Positions 1 through 64,000 of a stretch of DNA of 64,000 nucleotides are shown one piece after another (the stretch's first letter is position 1; each line of letters starts with the position of its first letter). A program made the translations under genes and the position numbers. The notes beneath the pieces are model-generated. The model was not told the origin of the DNA, did not search any database, and was given only the letters and a program-made list of their open reading frames with translations. Source of the DNA: Diphasiastrum complanatum (lineage: Eukaryota > Streptophyta > Lycopodiopsida > Lycopodiales > Lycopodiaceae); contig CM055103.1 of assembly GCA_029204225.1 (NCBI GenBank), forward strand, positions 43,968,604 through 44,032,603. Direction: 5' to 3'.

Positions 1-450
1 GATGTTCCTGCTGATTTCTATGGGGTTCTTCACAGGTCCATGTTTGATGGTTCCCTCGCTATTGGTGATCAGGTTGTATCTTCTTTCGCTTTACTCCATG
101 GATCTCCGCTTGAGGTTTGTGAACCGCCTCATGATATTTCTACAGTTCCTTACATGATTCATGCGCCTTTGGCCCTTACCGTTACACATTTTCCATCCGA
201 GGATATGCGCCAGATGGTCACTATTACTTATTTAGGGTATTTATATGCTGGGATCTTTCTAGATGAGTATACGGGCATCCTTCAGACTCCTTGTGTTTCT
301 ACATATAGGTTTGTTGCAGTCCATGCCGATGCTATGGATATATGGCATTCCTGGTTATTACGTATAGCTTGGTTTCCATTTGGACATGTTGATTGGTGCT
401 GGTTTTTCCATATTACTGATCGCCTATGGTGCGGATATCCATCTCTATGA
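1..450 (+). pseudogene. Polyprotein segment downstream of the protease, partial
   Basis: The reading frame is open from the window edge to a stop at 450. It matches the C-terminal part of the protease-containing frame in the element at 22873-29914 (there at 26868-27689, minus strand). The shared segment includes the words FDGSLAIGDQVVSSFALLHG and MVTITYLGYLYA. In the autonomous relative the RT begins soon after the protease; here the RT is absent and this sequence stands in its place. I recognise no domain in it. It may be translated as part of gag-protease, or it may be untranslated filler. Confidence 0.5.
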
Positions 451-1924
451 TTATGCATGTGGCTCTCTATCTGTTCCTTGGATTGTTGCTCATTGTCAGG
501 CTTGGCATATCCTGATGCCTTGGGTTATTGCCTCCTTTCCAGCTACTGTTTGTCCAGGTGATCTTCAAATTCCCCGTCATTTCAGGTTGCTCCATAATGC
601 TTGGTCTCTGATGCTGAGTTGCCACTTTGTTCTGGTTTTCCGAGACCATCAGAGTACCTTGAGAGAGTTCCTTCTCCTCTCTTGGATAGTTTTCGTGGAT
701 GTTGCCACCATATACTTCAGTATTGCTCATATGTGCTTTGATACTCATCCCCAGCTACATGTGGATATTGATCCGATGCTTGCTACTGATGTTGGGGATC
801 ATGTTCCTCGTTCCAGTGCATTTCTTCTATTCCTCACTTGTGCGCCTGGTGTGTACTTTGGGATTACACTTGCAGCCAGTTCCAATGGGTCATCCGATTC
901 TCCATCCGTTTTTGGTGTATCCTATGATCGATTGGTATGTCCATATGAGGTCTTTCTGGATGAGTTTTTCGGCTACAGTTTTTCAGTTGAGGCCTCTACT
1001 GTTTCTAGATTTGTTGCTATTGTTTTTATGCATCATGTTTTTTTAGATGATGCATTGATTTCTTGGAGCTTCTGGAGCTTTTGGCATGCTGCTCTTCTCG
1101 TGATAGGGACCTTGAAGGTACCGTGTGCCATTGCTACTTCTCATTCATGGGCCTTATGGATACCTTGGGCTTTTGACCATGCTGGTGCACATTTCTCCAT
1201 TTTAGCTATCCTTTGTTGGGATGATCTCTTTATGATCCATGTTTCCTGGCATATCGCTTGCTTTTCCATGCTATTACAGCGTGCCTATCATCCTGCTTAT
1301 GTTCCTACTCCTTGGTGCTGGTCTTCCGATGCTGCTATCTTTTCTTGGGGCACCTATATCACTGAGTTTGCACATATGGTTGATGGTTACGTGTATGATG
1401 CGGCTATTCATGATGAGTGTCCATCTCTTTTCCAGTTTCCTTATTGGCTTCCCGTTGCTGATGCAGTTCTACCTTCTCGGGCTTTTTGGATACCTTGGTA
1501 TGATGTCCCTATCTTTTGGGCTGATCCTCTACTATCTTGGGCATTACGGATACCTTGGCATTCCTGGTTGCTGCTTGATCTTCTTCTGGTTCCTTGGCAT
1601 TCCTGGTTGTTCCATATTGCTTGGTTTCAGATGACGCGGCCGAGATGTTCCCTTCATCGCCATGATGTTGATCATGAGTTGTTCCCTTTCTTACCAGCTG
1701 CCATTCACCAGGTTCGCCTTCACCATAGTCGATGCTACCGACAAATTCAGATTTTGGTCCAGTTGGATGGTCGTCTTGTTGAGGAGGCCACATGGGAGCC
1801 TATTGATGTCTTTTATCATACACCATCACTTGCGGATCAGGATCGTGCCCTTGCTGCACTTGTTGATTCCTCTACATCAGATGTTGCTCTAGTTGTTGAT
1901 GCACCAGGGCTTGCTGCTGTTTGA
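380..1924 (+). CDS. Cryptic 514-codon ORF ending in a chromodomain-like tail
   Basis: This is an uninterrupted frame of 514 codons. Residues of roughly 1-415 have odd composition, rich in W, H, F, I and P, with recurring words such as WHSWLL, IPWHSW and LRIAW; I match them to no known domain. The last ~85 residues (FPFLPAAIHQVRLHH..., LVEEATWEPIDVFYH) match the chromodomain end of the autonomous integrase at 60472-61749. The cryptic part recurs in the element at 22873-29914 and in degenerate sequence at about 7-9 kb, so it is a family feature. The lack of stops in this copy may mean selection or chance; the other copies are broken. Function unknown. Confidence 0.45.
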   Translation: MDMLIGAGFSILLIAYGADIHLYDYACGSLSVPWIVAHCQAWHILMPWVIASFPATVCPGDLQIPRHFRLLHNAWSLMLSCHFVLVFRDHQSTLREFLLLSWIVFVDVATIYFSIAHMCFDTHPQLHVDIDPMLATDVGDHVPRSSAFLLFLTCAPGVYFGITLAASSNGSSDSPSVFGVSYDRLVCPYEVFLDEFFGYSFSVEASTVSRFVAIVFMHHVFLDDALISWSFWSFWHAALLVIGTLKVPCAIATSHSWALWIPWAFDHAGAHFSILAILCWDDLFMIHVSWHIACFSMLLQRAYHPAYVPTPWCWSSDAAIFSWGTYITEFAHMVDGYVYDAAIHDECPSLFQFPYWLPVADAVLPSRAFWIPWYDVPIFWADPLLSWALRIPWHSWLLLDLLLVPWHSWLFHIAWFQMTRPRCSLHRHDVDHELFPFLPAAIHQVRLHHSRCYRQIQILVQLDGRLVEEATWEPIDVFYHTPSLADQDRALAALVDSSTSDVALVVDAPGLAAV

Positions 1925-1969
1925 TCCAGTTTCTTTTCGGCAGTTGGGTCTTTTTTTTGTGTCGGGGAG

Positions 1970-2409
1970 AGTTATGTACTTGGCTCATTACATTCGCTCG
2001 GTTCATTTACATTTACTTTACTTTATGCATAAGCAGGGCCTGCCCTTTTTATTCATTAGTGACACTTAGACTATATGGTTGGCCTTTGGCCTTATTATTC
2101 ATTATTAGGCCATTTGGACATATTACTGGAGAGTGGGGGCCTTCTTGGAGGGCGCACTATTTTCCCTCCCAGTTGGGCCCTAGCCACCGGAAGCTTCCTT
2201 TTAGGGCTTCCTCTTGGCTATAAGTAGGGAAATTGTGTCATTTGTTATTCAGCTGATGATATTGATCTCTCTCTTTAGTCTCCTTAATCTCTCTCTTTCC
2301 TGCTATCTAGGGCTAAGTCTTGCTTATGTGCTGCTTTCATAGCTTAAGTCTTGCTTATGTGATGCTTTCATAACTTAGCTCTAGATCAGTTGTGGCTCCA
2401 TTCGTAACT
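1970..2409 (+). repeat. 3' LTR of non-autonomous Ty3-like element
   Basis: This 440-bp LTR begins AGTTATG and ends CGTAACT. It aligns over its length with the two 443-bp LTRs at 22873-23315 and 29472-29914. Near its 3' end are two tandem 31-bp units (about 2314-2383), also present in the other copies. It also holds the block GGAGGGCGCACTATTTTCCC (around 2148), shared with the LTR at 59929-60395. The terminal AGTTA/TAACT ends are not the usual TG/CA. Confidence 0.8.
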
Positions 2410-2444
2410 CCCACGGGTGCCCAAAAGAAAAAGACGTTAATAAA

Positions 2445-2498
<54 letters not shown>
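2410..2498 (+). repeat. LINE 3' tail remnant with (TC)n
   Basis: The sequence CCCACGGGTGCC, then AAAAGACGTTAATAAAGC, then (TC)n at 2449-2498 matches the 3' end of the LINE subfamily seen intact at 30201-30306. The left half of the hairpin was cut off by the LTR element, so only the last ~90 bp of the LINE is visible here. Confidence 0.7.
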
Positions 2499-2500
<2 letters not shown>

Positions 2501-4560
2501 GGTTTCCAAAAATGAATGTACTACTGTAAAAAGCTAATTGGACAGCGATTTGCCATCACCAAATCGTTGCACATTATATGTAACTAAATTGCAGTTGGAA
2601 GGCGCTGATTTCTCAGCCACAAATCACATTTTTTGAGTTCATTTTTCACATAGCTTGAGCGCTGGGTTTCCAGCCTCAGATCGCGATATTAATATCCGAT
2701 TTTCTCAGAAAATTGGGTGCATATATTTGTTGTAGATTGCATTTACTACATATTCTGGCTGTGAATTGCATTTTACAATGCTTGTGTAATCAGCAATCAT
2801 CATTATCACATCACAAGTTGTATTTACTATTGATAACCGCCGCCTTACCATCACTCTCTCTACGAGCAGTATGACGCTTGTGTAATCAGCAATCATCATT
2901 ATCACATCACAAGTTGTATGTACAACGATGGAACTACCATGTATTTACTGTTGATGACCGCCGCCTTACCACCACTCTCTCTACGAGCAGTATGATGTTT
3001 TTTCCACATTTGTTTGATCACATGCTAGCTCACATTGGACAGCGATTGTTACTTTCACACTGCCATATTTATGTAGTAAGCCTTTGTTATGCTCTAATCT
3101 TTATAACGAATATACGTTTCAATATGATTATGGTTTCACAGCTAAGTCACAATAAGTGACAATGATTTGCGAATCCACGTTTTTGGTGTGAAGCTCTCGT
3201 TATAGCATTTCTAAATCAATCCATTATGTACACACTATCTAGTTAAGGTTTTGTGATAGCTTTTGAAAGGAGTAACAATAGATTGGGATGAATCCGTTTT
3301 TATACATAGAGTTTAGCTTGTTATGAGACAAGTATATGTTGAATACTCATCGTATGTTGACACATTACCTCTTGAACTAAGACATATACATTGTTGATTA
3401 GTAAAAAGCACAAAGAGTCATGGCATCCACACAAGAACATACAACATCACTTATCCAGGTTAGTAATATGAGACCCTTGATGAGTTTTTGCGGATGCTAT
3501 CGGGAGGGATACCAAGAATTGGGAAATGTCATGCGCAAATCGCATTGAAATCAATAATTTTTAGCATAACCTGCTGGACATTTACGATAGACTTGCTTTT
3601 TTGTACTTTGTTACAAAGAATAGGAATCTCAACTACCTAAGCTAAATAGCAAGAATTGCCTTAACAATTCAACACACCTTTTCTCATTTAAAACATAACA
3701 TTTCACATTATGAATCTTTTTGTTTTATCATTGTCTAAACAAAATTGGTCGTTATTTGTAGAAAATTAGGTATCTCGGCTTGAAACCTCTTGAGACACAT
3801 GGATTTGTGCAAGAGTGTTGGTATCCAAATGGATTAGTATGGTATGGATTTTCCCTAATACTGACATGGGTATACCTGCCATACCTAATGTTATTAAAAC
3901 GTCTTGATTTACTATATTGTAAGTCTAGCTCATTCCGTTAGGTACACATACTATGATGATAGAATATGTCTTGTGAATACCTTAAAAGCATGGATATGCT
4001 CAGGGAAATTGATATTGGTATACGACCTATTGGGTTCACTCAACGGTCATAAGGCTCGGAATGGCATGGATTTGCCCCGAGACCTAGCTATGTGTCCATG
4101 TCGTACCTATTACTACGCATTGAATGATTATGGTTAACTTAGCATACTTCTGATTGTTTTATTATGTTTGATATGGACCTATACCCTGGACACTGATCAG
4201 TATGCCATCTGCCCTGATACGGTAAAATCAGGAGTTCCATCGCTAGTACTTATACTTGAATGGGAAGAACTATATTTCACAAATGTTATTTATGTTTTTA
4301 AGTTGTTAGACTTGTTTTTGACATGGATAACAACTGACACTCAGCTTTGACACCTATCTTCCTCGCTGTGCTAACTTGCGCGGTCTTGTGTGGTGGGATG
4401 GTGACAGGTACTAGCTGGATGTCTTAAAATAAGTTTTGCTTTACGATGCTTTTTTTAGTACTGTGAGAACTTCTCATCTTTTACTTTACCTAGTTGGAAT
4501 ATGAATAAAGGCTTCAAAGGGTTTAGTCTTGCTTTGTCAAGAGGAACTATGTGTTGTTCT

Positions 4561-4562
<2 letters not shown>
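2499..4562. other. Anonymous AT-rich spacer with a 96-bp direct repeat
   Basis: I recognise no gene. Frames are short (at most ~93 codons) and look random. The one clear structure is a direct repeat: the segment starting GCTTGTGTAATCAGCAATCA at 2780 recurs at 2876 and runs to about 3000, each copy ending near CTCTCTCTACGAGCAGTATG. The second copy holds about 26 extra bases. From 3000 to 4560 I see nothing. Confidence 0.5.
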
Positions 4563-4636
<74 letters not shown>

Positions 4637-4643
4637 CCCCCCC
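4563..4643 (+). repeat. (TC)n followed by (C)n
   Basis: A pure TC dinucleotide tract (4563-4634) runs into about ten C residues. It is directly followed by LINE-derived sequence, the same arrangement as at other LINE 5' junctions in the window. The sequence upstream of the tract is not an obvious LINE tail. Confidence 0.9.
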
Positions 4644-5075
4644 AGCACTCAGGCTCAGATTACCTCCTCTAGGAGACAGTCATGCCGAGATACAGAGTCA
4701 GACGATGACGATGATCACTCCCTCACAGATATTAGAGACAGTGCACCACTCATATTCATGCCGCAACTCGTACTACCCGTCCTATCACGAGTGCACACAT
4801 CTTCCGCCCTCCTAGACAATGTCAGCGACAACCAGTACTATCTCATGTTGCAGCTCGTATCACATCCTTTTTCAGCAGCAGTGCAGGATGATATGCTCTA
4901 CATTAGCTTTTCCTATGCTCCTACTTATTGGCTTCAGTTTATAGTATTTAGTTACGTTGCTCTTTTCTTATGCATAGTCTTTGGAGACGTTTATATACGC
5001 CCCCACAGTTACCACATACTTGACATGTACTTTTATTTGTCTTATATGCCTTTTGGCACGGAAAAGACATTAATA

Positions 5076-5157
<82 letters not shown>
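4644..5157 (+). mobile_element. LINE K, 5'-truncated 3' end with (TC)n tail
   Basis: Bases 4644-4815 align with the ORF2 end and start of the 3' UTR of LINE F (33640-33820), sharing words such as AGATTACCTCCT and ATTAGAGACA. The rest is 3' UTR, with the ACGTTTATATACGCCCCCAC and CTTGACATGTAC stretches seen in other copies, then a hairpin TGCC-TTTT-GGCA (5047-5058), AAAAGACATTAATAAAGC and a 79-bp (TC)n tail. No coding capacity remains. It starts right at a (TC)n/(C)n tract. Confidence 0.75.
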
Positions 5158-5860
<703 letters not shown>

Positions 5861-8800
5861 ATGTGTGGCCAACTTATGAGGACTACATGTGTTTATTAAT
5901 GGCTACAAACTAGCCTATACACATGAACAACAAGATACATTAGCGGATATGAGGGAAAAGGATCCAAGACAATTATGACCTAAATCAAAGACATCAATGA
6001 AGTAGAAATTGACATTTCAAGTACCAATCTAACAATCTTTCATGAAGAATGGCAAATACCATCACCCAAAATCAATGGTTAAAGCCCTACAAGTAATAGC
6101 AAGGGCATGAATTCTCCAATGAAGAGCCCAAGCACTACCATAACATAACCTAAGAAATGAATGTCCCTAGGCCCTACTTACACCCAATAGGAGCATCAAT
6201 ATAGAAGCTTCTAGACATGTAGCCTAAGCTTACCCAAAATAGGGTCATAGGAGGGAAAATAGTGCATCCTCTTGGAAAGTCTGCGCCCTTCTAATACGGC
6301 CGCTACTTTAGTACCAAGAGTAATAGTTGGGGCCCTTGGCCAGTCCTAAACCTAAATGCTAAAAAAAAAAGGCTCTTAAGCTTGTATATGAATAAAAAGG
6401 GCTCATGGACAACAAATGAATCTTGGCCTTGTAATTACATGCAATCTATGAACCCAATTGGGTGACAAAGATGATGTCTCACGAGGACTACCATCCCAAA
6501 AGTACGAAACCGGTATAGTGAATTTTCTCTAATAAGATCAAGCATCACAATAAGAGCACTGAACACGAGAATTTGCTAATATAGGCACAAATGTAAACAA
6601 GATAAGGCATCACAATGATCCCAAGCAAATTGGAGAAGCCAACCATGCTAAACCCTAAACAATGGAAGTGAAGAGGTATCGATGTCCCAAGCTACCCGTA
6701 AAAACCATGTGTGTTGACTACTAGCAAAAAGAACATAAGCAAATACATCCTAGGCTAGGCATCTTGATCAAGAATGCAACAAAGCATCAATGAGAAACTC
6801 AAAAAAGGTAAACCATGAAAACCATTCCTGCCAAGCATGTCGACCATGTGCTAGGTACCCCCAAACATGCTACATCATCATAAAACCAGATTCACGAATG
6901 TGAAGGAGCCAAAGTACCTGAGATCATATGAAGAAAGAAAAACTTGGCGGGATCTATCAAGATGTATCAACATGGTGTAATCTTCAAAATAAAGCAAGTC
7001 TCTATTTCTGACAAAAGAAATTAGTGGTCGTACAAAAACCACGCATATATGTGGAGTTCAAACCGGAGCTGCATCAATAATAGTAGGAACATTATGGACC
7101 TTAGTACAATTTGAACATGTATGCGAGTCTCTCGTAAATGCACCTGATCCTCATATGAAAAAATATTTGGTCTGCCAAAACATACCGAAGGCAGAACCTA
7201 TGAATGTCCTACTATTTGATCTGTAAAGGTCGAGTGATCCTGGAGCTCAAATAGAAATACACTCAAACAACGCAAATAGCCCACGTACCACATGAAAGAA
7301 TGAACATCATAGCACCAATGTTGTAGCAAAAACGATGAGACAACATGAAATGGCTGCTACTAGTAAATAGACATGAATGCCAAGGAATATCAAAATCCCC
7401 AACCACTTGATACACCACACCTAGCATTCGGAGAGTATACAAGTAATAAAACAGCTCCACCATGCTTTGCTAAAAGAATTGGCATAGCAAGATGCTAATA
7501 CCATAATAAGTATGCCAAGATTTTCATAAAGACCATGAATGCATGAGCATAGCTGCTACAAAGGACTCACAAGGGGCAGCCAAAGGAAACCAGACCCATA
7601 CCATATATCATTAGTATTATGAACACAATTCCAATTATTGGTATCAAATGACGGCTAAAGCCCTACAAGCAGTAGCTAAGCATAGACGAGATCTCCCACA
7701 AAGAGCCCAAGCAATACTTGTTAGAAGAGAAGGAAAACAATAATCTACCTAATGACAAAATGATAGCCCTATATATACTATCTAGATGCCCTTAGTGCAA
7801 CCTTTTAGGCAAAATTAGGGCACTTGGTTCCCATAAGGACATGCCCTTGGCTTTTAAATGAAACCAAATTGCTAAACCCTAAAAACTTGAAGAAAGGCTC
7901 CAAGCAATAGCTATGATATTAGCAAATCGTAAACAATTCTGAAAATTAAACTGTCGAAAAATGCATGCACCAATGGAGATTTGAAGGAGCGAATAAGTCA
8001 TCACAACAAGTATTCCAAAAATGAGACAGAATAATCCACTAATCATAGCACATCAACTATAAAATATTGCCCTCAATGGCAGAAGATAAAACTGAGACCC
8101 AGATAAATGTAGCTACTAAAACTGAAATTGTGAAACTACTTCAAAAAACAAAAATTAATAAAAATAGAAAAAAAAAAAAAAAAACAACTACCATAAGACA
8201 AGTTGCATAAAGGAATCCAAGAGAGAATGAAGCTCTCTCAAGGCACTCAGCCAATGGAGATGCAAGAAGAAATTCAATGAAGATTGAAACTCTCACATGG
8301 GCCATGCATCCTGATAGCCCAAGCATTCCATAGAGAAATGTCACCATATAGGACCCTAACAACTGAGATACCCAAAGCCAATCAAATGGCCCAAGAATAC
8401 CACCGAAAGACGACATCTTGGCAACCATAGCAACATGACAACCACATCGAAGGCCAAGCAATATGCGACAACCAGGAACGCCAAGGAACCTGCAGTAGAT
8501 CATGCAGCAACCAGTAATGCCAAGGAATTTAAAGTATAAATAGATCACCTTGACAAATGGTGGTAATGAACACCTAACCATAAAAGATTGGAGAACCATT
8601 CAGCATATTTCAAACCTATGGAATGTCATCTGAACAAGGCCTGAATACGAACTATATCTGACCACCAATACATGAGCAACCATCTACCAATGTAACTGAT
8701 GAAAAATAGTTTGGGGTAAGGATCAAGTGTAAGTAATGGAACCAAGGATAGTCACCAACAGCATGAGGATACTAGCATCAAGGAACAAACCATGAATATC

Positions 8801-9190
8801 AAACTATGAGCCTGGGTATAGCAACCATGAAGTCCCATGGACAACTAATGGGCTAGAAGCGAAAAACTCATCGGAAAGAGCCTCAACAAAACATGCGAAA
8901 TGGACAAGTGCAACCATCAAAAATATATCCCGTGAACGAATGGAACCATCAATTGGAAGTGCAAGAAGTATAGTGGCAACTGAAGCCATTGGCATAAGGG
9001 AAGTAGTAGCACCAATAGAACCAAGAAGAAGATGAACATACCGTCGCTCCACCAAATGAAGGTAACTATGCCAAACTATATGACTACTATGCAAGTGCTC
9101 CCATAATTGACGTAGTGTCTTCCTTACAAACAGCCACGAATACAATCTATCAGGAGGTTGGAGTTGTGCCATCACAAGCAATCAAACAAC
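5861..9190 (-). mobile_element. Degenerate LTR-retrotransposon sequence related to the non-autonomous Ty3 family
   Basis: Two stretches resemble the LTR at 59929-60395. They share words such as TAAAGCCCTACAAG (near 6076 and 7665), CTCC..GAAGAGCCCAAGCA and, in the first copy, GAGGGAAAATAGTGC (6252). The DNA after each stretch carries minus-strand versions of the cryptic region at 330-1640, for example the complement of GGCATTCCTGGTT near 7372 and 8475 and the words IPWHS and GVPGC in translation. The reading frames are broken; the longest are 60-150 codons. I could not define primer site, target duplication or exact ends. It is probably one or two old nested elements. Confidence 0.45.
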
Positions 9191-9194
9191 TGAA

Positions 9195-9480
9195 GTGCAG
9201 CAAAAAGCAGCACCATATAGAGGTGTTATCTTGGGCAAACATCCTGAAACGTCTTGGTAAATCCGAAGCTTCATCTTCTTTCATTTCGGCCATGCTTTGT
9301 CAAGATTGCGAGAGCGTAAAGCTCTCAATGTTCATGTTAGAGGCACTCTAGACTCCCAAAGTACACTTGTTGAATCCAAACTGTTCTTGGAATCACACAC
9401 CACAATTGAGGACTAGATACCAGTTGTCGTACAAAGAAAGATGTTGATATCCTTGTTCTACACGTTACTTCGATCGATGA
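9195..9480 (+). pseudogene. LINE ORF1 remnant
   Basis: A short fragment translates to the junction between coiled coil and RNA-binding domain of the LINE ORF1: SWANILKRLGKSEASSSFIS, then after a frameshift words like LNVHVRGTLDS. LINE G shows WASLLKGGN...SSFIAATLSE at the same place. Both ends are lost, and it sits at the edge of the degenerate LTR-element region. Confidence 0.6.
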
Positions 9481-9885
9481 TAGACTTGAAGTGAGGTAAA
9501 ATTATTTCAACCACCTGGCTAGAGAGATATGCATTAGCCACCACATGAGCATCTTCAATTGAAGTCACTTATGTCTCTTATACTATTCATCACACAAGGG
9601 ACAACCGACACACCAAATTGTTCACCAGCCATGCATGATTCTTTTACCACACATGACATCATAAATGCATTCATTGAGTCTGAGAGAGAATTATCACACT
9701 AAGCCTTAGCTTGCCACTATTTGTGATACTTAGAGATCCTATGCTACTTTTTACTATGTAAATAAGTTATCTTAGAATAGTTCGTTATTCAAGATGATTT
9801 CTATCTCCCATCATCTAAACATAAACAAGCAATTGTACACTTTTCATCTTGTGAGCAAATTGTTAGGTATAAAAAACATAACTGG

Positions 9886-9887
<2 letters not shown>
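9481..9887. other. Anonymous spacer
   Basis: I see no coding, repeat or RNA signature in this stretch. It ends at a (TC)n tract (9888-9932) without the usual TTAATAAAGC signature upstream. Confidence 0.4.

Positions 9888-9932
<45 letters not shown>
9888..9932 (+). repeat. (TC)n tract at the 5' junction of LINE A
   Basis: A 45-bp TC tract with one G interruption. LINE A begins directly after it, repeating the (TC)n/LINE 5' junction pattern of the window. Confidence 0.85.
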
Positions 9933-9933
<1 letters not shown>

Positions 9934-11268
9934 CCCACTGCTGGTTGGCACGATGGTGCAGCCCGCTGGCTGGCGCGATGGTGCTGCTGACTGCTGGCCC
10001 ATCTGGTTGTGATGGCCACTTGCTGGCTCGAGCTGCCTCAGCGCTAGCGCCTTCTGCTGCCACTGGAGATTTGCTCCTCCATCGCGCTTGCTCTGCCTGA
10101 TGCCCCACGCCTGACGCCCTGCTCCATCGTTACTAAACCAGGTCAACCATCGCTGGCTGTCATTGCCCTGAATCCCACATTCTAGCTGTCTTGCAAATAG
10201 TTTGCTTTGGAATTATGGCCAAGAACAAGAGAACAAGAAAGGGAAGGCTCCGCAGGTATCACCAGCCCCCCCTTCTGAAGAATCCATCATCTAAGCCTCT
10301 GCACCTCTAGCTATCCCTGGTTCTGTTTTACCTTATGCTATTCCTCTCTCTCCCACTTCTGCTTCCACCTCTACTTTTTCTAATACCGAGCCTGCTATTG
10401 CTCTTCCCTTAACCCCATCTCTAGAGGCGCATCCATCAACCTCTTCAATGCTTTTGGCATTCAGTGAAGAGTTTATAAGGGTCTTCGGACTTCTCTCCAA
10501 TCACCGGAAAGAAATGGATTCTCATCGAGAGATGATCCTATCAGTGCAAGCACACCTTCAGCAGGTTGTTTCATCCATTACAGAACTCAAGCAGGAAATT
10601 ACAGCCATCAAATATGCAGTACCCTCCCAAGTAGCTACTTCAACTACGATCTAGGACCTCGAAAGTAAAGTGGAGCAGCATCTTACGTCTGTCCAGATTT
10701 TGGGCCGATATTCTCAAAGGTCCAGGTAAATCGGCGAATGCTCCAGTTTCTTTCATTTCTGCTACGCTTACTGAGAGCCGGTTGCGCGAGCAAAAGCTCT
10801 CAATGTCCGTGTTAGAGGCATCCCGGATTCTCAGGATGCTCTTACTGAAGCCACATTTTTTTTGGAAGCTACTCTCCATCATCATGACAAAGGTTTGTGG
10901 AGTACCAAGAAAGATGCTAATACCCTTGTCCTGCGCTTCCTGGACAAAGACCTCGCTTTTGTACAAGTGATGGAAAGAAAAGAGGCTCTGCAAAAAGCAA
11001 GAGACACAGGGAAACATCTCATTTATAGAGACGGTAAAATCCGTTGGAGTTAGAATAGAGTTGAGTTTGAGTTTGAGTTTAATATCCAGTTGACCTTGTA
11101 AATGGTTGCGTTTTCGCACCATACATTCGTGGGCTATTGCATAGTGGTTATAGCTATAGCTCAGTTTTCTTATCCGGTTGACGATACTATCCCGTCTTGT
11201 TTCCATCATACTTGGATGTACTTTTTTTTGTCTTACATACCTTTGGGCATGGAAAAGACATTAATACA

Positions 11269-11332
<64 letters not shown>
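9933..11332 (+). mobile_element. LINE A: ORF1 plus 3' end, no ORF2
   Basis: This copy begins after a (TC)n tract and carries a degenerate ORF1 (10213-11053). It passes straight into a 3' UTR (11054-11270) and ends with a degenerate hairpin (ATACCTTTGGGCAT), AAAAGACATTAATACAGC and a (TC)n tail (11274-11332). ORF2 is wholly absent, so this is an internally deleted, non-autonomous derivative or a subfamily of ORF1-only elements. LINE B starts directly at its tail. Confidence 0.75.
10213..11053 (+). pseudogene. LINE A ORF1 (RNA-binding protein), broken
   Basis: The LINE ORF1 protein binds LINE RNA in the ribonucleoprotein. The likely start is ATG 10213 (MAKNKRTRKG, basic N-terminus). A Ser/Pro-rich stretch follows, then a helix likely to form a coiled coil (about 10448-10654; HRKEMDSHREMILSVQAHLQ). 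The RNA-binding part follows in shifted frames: LNVRVRGIPD near 10800, then TKKDANTLVLRFLDKD and HLIYRDGKIRWS to the stop at 11053. At least three frameshifts or stops break it, including a TAG at about 10652. Confidence 0.7.
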
Positions 11333-11335
<3 letters not shown>

Positions 11336-11405
11336 CCATGCTTCCCAAAAGGAGATCTCCCACCCCCCCTCGCACTCTACTATTGTTTTGGCAACAACGT
11401 TGCCT

Positions 11406-11890
11406 AAGGTGGCTTCGAGAGGCACGCTCCTGGGCATCTGTATTGAAGAAGGGTACCAAGCCAAGCGCTCCCATATCCTCGATCATTTCAGCGACCATTC
11501 AGGAAGAGAAATCCAGGGAACAAAAGGCCCACAACATTAGGGTCAGAGGGATCCCACAATAGGATGTCATGGCTGAAGCCAAGCGCTTCGCATAGGACTG
11601 ATGGACTAGATACAACATGGAGATCCACCAGAGATGTAGCCACATTGATTATTCGTTTCACTTCCTTGGAGAGTGGTAGAGAGGCTTTGCGGTGCAGAGC
11701 TAAGCTACGTGGTACAACTTTATATGGATGATGACCTCACATATATCCAGGTGGAGGAATGCTTCTTGGTTTCCAAGGGGAGGCTCGAACCTGGGACCTC
11801 ACATATATCCAGGTGGAGGAATGGCGTAAGGCCTTCTAGGAAGCCCAAGAGTCTGGTAGATGGGTTATCTATCGGGATGATGGGTGCATT
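11406..11890 (+). pseudogene. LINE B ORF1 remnant
   Basis: The visible part begins at SWASVLKKGTKPSAPISSII and HNIRVRGIPQ (to 11562), the start of the RNA-binding domain. Stops and shifts follow. Later segments MDDDLTYIQVEE (about 11728) and GRWVIYRDDG (about 11860) mark the C-terminal domain. A 34-bp insertion flanked by a 28-bp duplication (11734-11823) interrupts it. Confidence 0.65.
11762..11795 (-). mobile_element. 34-bp insertion with B-box-like motif and 28-bp target duplication
   Basis: The 28-bp sequence starting ACCTCACATATATCCAGG occurs at 11734-11761 and again, identically, at 11796-11823. The 34 bp between them read on the minus strand as CCCAGGTTCGAGCCTCC and onward, which resembles a tRNA T-arm/B box (GGTTCGAGCC). 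This looks like a severely truncated tRNA-derived SINE or a retrotransposed tRNA fragment. A simple tandem duplication with filler DNA is the alternative. Confidence 0.45.
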
Positions 11891-11989
11891 TTTTCGATAG
11901 CACTCCTAGCAATTCTTAGTGTTAAGAGTTTGGGGTCCCCGGATTCGGGATTACCCTAGGGCCCCATCCACACCATCTCCAGATTGGCG

Positions 11990-12910
11990 TATGGAACTGT
12001 GATGGTATGCACTCATCTTCCATAGCTAGCGACTTGATTGATTTTATCACTGACCGAGATTTACAACTTTTTATGGAGACTCATGAGAGTCAAGAGCAAG
12101 GACTACCCACTTTCCCAGGATACAAATGGGATTCCGTGTACAGACATGAAACTAGATCAGCTAGTGGTCGTGGATCCAGAAAAGTTGCATGCTTATACAA
12201 GGAGTCTCTTCACTCAAGCATCAAGTTCATCAGACATGACGAGCATGCACGTTATAATTGGATACGTATTGCTGGACAAGATATAAGCTTGGATATGTAC
12301 CTCTTCGTTGCAGCATGTTCCTCCAGAGTCTCTTCATCTTTTGTTGAGGGCATTGGTTCACCCTACCTTGATCTCTCTTGGATATCGTCAGATTCGCAAA
12401 GCGGGGGCGTATTTTCCTCATTGGGGATTTTAATGCCAGGACATCCTCATGATAGTCAGAGTTTTATGACACCACCGACGAACTCTGCATTAATGCCCTT
12501 GAGTGATGAGATGAGAGTTACCAGGATTTTCAAGGACAATTTGGGACCTATTACCCCATATGGTGACTACTTATTATAGTTTGGAGAGGCTCATGATTTA
12601 GCCATTTATAATGGCCTAACTTGTTGGCCGGATTCAAGCAGATATACTTGTCATCCTCATAGTGGCGGACATTATCTCGTGGATTATCTCATGGGGTCAC
12701 CATCCTCCATAACTCTCATCTCTGATTTTCAGATCTCTCCCAACACCCTCTTTGATCACTCTTTCCTCTCTTTCGCTATTGGCCACCTCCCACCTCCCCA
12801 ATCACCCTCCCACCCCATGCTTACCCATACACCCAAATATACACTAGACCTCTATACATGCCTGTCTACCAAGAGTCTCTGGCCTCATTACTCCACTCTT
12901 TCCCCATGAC
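11990..12910 (+). pseudogene. LINE B ORF2 endonuclease remnant
   Basis: APE-type endonucleases nick target DNA for target-primed reverse transcription. The start reads IGVWNCDGMHSSS, followed by the catalytic-glutamate motif METHES (near 12073). The frame is open to a TAG at 12579. The GDFNAR box is degraded (GILMPGHPHDSQ). The end reads YNGLTCWPDSS...HSGGHYLVDYLMGSPSS, with the usual SDHS motif changed to FDHS. It is not catalytically competent. Confidence 0.75.
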
Positions 12911-13228
12911 AGTACAATTGAACCACGAGCTGCTTTCCTTACCACCACTCTTCACACTGCCGCTTCTCTAGCCTTTCCTTCTAAACCCCATAGAGGCAAA
13001 TCTAGACATTCTTTACCACGCTGTTCTCGACACCACCCGTGGAAATGTCGCTCTTCATCATCTTGTCACCCATGCACGTGCCCATGCTCCTCACCTTCTC
13101 CGTTCCTCCCGAGACGCATACCATCATACAGTCCGTCGTAAAAAGGGTGCCTATGATGACTCCAAAGGAAAATGTCTTGTTGACCTTCTGTTCATCTCTT
13201 CCTCGGGCGCTTTTTGGCATGAATCTAT

Positions 13229-14427
13229 CCCTCGTGCCCCACCACCTCTCCTAGATGACCTCCACATCTGGGCCGACTATGCCACTAGCCTATACACCAT
13301 ACCCATTGACTCACCCATTTCCATCTCTCCCTGACCTTCTGAGTTCACCTTCTTTACCTCTGACATGGTACTTTTGGCCATTAAGAGAATGAAGTCCCAT
13401 AAGGCAAGGGATATCAAGGACCTTGAATCCCACACTAGCCACTCTCCTCTATTCCGCAATTGTCTTTGGCTTCCCATCATCCTAGTGTACCAACATCATC
13501 CACCCTATTCATAAAAATGGTGACCCCATGGTTCCTAGTAACTATCACACTATCATGATTGGGCATGTTCTCGTGAAGCTATATGGCAACATACTTCAGT
13601 CTGCAATGAGTTTAGAGACGAAATCCAAGAGATTACATGCTTTGGGCCAGGCATGGTTTTGAGCCCATTACTCTACTATTGACCATATCTTCCGGGCTTT
13701 GATTGAGAAAACCCAGCACAAAAGAGAAGGTTTACTGTTGTTTTGTGGAATTCAAGAAAGCCTTTGATTCTGTCCCATGCTCCTTGCTCATTCAAAGACT
13801 TCGTGATCTTGCCTTTTCCAGTGACATCAATCTAGCTATGATGGCTCTTTATAAGAGAGTCTTGGGTTGTTTCCGACATGGTAGTGGTATTTCTGAACAC
13901 ATCTGGAGCACCATTGGAGCAGGGGTGTTCTCTTTCACCAGTTCTTTTTGGATTATATATTGATGAGCTAGAGAGAGTAGTGCAGCAGATCTGGTTGCAA
14001 ACTTGGCTGTATTCTGATTGTCATTCTTCTTTATGCCAATGATGTGGTATTAGTCTTTTCGAATAGAGAGGGGTTACAGAGGTAGTTGGATTGCTTACAT
14101 GGCTTTTGTACCCGATGGAGCTTGGTGGTGAACATTGCAAAGACCAAAGTTATGGTCTTCAACACTTCTAGCGCTTTCATGCAGCGTCAAGAGCTCACTC
14201 TCGATGGACAGAACCTAGAGATAGTCTCTTCATACACGTACTTGGGTATTCTTTTCTCTGGTCCTACATTCAACATGCAACAAGCAGCTACCACTCAACT
14301 CAGGAAGGGGCATGCCTCCATTGTCACATCAGCTATTAAGACTGATTCCGAGAGGAGGGGATTTGCCAGTTATGCTCTTTGGGTGAGGTGGAGTCTGAGG
14401 AGCATTTTATCTTTGGATGCCCTGTAA
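13229..14427 (+). pseudogene. LINE B reverse transcriptase remnant
   Basis: Fragments in several frames cover the pre-RT region (IPRAPPPLLDDLHIW, PSEFTFFTSDM), the RT block KKAFDSVPCSLLIQRLRDLA (13703-13963), and post-catalytic sequence WSLVVNIAKTKVMVFNTS (14086 onward). At the YADD position the DNA reads LLYANDV in a shifted frame, so the catalytic Asp pair is damaged. Near 14350 it fuses to the finger CQLCSLGEVESEEHFIFGCP, skipping several hundred bases of the usual C-terminal region. Confidence 0.75.
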
Positions 14428-14639
14428 CCAGTAGGATATGATGATAGTGCCATACTTTATTATAGACATCCAGTTGCATCTATGCTCCTACACCTCATTG
14501 CATTGATTTTAGTTCATAGTAGTTGTTTCTTTCTTTACTATTTTGGAGACGTTTCATATGCTCCCACTATTACCACATACTTGACATGTACATTTACTAG
14601 TCTTGTATGCCTTTTGGCAAGGAAAACACATTAATAAAG

Positions 14640-15800
<1,161 letters not shown>

Positions 15801-15834
15801 TCAGGGTCTCATCACATTAGCTACATATTGAGCC

Positions 15835-15978
15835 TGTTGGAATATCAATCCACACTCTAGAGAGAACTATCAAACAGGGCGGATAGCTCAGTGGTAGAGC
15901 ATCCCATCCGGTATGAGGGAGGTCATGGGTTCGAATCCTAGTCTATCCATCCATATTATGATTTATGGATTTCTAACA
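15835..15978 (+). repeat. TRIM 5' LTR
   Basis: A 144-bp LTR starting TGTTGGAATATC and ending TTCTAACA, with the tRNA-like sequence at 15877-15948. Relative to the 3' LTR I see three substitutions, all inside the tRNA-like part. Confidence 0.92.
15877..15948 (+). promoter_or_regulatory. tRNA-like sequence with pol III A and B boxes (5' LTR)
   Basis: The A box TAGCTCAGTGG (15884-15894) and B box GGTTCGAATCC (15928-15938) both fit the pol III consensus exactly. A D-arm (GCTC/GAGC) and a T-arm are visible. The acceptor stem GGGCGGA/TCTATCC pairs with one mismatch and G-T wobbles. The anticodon stem does not fold well, so this is unlikely to be a working tRNA. It is more likely an internal promoter or a captured tRNA relic. 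Confidence 0.8.
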
Positions 15979-15990
15979 TGGTATCAGAGC
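15979..15990 (+). promoter_or_regulatory. TRIM primer-binding site
   Basis: TGGTATCAGAGC directly follows the 5' LTR. It is complementary to the 3' end of plant initiator-methionine tRNA, the usual primer for plant LTR elements. Confidence 0.92.
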
Positions 15991-16093
15991 TAAGAGGACC
16001 TAACAGTTCATGGTGTCAAAGCCATGGTTAGGTGGCCCAAGTTGTGGGGCAGGTGACAACTAGGACCCCAACCAAGTGTGGCTTGAGGGGGGG

Positions 16094-16237
16094 TGTTGGA
16101 ATATCAATCCACACTCTAGAGAGAACTATCAAACAGGGCGGATAGCTCAGTGGTAGAGCATCCCATCCGATATGAGGGAGGTCCTGGGTTCGAATCCTAG
16201 TCTGTCCATCCATATTATGATTTATGGATTTCTAACA
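16094..16237 (+). repeat. TRIM 3' LTR
   Basis: A 144-bp LTR preceded by the purine run at 16085-16093. It carries the second tRNA-like copy (16136-16207) and is followed by the GAGCC target duplication. Confidence 0.92.
16136..16207 (+). promoter_or_regulatory. tRNA-like sequence with pol III A and B boxes (3' LTR)
   Basis: The A box is at 16143-16153 and the B box at 16187-16197, both consensus. Here the acceptor stem GGGCGGA/TCTGTCC pairs fully (two G-T wobbles) and the T-stem CTGGG/CCTAG pairs, so this copy is closer to a real tRNA fold than the 5' copy. The anticodon arm remains irregular. Confidence 0.8.
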
Positions 16238-16790
16238 GAGCCCACTTTCAGGGCACACCCAAAGAGGCCTGCATATGTCAATTGTGCACACTTGGAGAGA
16301 TTGAGGATGAGGATCATTTCATTTTTAGATGTCCTATCTATTACGAGATTCGAGGACCCTCCCTCACTCCCTCCCTCACTCTCTCTCTCTCTAATAGATT
16401 TTTAAGGCACCAAAGCCTTTCTTGAATAAGATATTGCAACAAGTCCTAATATGAGATGATGGGATGAGATAACCTTTCTACAAGTATAACAAGTATTATT
16501 CAAGAATCAAAAGAGCCATTCGAAAAGGAAGAGGTAGAGGGCAGGGCATGTGAGTCAACATTCCCAAAATGTGCAACAAAACTTTATTTGAGAATGAGGC
16601 CTAAGAAGTTTAAGGGCCAAGTTTGGGGGGGGAGGGGGGGTGCGGGGAGAGAGGAGAGAGGGAGAAGAAAGAAAGTTTTATTAACGTCTTTTCCATGCCC
16701 AATGTTGCATCCATTGGTTCGAATCAACTGGGTCAAGTTTAAATCAGCCGATTCGAACAATTCTTTTCATTTTTTGAGGCCGATTTCAAT

Positions 16791-17367
16791 TTTTTTATGA
16801 GGTGACCGATTCGAACAGGTTTCTTATTCAAATCGGCCGATTCACATCGGATCGATTCGAACCGTGATTCTTTGTTTAAATCGGCGATTCATGTAACTAT
16901 GTCCATGCCAGAAGGGCATATAAGACAAAAAGTACATATCTAGTGTGTGGTGAAAATAGGAGCGTGTAAAACGTTTCTGATAACAATACAAAAAACATAT
17001 ATGAAGGGTAGCTACTAAAGACATCATCTAGTAGCTACTAATGTCTGATAACTGCTAATAACTACTGCTTGCTAATGACAAAATGTAACTATGATGGTGG
17101 TAGACATGTATATGCTCATCATAAAATCATAAAATCAATCAAATCCTGCTGCCACCAAGGAAAGATGTAATGGAGACTGTAGCTGGACGTAACGTGTGCT
17201 GATGATGTCGTCTGTGAAGTGTCTCCTCATACCAATGATCCTACGAGCAACAAGATGAGAGAGAGAGAGAGAGAGAGGAAAAGTCATACTTGAAGGACAT
17301 ACAAGGCCCAAGGCTTCTATTCTTAGTACTTTCCATGGACTGAGTGGAATGCGTTCCTCTGCATCCA

Positions 17368-17370
<3 letters not shown>
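16791..17370. other. Spacer with minus-strand LINE tail fragment
   Basis: Bases 16895-17000 read on the minus strand as a LINE 3' UTR end: ACGTTTTACACGCTCC, a TGTACTTTTTGTCTTATATG stretch, and the hairpin ATGCC/GGCAT (16905-16919). The AATAAAGC part and TC tail are missing. Bases 16791-16880 carry several GATTCGAA and CGATTC words. A short (GA)n lies near 17258-17277. I see no gene. Confidence 0.5.

Positions 17371-17423
<53 letters not shown>
17371..17423 (+). repeat. (TC)n tract at the 5' junction of LINE D
   Basis: A 53-bp TC tract. LINE D starts directly after it. No LINE tail signature lies upstream. Confidence 0.88.
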
Positions 17424-17425
<2 letters not shown>

Positions 17426-17464
17426 GGTGGCCTAGCGCCCTCCTAGCTCTTCTCTCTCTCCATT

Positions 17465-18479
17465 ATGCCTCCAAAGAAAAGTCCCTCCATCGCTGTAGCA
17501 CTTTCCATCGTTGTCCCAGCAGAGACACCACCCTCCATCGCTGCTGTACCTCCCTTCATCCCTGTCCCTGCAGGGACAGCACCTCCCTCCATCGCGCAAG
17601 GACCGTGATGGATGTCTCATCTCAACCAACCCTCGCTGTTCCTGCTGGGACAGCGATGGGGACCTATACTACTGCTACATCATTTGAGGGAGGGGGAGTC
17701 CTACCTACTTTAGCTCCTACCCTACCTATCTTACTGATGACCCTCACTCAGATCTCTTGAGCCGACTGTCGACAGCAGATTATACCCTTTCCAAATCCGT
17801 TGAAGGCATGTTTGCCTATGAACTTAGTTTTGTTCGGCAAAAACTTCTTGGACTAAAAGGCAGGGTGAGCCAGCTTGAAATCGAGAATGGCAAACTTCGC
17901 AGAGTTCTCATTGGTTTCCAAGTGTGGATCAGCCTTGAAAAACAAGTAGAAGAAACGAAGACATGGGCAGCGCTTCTCAAAAATGATGGTAAGGCTGAAT
18001 CTTCAAGCTCGGTTCAGCATGCATTTGTGAATTTTACATTAGAAAATGTCTTTTCCGAGCAAGAAAGAAGAGATAAAAAAGCCCTCAATATCCGAGTTAG
18101 AGGGATTCCCGACAGGGATAAGCCCATCGACAAGGCAAAAGATTTGCTTTTAACTAAGCTTGCACACAACACTGATTGTTTTGATACAGCTTGGAGAAGT
18201 AAGTTGGACTCTAATGTCTTGTTTATCAAATTTCGCTCTATGGACCACCACAACGCAGCTTTACGACTTAAATCTAAATTAAAAGGGACCTTTATTTCTA
18301 TGGACGATGACTTACATACACACAATGGCAAGCTAGGAAACAAATTATTCAAAAAGCAAATGCAAGGAATCAGCAGGTGGTTTTCATTGAAGGCAAGCCA
18401 AAAAAGTTTGATAAGATTTCACAATAGGGATTTGGGGCTCCCGGGCAAAGGAGCAGCCCGAGTTCCCCTAAGCCTTTAA
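17465..18479 (+). pseudogene. LINE D ORF1, nearly intact RNA-binding part
   Basis: A Pro/Ala-rich N-terminus starts MPPKKSPSIAV at 17465 and is broken after ~47 codons. From 17757 the frame is open for 240 codons. It has a coiled coil (LKGRVSQLEIENGKLRRVLI), then WAALLKNDGK, the RNA-binding domain starting LNIRVRGIPDRDKP, and KSKLKGTFISMDDDL. The C-terminal domain diverges after the DDDL box, which suggests a late frameshift. It ends 2-3 bases before ORF2-like sequence. Confidence 0.72.
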
Positions 18480-19702
18480 GTATCGGTTTTTGGAATTGTA
18501 ATGGCATACTATCATCTTATTCGGCAGGCGATTTCCATTCTTTTATCCTGAGATGTGATATCCTCTTGTTAGTAGAGACTCATGAATCATTATACCTACC
18601 ACTCCCATTCATACAAGATTACACTTGGTACTCATCACATCGGCCTTTCTTGAGAGGGAAGATCTCTCGTGGTTCAGGTGGTGTTGCATGTCTTACCAAA
18701 GCCGTTTTTACTACTCATTTTAAACTAGACAAAGTAACCCATTTGCACGGTTTATTTGGTTATAGTTCTTTGGTCACTGTTTGGGGCTTTCTCAAGACCT
18801 CTTTCTAGCGGTCTGTTATTTTGCACCGCAGACATCATCCTTTGCGGATTTTGGTGGTGATCCTTTCCAGGCTCTCTCAAATGATATAGTCAGCTTTGCA
18901 CAGCGAAGTCTTATTCTTTTAGCAAGGGAGCATCAGGCAAGCAGAGTTTCATGCAGAGAGTGACTTCCTACAGGTTCGCACATTAGATATGGGATTGGAC
19001 AGGACCTCACAAGATGCAGATATTCCGGCTACTCACTTTGGAGAGTAGTTGATTGGCTTAGCAGAGGCCCATTCCTTAGCCATATTGAATGGCCTTCCGT
19101 GCTGTCCTTCATCATCATATTTTGCCTGTCACCCACATGGGGGAGGACATAGTGTTGTAGACTACTTCATTGGTTCACCGGCTTTGATCCCATTCCTTCA
19201 TACCTTCCACATTATACCTCCTACCATCTCTGATCACTCCCTCCTGCTTCTAACCCTTGGACATCCTATCACCATGGTCACAACACACCGCCCCATCCGT
19301 TACCCTCGCCCTACTTTCTCTCCGTCAGGTCTTCCCACTTACACCTCGTCCTTAACCACTTTTCTCCATGACTTTCCCTTCACCTCCTCGTTTGACCAGC
19401 AAGCGACCTTATCTCAATCTCTTTTACAATCTGCCAATACTACATACCCTCCGAAAACTTTCTCATCTCATAAACGCACCCACAACAGATGGTATGACAT
19501 AGAATGTTTCGCACTACATAAACAAGTTGTTTACGCTAGATATCACTCTCCTCACACCTCAGCCTTGAAACAAAAAGAGTATCACAGAGTGACTCTGAAA
19601 AAAAAGACAGCTTATCTACAGTCCTTGGGACAAAAAATTGTCGATGCTATGGCCAGCCCATCCTCCGCCTTCTTTGGCGGTTGTTCTCTAAAAACCTTGT
19701 AA
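18480..19702 (+). pseudogene. LINE D ORF2 endonuclease
   Basis: The N-terminus reads SIGFWNCNGILSSYSAGDFH, then VETHESLYLP (catalytic Glu), then SRGSGGVACLTKAVF. Stops and shifts at 18808 and 18963 destroy the GDFNAR box. From 19049 the frame recovers (AEAHSLAILNGLPCCPSS, GGGHSVVDYFIGSPAL, TISDHSLLL) and runs to 19702 through the linker toward the RT. Confidence 0.75.
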
Positions 19703-20400
19703 ACCCACTCCTATTGCTATAGAGTCATGGATAAATTATGCTACCAAACTATATACAGTAGACTCTCTTTCCATTTCTCTTTCCCCACATCCATCAGAAT
19801 TCACCTTCTTCACTCCGTCCATGGTTGAAAACGCCATTAAAAATGGTCAAACTCGTAAGCCACTGATGTTGACTTCTTAAGCATGGACTTCCTAAAACCA
19901 GTCACTCACATTATTGCCCCATACATTTCCCATATCTTTAACCAATCTGTCATTTTTGGTCTTCCCACGTCTTGGTGCACCAACCTTTTACACCCTATAC
20001 TCAAAGCCGGGGAACTACCACACTATTATGATCAGTCACACTATGGCCAAACTATATGGATCAGTTTTGTAGTCTATTATCAGCTCTTAGGCAGACATAA
20101 AGTTTACATGCCATGGGACAGGCAGGTTTTCGCGCTGGCTACTCCACGATTTTCGCACGGAGACATGGTTTCCAAGCTTATCCAGTGATACTTGGAGTGA
20201 CATTCAGTCAGTTCCCCATGATATCATTTTTGTGAAGATTGCCTCTCCTCCACTGGTTGTCAAGGCTATATTTCGGTTCACATCCTCTCGCACTCTGGCT
20301 AGTCAGCAGCTAAGTCCTCATCGTTTCAGTGTGTTTCTGACCTTTTGGGTAGGTGGGGTTTATCTATATCTGATCTCCCGAATGGGACTTAAGCTTTGAA
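19703..20400 (+). pseudogene. LINE D N-terminal RT remnant
   Basis: It contains ESWINYATKLYTVDS, PSEFTFFTPSMVENAIK and, in another frame, NYHTIMISHTMAKLYGSVL followed by a degraded HGTGRF stretch. It then passes into sequence that matches no RT block in the other copies. The YADD core, thumb and CCHC finger are all missing. Confidence 0.6.
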
Positions 20401-20538
20401 TTTCTTGCTATTTTTTTTCTTTTTTCCCTATCTGGTTTAGCTTATAGGAATAAGTCCTACGTGGACTATGCTCCTTCTAATGTACTTTTTATTTATCTTA
20501 TGTGCCCACGGGCACTTGGTAAACATTAATATAATTCT

Positions 20539-20599
<61 letters not shown>

Positions 20600-21100
20600 A
20601 CCATCACCATCTCCACGCAGCCATCATCTCCTCACTGCTTCCATCTCCATGCAACTCTCACTTCTTTCTAGCTTTCTTTGTGGCTAGGTTTACCTTTTTT
20701 CTGCATGACACTTTCTTGCTCACTTTTAGCTACTCTAAGCTTGTTTCTCAAGATTTCATTGCTGCTATCCTTTTGCAATAGATCCTCAACAGTTTGAGTT
20801 TTGAAAATTTGATTTTTCTTGATCTCAAAATTTTTGCAGTCTATAAAATCTGTACGGTACATACAAATCCGTACCGTACTGCAAGTACAGTCTGACGACT
20901 GCGTAGTGCTCTGTCTTACCTTCGATCTGAATCAATTTTCCGGTCAATCAGACTTCGTATGACAAAGTTACGCTCATTTTTGTAAAACTGCCTGATTAGG
21001 GTTTTGCTTCCTCTCTCATCTATCTCCTGCAAATCATCCTACGGCTTCGCTTCGCCTTCCTCCAGGCTTTGTCTTGCGCACAAAGCGTGCTAAGAAGTTT

Positions 21101-22046
21101 ATGTCTACAGGCTCTCGCAAACGTCTTCGTACTTTGGAAATTGCATCCACCATGCCTACCGATTCTGTTAGCGCTCCACCGCCACAGGTTGTTGCTTCGT
21201 CCTCAACGGCTATGGGAGACACATGCCACACCTACACGCGGCACACCACTCCCGAGAACATCTCCTCGTTGAATGAGTAGATTTCTAAGCAATTTGCTGC
21301 TTTTCTTTCACAACTCAATGAACTTCATGCGGATTTGCTTACTAAGACTGCCACGATTGACGCTCAACAGACTGAAATTGCTTCTCTTTGTGCTGCGCTT
21401 AGTGCTTTGCAGAGGGACATCATCCCTAATATCTCCCGTGCTGTTGAGGATACGAAGGCATCCATGAGTAAGCTTCCCCTACTTGAGCGCCAGATACATG
21501 ACACTGTTGAGTGCACTGCCCAGATTCCCGTTCTTCAACAGCGGCTTCATGAGATGGTGGAACATGTACAGAAAGTACCTACTCTCGAGCAAGAAGTACG
21601 TGAGACCAAATCATGGGCTTCTATCCTGAGATCATCTACCACCTCTTCGTCTTCTATAGCACCCTCCTTAGACACCACGGTACAAGGCGTCTTGGCAAAA
21701 CAACAACGTCGGGATGACAAAAAGCTCAACTTAAGATTTCCGGGGTCTTCCTACTGAGGGCACAGCACTGGACCAGGTTACCTCTTTGTTTACTTCACGC
21801 ATGGGGCTCTCAATTCCAGGTATCCAGTATGCTTGGCGGCTCCAAAATGAATTCAAAACTATGGACGACTGGCAGACAGTTCTTCGTGCACGTTGTACTC
21901 TCCAAGGCTCTCAAATTTACATAGATGATGACCTTACTCACTGCCAATGGTTACAGCGTAAAACTATTATTCAGGAGGCAAGGACAAAACAACAGCGGGT
22001 GATATTTACAAATGGCGACCCTCGCTTTTTCTCCAAGCGTCAATAG
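21101..22046 (+). pseudogene. LINE E ORF1
   Basis: The likely start is MSTGSRKRLRTLEIAST (21101), a basic N-terminus. A TAG at about 21278 interrupts it. A long coiled-coil region follows from 21335, with repeated hydrophobic heptads (LLERQIHDTVEC, QRLHEMVEHVQKVPTLEQEV). Then WASILRSSTTSSSS and KKLNLRF mark the RNA-binding domain. A frameshift at about 21755 moves the rest to another frame (CTLQGSQIYIDDDLTHCQW, RVIFTNGDPRFF, to 22046). The longer coiled coil sets this subfamily apart from G and I. Confidence 0.72.
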
Positions 22047-22087
22047 GAAGTTGGGGTACTCAGGCATGGGAGCAGCCCGATAGCCCC

Positions 22088-22660
22088 GGCTAGCATCACA
22101 TTTGGTCTTTGGAATTGCGGGGGCCTCTCCACCTCTTCTACAGCGGCTGATCTTGACACCTATCTGTGTTCGGCTGATTTTCTACTTTTTGCAGAGACAT
22201 ATGAGTCTTCCACACACCCACTTTCGCACATTTGTGGTTTTCAGTGGATTTCTGCTCCACAACCTATGCTACAGGGCAGGATACTTCGGGCCTCTGGTGG
22301 AGTTGCATGTTTATACCGGTCGGTGTATATTCCTTCTATTCGGTTGGTGTCTCAAGATACTTATGGCCGTTACTTGTGGCTTCAGATTACTGCATCCTTC
22401 TTGGGGCTGGACCAGGACTTGTTTGTTGCAGTGTGCTACTTTGCTCCCCACACTTCAATGTTTATGGATTTGGGAGGTGATCCTTTTCAGGCCCTTTCTG
22501 ACAGCATTGCTAGACTCTCTCTACAGGGTTATATATTGCTTGCAGGGGACTTCAACGCACGCACACCTGCTCGCAAGACTGAGTTATTTGCTGACACACT
22601 CTCTCTTCATCCATTGGATACCTCTTCATCCATCTCTTTCGCGATGGCCCGCATACACTT
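22088..22660 (+). pseudogene. LINE E endonuclease, C-terminally deleted
   Basis: It begins TFGLWNCGGLSTSSTAADLD and reads FAETYESS (normally ETHES). A frameshift near 22270 leads to LRASGGVACLYRSV, YLWLQITASFLGLDQDLFVA and ILLAGDFNARTPARKTE (catalytic GDFNAR box, near 22540). The SDHS motif and the RT are missing because the frame jumps to the C-terminal tail of ORF2 near 22660. Confidence 0.72.
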
Positions 22661-22872
22661 CGTAGTTTTGTCTCCTATCCTGATGCTCGTTGCTTGGGAC
22701 TTCTTGTTCGTGAGATGCTTACTCTCCGTCAGTCTCATCTGCCTGTACCAAATCACCTGGGGTTAGACTCCCAGCAGCTGCTTCTCACTGGCTTCTTTCA
22801 GACTCGAGCACATGCTGATGACTCCGATGATGAGATTCCTATCGCTGTGCCACCGCGGAAAAAAGCCCAGAT
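22661..22872 (+). pseudogene. LINE E ORF2 C-terminal tail
   Basis: It reads LRSFVSYPDARCLGLLVREM, matching the C-terminus of LINE J (SFMLYPDQRCLGLLIREM at about 49080-49140, minus). The frame continues through TRAHADDSDDEIPIAVPPRK. Joining across the LTR insertion, the codons read CAG ATG TAG, so the insertion lies at the ORF2 stop. Confidence 0.75.
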
Positions 22873-23315
22873 AGTTACGAATAAAGCCACAGCTGATCTA
22901 AAGCTAAGCTATGAAAGCATCACATAAGCAAGACTTAAGCTATGAAAGCAGCACATAAGCAAGACTTAACCCTAGAAAGCAGGAAAGAGAGAGATTAAGG
23001 AGACTAAAGAGAGAGATCAATATCATCAGCTGAATAACAAATGTCACAGTTTTCCTACTTATAGCCAAGAGGAAGCCCTAAAAGGAAGCTTCCGGTGGCT
23101 AGGGCCCAACTGGGAGGGAAAATAGTGCGCCCTCCAAGAAGGCCCCTACTCTCCAGTAATATGTCCAAATGGCCTAATAATAAATAATAAGGCCAAAGGC
23201 CAACCATATAGTCTAAGTGTCACTAATGAATAAAAAACGGCCCAAGGCCTGCTTATGCATAAAGTAAAGTAAATGTAAATGGACGCGGCGAATGTAATGA
23301 GCCGAGTCCATAACT
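22873..23315 (-). repeat. 3' LTR of chimeric Ty3-like element
   Basis: A 443-bp LTR, in element orientation AGTTATGG...CGTAACT. It carries two tandem 31-bp units (22908-22938 and 22939-22969) and the block GAGGGAAAATAGTGCGCCC (about 23114). The purine-rich segment directly upstream in element orientation reads GCCAGGGAG. Confidence 0.9.
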
Positions 23316-23370
23316 CTCCCTGGCACAAAAGAAAAAGACCCAACTGCCGAAAAGAAACTGGATCAAGTAG

Positions 23371-23990
23371 CAGCAAGCCCTGGTGCATCAACAACTAGAG
23401 CAACATCTGATGTAGAGGAATCAACAAGTGCAGCAAGAGCATGAGCCTGATCCGCAAGTGATGGTGTATGATAAAAGACATCAATAGGCTCCCATGTGGC
23501 CTCCTCAATAGGACGGCCATCCCACTGCACCAAAAACTGAATCTGCTGGTGGCGTCGACTATGGTATAGACGAACCTGTAATATAGCAGCAGGTAAAAAT
23601 GGAAATAACTCTGGAGCAGTAGGAAACTCAGCATCACAAGGAGCGTCATCCTCAATAGCAGCACATAATAAACTGACATGGAATACATCGCAGGCGCGTG
23701 TGGAAGCAGGAAGCTATAAGCGATATGTAACTGGACTAAGAACCTCCAAAATGCGATAAGGCCCATAATAACGTGGTGCAAGCTTCTCAGTAGAAGCATG
23801 GCCCTGGACAAAATGATGACTTGCAAACCGTAGACGTAGATAAACCATATCTCCAAGCTGAAACTCAACATGGCAACAGTGACGATCAACTGAGGTTTGA
23901 TAACGCTGCTGAACATGCTGTAAATGAGAACTGGCCCGGGTAATAAGCTCTCGAGCACCAAGGTATCCAAAAAAGCCCGAGAAGGTAGAA
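23371..23990 (-). pseudogene. Integrase C-terminal region and chromodomain
   Basis: In minus-strand reading it starts ARELITRASSHLQHVQQRYQ, continues with DMVYLRLRFASHHFVQG and STEKLAPRYYGPYRILE, and ends with the chromodomain-like EEATWEPIDVFYHTPSLADQ. The segment is co-linear with residues from about 205 onward of the integrase protein at 60472-61749. The zinc-binding and DDE catalytic parts are absent. One in-frame stop follows SPVTYRL (near 23714) and a frame change follows. Chromodomains of this type target integration to chromatin. Confidence 0.75.
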
Positions 23991-24789
23991 CAATCCATCA
24001 TAGGATACACCAAAAACGGATGGAGAATCGGATGACCCATCGGAACTGGCCGCAAGTGTAATCCCAAAGTACACACCAGGCGCACAAGTGAGGAATAGAA
24101 GAAATGCACTGGAACGAGGAACAGGATCCGCAACATCAGTAGCAAGCATCGAAGCAATATCCACGTGTAGCTGGGAATGAGTATCAAAGCACATATGAGC
24201 AACACTGAAGTATATGGCAGCAACATCCCCAAAAACTATCCAAGAGAGGAGAAGGAATTCTCTCAAGGTACCCTGATGGTCTCGGAACAGTAGAACAAAG
24301 TGGCAACTCAGCATCAGAGACCAAGCAATATGGAGCAACCTGAAATGACAGGGAACCTGAAGATCACCCAGACAAACAGTAGCTGGAACGGAGGCAATAA
24401 CCCAAGCCAACAGGATATGCCAAGCCTGACAATGAGCAACAATCCAAGGAACAGATAGAGAGCCACATGCATAATCATAGAGATATCCGCACCATAGGCG
24501 ATCAGTAATATGGAAAAACCAGCACCAATCAACAGGTCCAAATGAAAACCAAGCTATATGTAATAACCAGGAATGCCATATATCCATAGCTCAAAATGAA
24601 GCAGTAGTGTAAGCAATAGGTCCAAATGAAATACAAGCGATACGTAATAACCAGGAATGCCAAATATCAAGAGGTAAAAAGGAATCAGTTGCATGAACCC
24701 AGAAGTGTATACCATCGGCATGGACTTCAGCAAACCTATATGTAGAAACACCAGGAAACGGAAGGATGTCCGTGTACTCATCTAGAAAG
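23991..24789 (-). pseudogene. Cryptic region replacing RT/RNase H/integrase core
   Basis: The minus-strand frame 23886-24587 (233 codons) matches most of the first half of the cryptic ORF at 380-1924: LYDYACGSLSVPWIVAHCQA, WVIASVPATVCLGDLQ and HSQLHVDIASMLATDV all recur. It is shorter than the copy at 380-1924 and joins the integrase C-terminal region near 23990. No known domain is recognised. The sequence is conserved between copies at the protein-word level, but frame breaks occur (24591-25199 is in another frame). Confidence 0.5.
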
Positions 24790-25735
24790 ATCCCAGCATA
24801 TAAATACCCTAGATAAGTAATAGTGACCATCTGGCACATATCCTCGGATGAAAAATGTGTGACAGTAAGGGCCAAAGGCGCATGAATCATGTCAGGAACC
24901 GTAGAAATATCATGAGGCAGATCACAAACCTCAAGCAGAGATCCATGGAGTAAAGCGAAAGAAGATACAACCTGATCACCAATAGCGAGGGAACCATCAA
25001 ACGTGGACCCATGAAGAAAACCATAGAAATCAGCAGGAACATCGGCCATAACACACTCAAGAGATGGAGATATAGAGACCAATGGAGAAGATACTGCACC
25101 AACCACCACAGGAGGGCAATCTGAAGTATGCGCAAAAGCAATAGTAGAAATACCACCAAGGTATACGGCCTCAATATCAATGAAACTAGGAATGACCACT
25201 GAATACGATATCTATGAATCAAGGCATATAGGCGCAAGGCACACAACAACAACCTGTAAATCCGAAGCAGCATCAACCTGAGGAAGAGGAACCACGGATG
25301 GTGAAAGTGAAGCAGCAACTGATGTACTCTGAATGGAAAGAAGAGCTGCATCGTCAGCCTTTGGCAGGCTACGCATAAACTGCTTCCCGGTAACCAACTG
25401 GAAGTCTCCCTGAGAATCAATGCCAACAAGTGAGTGTGTAACTGCCTCAAGTACAAATGTCAATGTCTGCTGTGTCAAGTCCAGTGTAACGGCTCCAAGA
25501 GATGCAAACCAATCAGCACCAAGGATAAGATCATAACACTCCATAGGAATAATGTAAAGATCTGCCTGTCCAGAAAAATCTCCAATGCGGTATGGTAAAC
25601 GCTGAAACATCTGAGAACTAAGAAAAGAATGGGAACTGGCAACCTCAACTGTGAGAGGCTGTGAAGCAGGAATAGGTGAAGCACGTATCTGACGAGTGAT
25701 ATAACTGCTAATAAAAGAATGAGTGGACCCAACTA
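24790..25735 (-). repeat. Second copy of the protease region (direct duplication)
   Basis: This ~945-bp stretch repeats 26868-27800 with few differences. Examples are the protease word YRIGDFSGQADLYIIPMECY here against PMERY there, followed by ILGADWFASLGAVTLDLTQQ. It starts just downstream of the DTG catalytic motif and ends at the same AAATACCCTAGATAAGTAAT sequence as the other copy. One in-frame stop (about 25212) breaks its frame. Confidence 0.85.
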
Positions 25736-26867
25736 TTGTTCATGTGGCATGTACTATTCATTTGACTAGGTTTATAAGTTCAGCAACTCTCCCTTAAACC
25801 TATTAAATGAATAACTCCTAATGCTTTTCGATGCTTTTCAAATAAGCTCTTATCCAAGGGTTGGGTGAAGATGTTGGCTACCATGTCTTCACTTGGCACA
25901 TATTCCACTTCGATGATTTGTTTTTCCACCAAATCTTTAATGGGATGATATCTCATAGCTATGTGCTTAGTTCTTGGATGAAATATGGACTCCTTGCTTA
26001 GTAAGATAGCCAAAGTGTTATCCATGAGAATTAAGTAAGGATTTTCTTGAAAAGCTCCAAGCTGGTCCGAGATGTATTGCATCCATAGGATTTCATTGCA
26101 TGCCTTTGCCGCTGCCACATATTCCGACTCACAAGATGATTGAGCAACAATTGATTGCTTTTTGCATACCCATGAAATAGCAGCACCTGCAACTAGACAA
26201 ATACATCCAGAGATGCTCTTTGAATCATCCTTCCTGGACATCCAGCTTGCATCTGTATAGGTGATTACGTGTATGCTTTTGTCATGGGAAAAATGAAATC
26301 CATAGTTTATAGTATGCTTGAGATATTTCAAAACATGTTGTGCTAATTTTCAATGTTTCAAACCTGGATTAGAATTGGCTAAGGCTGAAAATTGGAAAAG
26401 CTATTTCAAGTCTAATCCATGTTGCTAAATATATAAGGGAATCAATAAGATGTTGATAGGGAATGAGGGGCATCTGCTTATTTTCCTCTTCAGTTGTAGG
26501 ACAATCATCCTTTGATAATATGGTTCCTGTAGGCATAGGAACCATTTTCGCTTTGCAATCCTGCATGTCAAACCTGTCAAAAAGCTTTGAAATATAGAGA
26601 GATTGATCTAGGAAATAATTAGAGTTTTCTTTTTCAATTTGCACACCAAGGTAAACTTTGGCTTCTCCCATATTTGCAATTTCGAATATAGAGGATATTT
26701 GCTTCTTTACTATCTCCATGTCTTTTATGGACTTAGTAGATACATTGTCAATGTATCATCAACATTCACATTAATGTCATGTGCATGCTTCGCTCTCTCT
26801 TTCATTCTGTCTGACTCTCTTACTGTTTTGTCTGATTGCCTCTTCGCTTTCCCAACTCAAACGATTC
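25736..26867 (-). pseudogene. Ty1/copia RT C-terminus and RNase H fragment inside the Ty3-like element
   Basis: Two minus-strand frames (26369-26719 and 25780-26331) read as the copia RT end (IANMGEAKVYLGVQIEKENS, QSLYISKLFDRFDMQDCKAK) and copia RNase H (VITYTDASWMSRKDDSKSIS, SCESEYVAAAKACNEILWMQ, SEDMVANIFTQPLDK). A frameshift separates them near 26340. No copia LTR, gag or integrase is present, and its ends coincide with the two copies of the protease region. It was most likely captured by template switching. Confidence 0.88.
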
Positions 26868-27900
26868 TTGTGCATATAAATACCCTAGATAAGTAATAGT
26901 GACCATCTGGCAAATATCCTCGGATGAAAAATGTGTAACAGTAAGGGCCAAAGGCGCATGAATCATGTCAGGAACCGTAGAAATATCATGAGGCAGATCA
27001 CAAACCTCAAGCAGAGATCCATGGAGTAAAGCGAAAGAAGATACAACCTGATCACCAATAGCGAGGGAACCATCAAACGTAGACCCATGAAGAACACCAT
27101 AGAAATCAGCAGGAACATCGGCCATAACAGACTCAAGAGATGGAGATATAGAGACCAATGGAGAAGATACTGCACCAACCACCGAACCAGGAGGGCAATC
27201 TGAAGTATGCGCAAAAGCAATAGTAGAAATACCACCAAGGTATACGGTCTCAATATCAATGAAACCAGGAATGACCACTGAATACGATATCTGTGAATCA
27301 AGGCATATAGGTGCAAGGCACACAGCAACAACCTGTAAATCCGAAGCAGCATCAACCTGAGGAAGAGGACCCACGGATGGTGAAAGTGAAGCAGCAACTG
27401 ATGTACTCTGAATGGAAAGAAGAGCTGTATCGTCAGCCTTTGGCAGGCTACGCATAAACTGCTTCCCGGTAACCAACTGGAAGTCTCCGTGAGAATCAAT
27501 GCCAACAAGTGAGTGTGTAATTGCATCAAGTACAAATGTCAATGTCTGCTGTGTCAAGTCCAGTGTAACGGCTCCAAGAGATGCAAACCAATCAGCACCA
27601 AGGATAAGATCATAACGCTCCATAGGAATAATGTAAAGATCTGCCTGTCCAGAAAAATCTCCAATGCGGTATGGTAAACGCTGAAACATCTGAGAACTAG
27701 GAAAAGAATGGGAACTGGCAACCTCAACTGTGAGAGGCTGTGAAGCAGGAACAGGTGAAGCAGTATCCGACTAGTGATATAACGGCTAATAAAAGAATGA
27801 GTGCTACCAGTATCAACTAAAGCAGTATACTCACGACCTGTAATACGTACACGTAACCGAATGGAGCGAGGACCAGGACGCCCTGTCCAAGTAGCATAGG
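26868..27900 (-). CDS. Ty3 aspartic protease and downstream region
   Basis: Retropepsin cleaves the gag-pol polyprotein. Upstream of 27800 the frame reads the conserved active site ALVDTGSTHSF and the lead-in CHAQLAYATW. From 27689 comes FQRLPYRIGDFSGQADLYII, then ILGADWFASLGAVTLDL and GKQFMRSLPKADDTALLSIQ, closely matching the autonomous protease (about 63420-63850). Where that element enters its RT, this one continues into unrecognised sequence until the copia junction at 26867. The catalytic DTG is intact, but frames change near 27770. Confidence 0.75.
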
Positions 27901-27999
27901 CAAGCTGAGCATGGCAAGTAGCAGGAAGTAAATTAGTGGAAGGCTCAGAGGATAGGTCAGGCTCATCAAAAATATGAATGTAGATATCGGAATCATCTG

Positions 28000-29098
28000 G
28001 AGTAGTGCCCTCATGGTAAAAAACAGCAGTAATAGTAGGGAGAGGCTGACGGCAATCACGGGCAAAATGGTCAGGACTCTTACAACGAAAGCAAAGACGC
28101 TGCTGCTGAAGGTCAGCGAACTCTGCAGACGTGTAACGTCGGACAAAAGCAAGTCGAGGTGTCGGAGGACGAGGAGACGAAGGGACAATGGAGAGAGCTG
28201 GAACTGAAGGGGCAGGTGTAGGGGTGGATGCAGCGGGAAAAGATGAAGCAAAAGGATGGGGTCAGGAGAAGCGGGAAGGAAGAGTGTCAGAGTACTTATG
28301 CTGTAAAGTACTGGCGAGAGACATCGCCTCAACAAATGTGGGAGGACGGAAGGTCATAACGTAAAGCACCACGAAGCCCAGCAATGTAACGAGAAATAAG
28401 CTCAGTGGGCTGTAGATCTATGAAAAGATAAGAAAGCTCCATAAACTGATCTGTATAAGAAGCAAGATCACTGGTCTGAGTGAGACTACGGAATGGATCA
28501 CGTTGGCGGTCGAGCCACTGAGGGTCAATCATAGCATGACGGAGGTCACGGCGAAAAGTATGCCATAAATGGAGCCCTTCCCGATCAGGATCAGCTCTAT
28601 AAACTCGCCACCATGTGGCGGCGCGTCCATCTAAATGTAAAGCAGCCAACTGGATCTTCTGAGGATCAGTCTTAGGGTAGATCTGAAAATATGTGTCAAG
28701 CTTAGCAAACCAATTCTCTAATAAGTTCCCGTCAGAGGAACCGGAATAGGTAGCAAGCTGTACCCTATCACAAAAGTCTCGAGCAAAGTGTGGCTCAGGA
28801 AGTGGGGGACGTGAAAAGAAACAGGAGATGGGTTAGGTGGAATGATCGGTCCACCACCAGGCTGACTAGCAGAGGAAGATGGAAATCCAAATGGAGGGGG
28901 AGTCCTAAATGACGGAAAAACAGGAGCTTTACCAGGACCATGAGGCTGTAAAGAATCAATCTGTCACTGCATAGTAGCAAAGCCGATCATAACGGTATCG
29001 AAGCGAAGAACGAGGCCAGAAAGGGTCTCATCCATGCGACGAAACTGATCGGATAAGGTTTCCTGAGTAGTCTCACTCGGGGTAGGTGAATGTGCCAT
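28000..29098 (-). pseudogene. Ty3-like gag (capsid and zinc knuckle), broken
   Basis: Gag forms the virus-like particle that packages element RNA. The likely start is MAHSPTPSETTQETLSDQF at 29098. A TGA near 28964 and further shifts break the frame. The capsid core is visible in 28329-28649: LDGRAATWWRVYRAD, RRDLRHAMIDPQWLDR and YTDQFMELSYLFIDLQPTEL. The zinc knuckle CFRCKSPDHFARDC (CX2CX4HX4C) is encoded at about 28060-28100. Confidence 0.78.
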
Positions 29099-29459
29099 AA
29101 TGATAGTGGAAGGAATAGACGAAAACTTGAGAGAGTAGACTCTTGTTGTCACCCCAAATTAGTCTATTAAAACCACTATTATCACAACTAAGAAAGGACA
29201 GCAATCATCAAATGAAAAAAAGTGAAAATGAAGGCTGTGAAAATGCGCTGGACAGCCAGGAGGCAAGTGACAAATTGGAATATCAAACGGAGTCGGAATT
29301 TCGTGAAATTTGGTTGAGGATGGGCGATGGACTCCTCCAAACTGTGCTGAATGTTGCTGATGCAAAGAGACGAAAGCCCTCAGCAAAGAGAGAAAAATCA
29401 GCAAGGAAAATGGGCACCCAAGCAGAAAATCAGATCTGAAATTCAGCAATCAGGAAAGT

Positions 29460-29471
29460 GCTCTGATACCA
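29460..29471 (-). promoter_or_regulatory. Primer-binding site
   Basis: On the minus strand the sequence TGGTATCAGAGC lies directly after the 5' LTR. It matches the 3' end of initiator-methionine tRNA and is identical to the TRIM primer site. Confidence 0.92.
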
Positions 29472-29914
29472 GGTTACGAATAAAGCCACAGCTGATCTAA
29501 AGCTAAGCTATGAAAGCATCACATAAGCAAGACTTAAGCTATGAAAGGAGCACATAAGCAAGACTTAACCCTAGAAAGCAGGAAAGAGAGAGATTAAGGA
29601 GACTAAAGAGAGAGATCAATATCATCAGCTGAATAACAAATGACACAGTTTCCCTACTTATAGCCAAGAGGAAGCCCTAAAAGGAAGCTTCCGGTGGCTA
29701 GGGCCCAACTGGGAGGGAAAATAGTGCGCCCTCCAAGAAGGCCCCCACTCTCCAGTAATATGTCCAAATGGCCTAATAATGAATAATAAGGCCAAAGGCC
29801 AACCATATAGTCTAAGTGTCACTAATGAATAAAAAAGGGCCCAAGGCCTGCTTATGCATAAAGTAAAGTAAATGTAAATGGACGCGGTGAATCTAATGAG
29901 CCGAGTCCATAACT
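29472..29914 (-). repeat. 5' LTR of chimeric Ty3-like element
   Basis: A 443-bp LTR nearly identical to 22873-23315. It borders the CAGAT target duplication at 29915-29919 and carries the same 31-bp tandem units and shared LTR block. Confidence 0.9.
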
Positions 29915-30244
29915 CAGATGTAGTTGGCACTCGCCTCCATCGGGGCCCACTGTACGTTCCACTCAGCGAACACTTCACACTTACTTTCGCTGATATGTAC
30001 TTATTCTCCACCTAGCCCGGGTTGTGGGCATTGGTACTTTTTCTGTAGATCTTCTGTTATACCTGGCCCGGGTTGTGTGCTTATTTCACTTCTGCTTTGT
30101 TCTACTTTCATTCGTAGCTAGTTTATAGCATTTTACGACCACGTCCTCCTAGGGATGATGCTCCCACTGTTGCTTGTACATATTTTCTTTTTGGTCTTAT
30201 GCACCCACGGGTGCCCAAAAGACGTTAATAAAGCTTTCTTTCTT

Positions 30245-30306
<62 letters not shown>
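29915..30306 (+). mobile_element. LINE E, 3' portion with hairpin and (TC)n tail
   Basis: This is the continuation of LINE E after the LTR insertion. It begins with the second CAGAT and the ORF2 stop, then a 3' UTR of ~280 bp with two copies of the word CCCGGGTTGTG (near 30018 and 30067). The hairpin GCACCC-AC-GGGTGC (30201-30214), AAAAGACGTTAATAAAGC and (TC)n (30248-30306) follow. Confidence 0.85.
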
Positions 30307-30308
<2 letters not shown>

Positions 30309-30309
30309 C

Positions 30310-30480
30310 AAAAAGGACAATACCACCCTTATTATTCATTTCAAGTCAGAAGAAGAGAGAATTCAAGTATTGAGACTTAAACCTAAATTGAAGGACACAC
30401 AGATTTTCTTGGATGATGATCTTTCTTATATCCAAGTGGAAGAGCGCAAACAAGTTTTTCAGGAGGCTAAGGCATCTAGT
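30310..30480 (+). pseudogene. LINE F ORF1 C-terminal fragment
   Basis: The frame reads KKDNTTLIIHFKSEEERIQV, LRLKPKLKDTQIFLDDDLSY and IQVEERKQVFQEAK, which is the second half of the ORF1 RNA-binding domain and the C-terminal domain. The coiled coil is missing, consistent with 5' truncation at the (TC)n tract. Confidence 0.75.
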
Positions 30481-30539
30481 TGTTTGCCATTTATTGCATG
30501 GCCCACATGTTTCCAATGCCTATTGGGTTGGGGCACTTA

Positions 30540-31160
30540 GGTGTAGGAGCAGTCTGGGACCCCGTTCACATCACCTTCATCTTGGGTTATGAAACCGTAA
30601 CGACATCCATTCTTCGACAACGGCATGTGATTTATCATACTTCATTTCATAGGGGGATATTGGGGTCACCATCTCTCATACATTTTTATTTGTTTTCACC
30701 ATTTCCTGTAACATTATCTAATCATTCCTTTCTTTCGATCCACTTGGGCTCCATGTTATGTCCTTCTTCATCCCATCCCTCTCCAATGGAACATGCTCCC
30801 AAATACAAGTTTAGTCGTGCATGCAAACATCTTCATTAGACAGCTCTCCCTTTCATACTCTGAAGTTTTCCATATAATAGCCCCCTCCACTCCCAAGCAT
30901 CGTTTCTCACTACAACTCTTCATACCACTACTTCCATGGCTTCCCCATCTAAACATCATTAAAAAACTCCTCTCTCTCGCCCATACATCATCATTTGGTA
31001 TGATGATATTTGTAAATAACTCCATCTACAAGTCGCTTATGCACAATCATCTTCGTAATATCAAATGCCTCTATGGTTATATTGGTTGTTAAAAAAAGCG
31101 TGCATATGAGACCTCGGAAGGGAAGCGCCTTGTCGATCTCCCTGTTCTCACCCCCACCAT
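30540..31160 (+). pseudogene. LINE F endonuclease remnant
   Basis: Only the last third of the endonuclease can be traced: GSPSLIHFYLFSPFPVTLSN and HSFLSIHLGS (30650-30750), equivalent to DYLMGSPSL...TLSDHSHLS in LINE G. The WNCNG, ETHES and GDFNAR boxes are deleted. Confidence 0.6.
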
Positions 31161-31399
31161 TGTCTCGTGCACCCAAATACTTTTTTGACTACTCACTCGC
31201 ACCTACCTATCAGCATTCGCTTACCCTGCTGCTCCACATTTTCCCACATCATAGCTCGCTTGAAGCGCAAGCTTCCTTCCTTACCACAAAACTCCATATG
31301 GCTGCCACTGCTTCCTTCCCTTATAAACCCCATCATAACAAACACAAACAAAACACCAAGCCTAGATCGGTGCGCCCACCTTGGTAAGACGATGATTGT

Positions 31400-32630
31400 C
31401 GTTCCCACCACACCTTGTCACACATGCTCACATACACACACCTCATCTCTTGCAATCCACACGTCGTCTCTTTACCCGCTTACTTTGTCGTGGGCATATG
31501 ATAGTTTGGAAGAGCGACGACTTATTGGTCTTCTCTATAGTTCTTCCACAGGCGCATTCTGGCGTGAGTTCATTCCCCGTGCTCCACCTCCGCTCCTTGA
31601 TGATTTGTGCATTTGGATTGATTTTGCCACTGCCTTATATACCATTGATACTGACACACCTATTTCCATCTGCCCTAGACCTTCTGAGTTTACCTTCTTC
31701 ACTATTGATATGGTCCACAACGCCATCAAGAAATTGAATACCAGTAAAGCCAGGGATATTGATGACCTTGAATCTGAGCTTTTAATCCATGCTGCTGATT
31801 TACTATCACCTCTCCTAGCCACTCTACTCAATCAAGCCGTTGTCTCCGGTTTTCCTTCTTCTTCGTGCATCATCCACCCCATACACAAAAATAGTGATCC
31901 CATGAATCCTAGTAACTATTGGACTCTTATGATTGGGCACATTACCACGAAGTTGTATGGCATTATTCTTCAATCAGCTGTGAGTACTGAGGCAGAGACT
32001 AGGAGATTGCATGCTATGGGCCAAGCTAGATTTAGAGCCCATTATTCTACTACTGATCATATCTTTACTCTCAGAGCCATTATCGAGGAAGCTTGGCACC
32101 GGCGAGAGCGAGTTTATTATTGCTTCGTGGACTTCAGGAAAGCCTTTGACTCTATCCCACACTCCTTACTCATTCAGCAGATACAAGACCTTGGTTTCTC
32201 TGATGACACAATCTTAGCAGGAATGGCACTTTATGAGAGAGTATTGGGATGTTTTCGGAGTGACAGAGGCATCTCAGAGCAGATCAGAAGCATTATTGGG
32301 GTGAAGCAGGGATGTTCCCTCTCTCCCACACTTTTTGGATTATATATTGATGAGTTGGAGAGGGTTATTGAGCATTGTGGCAGATCTGGTTGCAGACTCG
32401 GAGACATCTTGATCGCTATTCTTCTTTATGTAGATGATGTGGTTCTACTTTCACCTACTAGAGAGGGGTTACAAAGACAGATTGATTGTCTTCATGGTTT
32501 CTCTTCCAGATGGGGCCTAGGGGTGAATGTTGCGAAGACCAAGGTGATGGCCTTCAACACTTCCAGGAGCTTTATGTGCTCCTGCCTGACAGTCAGCCAC
32601 TGGAGATTGTTCCATCCTACACTTACTTAG
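31400..32630 (+). pseudogene. LINE F reverse transcriptase
   Basis: This is the longest open LINE RT frame in the window (frame open 31167-32630). In order: WREFIPRAPPPLLDDL; PSEFTFFTIDMVHNAIKKLN; NYWTLMIGHITTKLYGIILQ; AHYSTTDHIFTLRAIIEEA; VDFRKAFDSIPHSLLIQQIQ; GVKQGCSLSPTLFGLY; and the catalytic box LLYVDDVVLL (YVDD, against YADD in G and J). The fingers and palm look complete. The frame ends at a shift near 32590, after which the C-terminal part lies in another frame. ORF2 as a whole is dead because the endonuclease is gone. Confidence 0.82.
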
Positions 32631-33579
32631 CCACACTTTTTACTGGTCCTATATTTAGTATGAGACAGGCAGCTTCTAGTAGGCTTGGGAAAGGCCATGC
32701 CTCCCTTACCCAGATGGAGAGATTTTGCTCTGTAAGTCTATTCGAGATGCCACGAGTAAATGTCGGCTTTTTGACACCATTGTTTCTCCTATAGCCCTAT
32801 ATGCATTAGTTGTATGGTGCACTGGTCTTACTTCATCTGACTAGGCCAGTATCTCACGATTACAGATCACTATGCTCTGACGCATGATTCGGGCTAAGCC
32901 TTCAGTTCCACACCAGATCATACTTTCTGAGTTTGCAGTCCCGCCTATGTACTACCTTGATGCCCTACTCCAGGTCATCACATATATACAGCACGTCAGT
33001 GCATTCCAGTCTTCTGAGTAGAGATATACTCAGGCTACTCTCATTTCATCCCAGAGCCTTCACAGTCAGGGCTACCATTTGGCTTGGTTCTCTCAGGCCT
33101 TCAAACTTCTTGGCACACTCGGTATCTCTATCACTGCACTTTCTTCTGGTACCCATGATTACATCCGACGATTCATCTATAGAGCTTATCTTGATTGAGC
33201 CTGGCATGGTCAGTTGGGTGCCAAGCTTGACTTTTATCGGCTTCATTTTTTGGAGACTGATGTATTAGGGTCCCCACTTCTACCACACTATCTACGCTCT
33301 AGGTTATCACATGGTCTCAGATTCATATTGGGTCAGCTCCGTGTCTCTTCACACCAGCTTGAGATTGAGATTGGTCGGTTTCAGGATACCCCACGAGAGA
33401 ATAGGATCTGCCAGCTATGTTCCCTTGATGTGGTGGAGACTAAGGAGCATTTTATCTTCATTTGCCCAGTTTATTATGAGATCCGTGGCAGATACTATTG
33501 CTTGTTCAGGGATACACCACTTACTTTGCGCTCTCTTGTTACCTATGAGGATCTACGTTGTGTTGCACTTATGATCTGA
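32560..33579 (+). pseudogene. LINE F ORF2 C-terminal region with CCHC finger
   Basis: Segments in two frames include SQPLEIVPSYTYLATLFTGP (about 32590), then several stops, a DTHDYIRRF-like stretch and, from 33214, RLSHGLRFILGQLRVSSHQL and the finger CQLCSLDVVETKEHFIFICP (C-X2-C-X8-H-X4-C), then YYEIRGRYYCLFRDTP. Such fingers at the C-terminus of LINE ORF2 proteins bind nucleic acid. Confidence 0.75.
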
Positions 33580-34121
33580 AAGATGCTTCTCTTACGACGA
33601 GATCTCCAGCCTCTGCGTCAGACTACTCCAGACACAGCTTTAGATTACCTCCTTTTTCTCCAGACGACGCTCACGACCAGCCCCAGACTCAGACGATGTT
33701 GTCGATGATGAGGACACGACTTCCCACAGAGATTAGAGACAATGCACCTCCCAACATTACCCCGCAGTCAGACCTATTCGTCCTACCACGAGGAGACGTC
33801 CTTCCTACATTCGATGACGGCAGCGGATCTCAGTTTCACTCCCCACTGCGGCCTGTATTTCTTCAGTAGTAGCAGCATCAGTAGCAGCAGTATCATTATC
33901 ACCTCTAGGACATGATCTGCAGCTTGCTCCCATTATACATAACTATTTCTTGCTTTATACCTTTTTGGTTTAGTTAACACTGGTAATTGTCTTTAGATCT
34001 TTTTTATATGCTTTTCTTTCAGTCTCAGAGACATTTTTCATATGCTCCCTTGTGGTTCACATACTTGATATGTACTTATTTGTCTTATATGCCATTTGGC
34101 ATGGAAAAGACATTAATAAAG

Positions 34122-34166
<45 letters not shown>

Positions 34167-34248
34167 GCAATGGCTCTCCAACGCCCTCTCTCCCTGTCCA
34201 GCGAACTAGCTACTTCTCCTCCATCGCCCTAGCTCCCTCTCCCTTTCC

Positions 34249-35305
34249 ATGGCCAAAAAGAAGATCCGGGGGAGCCCAAGACCCCCCACCCACCTTTCCC
34301 CACGCTCCCCCCACACTAGCTCCTCCTCCTCCTCCTCCATCGCCCTAGTTGCTACCCCCCCTACTTCGCCCTCCTCCTCCTCCGTATCTCCTCCTTCCCC
34401 CTCCCCTACCCCTCCTCCCTCTGCTGCGCAGCAGGTAGCAGCAGGCCTGTTCTGCTGCTGATGTACCTGCTGCGCAGCAGCAGGCTTGCCCCGTGTTCCC
34501 TACTGCTTGGCAGCATGATGGACTTGCTGCTACCAGACAGCAGGGGGTTGTGCCTCAGCCCCCCTCCCTGTCCCGGTTCCTATTCCTACGGCCAGTCCTA
34601 TCATCGACCCTCATACCCCATCCGTCCCTCTTACCCCCTTTCTTTCTACGGTGGACTATTCTAGCACCAAATCCTTCGAAACCTTTCTTGCCTGTGAACT
34701 GAAATCTCTTAAAGCTGAGGTCCAATCACTTAGATCGGAGGTTAATCATTTACGAGAGGATAACAGTCGGTTGCGGACAGCCTTTACAGATTTCAGTGCC
34801 ATTCCTTTGCTCAATGATGGGGCTGCAACAAAGATCCAGGAAATACAAGAAGAGCTGACCCAACACAAGGAATCCACCAAAACGTGGGCATCACTCCTTA
34901 AAGGCGGCAATGAAGGTAACCACATGTCGAGTTTCATTGCTGCCACTTTATCAGAAGAAAAATTGAGAGAACAAAAATCGCATAATGTTAAGAGTTCGTG
35001 GAATTCCCGATACCCGAAATACATTACAGGAAGCAAGTAACTTTTTGAGCACTACGTTGTCCCATCATAGCAATGGAATTGATAAAGTTTGGCGACCAAA
35101 GAAAGATAATGCCACGCTTGTCATTCGCTTTACATCGTTGGAAGAACGCAGATCAGTCCTCCGACTTAAATCCAAACTCAAGGGTACCAAAATTTATTTG
35201 GATGATGACCTGACATTTATTCAGGTGGAAGAACGTCGAAGAGCTTTTTATGAAGCTCGTGAGCAAGGCAGAATTGCTATCTACAGAGATGGACAGGTTA
35301 AATAA
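34249..35305 (+). pseudogene. LINE G ORF1 (coiled-coil RNA-binding protein)
   Basis: The start MAKKKIRGSPRPPTHLSP at 34249 gives a basic, then Ser/Pro-rich N-terminus; related MARK starts occur in the minus-strand LINEs. From 34651: a coiled coil (LKSLKAEVQSLRSEVNHLRE), WASLLKGGNEG and SFIAATLSEEKLREQKSHN. A frameshift near 34990 passes to RVRGIPDTRNTLQEASNFLS, KSKLKGTKIYLDDDLTFIQV and GRIAIYRDGQVK, with the stop at 35305. This is the L1-ORF1-like layout of coiled coil, RNA-recognition domain and C-terminal domain. Confidence 0.8.
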
Positions 35306-35385
35306 ATTGATGGCAAGTCACACTAGGTAGTCGGGGGCCCTAGGCATGGGAGCGCCCCGGGCCCCCATCCATCACCTTCTCCATT

Positions 35386-36678
35386 GTGTATAAGTGTTTG
35401 GAATTGTAATGGGATACACTCATCTTCGACAATGGGTGATCTTTTGGACTTCATTACACATGGAGCCATTCTATTTTTCACGGAGACACATGAGAGCTCC
35501 TTGAGGGGATTACCGGAATTTTCTGGATTTTGATGGTATTCAGCATTTAGGGCAGAGACACGGATTATGGCAGTAGAGGTTCAGGTGGGGTTGCATGTCT
35601 ATATCGGGAATCTTTACAGCCAATCCTCCAGTTAGTCAGCCAGGATGAGCATGCGTGTTATCTTTGGATTCGCCTCATTGGTCAGAGTCTTGGATTGGAC
35701 AGGGATACTTTTATAGCCATTTGTTATTTTCCTCTTGAGACATCTACTTTTGCTGATTGTACTGATTCTCCATATGCTGATCTTTCTTCCGATATCCTCC
35801 GTCATGCAGAGCGTGGCCATATTATATTGACTAGTGATTTTAATGCCAGAACAGCCTCACGTCAACCGGTATTTCATGACATTGCAGACTCACTTCACAT
35901 ACGGGCCCTTGATGATGTGGATATGGGTATTACCAGGATTTTTGTTGATGCTGCCGGTCCAGTCACGACCTATGGTGAGTATCTACTTCATCTGGGAGCA
36001 GCTCATGAGTTAGCCATTTTTAATGGCCTCTCGTACAGGCCCAATTCTAGTGCCTTCACGTGCCATCCTCATAGCGGCGGTCATAGTGTGGTGGATTATC
36101 TCATGGGATCCCCCCCTCTTATCTCTCGCATCTCTGATTTTCACATCTCTTCCACTACATTGTCCGACCATTCACACCTATCTTTTTGCCTTGGGCATAT
36201 CGCACAACCTAATATACATCCTACTCCTGTTACTACTCCTAAGCGAGCACCTATATACCATTTTGATCCCATCCTCATTCCTCAATACCAAGAATCTCTC
36301 ACCACCTTACTTCATCACTTCCCTACTGACACTTCATTGGAGGATCAAGCTACTTTCCTCACTAATACTCTTCATATGGCAGCCACACTTGTTTTCCCTT
36401 CTCGTCGTCCTCCTACCAACTCTCTTTCACATAAAACTCGTGCTCCTAAACAACCTTGGTATGACTCTGACTGTCTTCTCCTCCATCAACAAGTTATCCA
36501 ATGTCAATCCGCCTATCTCCTCCATGATATCCTGCACACATACCGAAGGGTCCTCCGCAATAAAAAAAATGTACTTATAACACGAATAAGGGAAAAAGGC
36601 TTATTAATCTTCCTTCCAGTTCCTCTACTGGTGCTTTTTGGCGTGCCTTTACCCCTCGCTCTCCAACCCCCCCATTGA
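35386..36678 (+). pseudogene. LINE G ORF2 APE-type endonuclease
   Basis: It begins ISVWNCNGIHSSSTMGDLLD, followed by FFTETHESSLRGLPE (catalytic Glu). A stop after EFSGF and two shifts follow to about 35690. From 35695 the frame is open for 327 codons: AICYFPLETSTFADC, ILTSDFNARTASR (the GDFNAR box with G changed to S), HSGGHSVVDYLMGSPPL and TLSDHSHLS. A linker with YRRVLRNKKN precedes a frameshift to the RT frame near 36600. Confidence 0.8.
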
Positions 36679-38309
36679 CTGATCTCCACATCTGGACTGA
36701 GTATGCCACCGCTTTATATACCTTACCTGCTGATATCCCAATTGTTATTTCTCCTCATCCCTCTGAGTTTTCGTTCTTCACTGTTGACATGGTTCTCGTG
36801 GCCATTAAGAAGTTAAGAACTCGCCACGCCCGTCACATTGATGACCTAGAATCTGAACTCCTCCTCCATGCTCCTGACACACTAGCACCGGTGTTATCCA
36901 CTCTCCTTAACCAAGCAGTTATTCACGGTTTTCCCTCTTCCTGGTGCACTAATATCATCCACCTCATCCACAAGAGCGGGGATCCCATGAAACCTGATAA
37001 CTATCGCACTATTATGATCAGACATATTATTGCTAAGCTCTATGGCACCATTCTCTAGTCAGCAGTGAGTACAGAGGCAGAGACTCAGAGACTACATGCT
37101 TTGGGTCAGGCTGGTTTTCGGACACACTACTCTACTACAGACCACATCCTTACACTCCGATCTATCATTGAGCAGACCAGACACAGACGAGAGCGAGTTT
37201 ATTGCTGCTTTGCAGACTTCAGGAAAGCTTTTGACTCAGTTCCACGCCATTTACTCATCCAGAGGCTCAAGGACTTAGGCTTTTCCACGGATACCATTTT
37301 GGCAGTGGTGGCTTTATATGAGAGAGTTTTGGGTTGTTTCAGAGACACATCAGGCATTTCCGACCCGATATGGAGTAACATTGGGGTGAAACAGGGATGT
37401 TCCCTTTCACCTACGCTTTTTGGCCTATATATTGATGAGCTTGAGTCAGTTATCAGACAGGATGGTGGGATCGGCTGCAGTCTGGGTGACATACTTATTG
37501 CTATACTGTTATATGCTGATGATGTGGCTTTAGTCTCACCGACTAGAGATGGACTCTAGAGACATTTGGACAGCCTACATACTTTTTGCACCCGCTGGGG
37601 ATTGAGGGTGAATATATTGAAGACCAAAGTGATGGTCTTCAATACCTCCAGAGCCTTCATGCAACGTCAGGAGATTTTCCTCGATGGTCAGCTCTTGGAG
37701 ATTGTTTCATCCTACACTTATTTGGGTGTGAGTGATCCGATTTTCAGTATGCGGCAGGCAGCCTCAGATCGACTTGGGAAGGGTCATGCTTCCCTTGTCC
37801 AGTTTGAGAGATTTTGTTTCAGGAGTTATACTCATGATGCTCCCAGTAAGTGTCGTCTCTTCGACACTATGGTCACTCCTACAGCTTTATATGCGGCAGA
37901 GGTTTGGTGTACACGTATGGCCTCCTCGGATTGGTCTCGTATATCTCGACTCCAGACCTCCATGCTCTCTCGGATGATTAGGGCTAAGTCGTCAGTTCCA
38001 CACCAGATTATCACTGCTGAGTTTGCTATTCCTCCTATTTTAGTGGATGCCCTTTTAAGGCTCATTATATATATCCAGAGAGTATTGGTTCTCCCTTCTG
38101 ACAGCTATTCCTACCTTGCAATCACATCCTCGAGACTACTCTATGACAGTGGAGTCCATTTCTCATGGTACTCTCAGGCTGCACGCCTCTTGAGCACATT
38201 TGGTAATTCAGTTTCTGATCTCCCAGCAGGCACTCATGAGTACATTAGACGTTTCATTTATCGGGCTTATATCCAGCATACTTGGCAGGGGCAGTTGAGT
38301 GTCAAGTGA
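36675..38309 (+). pseudogene. LINE G reverse transcriptase with two TAG stops
   Basis: One frame spans 36675-38309, interrupted only by TAG codons at 37056-37058 and 37557-37559, both where relatives have CAA/CAG (Gln). Motifs in order: LHIWTEYATALYTLPA; DNYRTIMIRHIIAKLYGTIL; FADFRKAFDSVPRHLLIQRL; GVKQGCSLSPTLFGLYIDEL; ILLYADDVALVS (catalytic YADD); LRVNILKTKVMVFNTS; SSYTYLGVSDPIFSMRQAA. The frame ends at a TGA after SVK. This is the best preserved catalytic core among the (+) LINEs. Confidence 0.85.
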
Positions 38310-38992
38310 TATTTCTATCGGACACATTTTCTAGAGTTTAATGGAGCAGGCTTTCCTATACGGGCACACTATCTCTCCATGGACTCTCACATTGTTTACG
38401 GTTTACTCTTGGATAGTTTCGGGTTTCTTCCCACCAGCTTTCTATTGAGACTGGTCGTTACCAGGGTACTCCACGTGAGGACAGATTATGTCAAATGTGT
38501 TCCTTTGGAGAGATCGAGTCGGAGGAGCATTTCCTTTTCAGATGTTCGGCCTACTATGAGATCCGAGGAAGTTACCATTGTCTTTTTAGAGGTGCACCCA
38601 CTTTACGCTCTCTTATCACTCATGTGGATCCTAGGTGTGTCGCCCTTATGATATATGAGATGTCCTTGATACGGAGAGCCCGTGCTTCAGTGGATAGTGA
38701 TACACAACCTCAGATTACGGACTTTTCCACCAGTTGCCGTCCTCGACCAGATTCAGCTTCACACAATGACATCGACATTGACCTAGGTCATCGCGATCAA
38801 AGACAGCGCTTGACCTCAGGTATTACCGTGGTCCGAGCACTTCCGGTTACTAGGAGAGTTTGCCCTCAGAGGTCCCATACTGCACAGAGTCAGCACCCAC
38901 AGAGACGTCACAGACAATATTGGCACCCATCCTCTACTGCAGTATCATCTTTAAGGGCTCATATTACAAACTTCTTTAGTGGTCTTAGCTGA
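38310..38992 (+). pseudogene. LINE G ORF2 C-terminus with CCHC finger
   Basis: After the stop at 38309 the sequence continues in shifted frames. From 38495 the frame reads CSFGEIESEEHFLFRCSAYY and EIRGSYHCLFRGAP, the finger conserved in all copies (its first Cys lies just upstream at KCVPLE in a neighbouring frame). It continues through CVALMIYEMSLIRRARASVD to a Gln/Arg/His-rich tail with the stop at 38992. Confidence 0.75.
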
Positions 38993-39218
38993 TATCACAT
39001 ACAGTGCTCTGTCTTGGATTTACTTCTGTCTGTTGTAGTTATTTTTTCTCAGTGATAGACATTATGTACTTCAGCTTGCATTTCTATTTCAGATTATATT
39101 TCTTTAGCTGTTTTGTGGAGTTACTATGCTCCCTGATTACTACACACTTGAGATGTACCACTCTGTCTTATATGCTTTTTGGCATCAAAAGACATTAATA
39201 AAGCTTTCTTCTTTCTTC

Positions 39219-39280
<62 letters not shown>

Positions 39281-39283
<3 letters not shown>

Positions 39284-40023
39284 CACTTTTTGGATTATAT
39301 ATTGGCAAGCTAGAGAGGGTTATTGAGCAGTGTAGTGGTACAAGTTGCAGACTAAGCAATATATTGATTGCCATTCTTCTCTATGCATATGATGTGGTTC
39401 TAGTCTCTTCGACTAGAGAGGGCTTACAAAGACAATTGGATGGTCTCGATGATTTTTGCATCAGACGAAGTTTGGGGTGAACATTGCGGAGACCAAGGTT
39501 ATAGAATTCTCTCATCTAGGGCTTTCATATAGCCACAAGAACTCATCTTTGACGGTTAGCTACTGGAGGTAGTTTCATCTTACACTTACTTGTGAGTACT
39601 TTTTACTGGTCCTATATTCAAAATGAGACAGGCGACTACAGCTCACGGCCATGCTTCCCTTGTCCAGTTAGAGATTCTGTTTATAGAAGTTCATTCGGGA
39701 TGCTCTGAGTAAGTGCAGCCCTTTTTACCATTGTCACCCGCACAACCTTATATACAGCAGATCTCACCTCATTGGACTAGCCTAGTATCTTACAAGTATA
39801 GTTATGATGACAACAATGTGCAACATTTTACCATTCATAACTACTTTGTAGATGGATATATTTTGCATTATATTTATCTCATATCTTAATATTTAAGTCT
39901 ATATGTACTTTTTCACTTCTTTGGAGATGTTTCATACGCTCCTATTGACACCACATACTTGACATGTGCCTTTTTGTCTTATATGCCTTTTGGCACCAAA
40001 GAGACTCTCTCTCTCTCTCTCTC
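39281..40023 (+). mobile_element. LINE H: 5'-truncated 3' end
   Basis: It starts directly at the tail of LINE G within the RT, at TLFGLYIGKLERVIEQC, and includes a mutated catalytic box (LLYAYDVVLVS; YAYD instead of YADD). Degenerate post-RT sequence follows, then the 3' UTR (from about 39900), hairpin TGCC-TTTT-GGCA (39984-39995), a deleted tail signature (CCAAAGAGA) and a short (TC)n (40005-40023). The full finger region is missing. Confidence 0.8.
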
Positions 40024-40936
40024 CATGGAAAAATTCTATCCAAGTCTTTAACAGAAATTCTATTAGTTGATTGTCAATTACCTTGGTTATTATACACAAA
40101 ACATTCTTCTAGTCAAGACATTGTACAATTTTGTTTGGCTCCATTGAACATTAACGAGAACAATTTTATTCTTTTGGCTAGCAAACATCAATTCGAGAAC
40201 AAACAACATCAAGCTTGTAATTTATGCAAATGATAAAAAGAGTATGAAAGCGGACATTGAGTTGAAATTTTAACCTTGGGTTTTGAGAATTGCACTTCTT
40301 TTGGGGGTTCCTCCTCTGGATTTTTCTTGCTAAAAATCTTCGCAAACATGTTGAGCTTACAGTTGTACTAGCCTCCAAAATTCTTCAATTGCATAATTGA
40401 GAGAATGAAAATTTGCACATCATAGCTACTTTCTAAAAGGAATAGTTCTTAGTAGACCAACTTATCTTGATTGCCTTGAAGAGCACAAAAATTCAAATAG
40501 CTCACTAATCTTGATGGTATGGATCAATCCTCTTTACTTACCATATAAACAAAAGGGAAACACAATTCACTTAGCTTTTCTATCAATACATTCATAGTTG
40601 CAACAAATTATGATTCGCTGGTTTCGCGATTCGCAGATTTGTGTCAAGATTCGCTGCACCGAATTCCAAAAAAAACAAAAAAAAACCTTTCTTTTAACTT
40701 CTCCCAAATTTTTTGGACCTAAAAACTATTAGAACTGGACCTGAATTATATTGGAGTTGAACCTGAAATTATTGGAAAATCTAGTACATTTCCAGTAAAT
40801 GGGTTTCCAATAGTTTCAAGTTCAATTCCAGTACTTTTAGGTCCAAAAAAATTTCGAGAAGTTAAAGAAAAAAAATTGCGATTAATGAACTCCAAGCGAA
40901 TCACAATTTAGACCGTAATTCTGAATTGCAGAGCAT
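40024..40936. other. Anonymous spacer with a fold-back repeat
   Basis: A short frame (39964-40233) reads through the LINE tail and has no recognised match. Bases 40688-40775 and 40808-40868 form an imperfect inverted repeat, with arms built around TTTTTTGGACCTAAAA and its complement TTTTAGGTCCAAAAAA. No coding signal is seen in 40240-40936. Confidence 0.5.
40688..40868. repeat. Imperfect inverted repeat (fold-back)
   Basis: The left arm (TTAACTTCTC..AAATTTTTTGGACCTAAAA..ACTATT..GAA) and right arm (complement of TTTTAGGTCCAAAAAAATTT..GAGAAGTTAA) pair over about 60-80 bp around a ~30-bp loop (GTACATTTCCAGTAAATGGG). It could be a small MITE or part of the neighbouring DNA transposon end. No terminal target duplication was identified. 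Confidence 0.6.
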
Positions 40937-40939
40937 CTA

Positions 40940-40979
<40 letters not shown>

Positions 40980-41077
40980 TAGAATCACATGATACCGCCA
41001 TTATGGTACCACCGGTACCATAATGGTGGTACTGCGGTTATGGTGCCGCCCTGGGATCCGCGGTACCAGGGCGGCAC
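40937..41077. repeat. Terminal module: (AT)n palindrome plus two hairpins
   Basis: CTATGAT(AT)nATCATAG spans 40937-40982. Hairpin 1 (40994-41030) has 17-bp arms around GGTACC with one mismatch and a 3-bp loop. Hairpin 2 (41043-41077) has perfect 12-bp arms GTGCCGCCCTGG/CCAGGGCGGCAC. Similar hairpins with GGTACC and GGATCC words occur at 59809-59872. Confidence 0.75.
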
Positions 41078-41206
41078 TAGTATATAATATTTTTTATTAT
41101 TTTTTTTTAATTTTCTAATAAAAAAGTGCTTCTCTAAATGCAAATTAGATCCAAAAAAAAATGAGAAAAAAAAGGGTTTAGACTGTACAAGGGGCAGGGG
41201 GAGTAG

Positions 41207-41550
41207 ACCTTGGGGCCAATGGGAGTGCAGCATGTGGGGGAGCAACAAATGGGGGCAGGTACAACGTCACATGGGCACTATGGGGGAGCAAACCATGGGG
41301 CCAATGGGAGTGCAGCACGTAAGGAGCAACACATGGGGCAGGTACTCCTGTGGATCATGGGCACTGTTGGGAGGGCAGACCATGGGGCCAATGGGAGTGC
41401 AGCACGTGGGGAGCAACACATGGGGCAGGTACTCCTGTGGATCATGGGCACTGTTGGGAGGGCAGACCATGGGGCCAATGGGAGTGGAGCACGTGGGGGA
41501 GCAACACATGGGGGCAAGTACAGCGGCACATGGAGGGATCATCAACAACT
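41207..41550 (+). repeat. 87-bp tandem repeat, about four copies
   Basis: Units begin ACCATGGGGCCAATGGGAGT at 41292, 41379 and 41466 (period 87), with a diverged unit from about 41207. Since 87 is a multiple of three, several frames stay open across the array, producing spurious repetitive ORFs on both strands. I infer a minisatellite in the transposon's subterminal region. Confidence 0.85.
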
Positions 41551-41667
41551 GCACATGGGCAAATAGGCTGTGGTGTTAAATAGGCACTCACAATGCCATG
41601 TGAGAGGCATTTTTTGAGGCTGTGAGAGAGGCTGTGAGAGGCAGTTTGAGAAACAGGGTGTCGTGAG

Positions 41668-42009
41668 ATGGCGGAGCGCATACCACCGAAGCTCGAGGGC
41701 GAAGCTAGGAGGAAGCTCGAGGAAGGTGTTCGACGGCACAACGAAAGGCATCGAAAGCAAGAGGCAGACATTGCAGAGATGCTGCAACAGGATCGGCAGA
41801 GTCACCCGGAGCTGGAGCCCCCCGCCCCCGCTGTGCCCCCTACCCTTGCTATCAAGCTGGATTTGGATGAGCAGATTGGAATGAACTTCACACGACGGCA
41901 GCTCATCATGGGGCGGCCCACCAGGCTAACCAGGAGGCAAAGCGAGAGCGACAGAACAATGCACCTGACGAGGGCGAGGAGTCAGTGGAGGATCCGTAGG
42001 AATGTTTAG
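41668..42009 (+). CDS. Small ORF (113 aa) of hAT-like element, unknown function
   Basis: The frame starts MAERIPPKLEGEARRKLEEG and is rich in Arg, Glu and Gln (HNERHRKQEADIAEMLQQDR), likely a helical, coiled-coil-prone segment. Pro-rich sequence (PELEPPAPAVPPTLA), LDEQIGMNFTRRQLIMGRP and a basic tail follow. The equivalent region of copy X2 (51190-51400) has several stops but recognisable similarity, so the ORF belongs to the element. It runs convergent to the transposase gene. I match it to no family. It could be a second transposon protein or a captured host exon. Confidence 0.5.
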   Translation: MAERIPPKLEGEARRKLEEGVRRHNERHRKQEADIAEMLQQDRQSHPELEPPAPAVPPTLAIKLDLDEQIGMNFTRRQLIMGRPTRLTRRQSESDRTMHLTRARSQWRIRRNV

Positions 42010-42508
42010 AATAGATAAGGTCCAGCCGTATGTGGCGGACTGTTGTTATGTGATTTTCGGCGGTATATGAGGTAGCATTCAGTGTCTAACATAGTATAAA
42101 AAAAAGCCCCAGCTGTATATGGCGGGATACGTATTGTTATTTTGATACATCTGTTGAATTAGTATACAGTGTGTTTTTTGTGCAACGCGCGCATGGAGTA
42201 ATGCAATGTAATGTATGTGTTTATGAAATGCTATCAGGGGGAGTGTATTTCTGTGAACTGCATCTGCTATCAATCTCTACAGTTGAAACTAATTGAAAAT
42301 ACAATTCACACACGCACATACAATTTGAGATAAAATTGAAAACAGAGCATCACATTTACAAATCGACATATACACAATGTGCAGCAAATAAAGTACGTCC
42401 AACACTAGATATAATATATAGAATGCTCTGAGTACAGTGTTCGACCATTTGGCCGCCAAACATGGAACATGATATCAAACTGCTAAAAATAAAATATCAG
42501 AGCCACAA

Positions 42509-43582
42509 TCAATGCTCTTGCTCTGGCTCAGAAGAATGCTCCGGAGATAACTCAAGGCCCCGAGCTGACTCTCGCAGCCGATATCTATGCATGTCTAGAA
42601 CTGGCATGGGCTGTGTATCCGAGAAGGAGGACTCGTCATCCACATCCTCCCAATCTGCCTCCTCATCAGCTCCCAAACAAGCCAAACCGACTACCCCTGC
42701 TCCAGCTGACTGTGTATCGCTAGCTGCACCTGGAGCCCTGCAAGGTCGTCCTCTCTTCCCTGGCTGTTTCTGTGCTCTGCCTTTCCTGTTCGGTGCACCC
42801 TTGGGCCTTCCTGGTCTCTTGCGAACGAGGGGAGCTATCAATGCCTCATCACCCCCATGCACATCACCTGGCTGGCTAGGCTGGGATAGGGAAGCCAGAG
42901 AGGCTGGCTAGGCTGGCTAGGCTGGCTGGCTGGGATAGGGAAGCCAGAGAGGGATATCCCTGTGCAGCTGAGCGGGGAGCATGAGCCCGTGGCTGGAGTG
43001 TGTGCCCATGGGCCTGCTGCAGGTGGAGGAACTGGCTGTGGGGTGGCCGTCCCTGCAAGAGGCAAGTACAGCGGTGATATGTATTGAAAGGGGCGTTGTG
43101 GTGGCCGGTACTGGTACATCCTAGGTGTTGCCAAAGGAGGAGCCAGTGGAGTGGGTGCTCCCAAAGGAGGAGGATGTGAAGTGGCTACTGCCACTGGAGG
43201 AGCCACTGTGGATGTGGACGCTGCAAGAGAAAACTTGGGCACATATGGTGGCCTGCCATGGAAGTGGACGGCGATGGAGGGACTGCAGGCCTCGATGGCA
43301 TCGATGGCCCTGGACGTGTTGTGCGGCACACATACACTCTCTGAGGAACTGGAGGCACCAAGTCTAGCTGCTCTGGCTGAGACTCTGTGTATGGCATGCT
43401 GGCAAGAGATGATGGGGGTGCCCTGATACTCGGCATCTGCTGGGCCTCTGAATCCAATGTGGCAATCAAGTCGTCTAGCTGGGCATCTGAATACAAATGC
43501 TCTGGGCTCTAGGCTTCATCCTGTGCACCATCCTCTGAATCATCCCGTGCCTCATCATGTGCACCCTGTAGACAATTCCAAA
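42509..43582 (-). pseudogene. hAT-like gene C-terminal extension (copy X1)
   Basis: In minus-strand order it reads SDAQLDDLIATLDSEAQQMP (43496), a Pro/Ala-rich low-complexity stretch (TPLAPPLATPRMYQYRPPQR), then in another frame LIAPLVRKRPGRPKGAPNRK, a basic AT-hook-like segment. An acidic stretch (ADEEADWEDVDDESSFSD) and the end SPEHSSEPEQEH at 42509 follow. Copy X2 has the same order at 51976-53050. At least two frameshifts break it. The 43582 end is cut by LINE L. Confidence 0.65.
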
Positions 43583-43902
43583 CACCTATACGCAATGGAG
43601 AATGTGATGGAAGGGGGCCCGGGGCAAACAGGCAGTCCGCAGCAGGGGTAACGGACACAGTCTGTAGTAGCAGGAGGTCCAGCAACAGCAAGAGGGCGTA
43701 CGGAAGAAAGGGGAGCTGTGGTAGAGGAAGAGCGAGTAGGGTGAGGGGAGCGTGAGCTCCCTTTTACTTTTCTTGCCATTGAAGGAGGGGGAAGGGGGGG
43801 GGGGGGGGGGGGGGGCATTGAGTTCCCAGACCCTCACCATCACCATCATCGCTGGAGAGGAGCCGTCGCCATCACCAACGCTGGAGAGGAGCCGTCACCA
43901 TA
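43583..43902 (-). mobile_element. LINE L: 5' end fragment
   Basis: On the minus strand this directly follows the tail of LINE I. It carries an ORF1 start MARKVKGSSRSPHPTRSSST (43779), like the starts in LINEs I and G, and a poly-C run. It ends at SITFSI..GVWNC, the first residues of ORF2. Most of ORF1 was therefore deleted before the fragment was cut at 43583, next to hAT-like sequence. Confidence 0.65.
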
Positions 43903-44257
43903 GAAAGAAAGAAAGAAAGATCTTTATTAATGTCCATGGAATACCCTAAGGTACATAGGACTGAAAAAAAGGTACATGTCAAGTATGCCCGGTGGGAGCG
44001 TGGAAGCTCTACCACCTAAAAGAAACAAGATTACAGTAAAACAGGAAATAGTGCTAGGCACAAGGAGAGTAAAGCATCATAGATGTCTCTCTGCTTGTGA
44101 AAAGAAAATGATGTAAAGTATGTTGTGGCACTGACTCTGAGCTAGCTGTGTCTCTCTGTCGTCGAGTGGATGATCGGTGGTGTCTAAGCTGCCATGAAGC
44201 TGTAGGCTGTGGCCTGCGGGCTGGCTGTCTCTCTGGCCGACGACACTGTCTCTGCCG

Positions 44258-44950
44258 TCAATGTATGGTGGCATCTGGAATCTCAGCCTCTCCATCAAAA
44301 TCACTACTCTCCTGCCTCTGTCTCCGGCGGGATAGACACTCCTGTATGCTCAGCTGTATCAAGGGGGAGGTGTCAGCGTCAAGACTCGCCATACGCAAGT
44401 CTATCATCTCCCGGATCATCAACGCAACACATCTGGAGTTCTCATACGATATCAAGGTAGAGAGTGCAAATGGATGATCTCGAAACAAGCAGTAGTATCT
44501 CCCTCGAATCTCATAGTAAGCTGGGCATCTGAAGAGAAAATGAAACTCATCCTCTATATCATGTAGGTCACACATACTACAAATCCGCGCATCTCTTGGG
44601 ATGCCCCTATATCTGCCAGTCTCAACAGCTAACTGGTGAGAGGAAACCCGGAACTGACCCATCACAATCCGCAGTCTGTGTGAGATACTGTTCACTAGGT
44701 ATCTGGGTAAAATGGGATACCCAGCAAGATCCCGGGATAGAAAATCTGCCCGATAAAACTCCGTCTTCACCCCAGATGAGTCCTGCCAAGTGCTCTGAAG
44801 ATATGCCCTGTATGGGTATCCTCTAATATATTGATGAGTACCAGTTGGTAGATCCGTAATGTGTATACTCAATGTGGAGAGGAGACGACAGGCCTGGGAA
44901 TACCATGAAAAGGAGTGTCCCTCAGAGTGTAGGTGCTGGGAGGACGACAA
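44258..44950 (-). pseudogene. LINE I ORF2 C-terminus with CCHC finger
   Basis: A 230-codon open frame: GHSFSWYSQACRLLSTLSIH, TDLPTGTHQYIRGYPYRAYL, RLRIVMGQFRVSSHQLAVET, then the finger CSMCDLHDIEDEFHFLFRCP and YYEIRGRYYCLFRDHPFALS. It ends with a charged tail (SRRRQRQESSDFDGEAEIPD) at 44258. This is the cleanest copy of the C-terminal domain in the window. Confidence 0.82.
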
Positions 44951-45099
44951 AGCTGCTGCAGCATAGTGTGTGCCTCTACCCTGGAGATCCTCCAGTCGCT
45001 GTATGAATGTGACAATATGGAACAGTGCCTCTATCTAAATAGGGGAGACAGCAAACTTTGCCAATATGATATGATGTGGGATAGAGGGTTTAGCCCGTA

Positions 45100-46357
45100 T
45101 CATCCGAGAGAGCATATGAATCTGAAGTCATGAGATGCCGCCCACTCGGTAGTCGTCAAGCCAATACTCCATGTCTCTGATGCGTATAGAGCTGAGGGAA
45201 CGACCATAGTGTCAAAGAGTCGGCACTTACTAGTCGCATCCCAAACATGTGAGCTGAAACATAATCTCTCCAAATCTACCAACGATGCATAACCCTTCCA
45301 TAGCCGGGAAAATGCCGCCTGTCGCAAGCTGAAAGAGGGACCAGAAAATACCACACCTAGGTATGTGTAGGAGTCAACTACCTCAAGTGGATGCTCCTCC
45401 CATAGAAGCACCTGTCGCATCATGAAGGATCTGGAGGTGTTAAATACCATAACTTTGGTTTTGGCCACATCCACTGATAATCCCCACTGAGTACAAAAAG
45501 AGTGAAGCGCGTCAAGATGCTGTTGCAGACCTTCCAAAGAGTGTAGGAGAGAGAGGACATCCCTGCTTAACCCCAATGGTACTCTCTATCTCTGGTGATA
45601 GAACTCCTGATACTCGGATACGACCAATAACTCGTCTGTACAATGCCACAACTGCCTATATGATATCCTCCTAGAGGCCACGGTCCCGAAGTCTCTGTAT
45701 CAGTAAATGTCGAGGCACAGAGTCAAAGGCCTTGCGGAAATCCACAAAGCAGCAGTATACACGCTCTCTCCTGGCCTTAGCCTCCTCAATGATGGATCTC
45801 AAGATGAAAATATGACCTGATGTAGTATATCCTGGTCTAAAACCTGCCTGACCTATGGCATGCAGTGCTCGGGTATCCATCTTTGTACTGATCTCTGACT
45901 GAAGAATAGAACCATAAACCTTGGCAAAGAAGTGGCTGATCATGATGGTACGATAGTTGTCGGCTTTCATGGGATCACCGCCTTTATGGATAGGATGGAT
46001 AAGGTTTGTGGACCAGGGGGAGGGGAAAGCGGATGTGATAGAGCAGTTAAAGAGGAAAGAGAGGAAGGGTGAGAGAATGTCAGCAGCTTGCTTCAAAAGT
46101 TCAGCTTCTAGATCATCAATATCTTTGGCCTTATGTAGATTTAATCGGTCAATGGCCTCTTCTACTATGGCTAGGGAGAATATATCAGAAGTACGTGTGT
46201 AGGGATGTGTGGGAAGTGGAGGGGTGTCAGGAATAGTGTACAACGATGTGGCATAGGTTACCCATGTGCTAAGATCTATGATTTGGGGTGGAGGTGCCCG
46301 TGAGAGGAATTTTTGCCAAAATGATCGCGACAAGGAGCTAAAGAGAAGGTCCATCAT
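45100..46357 (-). pseudogene. LINE I reverse transcriptase lacking the YADD box
   Basis: Frame 45671-46357 covers LSRSFWQKFLSRAPPPQIID, KADNYRTIMISHFFAKVYGS, PGYTTSGHIFILRSIIEEAK and VDFRKAFDSVPRHLLIQRLR. After a shift, the sequence near 45560 reads GVKQGCPLSLLHSLEGLQQH: the block between SPTLF and the YADD box is deleted. The post-catalytic part (45100-45576) is open: LSVDVAKTKVMVFNTSRS, VDSYTYLGVVFSGPSFSLRQ. The deletion ends share CTCTC, so it may be a microhomology deletion. It cannot polymerise DNA. Confidence 0.82.
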
Positions 46358-46366
46358 CTTCTTTCC

Positions 46367-47570
46367 CTAGCCAATTTCGTAAATAATTTTCTTTTTTCGG
46401 GTGGTTCTACGATATACACGGGATAAGTCCTTTACCATATGGGGAAGGTGGCAGCGTGCATAAATCAAGTCCAGATGAAGTTGGTGACACTCATGGTCAT
46501 ACCAGGGGTTATGTGGTCGATTATGTCGTAAGTGCTTGGGCCGTGGAGATGGAAAAGCAAGGGAGGCAGCGGCATGCAGAGTCCGGACAAGAAATAGAGA
46601 CTGGTCCGTCAAAGTATCGTCGTAAGGGAAATGAGTCAGGAGCTCAGATAATGCTTCCCTGTACCTAGGGGTGTTTTGAGGATTATAGCGGTATAATGTC
46701 TTGTTGCCAGGAGTTAGGGTACTAGTACGTGGGGTGTGAAGAAGGCCAATAGAGAGAGAGGGGTATGAGTGGTCAGACAAAGTGGTACGGTGAACCAGGA
46801 AAGATGAAATGTAGGGGAGGAGAGACGGCAATCCCATGAAATAGTCAACAACACTACTCCCTCCACTGTGTGGAAAACAAGTAAAGTCACCTGAATCAGG
46901 CCACCGCAATAAGCCATTATAAATGGCCAATCCATGAGCCTCGCCCAACTGAAGCATCTGCTCTCCATATGCAGTAACTGGACCCTCTACATTTGCTGAT
47001 CGTCGTCAGAGGCCAAGATCATCCCAATCTAAAGCATGTATCCGCTGTGGATCATCCTCTGCTCTATGGAACTGTTTGCCTGGATCCAGGTCCTGGCATT
47101 AAAGTCGCCAGCTGAAAGAACATAACCCCACTCCTCATATCTGATAATGTCTGAAGAGATATCCATGTAAGGTGACTCCTCATCTGCTGTGAAAACTGAT
47201 GTGTCTGGTGGAAAATAACAAATGGCCAGAAAGAGGTCACGGTTCAGTCCCATCAAAGTCCGGTCCACCCGAATCCAGGTATAGTGAGCTCTCTCATCTG
47301 TATGCACCAACTCGACCCAAGGCCAAATGAAGTCGCGGACTAAGCAAGCCACCCCACCATAACCCCGATCTGTCAATGCTCTCGTCGACCGCCAATGTTC
47401 AGAGTACCAGCAAAAACCCGTAACAACTGGTAGACCTCTTTCCGGACTCTCATGTGTCTCGGTGAATAGGAATAGATCACCCTCTGCACAAAAGCCTCTA
47501 AAATCGCCAGCAGTAGCTGAAGAGTGAATGCCATAGCAGTTCCATAGCTCAACCGCAATGCTCGAGAAGG
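46367..47570 (-). pseudogene. LINE I ORF2 endonuclease
   Basis: All catalytic boxes can be traced in three frames: VELWNCYGIHSSATAGDF (about 47560), FTETHESPERGLPVV, then RGYGGVACLVRDFIW and VLSAGDFNARTW (47029-47376). From 46957: EAHGLAIYNGLLRWPDSG, HSGGSSVVDYFMGLPSLL and TLSDHSYPS, to 46367. Two frameshifts and one stop separate the parts. The active-site residues themselves look intact. Confidence 0.82.
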
Positions 47571-47609
47571 ACCGCCCGAACCGCTTAGTCCGAGGGGCCT
47601 TAATCCCTA

Positions 47610-48233
47610 TTAGTCAGAATTTGGAATATCAATGTATCGAGCCTTGCCATCCCGATAAATTACCCTCTTCCCCAAAGCTTTTGCCTCAATGAATGCTTTT
47701 TTCCGATCCGCAACTTGCATGGGAGTGAGATCATCATCCATAAATATAAGTGTACCTCTAAGCTTGGCCCGCAGTTTGAGGGTTGCCCGTCTCTCTTCTA
47801 GATTCGTGAAGCGAACTATGAGTGTAGAAGGGTGTCTCTTGGTTCTCCAAGCTCTATCCAACCCTTCGGAGTGATGGGAGAGTGTGCTTGAGAGAAAGCT
47901 GGTTGCTTCAGTCATTGGATCGTTGGTGTCTTCAACTCCGCGGACCCTAATATTCAGGGATTTGTATTCTCGCATTCGCTCTTCGGATATGGTGGCCGAA
48001 ATGACTCGGTTGAAGGATGGTGTACCCTCCCTAACATCCTCCTTGAACAGAGAAGCCCACGATTTTGTCTCAGCCTTATGTTGCTCTATCTTCTCTTCCA
48101 ACTCTTGAATCTCAGTAGGTTCTTGTTTACTTATGGCTGTCTCCAAAGAAGTAATCCGGGCTAACATGATCTCTCCTTCAGCGGCCATAGTGTGAATGAG
48201 AGGAGTGAGCAGGTGTAGGCAACACTGTCTCAC
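47610..48233 (-). CDS. LINE I ORF1, open RNA-binding part
   Basis: An intact 207-codon frame: a short coiled coil (TEIQELEEKIEQHKAETKSW), ASLFKEDVREGTPSFNRVIS, the RNA-binding domain (LNIRVRGVEDTNDPMTEATS, LIVRFTNLEERRATLKLRAK) and a C-terminal domain (LIFMDDDLTPMQVADRKKAF, GKRVIYRDGKARY). The N-terminal part from [14 protein letters not shown] (about 48570) contains stops, so the full ORF1 is probably disabled. It would act in the LINE RNP. Confidence 0.78.
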   Translation of the reverse strand: MRQCCLHLLTPLIHTMAAEGEIMLARITSLETAISKQEPTEIQELEEKIEQHKAETKSWASLFKEDVREGTPSFNRVISATISEERMREYKSLNIRVRGVEDTNDPMTEATSFLSSTLSHHSEGLDRAWRTKRHPSTLIVRFTNLEERRATLKLRAKLRGTLIFMDDDLTPMQVADRKKAFIEAKALGKRVIYRDGKARYIDIPNSD

Positions 48234-48610
48234 CTTTCATACCGCATATGATTCCATCTGTAACCGCAGCAGTGCCATCATTAGGTCTTTGAGCAGCATT
48301 GGGAGCAGTGGCATATGGATTGGAAACAAAAGTTAGTGGACGACATCAGAGCTGGAGCAATGGTGGAGCTGGGTATGTCGTTGGTGGACCTGGGGCTTCA
48401 TCGGTGGAGACCCACGATGGAGGAACCTGGCCATTCAGCGATGTTTCATCGGTGGAGCAATGGAGGATCCTGGCCATTTAGCCATGGTGAAGGATGGGCC
48501 AATGGAGAAGTCTGGCCACAAGTAGAAGTCCGTGAGGGGGAGGAGCATGGGCTCCCCTTACCTTTTCTGGCCATAGAAGCGAGCCCCTACTACTGTAGCG
48601 CCATCTCCAT

Positions 48611-48719
<109 letters not shown>

Positions 48720-49029
48720 AAGATTTTATTAACGTCTTTTGGCACCCATGGGTGCATAAGACAAAAACATATGTACATAGCTGTGGGAGCATTGTCCGCA
48801 TGAGGACCAAGACTAAATTGCATAAGAGTGCTGAAGAAAAAATTCGAAAGTACACTACAAATGCCCATAACCCGGGCCAGGTCTGAAAGTGAAAAAAAGT
48901 GAGTGGAAGAATGCCGGATCATCCATCCATAGGAGTAGGCCTAGGAGGCCGAACTGGAACGTCGATGTCCTCCTCAGAGTCTAACTCACCAAGGTGTGAT
49001 TGCTGGAAAAAGCGAGTGATAGTGAGCTG

Positions 49030-49880
49030 TCATGGAGGAGCTGTGTGACCGGAAGCAGCTAAAAGCAGGGTGGCACGTAATGACAGCATCTCTCGAATAA
49101 GCAAGCCCAGGCAGCGCTGATCAGGATAGAGCATGAAGGAGCGGGCAGAATGTGGGCCATCTCTGTACAAGCAATAACAGCGTCCACGTATCTCATAATA
49201 AACTGGACACCTGAGCAGGAAATGACTCTCATCCTCCACCTCATGTATGGAGCAAAGCTGGCAGAGTCGAGTGTCACGAGGGATACCAGCAGCACGGCCT
49301 GTCTCAATCGCAAGCTGATGCGATATACCCGCAACTAACCTATCCTGTAATGTAGACCATGAGATAAAGGGTGTGCAAGATATGATGGCAGCACCGGCAG
49401 GCCAAAGGAATCGAGCTGAAGGAAATGTGTCTGAAAATACGGCTACCGGACTATGCGAGGCGGGAAGGAGGTCCAACGATGCTGCATGTAACGGCGAAAT
49501 AGATAACCATGGATGTACTGATGCGTACCACATGGAAGATCTGATGTACTGAGTCAGTAGAGTTGTTTGAAAGGGTCTGCAAGCATTGAAGAAAAAGGAT
49601 AATACGAAAAAGAGCATCAAGGATGATAGGTGCTGTAGCAAACTTGGCACACAAGATGTCATGAGGAGTGGAGGACTTCGCCCTAATCATCCTGGCAAGC
49701 ATAAGAGCCTGTATGCGAGAGAAAGCCGGCCAGTTTGTGGAGGAGATGCCTGGAAGCCAAGTCTCAGACCCATACATAGCAGCCGGTGTGACCAGTGTAT
49801 CAACGAGCAGGCAGCGAGTGCGTGGATCATGGATGTGATGCAAAGAACAACCCCTTCCATCTGGACCAATGCAGCATTCC
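49030..49880 (-). pseudogene. LINE J ORF2 C-terminal region
   Basis: Segments: RCLLVDTLVTPAAMYGSETW, LMLARMIRAKSSTPHDILCA (49451-49843). Then, in 49030-49662 after a shift: ISHQLAIETGRAAGIPRDTR, finger CQLCSIHEVEDESHFLLRCP, YYEIRGRCYCLYRDGPHSAR and YPDQRCLGLLIREMLSLRAT. Two frames overlap, showing one frameshift near 49480. Confidence 0.78.
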
Positions 49881-49969
49881 CAAGGCGGACACGAGCTAAA
49901 GCAGCCTATCTGAAATGCAGTTGTGGAGATGTGAAGAGCACTCCGAGGTAGGTGTAGGAAGAGACCACC

Positions 49970-50890
49970 TCAATAGGAGACCCACCATAAAGGAATGTGT
50001 GCACGTGTACCCTGCCTGTTAGTGTGAAAAATCATAATCTTTGTCTTGGCAGGGTTCACCTGCAAGCCCCAGCTCGTACAAAAAATGTATTGTGCCCGGA
50101 GGTGCCTTTGCAAGCCTTCCGCCGAGGAAAAGAGCAACACAATATCATCCGCATACAAAAGAATGGGTATGAGCAGGTGGGCTAGAGGGCATGCATCACC
50201 ACCCTCCTCTCGAATAACTCTCTCAAGCTCATTAATGTAGAGGGCAAATAGAGTGGGGGAAAGTGGGCACCCCTGCTTTACCCCAACTGTGCTCCACACT
50301 ATGTCCGAAAAACCCGAGCCATCCCAGAAACGAGCTAGCACCCTCTCATATAAGGCTAGAACAGCCGCAATCATGTCCTTTGGCAAACCAAGTGAGCGTA
50401 AGCGCTCTAGCAACAAATGTCATGGAACTGAATCAAAGGCTTTGCGGAAATCCACAAAGCAGCAAAAGACCTTGCGACTTTTATGCTTTGCTTCCTCTAT
50501 AATGCAGCGGAGTGTGAAGATGTAATGGGATGTAGAGTGACCACGCCTAAACCCTGCCTGTCCGTCTGCAAAAAGATGATGATCCTCAGCATATGAAGCC
50601 ACCTGTCTTTGAAGCACTGATCCAAAAAGCTTAACCAAAGCATGACCAACCATGATGGTCCTGTAATTTTCCACATTTGCAAAATTCCCAGCTTTGAAAA
50701 TCGGATGGAGGGGGTTGATGGACCAAGGGAGAGGAAGGGAGCTTCTGACAGCTTGAGTGAAAAGGTGTGAAAGGATAGGGGCAATGATTTAAGACACTGG
50801 CTTGAGAAGGTCCACAGAGAGATTCTCGTGATCAAGGGCTTTATGTGAGTTGAGGCATTGGATGGCATCTTCAATGAGCTGCGGGGGAAA
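49970..50890 (-). pseudogene. LINE J reverse transcriptase
   Basis: From about 50890: LIEDAIQCLNSHKALDHENL, then ENYRTIMVGHALVKLFGSVL and RRGHSTSHYIFTLRCIIEEA, VDFRKAFDSVP. A single TGA (where G has Arg) lies at 50417-50419. Frame 49970-50416 is open: GVKQGCPLSPTLFALYINEL, PILLYADDIVLLFSSAEGLQ (catalytic YADD), WGLQVNPAKTKIMIFHTN. The palm is essentially complete. The nonsense codon and truncation make it inactive. Confidence 0.82.
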
Positions 50891-50950
50891 CAAGGAAGAG
50901 GGATGAGGAGGTGGGTGATGGATAATATCCGGGAATAAAGTTTTCTTTCT

Positions 50951-50954
50951 TCTT

Positions 50955-51022
<68 letters not shown>

Positions 51023-51164
51023 CCCGCCCCAAATCCATCTGAAATCGAAACAAACCGTACTGAAAGTCTAAAACCATAAGGAACCATACTGAATCAAGGC
51101 AAATCACATTGAAACATACTCTCGGAAGAGATAAGACACACGAGGCAAAATATGAATATATACA
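50951..51164. other. (TC)n tract and anonymous spacer
   Basis: A plus-strand (TC)n at 50958-51021, preceded by AATAAAGTTTTCTTTCTTC, resembles a short LINE tail. Bases 51022-51164 contain repeated short words (CATACTGAA, CATTGAAAC, GTACTGAAA) and no gene. Confidence 0.5.
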
Positions 51165-51189
51165 ATCTCGTGCCGCAAGGCAACAACTG

Positions 51190-51400
51190 CGACAGGCTAG
51201 GCAGAGAAATCCGGAGCCAGACCCCCCCGCCCCAGCTGTCGAGCTGAATTTGGATGAGCAGATTGGAATAAACTTCACACGACGATAGCTCATCACAGTC
51301 AGGGAAAGGGCGGCCAGAAGTCGGGCTAACTAGGAGGCAGAGCGAGCGACAAAACAATGCACCTGACCAAGGCGAGGAGTTAGTGGAGGACTCGTAGGAA
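51190..51400 (+). pseudogene. Decayed small ORF of copy X2
   Basis: Similar to 41790-42009 in X1: the words GCTGAATTTGGATGAGCAGA and AACTTCACACGACG recur and the reading is LNLDEQIGINFTRR followed by a stop. An 11-bp insertion (AGTCAGGGAAA) and a stop codon break it, and its 5' half is missing. Confidence 0.6.
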
Positions 51401-51975
51401 TGCTAAGACTAGATAACGTCCAGACGTATGTGGCCGATTTTTTCTATGTAATTTTTGGCAGTTTAGAGTGCAGCATATAGCTAGATAGTTGTATAAAAAA
51501 TAGACCTAGCCATATATGGCGGGAATACATCTCTTGAATTAATATACAGTATGTTTGTTTGTACAACACGCGCCTAGTGCTGTGAAATGCAATCTCTGTA
51601 TTTTTTTTAATGCAATGTGATGCATGTGTTTATGAAATGCTATTAGGAGTAACAAAAGGAGTGATTGTTCTTTTGATGATCGTTTGGAGTGTATGTGCTA
51701 TCAGTTTGTTGTGGCATCAATGATCAGCTTGTAGGTGCATTTCTGTGAAGCTATCAATCTCTTCAATTGAAATTAATTGAAAAGACGATTCACACACGCA
51801 CATAAAATTTGAGATAAAATTGAAAATAGAGCATCACATTTACAAATCGACACACACACAATGTGCAGCAAATAAAGTACGTCCAACACTGGATATAATG
51901 TGAAAAATGGTCTGAATACAATGTTCGACCATCTGCTAAAAACAAACTTCTAAAAATAAAATAACAGAGCCACAA

Positions 51976-53548
51976 TCAATGCTCTGGCTCTGACTCAGAC
52001 GAATGCTCCAGAGACAACTCAGGGCCCCAAGTTGACTCTCGCCTTCGATATCTATGCCTGTCTGGAACTGGCATGGGCTGTGTATCCGAGGAGGACGACT
52101 CATCACTAGCATCCTCCCAATCTGCCTCCGCATCAGTCCCCAAGCAAGCCAAACCAACTAGACCTGCTCCAGCTGGCTATGATAGTGCATCTCTAGCTGT
52201 ACCTGGAGCCCTGCGAGGTCGTCCTCTCTTCCCTGGCTGTTTCTGTGCTCTGCCTTTCTTGTTCAGTGCACCCTTAGGCCTTCTTGGTCGCAAACAAGGG
52301 GAGCTGTCAATGCCTCATCACCCCCATGCAAATCACCTGGCTGGCTAGGCTGGGCCCAAGCTGAGGCTGGCTGGGATAGGAAGCCAAAGAGGGCACTCCA
52401 TGTGCAGCTGAGCGAGGAGGATGAGCCCGTGGAGTGTGTGCCCGTGGGGCTGTTGCAAGTGGAGGAACTGGCTGTGGAGGGGCCGTCCCTGCAAGAGGCA
52501 AGTACAGCGGCGATATGTACTAAAAGGGGCGTTGTGGTGGCCGGTACTAGTACATCTTGGGTGCTGTCAAAGGAGGAGCCAATGGAGTGGGTGCTGCCAA
52601 AGGAGGAGGATGTGAAGCGGCTGTTGCCATTGGAGGAGCCACTGTGGATGTGGGAGCTGCAAGAGAAAACTTGGGCACAGATGGTGGCCTGCCATGGAGA
52701 CCTGGTGCTGCAGAAGTGGATGGCGATGGAGGGGCTGCAGGCTTCAATGGCATCGGTGGCACTGGAGGTGTTGTGCGGCGCATATAAACCCCCTCAGGAA
52801 TTGGAGGAACTGCAGGCACCTCATGTAGCTGCTCTGGCTGAGACTGTGTATGGCATGCTGGCTAGAGATGATGGAGGTGCCCTGACACTCGGCATCTGTT
52901 GAGCCTCTGAATCCAACATGGCAATCAAGTCGTCTAGCTGGGCATCCGAATACAAATGCTCTGGGCTCTGGGCCTCATCATGTGCACCATCCTCTGGATC
53001 ATCCTGTGCCTCATCCTGTGCACCATGTAGACCCTGCATGGCCTCCCAATCAGTACAATCGAAGTAATCTGGTGTCTCATCTGGTGTGTTGTCGAAGTAA
53101 CGCCCATGACTCTATGATGCACGCATCTAAGCAGCTGCGGGACTGGCATCTAAACCACACTACCCTCTATCAAGAGCCTCCTCCATCATATCAACATAAA
53201 TAGGTATGCCACTGGCCCCCCTGTGTGCCCTGCATGTCTCCCAGTATAACCTATGCCGTGTGCCCCACCTCTACCATGTGAAGCACCTGTGACCCCTGCC
53301 CGTGGCATGTGCCCAACACCAATATCATATGCCTCATCCTACTCTGATCTAGCGAACATGACCCAAATGGGCTCATCCTCATCCTGCTCATCCTCTGACA
53401 CTGGCTCATCTACCTCATACAATGGAGGCTCTCGGTGATCTAGCCCAAGCTCTCTCTCTCTCATCTCAGCAAGCTCTCCCTCTCTCTCTACCATCAACTG
53501 TGTGCCCAAGTCATTTGCAGGCATGGGATGGACACTGTCCGTAGGCAA
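51976..53548 (-). pseudogene. hAT-like gene C-terminal extension (copy X2)
   Basis: Minus-strand order: MPANDLGTQLMVEREGELAE and a Glu/Asp-rich segment (DEPVSEDEQDEDEPIWVMFA) to 53339. Gly/His-rich sequence follows, then EAQSPEHLYSDAQLDDLIAM and a Pro-rich stretch. A basic segment equivalent to RKRPGRPKG in X1 and an end like SEPEPEH at 51976 complete it. Frames change several times. It may be the last exon(s) of the transposase gene or a separate gene; the conserved position in both copies favours one transcription unit. Confidence 0.55.
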
Positions 53549-53639
53549 GTCAACCTAGCGGTCCAAATCAGATATCTTCGTTTGCAAGGTTAAAATTGAG
53601 CACGTTAGATAAACAACTTGATTAGGAATTGAAACCTAC

Positions 53640-54567
53640 ATTTCAATGAGACGTCAACCAACATGACATAGGAGAATAGCCTATCACCCACAATCTGCTC
53701 GTAATAGTCGGCAGCCTCCTACCGAGACGTGCGTTGGTGCTATAGAACACCAACCGCTCTAGCTGACTCACTGACAATCTGTTTCTTCTCCTCGTGTGAA
53801 TGAGGGCCCATGTGCTCCAATTACGCTCACACACGGAGGCAGCGCAATCCTGTGGTGCATGCAATCAAATGGTTTAGCACAAGTGCACGGGTGGAATGTC
53901 AAGCAAACGCACATAGGGAGGATGAAATAAAATTGCATACCTATGAAAGGACCCGCAGTGCAAGACGCTGTATGGAGGGATAGGTGCTACCAAACATGGT
54001 CCACCAGGTAATGGGGAGCTACCTCCTCTCTGGATCCCGAGCAGTCGGGTGACCGAACGTGCCCATGCCGGAACAAAATGCAGCTAGCTCCTCCATGAGT
54101 CTAATAGGATCCAAACCAATGTGTGGACCCACCCTATATATGTACTCAAGCCAATCCGACTCCAGCTCCCTGTCTGATATCTGTGTCGGAGAGAGGAAGA
54201 GGGGATGCAGGATGTGTACAACACTGTGGATACTCCTATGAAAGTAGTTCCACCGCATCTCCCAGATGAACTTCAGCTCCGTCATCCTGCACGTGAGAGG
54301 CATGGGATTGGAGAAAGTTCAACGAAGTCAAAGTAAATTACGGAAAAACGTAACATCAACAGAAAAACAAACTAGCAATCACTGAAAAGATAAAGACCAA
54401 TTACATTACTATACTGCTTACCTCTCTGGCTGCAAGATGGGCAGCTGCACGAACTGTCCAATCTGGTCCATGAGCTCATACACCAGTCGTTGTGGACCCC
54501 TCGCTGTCAGCCATGCGGAGCACAATGTAGAGTGGTCGAAGGAGTCCTGACAATGTCTGCGCATCCC
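53640..54567 (-). pseudogene. hAT transposase 3' half with introns (copy X2)
   Basis: Minus-strand exons: GMRRHCQDSFDHSTLCSAWL to LPILQPER (54418-54567). An intron with donor GTAAGC near 54420 and acceptor GTGCAG near 54291 follows, then MTELKFIWEMRWNYFHRSIH to GTFGHPTARDPERR. A TAG precedes LPITWWTMFGSTYPSIQRLA. Another likely GT-AG intron (about 53853-53942) comes next. The next exon, CAASVCERNWSTWALIHTRR and NRLSVSQLERLVFYSTNARL, is the hAT C-terminal dimerisation signature (CERNWS..IHT..RNRL). The TAG near 54021 and the LTR insertion disable it. Confidence 0.8.
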
Positions 54568-54925
54568 TGTAATAGATCCTAACACCACAGTAGGGCAAAT
54601 ACTAACTGATCCACCCAACCTTGCCTACTCTCTGATATAGAGTAAGCCCCTCCTAGCCCAGTGTGAGGACTGGTAGCATGCTACTGCCAAGTGTCGGCCA
54701 CGTGGCACTGACGTGGCCGACTGCACGTCGGGACCCAACTGGGGGCCCTATCCTGCTGACAGGGTCCCTAGGCTGTGTTAGGCCCGCCATGGCTATGGAC
54801 CGTGCTGGGGCACACTACTCACACTGTCTTGCCCTGTTGGTCATGTACACTGGACACGACCCTGACTGTGGTATCTGACCTATCTGTGTTCCCTAGGGTT
54901 CGGCACTGGTTACGAGCTCGTAACA
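54568..54925 (-). repeat. 3' LTR of deleted Ty3 element
   Basis: A 358-bp LTR with ends TGT..ACA in element orientation. The polypurine stretch AAGGGGGAGGGAG lies directly upstream (54926 onward). It contains spurious small ORFs that recur identically in the 5' LTR. Confidence 0.92.
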
Positions 54926-54936
54926 CTCCCTCCCCC

Positions 54937-56139
54937 TTAAGAACCGTCTTGGTCCTCTAAGACAAAGTCTGGAAAAATCTTGCGAAGGACGCTGCCTCTT
55001 TCCCAAGTGGCATTCTCAACAGGCTGATCATTCCACTTAACCACCTTATTTGGGTCCATCTTAATCCCATCTGAAGAGATAATGTGACCCAAATATGCTA
55101 CTTCTTCAACGAAGAATTCACACTTGGATTGTTTAGCATAAAGCTTATGCTTTCTGAGCAGTCGAAACACCTTTCTGAGGTGTTTTAGATGCTCCTTCCT
55201 CGTTTTGCTGTAGACGAGGATGTCATCTAAAAATACGACTACAAACTTACCCAAGTATGGTCTGAGGACACTGTTCATCAAGGTCATAAAGGTAGCTGGA
55301 GCATTTGTGAGCCCAAATGGCATCACCTTAAACTCATAATGACCGTGACGAGTCCTAAAAGCTGTTTTCGAGACATCTTCCGATTTTATACGGACTTGAT
55401 GATATCCCGATCTGAGGTCTATTTTGCTGAAAAACTTAGCCCCGTCGAGTTGATCAAACAACTCGTCTGCCCGAGGCATAGGGTATTTATTCTTAATTGT
55501 GACTTTATTGAGAGCTCTGTAATCTACGCAAAGACGCATAGACCCCTCCTTCTTTTTCACCAATAGGACTGGTGAGGCCCATGGTGAACTACTGGTCTGA
55601 ATTTGGCCTTTCCCAAGATAGTCTGTTAACTGCCTAGTTATTTCTTCATCCTCTGTTCGGCTGACCCGATACGGAGGTTTAGAAACAGGTGCTGTACCTG
55701 GTACTAGGTTTATTACATGATCTACCTCTCTGCTAGGTGATAAACCATGTGGCAAATCTTCAGGAAAAACATCTTTAAATTTAGACAATAAAGTTTCTAA
55801 TTTACTGATTTTCTGCTGAATAGAACTGGAAATAGAAACTTCAGGAATAAACTGAAAGTCACATAAGAATACCTGATGGTCTTCGTCTCCGATTAGCTGA
55901 CAGAGCTCTGAACTGCAGACCATAGGGCTGTTGGGAACATCATGCTCCCCATGCAACTGGATCTCTCGGCCTTTATGCTGAAAGCTGAGGGTGTTCTCCT
56001 GATAGTTTCTGTGGAGGGAAGGTCCTAAACTGTAGAGCCAATCTCTCCCGAGAACAATGTCTGTTCGATCCAGGTGCATTATCTGAAAGTTTATTTCATC
56101 TTGGTACCCCTGAATACCAAGATTTAACTTACTTACCAT
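54937..56139 (-). pseudogene. Ty3 RT fused to chromodomain end by internal deletion
   Basis: A 400-codon open frame. It starts after the protease active site ([32 protein letters not shown]). The RT follows: [74 protein letters not shown] and the catalytic [13 protein letters not shown]. At [18 protein letters not shown] it jumps to [20 protein letters not shown], the end of a chromodomain. RNase H and integrase are missing. The overlap of KVVKW and the chromodomain's KWN suggests a microhomology junction. Confidence 0.85.
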
Positions 56140-57285
56140 AGTTTCCCATATTTTTTTATCTTCACCCTTAGCTAATGAAACTATGTACCTATGCTGACTA
56201 GGTACTTCTGGTAGTTTAAGCTTTTTAACCAGGGTGTGGTTGATGAAATTATTTAACGTTCTTGTTTGGCTTTCTCAAAATCATCTGGTTTTAAGGGCTG
56301 TATGAGTGAAGGGCGTTTCTGAGGAGCTTCACCTTTAAATTTATCTTCTTTCTTTCTTTTTAAAAATTTCTTTTTAAATTGAAAGTCTTTCTGAGGAAGG
56401 CTGCTCAGAAAGTGGTTGCTGCCTCGCTCTCTTCCTACCCACTGAATCATCATAGATTTGAGCATATCTGAGAGCTTGCTCAAGGGTAGTAGGCGAGTTT
56501 CTCTGGACCTCTACTTTATATTCATCTTTGAGGCCACGGACAAATCCCCTGATTTTCTGATAGTCATCCATATTTTTAATCTTTAAAATTGCTTCTCGAT
56601 ACTGCGAGATATATTGGATGAGGGATTTATCCATTATTGTTCTTTCCCAGGCTTTCCAGGCTCTATCCAGTTCATTTTCTGGTAGAAATTCTCTTAGGAA
56701 AGCTTCTTCAAAAGCTTTCCATGACCGGGGAGTCTACCCAGTCTCTTGGAGATTTAACCACCATTTATAGGCCATAGGCCCTAAGGAAAGACTGGCCTCA
56801 ATTGCTTGCAAATGGTCAGGGGTCTGTTTAAGAGCATGAATGTTCTTCCATTTGCTGAGGAAGGTTTGTAGAGTATCTGCATTTCTATCCTTCTCTTCCC
56901 CATTAAAAGTAGGAGGTTTTAAATCTTTAAAAACACTGGGGTGAGACCGTAAAGTCTCACCCGAAACTGATGGAAGTGGAGAAGGGGATAACTGAGAAGT
57001 GGAGGGAAGGCTTCCTTTCGTGGAACTCAAAATCAAGTTTTTGAGTTCAGCGAACGAGTCGTCCACACTGGACTTGAAATTGGATAATGCCAACTTCAGA
57101 TCATCCACTTCTGTTACCAATTGGAGGAACTGCTCCTTGGTAACTAGATCGTCGAGTTCTTCGGCGAACTGTTCCTGTTCTTCTACTTCCATGGGTTCCT
57201 TCCCTTTTCTGTAAGCCAAGGCTTCTGTTTCAAGTTCGTCGAAGCCTCTCTCCTGGGGTTGATCAGGTCCCTGAGGAGTGGTCAT
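56140..57285 (-). pseudogene. Ty3 gag, broken, fused to a protease remnant
   Basis: It starts MTTPQGPDQPQERGFDELET at 57285, with a helical acidic N-terminus (DDLVTKEQFLQLVTEVDDLK). The capsid core is FKDLKPPTFNGEEKDRNADT, ALKQTPDHLQAIEASLSLGP, KWWLNLQ; then a TAG at 56734-56736. In the same frame follow RSWKAFEEAFLREFLPENEL, FVRGLKDEYKVEVQ and ALRYAQIYDDSVGRKR, then a frameshift near 56430. After KAKQER the reading passes to [18 protein letters not shown], protease sequence lying downstream of the catalytic DTG. The zinc knuckle and DTG are therefore deleted. Confidence 0.82.
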
Positions 57286-58167
57286 CTTCGAAACTGAAAG
57301 AGAGCTACTTTAACTTTTGAAGGAAAAAAGTCTAAAAGACTAATTTACAACTGTACAAGGGAAAGGAAAGATAACTTAGCTGTTTCTGAGGACTGTACTT
57401 CCAAAGAAAGAATGAAGGGGAACCCTTTCAGCTCTTTTCCCCAAGATTTCAGACCTGCTGTCCCGAAAAATGCCAGTTTGAAGCTTCAAAACGGTGCCAA
57501 ATTTCCCGGTTCTCTGAGGATAGTAGCTCGCTGGTCTGATTGCAACCCAACTGGCTCATTTACTTCTGATTTGAGACCCAAAAAGTATTTCAATTTCTGA
57601 TTTTGGTGTCTCCCTACCCTCGCTGGCTGGACAGCCACCTGTCTGGCCAAATTTTCTAAAATTTAAGGCCCAAAACTTGCTTGAAACTCTGATCTGACTT
57701 CAAGTAGTAGGTCGCTGGTCTGTGGCAATCTAGTTTGATGTTCAAACTACTGAAAAATTCTCAAAAACAGTGATGAAAAACCAATTTTTCACCTCCCTGT
57801 CCAGCGCTGGCCCTTCTAAGAAAATTTGCTTGAAAACCCCTCAAACTTCCTTGGATTTCTCTGAAATTTCAGAGGTAGATGTCTGATCCCACAGCGATGG
57901 ACCTGCTCGCTGGTTTCTACTCTAAATCCTTTCTAAAATCTCCTATCAGATGTCTGAAATCTGATATAGATTGCTGCCTTTCCAGCGATTTACCTACAGA
58001 AGGAATTCTACTTCCTTCAACTGTAAATTCTCAGTGAATTTCAAGGGTTTTAAGGCTGCACCTACAGCGATTCTCCTCCTCTAATCTTTTCTGAGAACCT
58101 GAGAAACACTTCCTATCTTCTGATAGCTTTCTCTACTGCTGCTCCTGAACTCCCTAGGATGGAGATG
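57286..58167 (-). other. Long 5' leader of the deleted Ty3 element
   Basis: About 880 bp between primer site and gag without a long frame. Words such as CTCGCTGG(T/C) recur at roughly 180-200-bp spacing (near 57526, 57709, 57908), together with TTTTC..AAATTT..GCTTGAAA segments, giving a degenerate repeated leader. A role in RNA packaging is possible but unproven. Confidence 0.5.
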
Positions 58168-58179
58168 GCTTTGATACCA
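58168..58179 (-). promoter_or_regulatory. Primer-binding site (variant)
   Basis: Minus strand TGGTATCAAAGC, one base away from the initiator-methionine primer site TGGTATCAGAGC, one base after the 5' LTR. Confidence 0.85.
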
Positions 58180-58180
58180 G

Positions 58181-58538
58181 TGTAATAGATCCTAACACCA
58201 CAGTAGGGCAAATACTAACTGATCCACCCAACCTTGCCTACTCCCTGATATAGAGTAAGCCCCTCCTAGCCCAGTGTGAGGAGTGGTAGCATGCTACTGC
58301 CAAGTGTCGGCCACGTGGCACTGACGTGGCCGACTGCACGTCGGGACCCAACTGGGGGCCCTATCCTGCTGACAGGGTCCCTAGGCTGTGTTAGGCCCGC
58401 CATGGCTATGGACCGTGTTGGGGCACACTACTCACACTGTCTTGCCCTGTTGGTCATGTACGCTGGACACGACCCTGACTGTGGTATCTGACCTATCTGT
58501 GTTCTCTAGGGTTCGGCACTGGTTACGAGCTCGTAACA
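58181..58538 (-). repeat. 5' LTR of deleted Ty3 element
   Basis: A 358-bp LTR nearly identical to 54568-54925. The flank beyond it (CTCCCTCCCCTC) resembles the element's own polypurine complement, which may be chance. Confidence 0.92.
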
Positions 58539-59676
58539 CTCCCTCCCCTCACCATGGAAGAAAAATGCTCCCCATCCTCTATGTGCTGAAATGTACTGGC
58601 GCGCCAAAGATCGCTAGCAACCATCTGTAGAAGTTGTGCCCTGCACCTGATCAAACGGTCGATGACCACCAAGTCGAAAGCAAAGCGTGTGGGGGCTGGC
58701 TTCCAAAGGTCCAAATGACTGAACACCCGGAACATGCCAAGAACACGCCTCTTTCTGGTGACAAAAGTCACCAGGAAGAGGGCCTCGCGGACGATGGCTC
58801 TAACCTAGGGAAGTGCACCTATGTTTCCCATGAGAAGGTCTATGCCATGCGCTGCACAGGGGGTATCGACGATGTGAGGGAACTCGGCCTCTAGCAAGAC
58901 ACCCATCTGAACGCAGTTGGTGGCATTGACCATCACCACCGTAACGACATGTTGGGGGCCTATGGACAGGATGGAAGACCTAATGACATCGTACATGAAC
59001 TCTGCAGATATGACTCTCCCCCCCTACTGCAATCCATGACCCTCAAAAATTATGTGCCCATGCAGCTGGAGACCAAGATGTTGAGGATCAACCTCCTCAT
59101 GACATCAATCCAGCTGTCGGACATGATGCTGCAATCATATGTGGCCCAGTGGCGACGTAGAGGCTCCATCTCTCTAGACAAGGACTCGACCCTATCTCTC
59201 AGCATGTGTGTGCGGACAACCTCTGAACTAGGGACTCTCCAACTAGGGTTGACAAACTGTGCAAGGCGGAATGCCCTCAAATACTATGTGCCCATGCAGC
59301 TGGAGACCAAGATGTTGAGGATCAGCCTCCTCCTGACATCAATCCAGCCATCGGACATGATGCTGCAACCATATGTAGCCCAGTGGCGGCGTAGAGGCTC
59401 CATCTCTCTAGACAAGGACTCGACCCTATCTCTCAGCATGTGTGTGCGGACAACCTCTGAACTAGGGACTCTCCAACTAGGGCTGACAGACTGTGCAAGG
59501 CGGAATGCCCTTCTGAAGGGCTCAGAGTCGGTGATGGCAAATGGAAGGGTCAGCTCATAAATCAAACTAGCCACGGCCTGTGTGGCCTCTCTGTCCATGT
59601 GTGGCTGATGCGCAAGCGAATGGTCTGCTGCGTAAGGGCTCTCCCTGCTGGGCGACGGGTAGTGGACCTCCAGCAT
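58539..59676 (-). pseudogene. hAT transposase 5' half with DUF659-like region (copy X2)
   Basis: Minus-strand reading from 59676: SRESPYAADHSLAHQPHMDR, LPFAITDSEPFRRAFRLAQ, PSWRVPSSEVVRTHMLRDRV, HWATYGCSIMSDGWIDVRRR, LILNILVSSCMGT. A second copy of this ~78-residue unit follows (59051-59284). Then VIRSSILSIGPQHVVTVVMV and FPHIVDTPCAAHGIDLLMGN (58805-58996), typical of plant hAT transposases with the DUF659 domain. Then RRVLGMFRVFSHLDLWKPAP and ASDLWRASTFQHIEDGEHF to the LTR insertion. I see no BED finger. Frameshifts and stops break it. Confidence 0.8.
59051..59518 (-). repeat. 234-bp in-frame tandem duplication in the transposase gene
   Basis: TATGTGCCCATGCAGCTGG at 59051 recurs at 59285; the two 234-bp units differ at a few positions. 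234 bp equals 78 codons, so the DUF659-like segment is duplicated in frame. Confidence 0.92.
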
Positions 59677-59874
59677 GGTGCACTAGCCGTGACGGGAATG
59701 GATGATGACGCGACAGGCTGGCAGGGCAACGAGGGCTGGAAAAAGTTTGGGACAGAAGAAGTGAGGGGGGCGGGTAGTTTAGGTTAAAAAAAAAATATTA
59801 ATATATTGTGGTACCGCGGTACCATACTGGTCCCGTGGTAACGGGATCCGCAGTACCCAGTACCACGGGACCTA

Positions 59875-59911
<37 letters not shown>

Positions 59912-59914
59912 TAG
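59677..59914. repeat. Right terminal module of hAT-like copy X2
   Basis: It contains a perfect 16-bp palindrome TGGTACCGCGGTACCA (59809-59824), a hairpin with perfect 10-bp arms GGTCCCGTGG/CCACGGGACC (59829-59872) enclosing GGATCC..AGTACC sequence, and CTATGAT(AT)n..TCATAG (59872-59914). In opposite orientation the order (AT)n palindrome then GC hairpins mirrors 40937-41077. Bases 59677-59800 are the gene's 5' leader; no signal is recognised there. Confidence 0.7.
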
Positions 59915-59928
59915 GTGCAGCGAATCGT

Positions 59929-60395
59929 AGTTATGATCAAAATCTCAGGTGTTGAATCAATGAAGCATAAAAGACAGCAATAGACTAAAGCCCTACAAGC
60001 AATAGACAAGGCAATAGGTTCTCCCACGAAGATCCCAAGCAATACCAATCAATAATCTGAAAAATGAGTGTACAAATGCCTCTATAAATACCCTACCAAT
60101 GAACCCTAAAATAGGAATTCAAAAGTAAAGGGAGGCAAAATGTAGAGGGAAAATAGTGCGCCCTCCTACGGGCCCCCACTCCACATATAACCATATAATA
60201 AGGGCCCAAGGCCAGTCAATGTCATAAAAAAGGACCCAGTGCGGGTCATAAGCATATAAAAAGGCTCTGGGGCCTGTACATGACTAATATAAAATGCGTA
60301 ATCAAAAATATACATAACCAATAGTAAATGTAAAGAGGGGCCTGCGGAATATATGCAGAGTAGCCCAGTAGGCCTGTATACTGTAGTCTGTAACT
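59929..60395 (-). repeat. 3' LTR of Ty3 chromovirus
   Basis: About 467 bp, starting AGTTACAG in element orientation at 60395, right after the purine tract GCCAGGGAG. The far end is set at 59929 by analogy (AGTTAT on the plus strand) and is less sure, since the 5' LTR is outside the window. It holds GAGGGAAAATAGTGCGCCC (60145 onward). Confidence 0.7.
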
Positions 60396-60471
60396 CTCCC
60401 TGGCTATAAAGAACATTGCCCCCAATGTAGGCAAAATAAGATAAGAACCAGTGCCAGAGAAAAATACTGCA

Positions 60472-61749
60472 TCAAGATATCCCATCTGAGAAAGGAACAT
60501 CAAGAGAAGCCAGAGCATCCCGAGAAGCAATGGTAGCTGCAATTGAGCGAGCCTGATCAGCCAGGATAGGGGTATGATAAAAAACATCAATGGGCTCCCA
60601 AGTAGCCTCCTCAATAGGACGACCATCCCACTGGACCAAAAACTGAACTTGTCGATGGCGACGACTATGCAATAAGCGCACCTGTAAAATAGCAACTGGC
60701 AGGAATGGAAAAAGCTCTGGATCTGTAGGAAATGAGGAATCTCGAGGAGCATCATCCCCAATAGCAGCACGTAATAAACTGACATGAAAGATATCACAAG
60801 CCCGAGTAGCAGCAGGTAACTCAAGACAATATGTGACTGGACTGAAGCGCTCAAGAATCTGAAAAGGCCCATAATAGCGCGGTGCAAGCTTCTCAGTAGA
60901 AGCAAGACCCTGTACAAAACGATGGCGAGCAAAGCGTAACCGGAGAAAAACAGTATCTCCCTCTGCAAACTCAACATGGCGCCGATGACGATCAACAATG
61001 GTCCTACACCGCTGCTGAATATGTTGTAAATGAGTAGCAGCTCTAGTAATAATCTCCCGAGCACTCGAAAGATAAGATGAAATAGTAACAGGTGCATCAT
61101 TTGGAGGAGCAGGTATACCAGGTAGAACTGGTGAGTATCCATGAGCAAGCAGGAAAGGAGAAACACCTGTGCTGGAACTAATAGAACTGTTATAACTATA
61201 CTCAGCCAAACATAAATGCTGATCCCAATCACGACCAGAAGGAGAAACATAATGTCGTAAATAATCCTCCAATACCCGGTTAATAACCTCAAACTGACCA
61301 TCCGCAGAAGAATGATAAGCAGTGCCCATAAGTATCCTAACATCCAAGATACACATAAGCTTTGTCCAAAAACCTGATGTAAACTTGGTATCCCGATCAG
61401 TAAGTATAGATCGTGGGAGACCATGTAAGCGGAAAATCTCAGAAATAAATATACAACCACACTGCTCTGCTGTAATAGTACGTCGGACTGGTATGAAATG
61501 AGCTTGTTTAGAAAACCTATCAACTACCACCAAACAAGAATCATGACCACCCTGAGTACGGGGAAGACCTAAAATGAAGTCCATAGATATATCAGTCCAC
61601 TGGCGGGAAGGAATAGGCCAACTTTGAAGGAGACCGCCAGGTTTTTCACGGGAATACTTGTTACGAAGGCAAAAATCACAAGTATGAATAAGGTGGGAAA
61701 GCTCACGCGTCATGGAAGGCCAATAAAAATGTTCTTTCAAACGAAACAA
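60472..61749 (-). CDS. Ty3 integrase with chromodomain
   Basis: It inserts the element cDNA into chromatin. Open for 425 codons: FRLKEHFYWPSMTRELSHLI; the zinc finger end CDFCLRNK; the DDE core with TDISMDFILGLPRTQGG (first Asp), ILTDRDTKFTSGF (second Asp) and FEVINRVLEDYLRHYV (Glu). DNA-binding sequence follows (EGDTVFLRLRFARHRFVQGL, KLAPRYYGPFQILERFS), then a chromodomain-like end (VQFLVQWDGRPIEEATWEPI). All catalytic residues are present. The final ~35 residues (ARSIAATIASRDALASLDV) form a tail. It is separated from the upstream pol part by one TAG. Confidence 0.9.
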   Translation of the reverse strand: MFRLKEHFYWPSMTRELSHLIHTCDFCLRNKYSREKPGGLLQSWPIPSRQWTDISMDFILGLPRTQGGHDSCLVVVDRFSKQAHFIPVRRTITAEQCGCIFISEIFRLHGLPRSILTDRDTKFTSGFWTKLMCILDVRILMGTAYHSSADGQFEVINRVLEDYLRHYVSPSGRDWDQHLCLAEYSYNSSISSSTGVSPFLLAHGYSPVLPGIPAPPNDAPVTISSYLSSAREIITRAATHLQHIQQRCRTIVDRHRRHVEFAEGDTVFLRLRFARHRFVQGLASTEKLAPRYYGPFQILERFSPVTYCLELPAATRACDIFHVSLLRAAIGDDAPRDSSFPTDPELFPFLPVAILQVRLLHSRRHRQVQFLVQWDGRPIEEATWEPIDVFYHTPILADQARSIAATIASRDALASLDVPFSDGIS

Positions 61750-61755
61750 GGACTT

Positions 61756-63981
61756 CTAAAAACCAAAATGGCCACCAACAAGAGAGGAATGGGCATCAAG
61801 AAGGAGCTGTGGACGTATGTCGAGAGTGTTGGGAATACATAACGAACCATAGTGAAACAAACGATGATTAACAATGGAATAAACCTGGTGAGGGTGAGAG
61901 GAAGGACGAGAGGCAGACGACATAACATCACGAAAGTCTGGACATGTGGCATAAGCCTGAGGAAGATCATCATACCAAGAGTGGGGAGACGTAACAAGAC
62001 TGTAAGTAAGAGCAGGTAAACGAGACAAAGCATCAGCAACAGCGTTACTTTTACCAGGCTTATAATGAATATCAAAATGAAAGGACTGTAAAAACTGAAG
62101 CCAACGGTACTGACAATCACTAAGATCCTTTTGTGTATACAAATAACGAAGTGACTGGTGATCAGTAAAAACATCAAACGGAACACGATACAGATAATGA
62201 CGCCACTTCTTTAAAGCAAAAATGATAGCAAGCAACTCTTTTTCATGAGTGGAATAGTGCTGCTCATACGAACGAAGACGACGGGATTCATATGCAATAA
62301 CACACTGACGCTGACATAACAAAGCACCTAATCCTGTGGAACTAGCATCAGTCTCAACAGCAAAACGCTGGGAAAAATCTAGAAGACATAAAACAGGGGC
62401 AGTGGTAAGCTTGACCTTCAAAGTATCAAAAGCTGACTGACATGCGGGAGTCCAAGCAAACGAAGTTTCCTTTTTCAACAGAGCATGCAAAGGAGATGCA
62501 AGAGTGGCAAAATAAGCAATTAGTTTACGAAGATGGATAGCAAGACCAAGAAACATACGAACATCATGAACATCAGCAGGCACAGGCCATGAAAGAATAG
62601 AACGGACCTTACAAGGGTCGAGACGAACAGTACCATTAGTAACAAAAAAGCCCAAAAACTCGATTTGTACAACAGCAAAAGAACATTTAGAATGTTTAGC
62701 ATACAGATGATGAGTAACTAACAAAACAAAAACAGAACGAACGTGCTGAACATGAAGAGAGAGAGTGGTGCTATAAATGAGGATATCGTCAAAATAAACA
62801 ACGACACACTTTCCAAGCAGAGGACGAAAAATGTTATTCATGACATTATGAAAAGTGGGCGGGCCATTGGTAACACCAAAAGGAAGGACACGAAACTCAT
62901 ACAGACCAAAGTGGGTACGGAAAGCTGTCTTGTGCTCATCAGGAGGATGCATACGAATCTGGTGATAACCGGAACGGAGGTCAAGTTTAGAAAAGATCTT
63001 GGCTTGGCCTAACTGGTCAAACAGGTCATCCATATGAGGGATAGGGTACTGATTACGGATAGTAAGTCTATTTAAAGCACGATAATCAAGACATAGACGT
63101 TTAGTACCATCCTTCTTATCAATAAGTAAAACACGAGCACCAAAAGGACTGTGGCTAGGAACAATAAGGCCTTGACGTAATAAATCAGACACCTGACGCT
63201 GGACTTCCTCGCGCTCAACAATAGACATACGAAAAGGAGGACGAGAAGGAGGTGATGCAGAGGAAACAAGGTCTATATGGTGGTTGACATCTCGTAAAGG
63301 TGGTAACTGAGTCGGCTCTCTAAAAACATGCTCAAATTCACGCAACAGTTCAGGAAATACCTGTGGCAAAGGTGGTGCATCCGCAATAGGCTGAACTGGC
63401 TGAACTGAAAGAATAGCCGCATAGTGGGCCTTCGGGAGGCTCCGTATGAACTGCTTCCCGGAAATAAGCTGATTGTCCTGCCGAGAATCAATACCGGAAA
63501 ATATATGCTGAGTACCATCATGAGAGAATGTCAATGTCTGCTGCTGGAGGTCTACTGTAACCGCACCAAGGGATGCAAACCAATCAGCACCGAGGATAAG
63601 ATCGTACCGTGTAAGTGGAATAATATGAAAATCTACCTGACCAAGGAAGTCTCCAATCCGATATGAAAGCTGCTGATACATCTGTGTGCTAGGAAAAGAG
63701 TGTGCGCTGGCAACCTCAACATGCAGGGGATGAGGCGTAGTGATTGGCATAGCACGAATGCGTATAGTAACATGACTGCTGAGAAACGAGTGAGTGCTAC
63801 CCGTGTCAACAAGGGCAATAAACTCACGACCAGTGATACGTACGCGAAGACGGATATGGCGTGGACCCGGCTTACCGGCCCAAGTAGCATAAGCAAGCTG
63901 AGCATGGCATTCAGCTAGATCAGGGGGAGGGAACAGGCTCAGTGGGTGTGGCAAACTGATCAACAGGTGGGTCATCATCAA
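61756..63981 (-). CDS. Ty3 protease-reverse transcriptase-RNase H
   Basis: Open for 741 codons on the minus strand. Protease: AYATWAGKPGPRHIRLRVRI, active site [103 protein letters not shown], catalytic VVYFDDILIYSTT. RNase H: FAVETDASSTGLGALLCQRQ, YSTHEKELLAIIFALKKWRH and VFTDHQSLRYLYTQKDLS. It ends LVGGHFGF then TAG (61756-61758). The true start lies at or beyond the window edge, probably as a gag-pol fusion. No key residue appears lost. Confidence 0.9.
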   Translation of the reverse strand: MMMTHLLISLPHPLSLFPPPDLAECHAQLAYATWAGKPGPRHIRLRVRITGREFIALVDTGSTHSFLSSHVTIRIRAMPITTPHPLHVEVASAHSFPSTQMYQQLSYRIGDFLGQVDFHIIPLTRYDLILGADWFASLGAVTVDLQQQTLTFSHDGTQHIFSGIDSRQDNQLISGKQFIRSLPKAHYAAILSVQPVQPIADAPPLPQVFPELLREFEHVFREPTQLPPLRDVNHHIDLVSSASPPSRPPFRMSIVEREEVQRQVSDLLRQGLIVPSHSPFGARVLLIDKKDGTKRLCLDYRALNRLTIRNQYPIPHMDDLFDQLGQAKIFSKLDLRSGYHQIRMHPPDEHKTAFRTHFGLYEFRVLPFGVTNGPPTFHNVMNNIFRPLLGKCVVVYFDDILIYSTTLSLHVQHVRSVFVLLVTHHLYAKHSKCSFAVVQIEFLGFFVTNGTVRLDPCKVRSILSWPVPADVHDVRMFLGLAIHLRKLIAYFATLASPLHALLKKETSFAWTPACQSAFDTLKVKLTTAPVLCLLDFSQRFAVETDASSTGLGALLCQRQCVIAYESRRLRSYEQHYSTHEKELLAIIFALKKWRHYLYRVPFDVFTDHQSLRYLYTQKDLSDCQYRWLQFLQSFHFDIHYKPGKSNAVADALSRLPALTYSLVTSPHSWYDDLPQAYATCPDFRDVMSSASRPSSHPHQVYSIVNHRLFHYGSLCIPNTLDIRPQLLLDAHSSLVGGHFGF

Positions 63982-64000
63982 GAATATGAAGGCATATGGC

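Follow-up and report, generated by a model that had tools for sequence, protein, structure and literature searches.

A TRIM family with a tRNA-like block in its LTRs in the lycophyte Diphasiastrum complanatum

A short LTR element and its insertion site

We analysed a stretch of 64,000 nucleotides from Diphasiastrum complanatum (hereafter the window; C12:43968604-44032603) which contains a 403-bp TRIM at positions 15835-16237 of the plus strand. Its two LTRs of 144 bp (15835-15978 and 16094-16237) start 259 bp apart in a direct-repeat comparison, run from TGTTGG to CTAACA and are identical at 141 of 144 positions (98%), the differences falling at LTR positions 77, 91 and 111. Between them lies a non-coding internal region of 115 bp (15979-16093), for which the genome holds 39 further scored matches of at least 96%. 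It opens with the primer-binding site (PBS) TGGTATCAGAGC (15979-15990), which we take to be complementary to the 3' end of initiator tRNA-Met, and closes with the polypurine tract GAGGGGGGG (16085-16093). Identical GAGCC target-site duplications (TSDs) border the element at 15830-15834 and 16238-16242. With two LTRs, a length below 1 kb and too little sequence to encode mobility proteins, the element has the dimensions of a TRIM; an earlier note on this DNA had named the 144-bp LTRs, the primer site, the purine tract and the GAGCC duplication, all of which are found in the sequence.

Each LTR consists of a 73-nt tRNA-like block (LTR positions 43-115) between arms of 42 and 29 nt, which total 71 bp. 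The blocks occupy 15877-15949 in the 5' LTR (A box 15884-15894, B box 15928-15938) and 16136-16208 in the 3' LTR (A box 16143-16153, B box 16187-16197). ARAGORN called exactly two tRNAs in the whole 64 kb, namely these two blocks, and the Rfam tRNA model (RF00005) scored them at 38.3 and 50.0 bits, respectively, against a gathering score of 29. A motif scan of both strands found the A box TAGCTCAGTGG and the B box GGTTCGAATCC exact in both LTRs, the blocks being the sole A-B box pairs in the window. The block in the 3' LTR folds better than that in the 5' LTR (-24.7 versus -19.8 kcal/mol). These results bear out what had been read from the sequence by eye (a tRNA-like stretch in each LTR, exact boxes and better pairing in the 3' copy), except that the block is 73 nt long and not 72. 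The same note had likened the element to Cassandra with a tRNA in place of 5S rRNA, which agrees with the anatomy. Rfam searches, run to E = 10 around the element and to E = 1 across the window, matched no 5S family.

A CAA triplet at 15871-15873, 6-4 nt upstream of the block in the 5' LTR, is a predicted start for polymerase III (pol III). In Arabidopsis tRNA genes, a CAA within 10 nt upstream marks the start site, and 36-45% of angiosperm tRNA genes have one (PMC11700998). No run of four Ts (T4) occurs inside the element, and the first run of at least four Ts past it, a predicted pol III stop, lies in the flank at 16322-16326. We rejected the absence of T4 as a sign of design, as 1290 of 2000 shuffled sequences also had none.

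The element sits in the second copy of a tandem duplication of about 1 kb (15169-16774). An alignment of repeat families D8 and D5 showed that the neighbouring copy runs uninterrupted across the corresponding site (15169-15230, plus strand), CATATTGAG being followed by ACAGACTACTTTC, whereas the order in the occupied copy is GAGCC, element, GAGCC, CACTTTC. Since a few bases at the insertion point differ between the two copies, this empty site is paralogous rather than allelic. Contig C2279 (L009) carries this insertion too, GAGCC duplication and all three LTR differences included, which makes an assembly error in the window unlikely. By eye, coding-like text in the tandem duplication is similar to a LINE reverse transcriptase at its zinc-finger end.

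Family members across the host genome

A protein from an integrase region of the window shares 93% identity over half its length with a D. complanatum protein (P0236), and another D. complanatum hit (P0238) has 73% identity. We searched the 1.74-Gb assembly of D. complanatum with the LTR, scoring 40 of 1190 first-look candidates, which gave 41 matches; within this scored set, at least 40 were full-length at 99% or more, including those of the window and of the C2279 insertion. Reading out 39 other places gave 40 loci with the window, and these contained 31 LTR-internal-LTR units. The PBS opening the internal region was exact in 27 of the 31 and carried one substitution in the remaining 4, and a perfect 5-bp TSD was present in 20. 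Eleven LTRs in these loci were unpaired; two of them have TSDs (TAAAT at L031 and GTTTC at L038) and resemble solo LTRs. At L034 the TRIM forms a tandem array, several family LTRs are truncated, and in another array (L047) one inner LTR lacks LTR positions 38-100, boxes included.

A query with the internal region (40 scored of 1114 candidates) yielded 30 loci, the window and C2279 among them. All 30 had at least one adjoining LTR match covering the block, with gaps in L055; the second LTR was missing or truncated in some. The earlier note had allowed that the block might be private to the window copy; instead, the genome holds many copies that carry it, apart from some truncated or deleted LTRs, and the full copies share the primer site as counted above. 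Pooling both samples gave 48 units, or 35 after merging those with like flanks, a step that joins not only allelic copies but array units as well. Of these 35 merged insertions, 21 had perfect 5-bp TSDs, and 3 had T4 runs in the transcribed part.

We also searched for the exact junction of LTR end and PBS, which occurs at 903 places in the genome, compared with 0 for a reversed control. The first 34 junctions on contig C1 served as a sample, of which 4 were already known as family members and 30 were read. Nineteen of the 30 belonged to the family (18 by the box test and L112 by eye) and 11 were other LTR elements without an LTR match. The block was present in 19 of the 19 family members, four of which had a truncated 5' LTR, and 7 of the 12 full units in this sample had a perfect 5-bp TSD. 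Scaling up (23/34 × 903) suggests roughly 600 family junctions, a rough estimate that uses a single contig and counts exact junctions alone. Overall, the block is a trait of the family, bar a few truncated or deleted LTRs.

All 70 of the near-full-length LTRs given to ARAGORN, picked for spanning the LTR, yielded a tRNA call, with anticodons assigned to Thr-GGT in 64, Ile-GAT in 3 and others in three. Among 78 family LTRs of exactly 144 bp (other lengths were dropped), 57 had both consensus boxes intact, 76 had CAA at the predicted start place and just 48 had fully paired acceptor and T stems. The consensus B box was lost in 21 of the 78, and in 16 of these 21 the CG within GGTTCGA had changed. 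Three further arrangements were also seen: three junctions 260 bp apart (C2:78731295, 78731555 and 78731815) suggest another array of the TRIM; in L095 an inverted copy of the start of the internal region stands ahead of that region, forming a foldback for which self-primed cDNA may be the source; and L147 (1-221) holds an LTR in which the front half of the tRNA-like block is duplicated.

LTR differences and change at CG and CHG sites

The earlier note had observed that the three differences between the LTRs of the window copy all lie in the tRNA-like part. This location is correct and, taken alone, not unusual (chance probability 0.13). The three positions (77, 91 and 111) are all CG/CHG sites. 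Across 27 pairs in which both LTRs measured 144 bp (others were dropped), we counted 79 differences in the block and 20 in the arms. The block has 16 sites in CG/CHG context, the arms a single one (CHG). After adding 9 pairs from the junction sample, the resulting 36 pairs showed 150 differences, 81 of them at the 16 block sites and none at the CHG site of the arms; CG/CHG sites differ about 10 times more often than other sites. Outside CG/CHG context, 38 differences at 57 block sites stand against 31 at 70 arm sites, with no clear difference between the two (p = 0.089), and the nine junction-sample pairs alone gave 18 against 11 (p = 0.087), so that the block may have a mild further excess. 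Conservation of the block outside CG/CHG sites does not exceed that of the arms, and selection on the boxes is therefore not seen in these young copies.

A cause specific to the tRNA, through errors in copying modified bases or mutation linked to transcription, could account for the block-to-arm ratio over the 27 pairs and for any mild excess outside CG/CHG context. It would also suit position 91, where 6 of 14 changes are transversions, compared with 10 of 67 at other CG/CHG sites (p = 0.009 in the first sample). Yet the 16 block sites in CG/CHG context account for more than half of the pooled differences, and the internal region, which lies outside the block, behaves in the same way: its CHG sites vary in 27 of 352 cells, compared with 44 of 4354 elsewhere (p = 2e-13, with the last 9 columns left out). 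This control led us to reject tRNA-specific mutation as the main cause, and we regard that explanation as improbable; the clustering of differences in the block is likely to reflect mostly fast change at CG/CHG sites and not tRNA function.

Decay of methylated cytosines would be the simplest cause of this excess. TRIMs in soybean and maize are methylated in CG, CHG and CHH contexts (PMC4717578). The LTR distance of the window copy (JC 0.021) is likely to overstate its age, since all three differences fall on fast-changing sites, and LTR dating of such elements is biased in the same way. Position 91 (15925 and 16184 in the window) is a CHG site at the base of the T stem, and its excess of transversions, one of which is the change in the window copy, is not explained by deamination.

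Proposed life cycle, relatives and possible partners

The A and B boxes and the upstream CAA are compatible with a pol III start. Transcription would begin at about LTR position 37, close to the CAA, continue across the internal region and the 3' LTR, the element having no T4, and stop at T runs in the flanking DNA. Initiator tRNA-Met would then serve at the PBS as primer for the minus strand, cDNA covering the block and the LTR end would be transferred to the 3' LTR, and plus-strand synthesis would start from the purine tract. Integrase supplied in trans would insert the cDNA, giving the 5-bp duplication. Because the promoter would lie within the transcribed part, it would be copied anew in each round. 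The helper acting in trans would be a Copia element; a 5-bp TSD and the PBS TGGTATCAGAGC are usual for plant Copia. After insertion, likely methylation of CG and CHG sites would wear the block out, a step suggested by the changed CG in 16 of the 21 lost B boxes. A TRIM family that carries the tRNA-like block as a rule, together with such a pol III-driven cycle, is the best joint explanation of the data, and we consider it probable.

Three other readings of the block deserve comparison. The family might be transcribed by pol II, the block being a passenger acquired once by the founder; constraint on the block outside CG/CHG sites is indeed not visible and the window element lacks an internal terminator, but the boxes are exact at tRNA spacing, the CAA stands where plant tRNA genes have it and arms totalling 71 bp would leave little space for another promoter, so that we find this account rather unlikely. 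The blocks might instead be working tRNA genes spread by the element, as the uniform ARAGORN calls could suggest. However, the anticodon call varies, the anticodon arm is irregular by eye even though ARAGORN accepts it, and the acceptor and T stems are fully paired in just 48 of 78 LTRs, which together make this very improbable. A late insertion of a SINE or tRNA gene into one LTR of the window copy, with the pattern private to it, is refuted by the family copies and retains next to no probability: the block occupies both LTRs within a single pair of TSDs, it adjoins the internal region in all 30 loci found without the LTR query, and every family member of the junction sample has it, the four with a truncated 5' LTR included.

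In 2024 Kojima gave the name Helenus (TRIMp3) to TRIMs whose LTRs contain tRNA-derived sequence, and proposed a pol III promoter role and an origin through insertion of a SINE into an LTR (PMC10886601). The D. complanatum element is a Helenus-type TRIM, an assignment made on anatomy. Like Helenus, it is shorter than 1000 bp and has a PBS, a polypurine tract and, in each LTR, a tRNA-like sequence with A and B boxes; the box patterns given for Helenus (TRGCY...YGG and GGTTC) occur exactly in both LTRs. The 5-bp TSD of plant and fungal Helenus likewise holds in the window and in the family. The single plant in the Helenus list is Selaginella moellendorffii, which belongs to the same class, Lycopodiopsida, but to the order Selaginellales (PMC10886601), whereas the present family comes from Lycopodiales; LTRs and internal region measure 120 and 85 bp in Helenus-1_SMo, compared with 144 and 115 bp here. 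Fungal Helenus has been linked to Copia (PMC10886601).

Cassandra is similar in carrying a pol III gene sequence in each LTR, in its PBS TGGTATCAGAGC and in forming tandem LTR-internal arrays (PMC7215508, PMC10886601), and this 12-mer stands in a Cassandra search query (PMC7215508). It differs in that its LTR holds 5S rRNA instead of a tRNA-like block and in having its own pol III terminator (PMC10886601), which the D. complanatum element lacks. Ordinary plant TRIMs are alike in size, structure, tandem arrays and presence in a lycophyte, Selaginella (Gao et al. 2016, PMC4717578), and the main text of that paper contains no occurrence of tRNA or polymerase III. The word Diphasiastrum is absent from the main text of PMC10886601, and we found no other report of such an element from Lycopodiales among the titles and abstract starts of the matches listed, a search to which closed journals and the Helenus supplement were external. 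The kind of element was thus already described in 2024, and what is new is a member in another plant group.

This adds a second lineage of plants to Helenus. The family, with about 600 LTR-PBS junctions by the estimate above, sits in an assembled genome, so that the putative pol III promoter is open to an RNA test. The tRNA annotation of the D. complanatum genome may be inflated by LTRs, given that ARAGORN called a tRNA in every LTR sampled. A broader scenario, which we hold to be doubtful, is that lycophyte TRIMs captured a tRNA promoter before Lycopodiales parted from Selaginellales and have depended on it ever since, and that the promoter also acts as a brake: it would add CG/CHG sites to LTR arms that have almost none, and host methylation would settle there and erase the B box.

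We also looked for the source of the block and for an autonomous partner. At 15 places a base other than A precedes an exact match to the 26-nt head of the block; all 10 that were read had the left LTR arm of the family before it, and these 10 included no SINE or tRNA gene with the exact head. A diverged donor may exist. A SINE would have its tRNA head alone with a LINE-type tail, while the block here lies inside LTRs. Exact pieces of the element had no match in one scan each of collections of viral contigs and genome contigs. In the partner search, 30 loci were read of 40 places, and 24 lacked the block by a simple text test; one of these (L095) retains the family internal region, and L084, L092 and L099 have a few bases past the PBS (CCAA) in common with the family. 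No autonomous partner was identified when the insides of the other elements with this LTR end and PBS, 11 of the 30 junction-sample loci among them, were compared by eye.

Seven loci (L108, L110, L113, L117, L123, L128 and L134) are alike by eye and represent another LTR family, with the LTR end TTTCTAACA (GTTTCTAACA in L134) followed by the same PBS; it is a possible helper candidate. Within the window, a Copia-like remnant on the minus strand (25780-29471), with the PBS TGGTATCAGAGC at 29471, seems to be interrupted by an element of Gypsy type that has a gag ORF. We rejected the Copia-like remnant as a partner, as it has just the PBS region in common with the TRIM by eye, in addition to short matches at chance level. 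Broken ORFs resembling LINE-type reverse transcriptase and endonuclease lie at 31110-38992 and 44258-48236, and the best named matches of the reverse-transcriptase ORF at 37059-37559 are from the fern Adiantum nelumboides (54% for the best).
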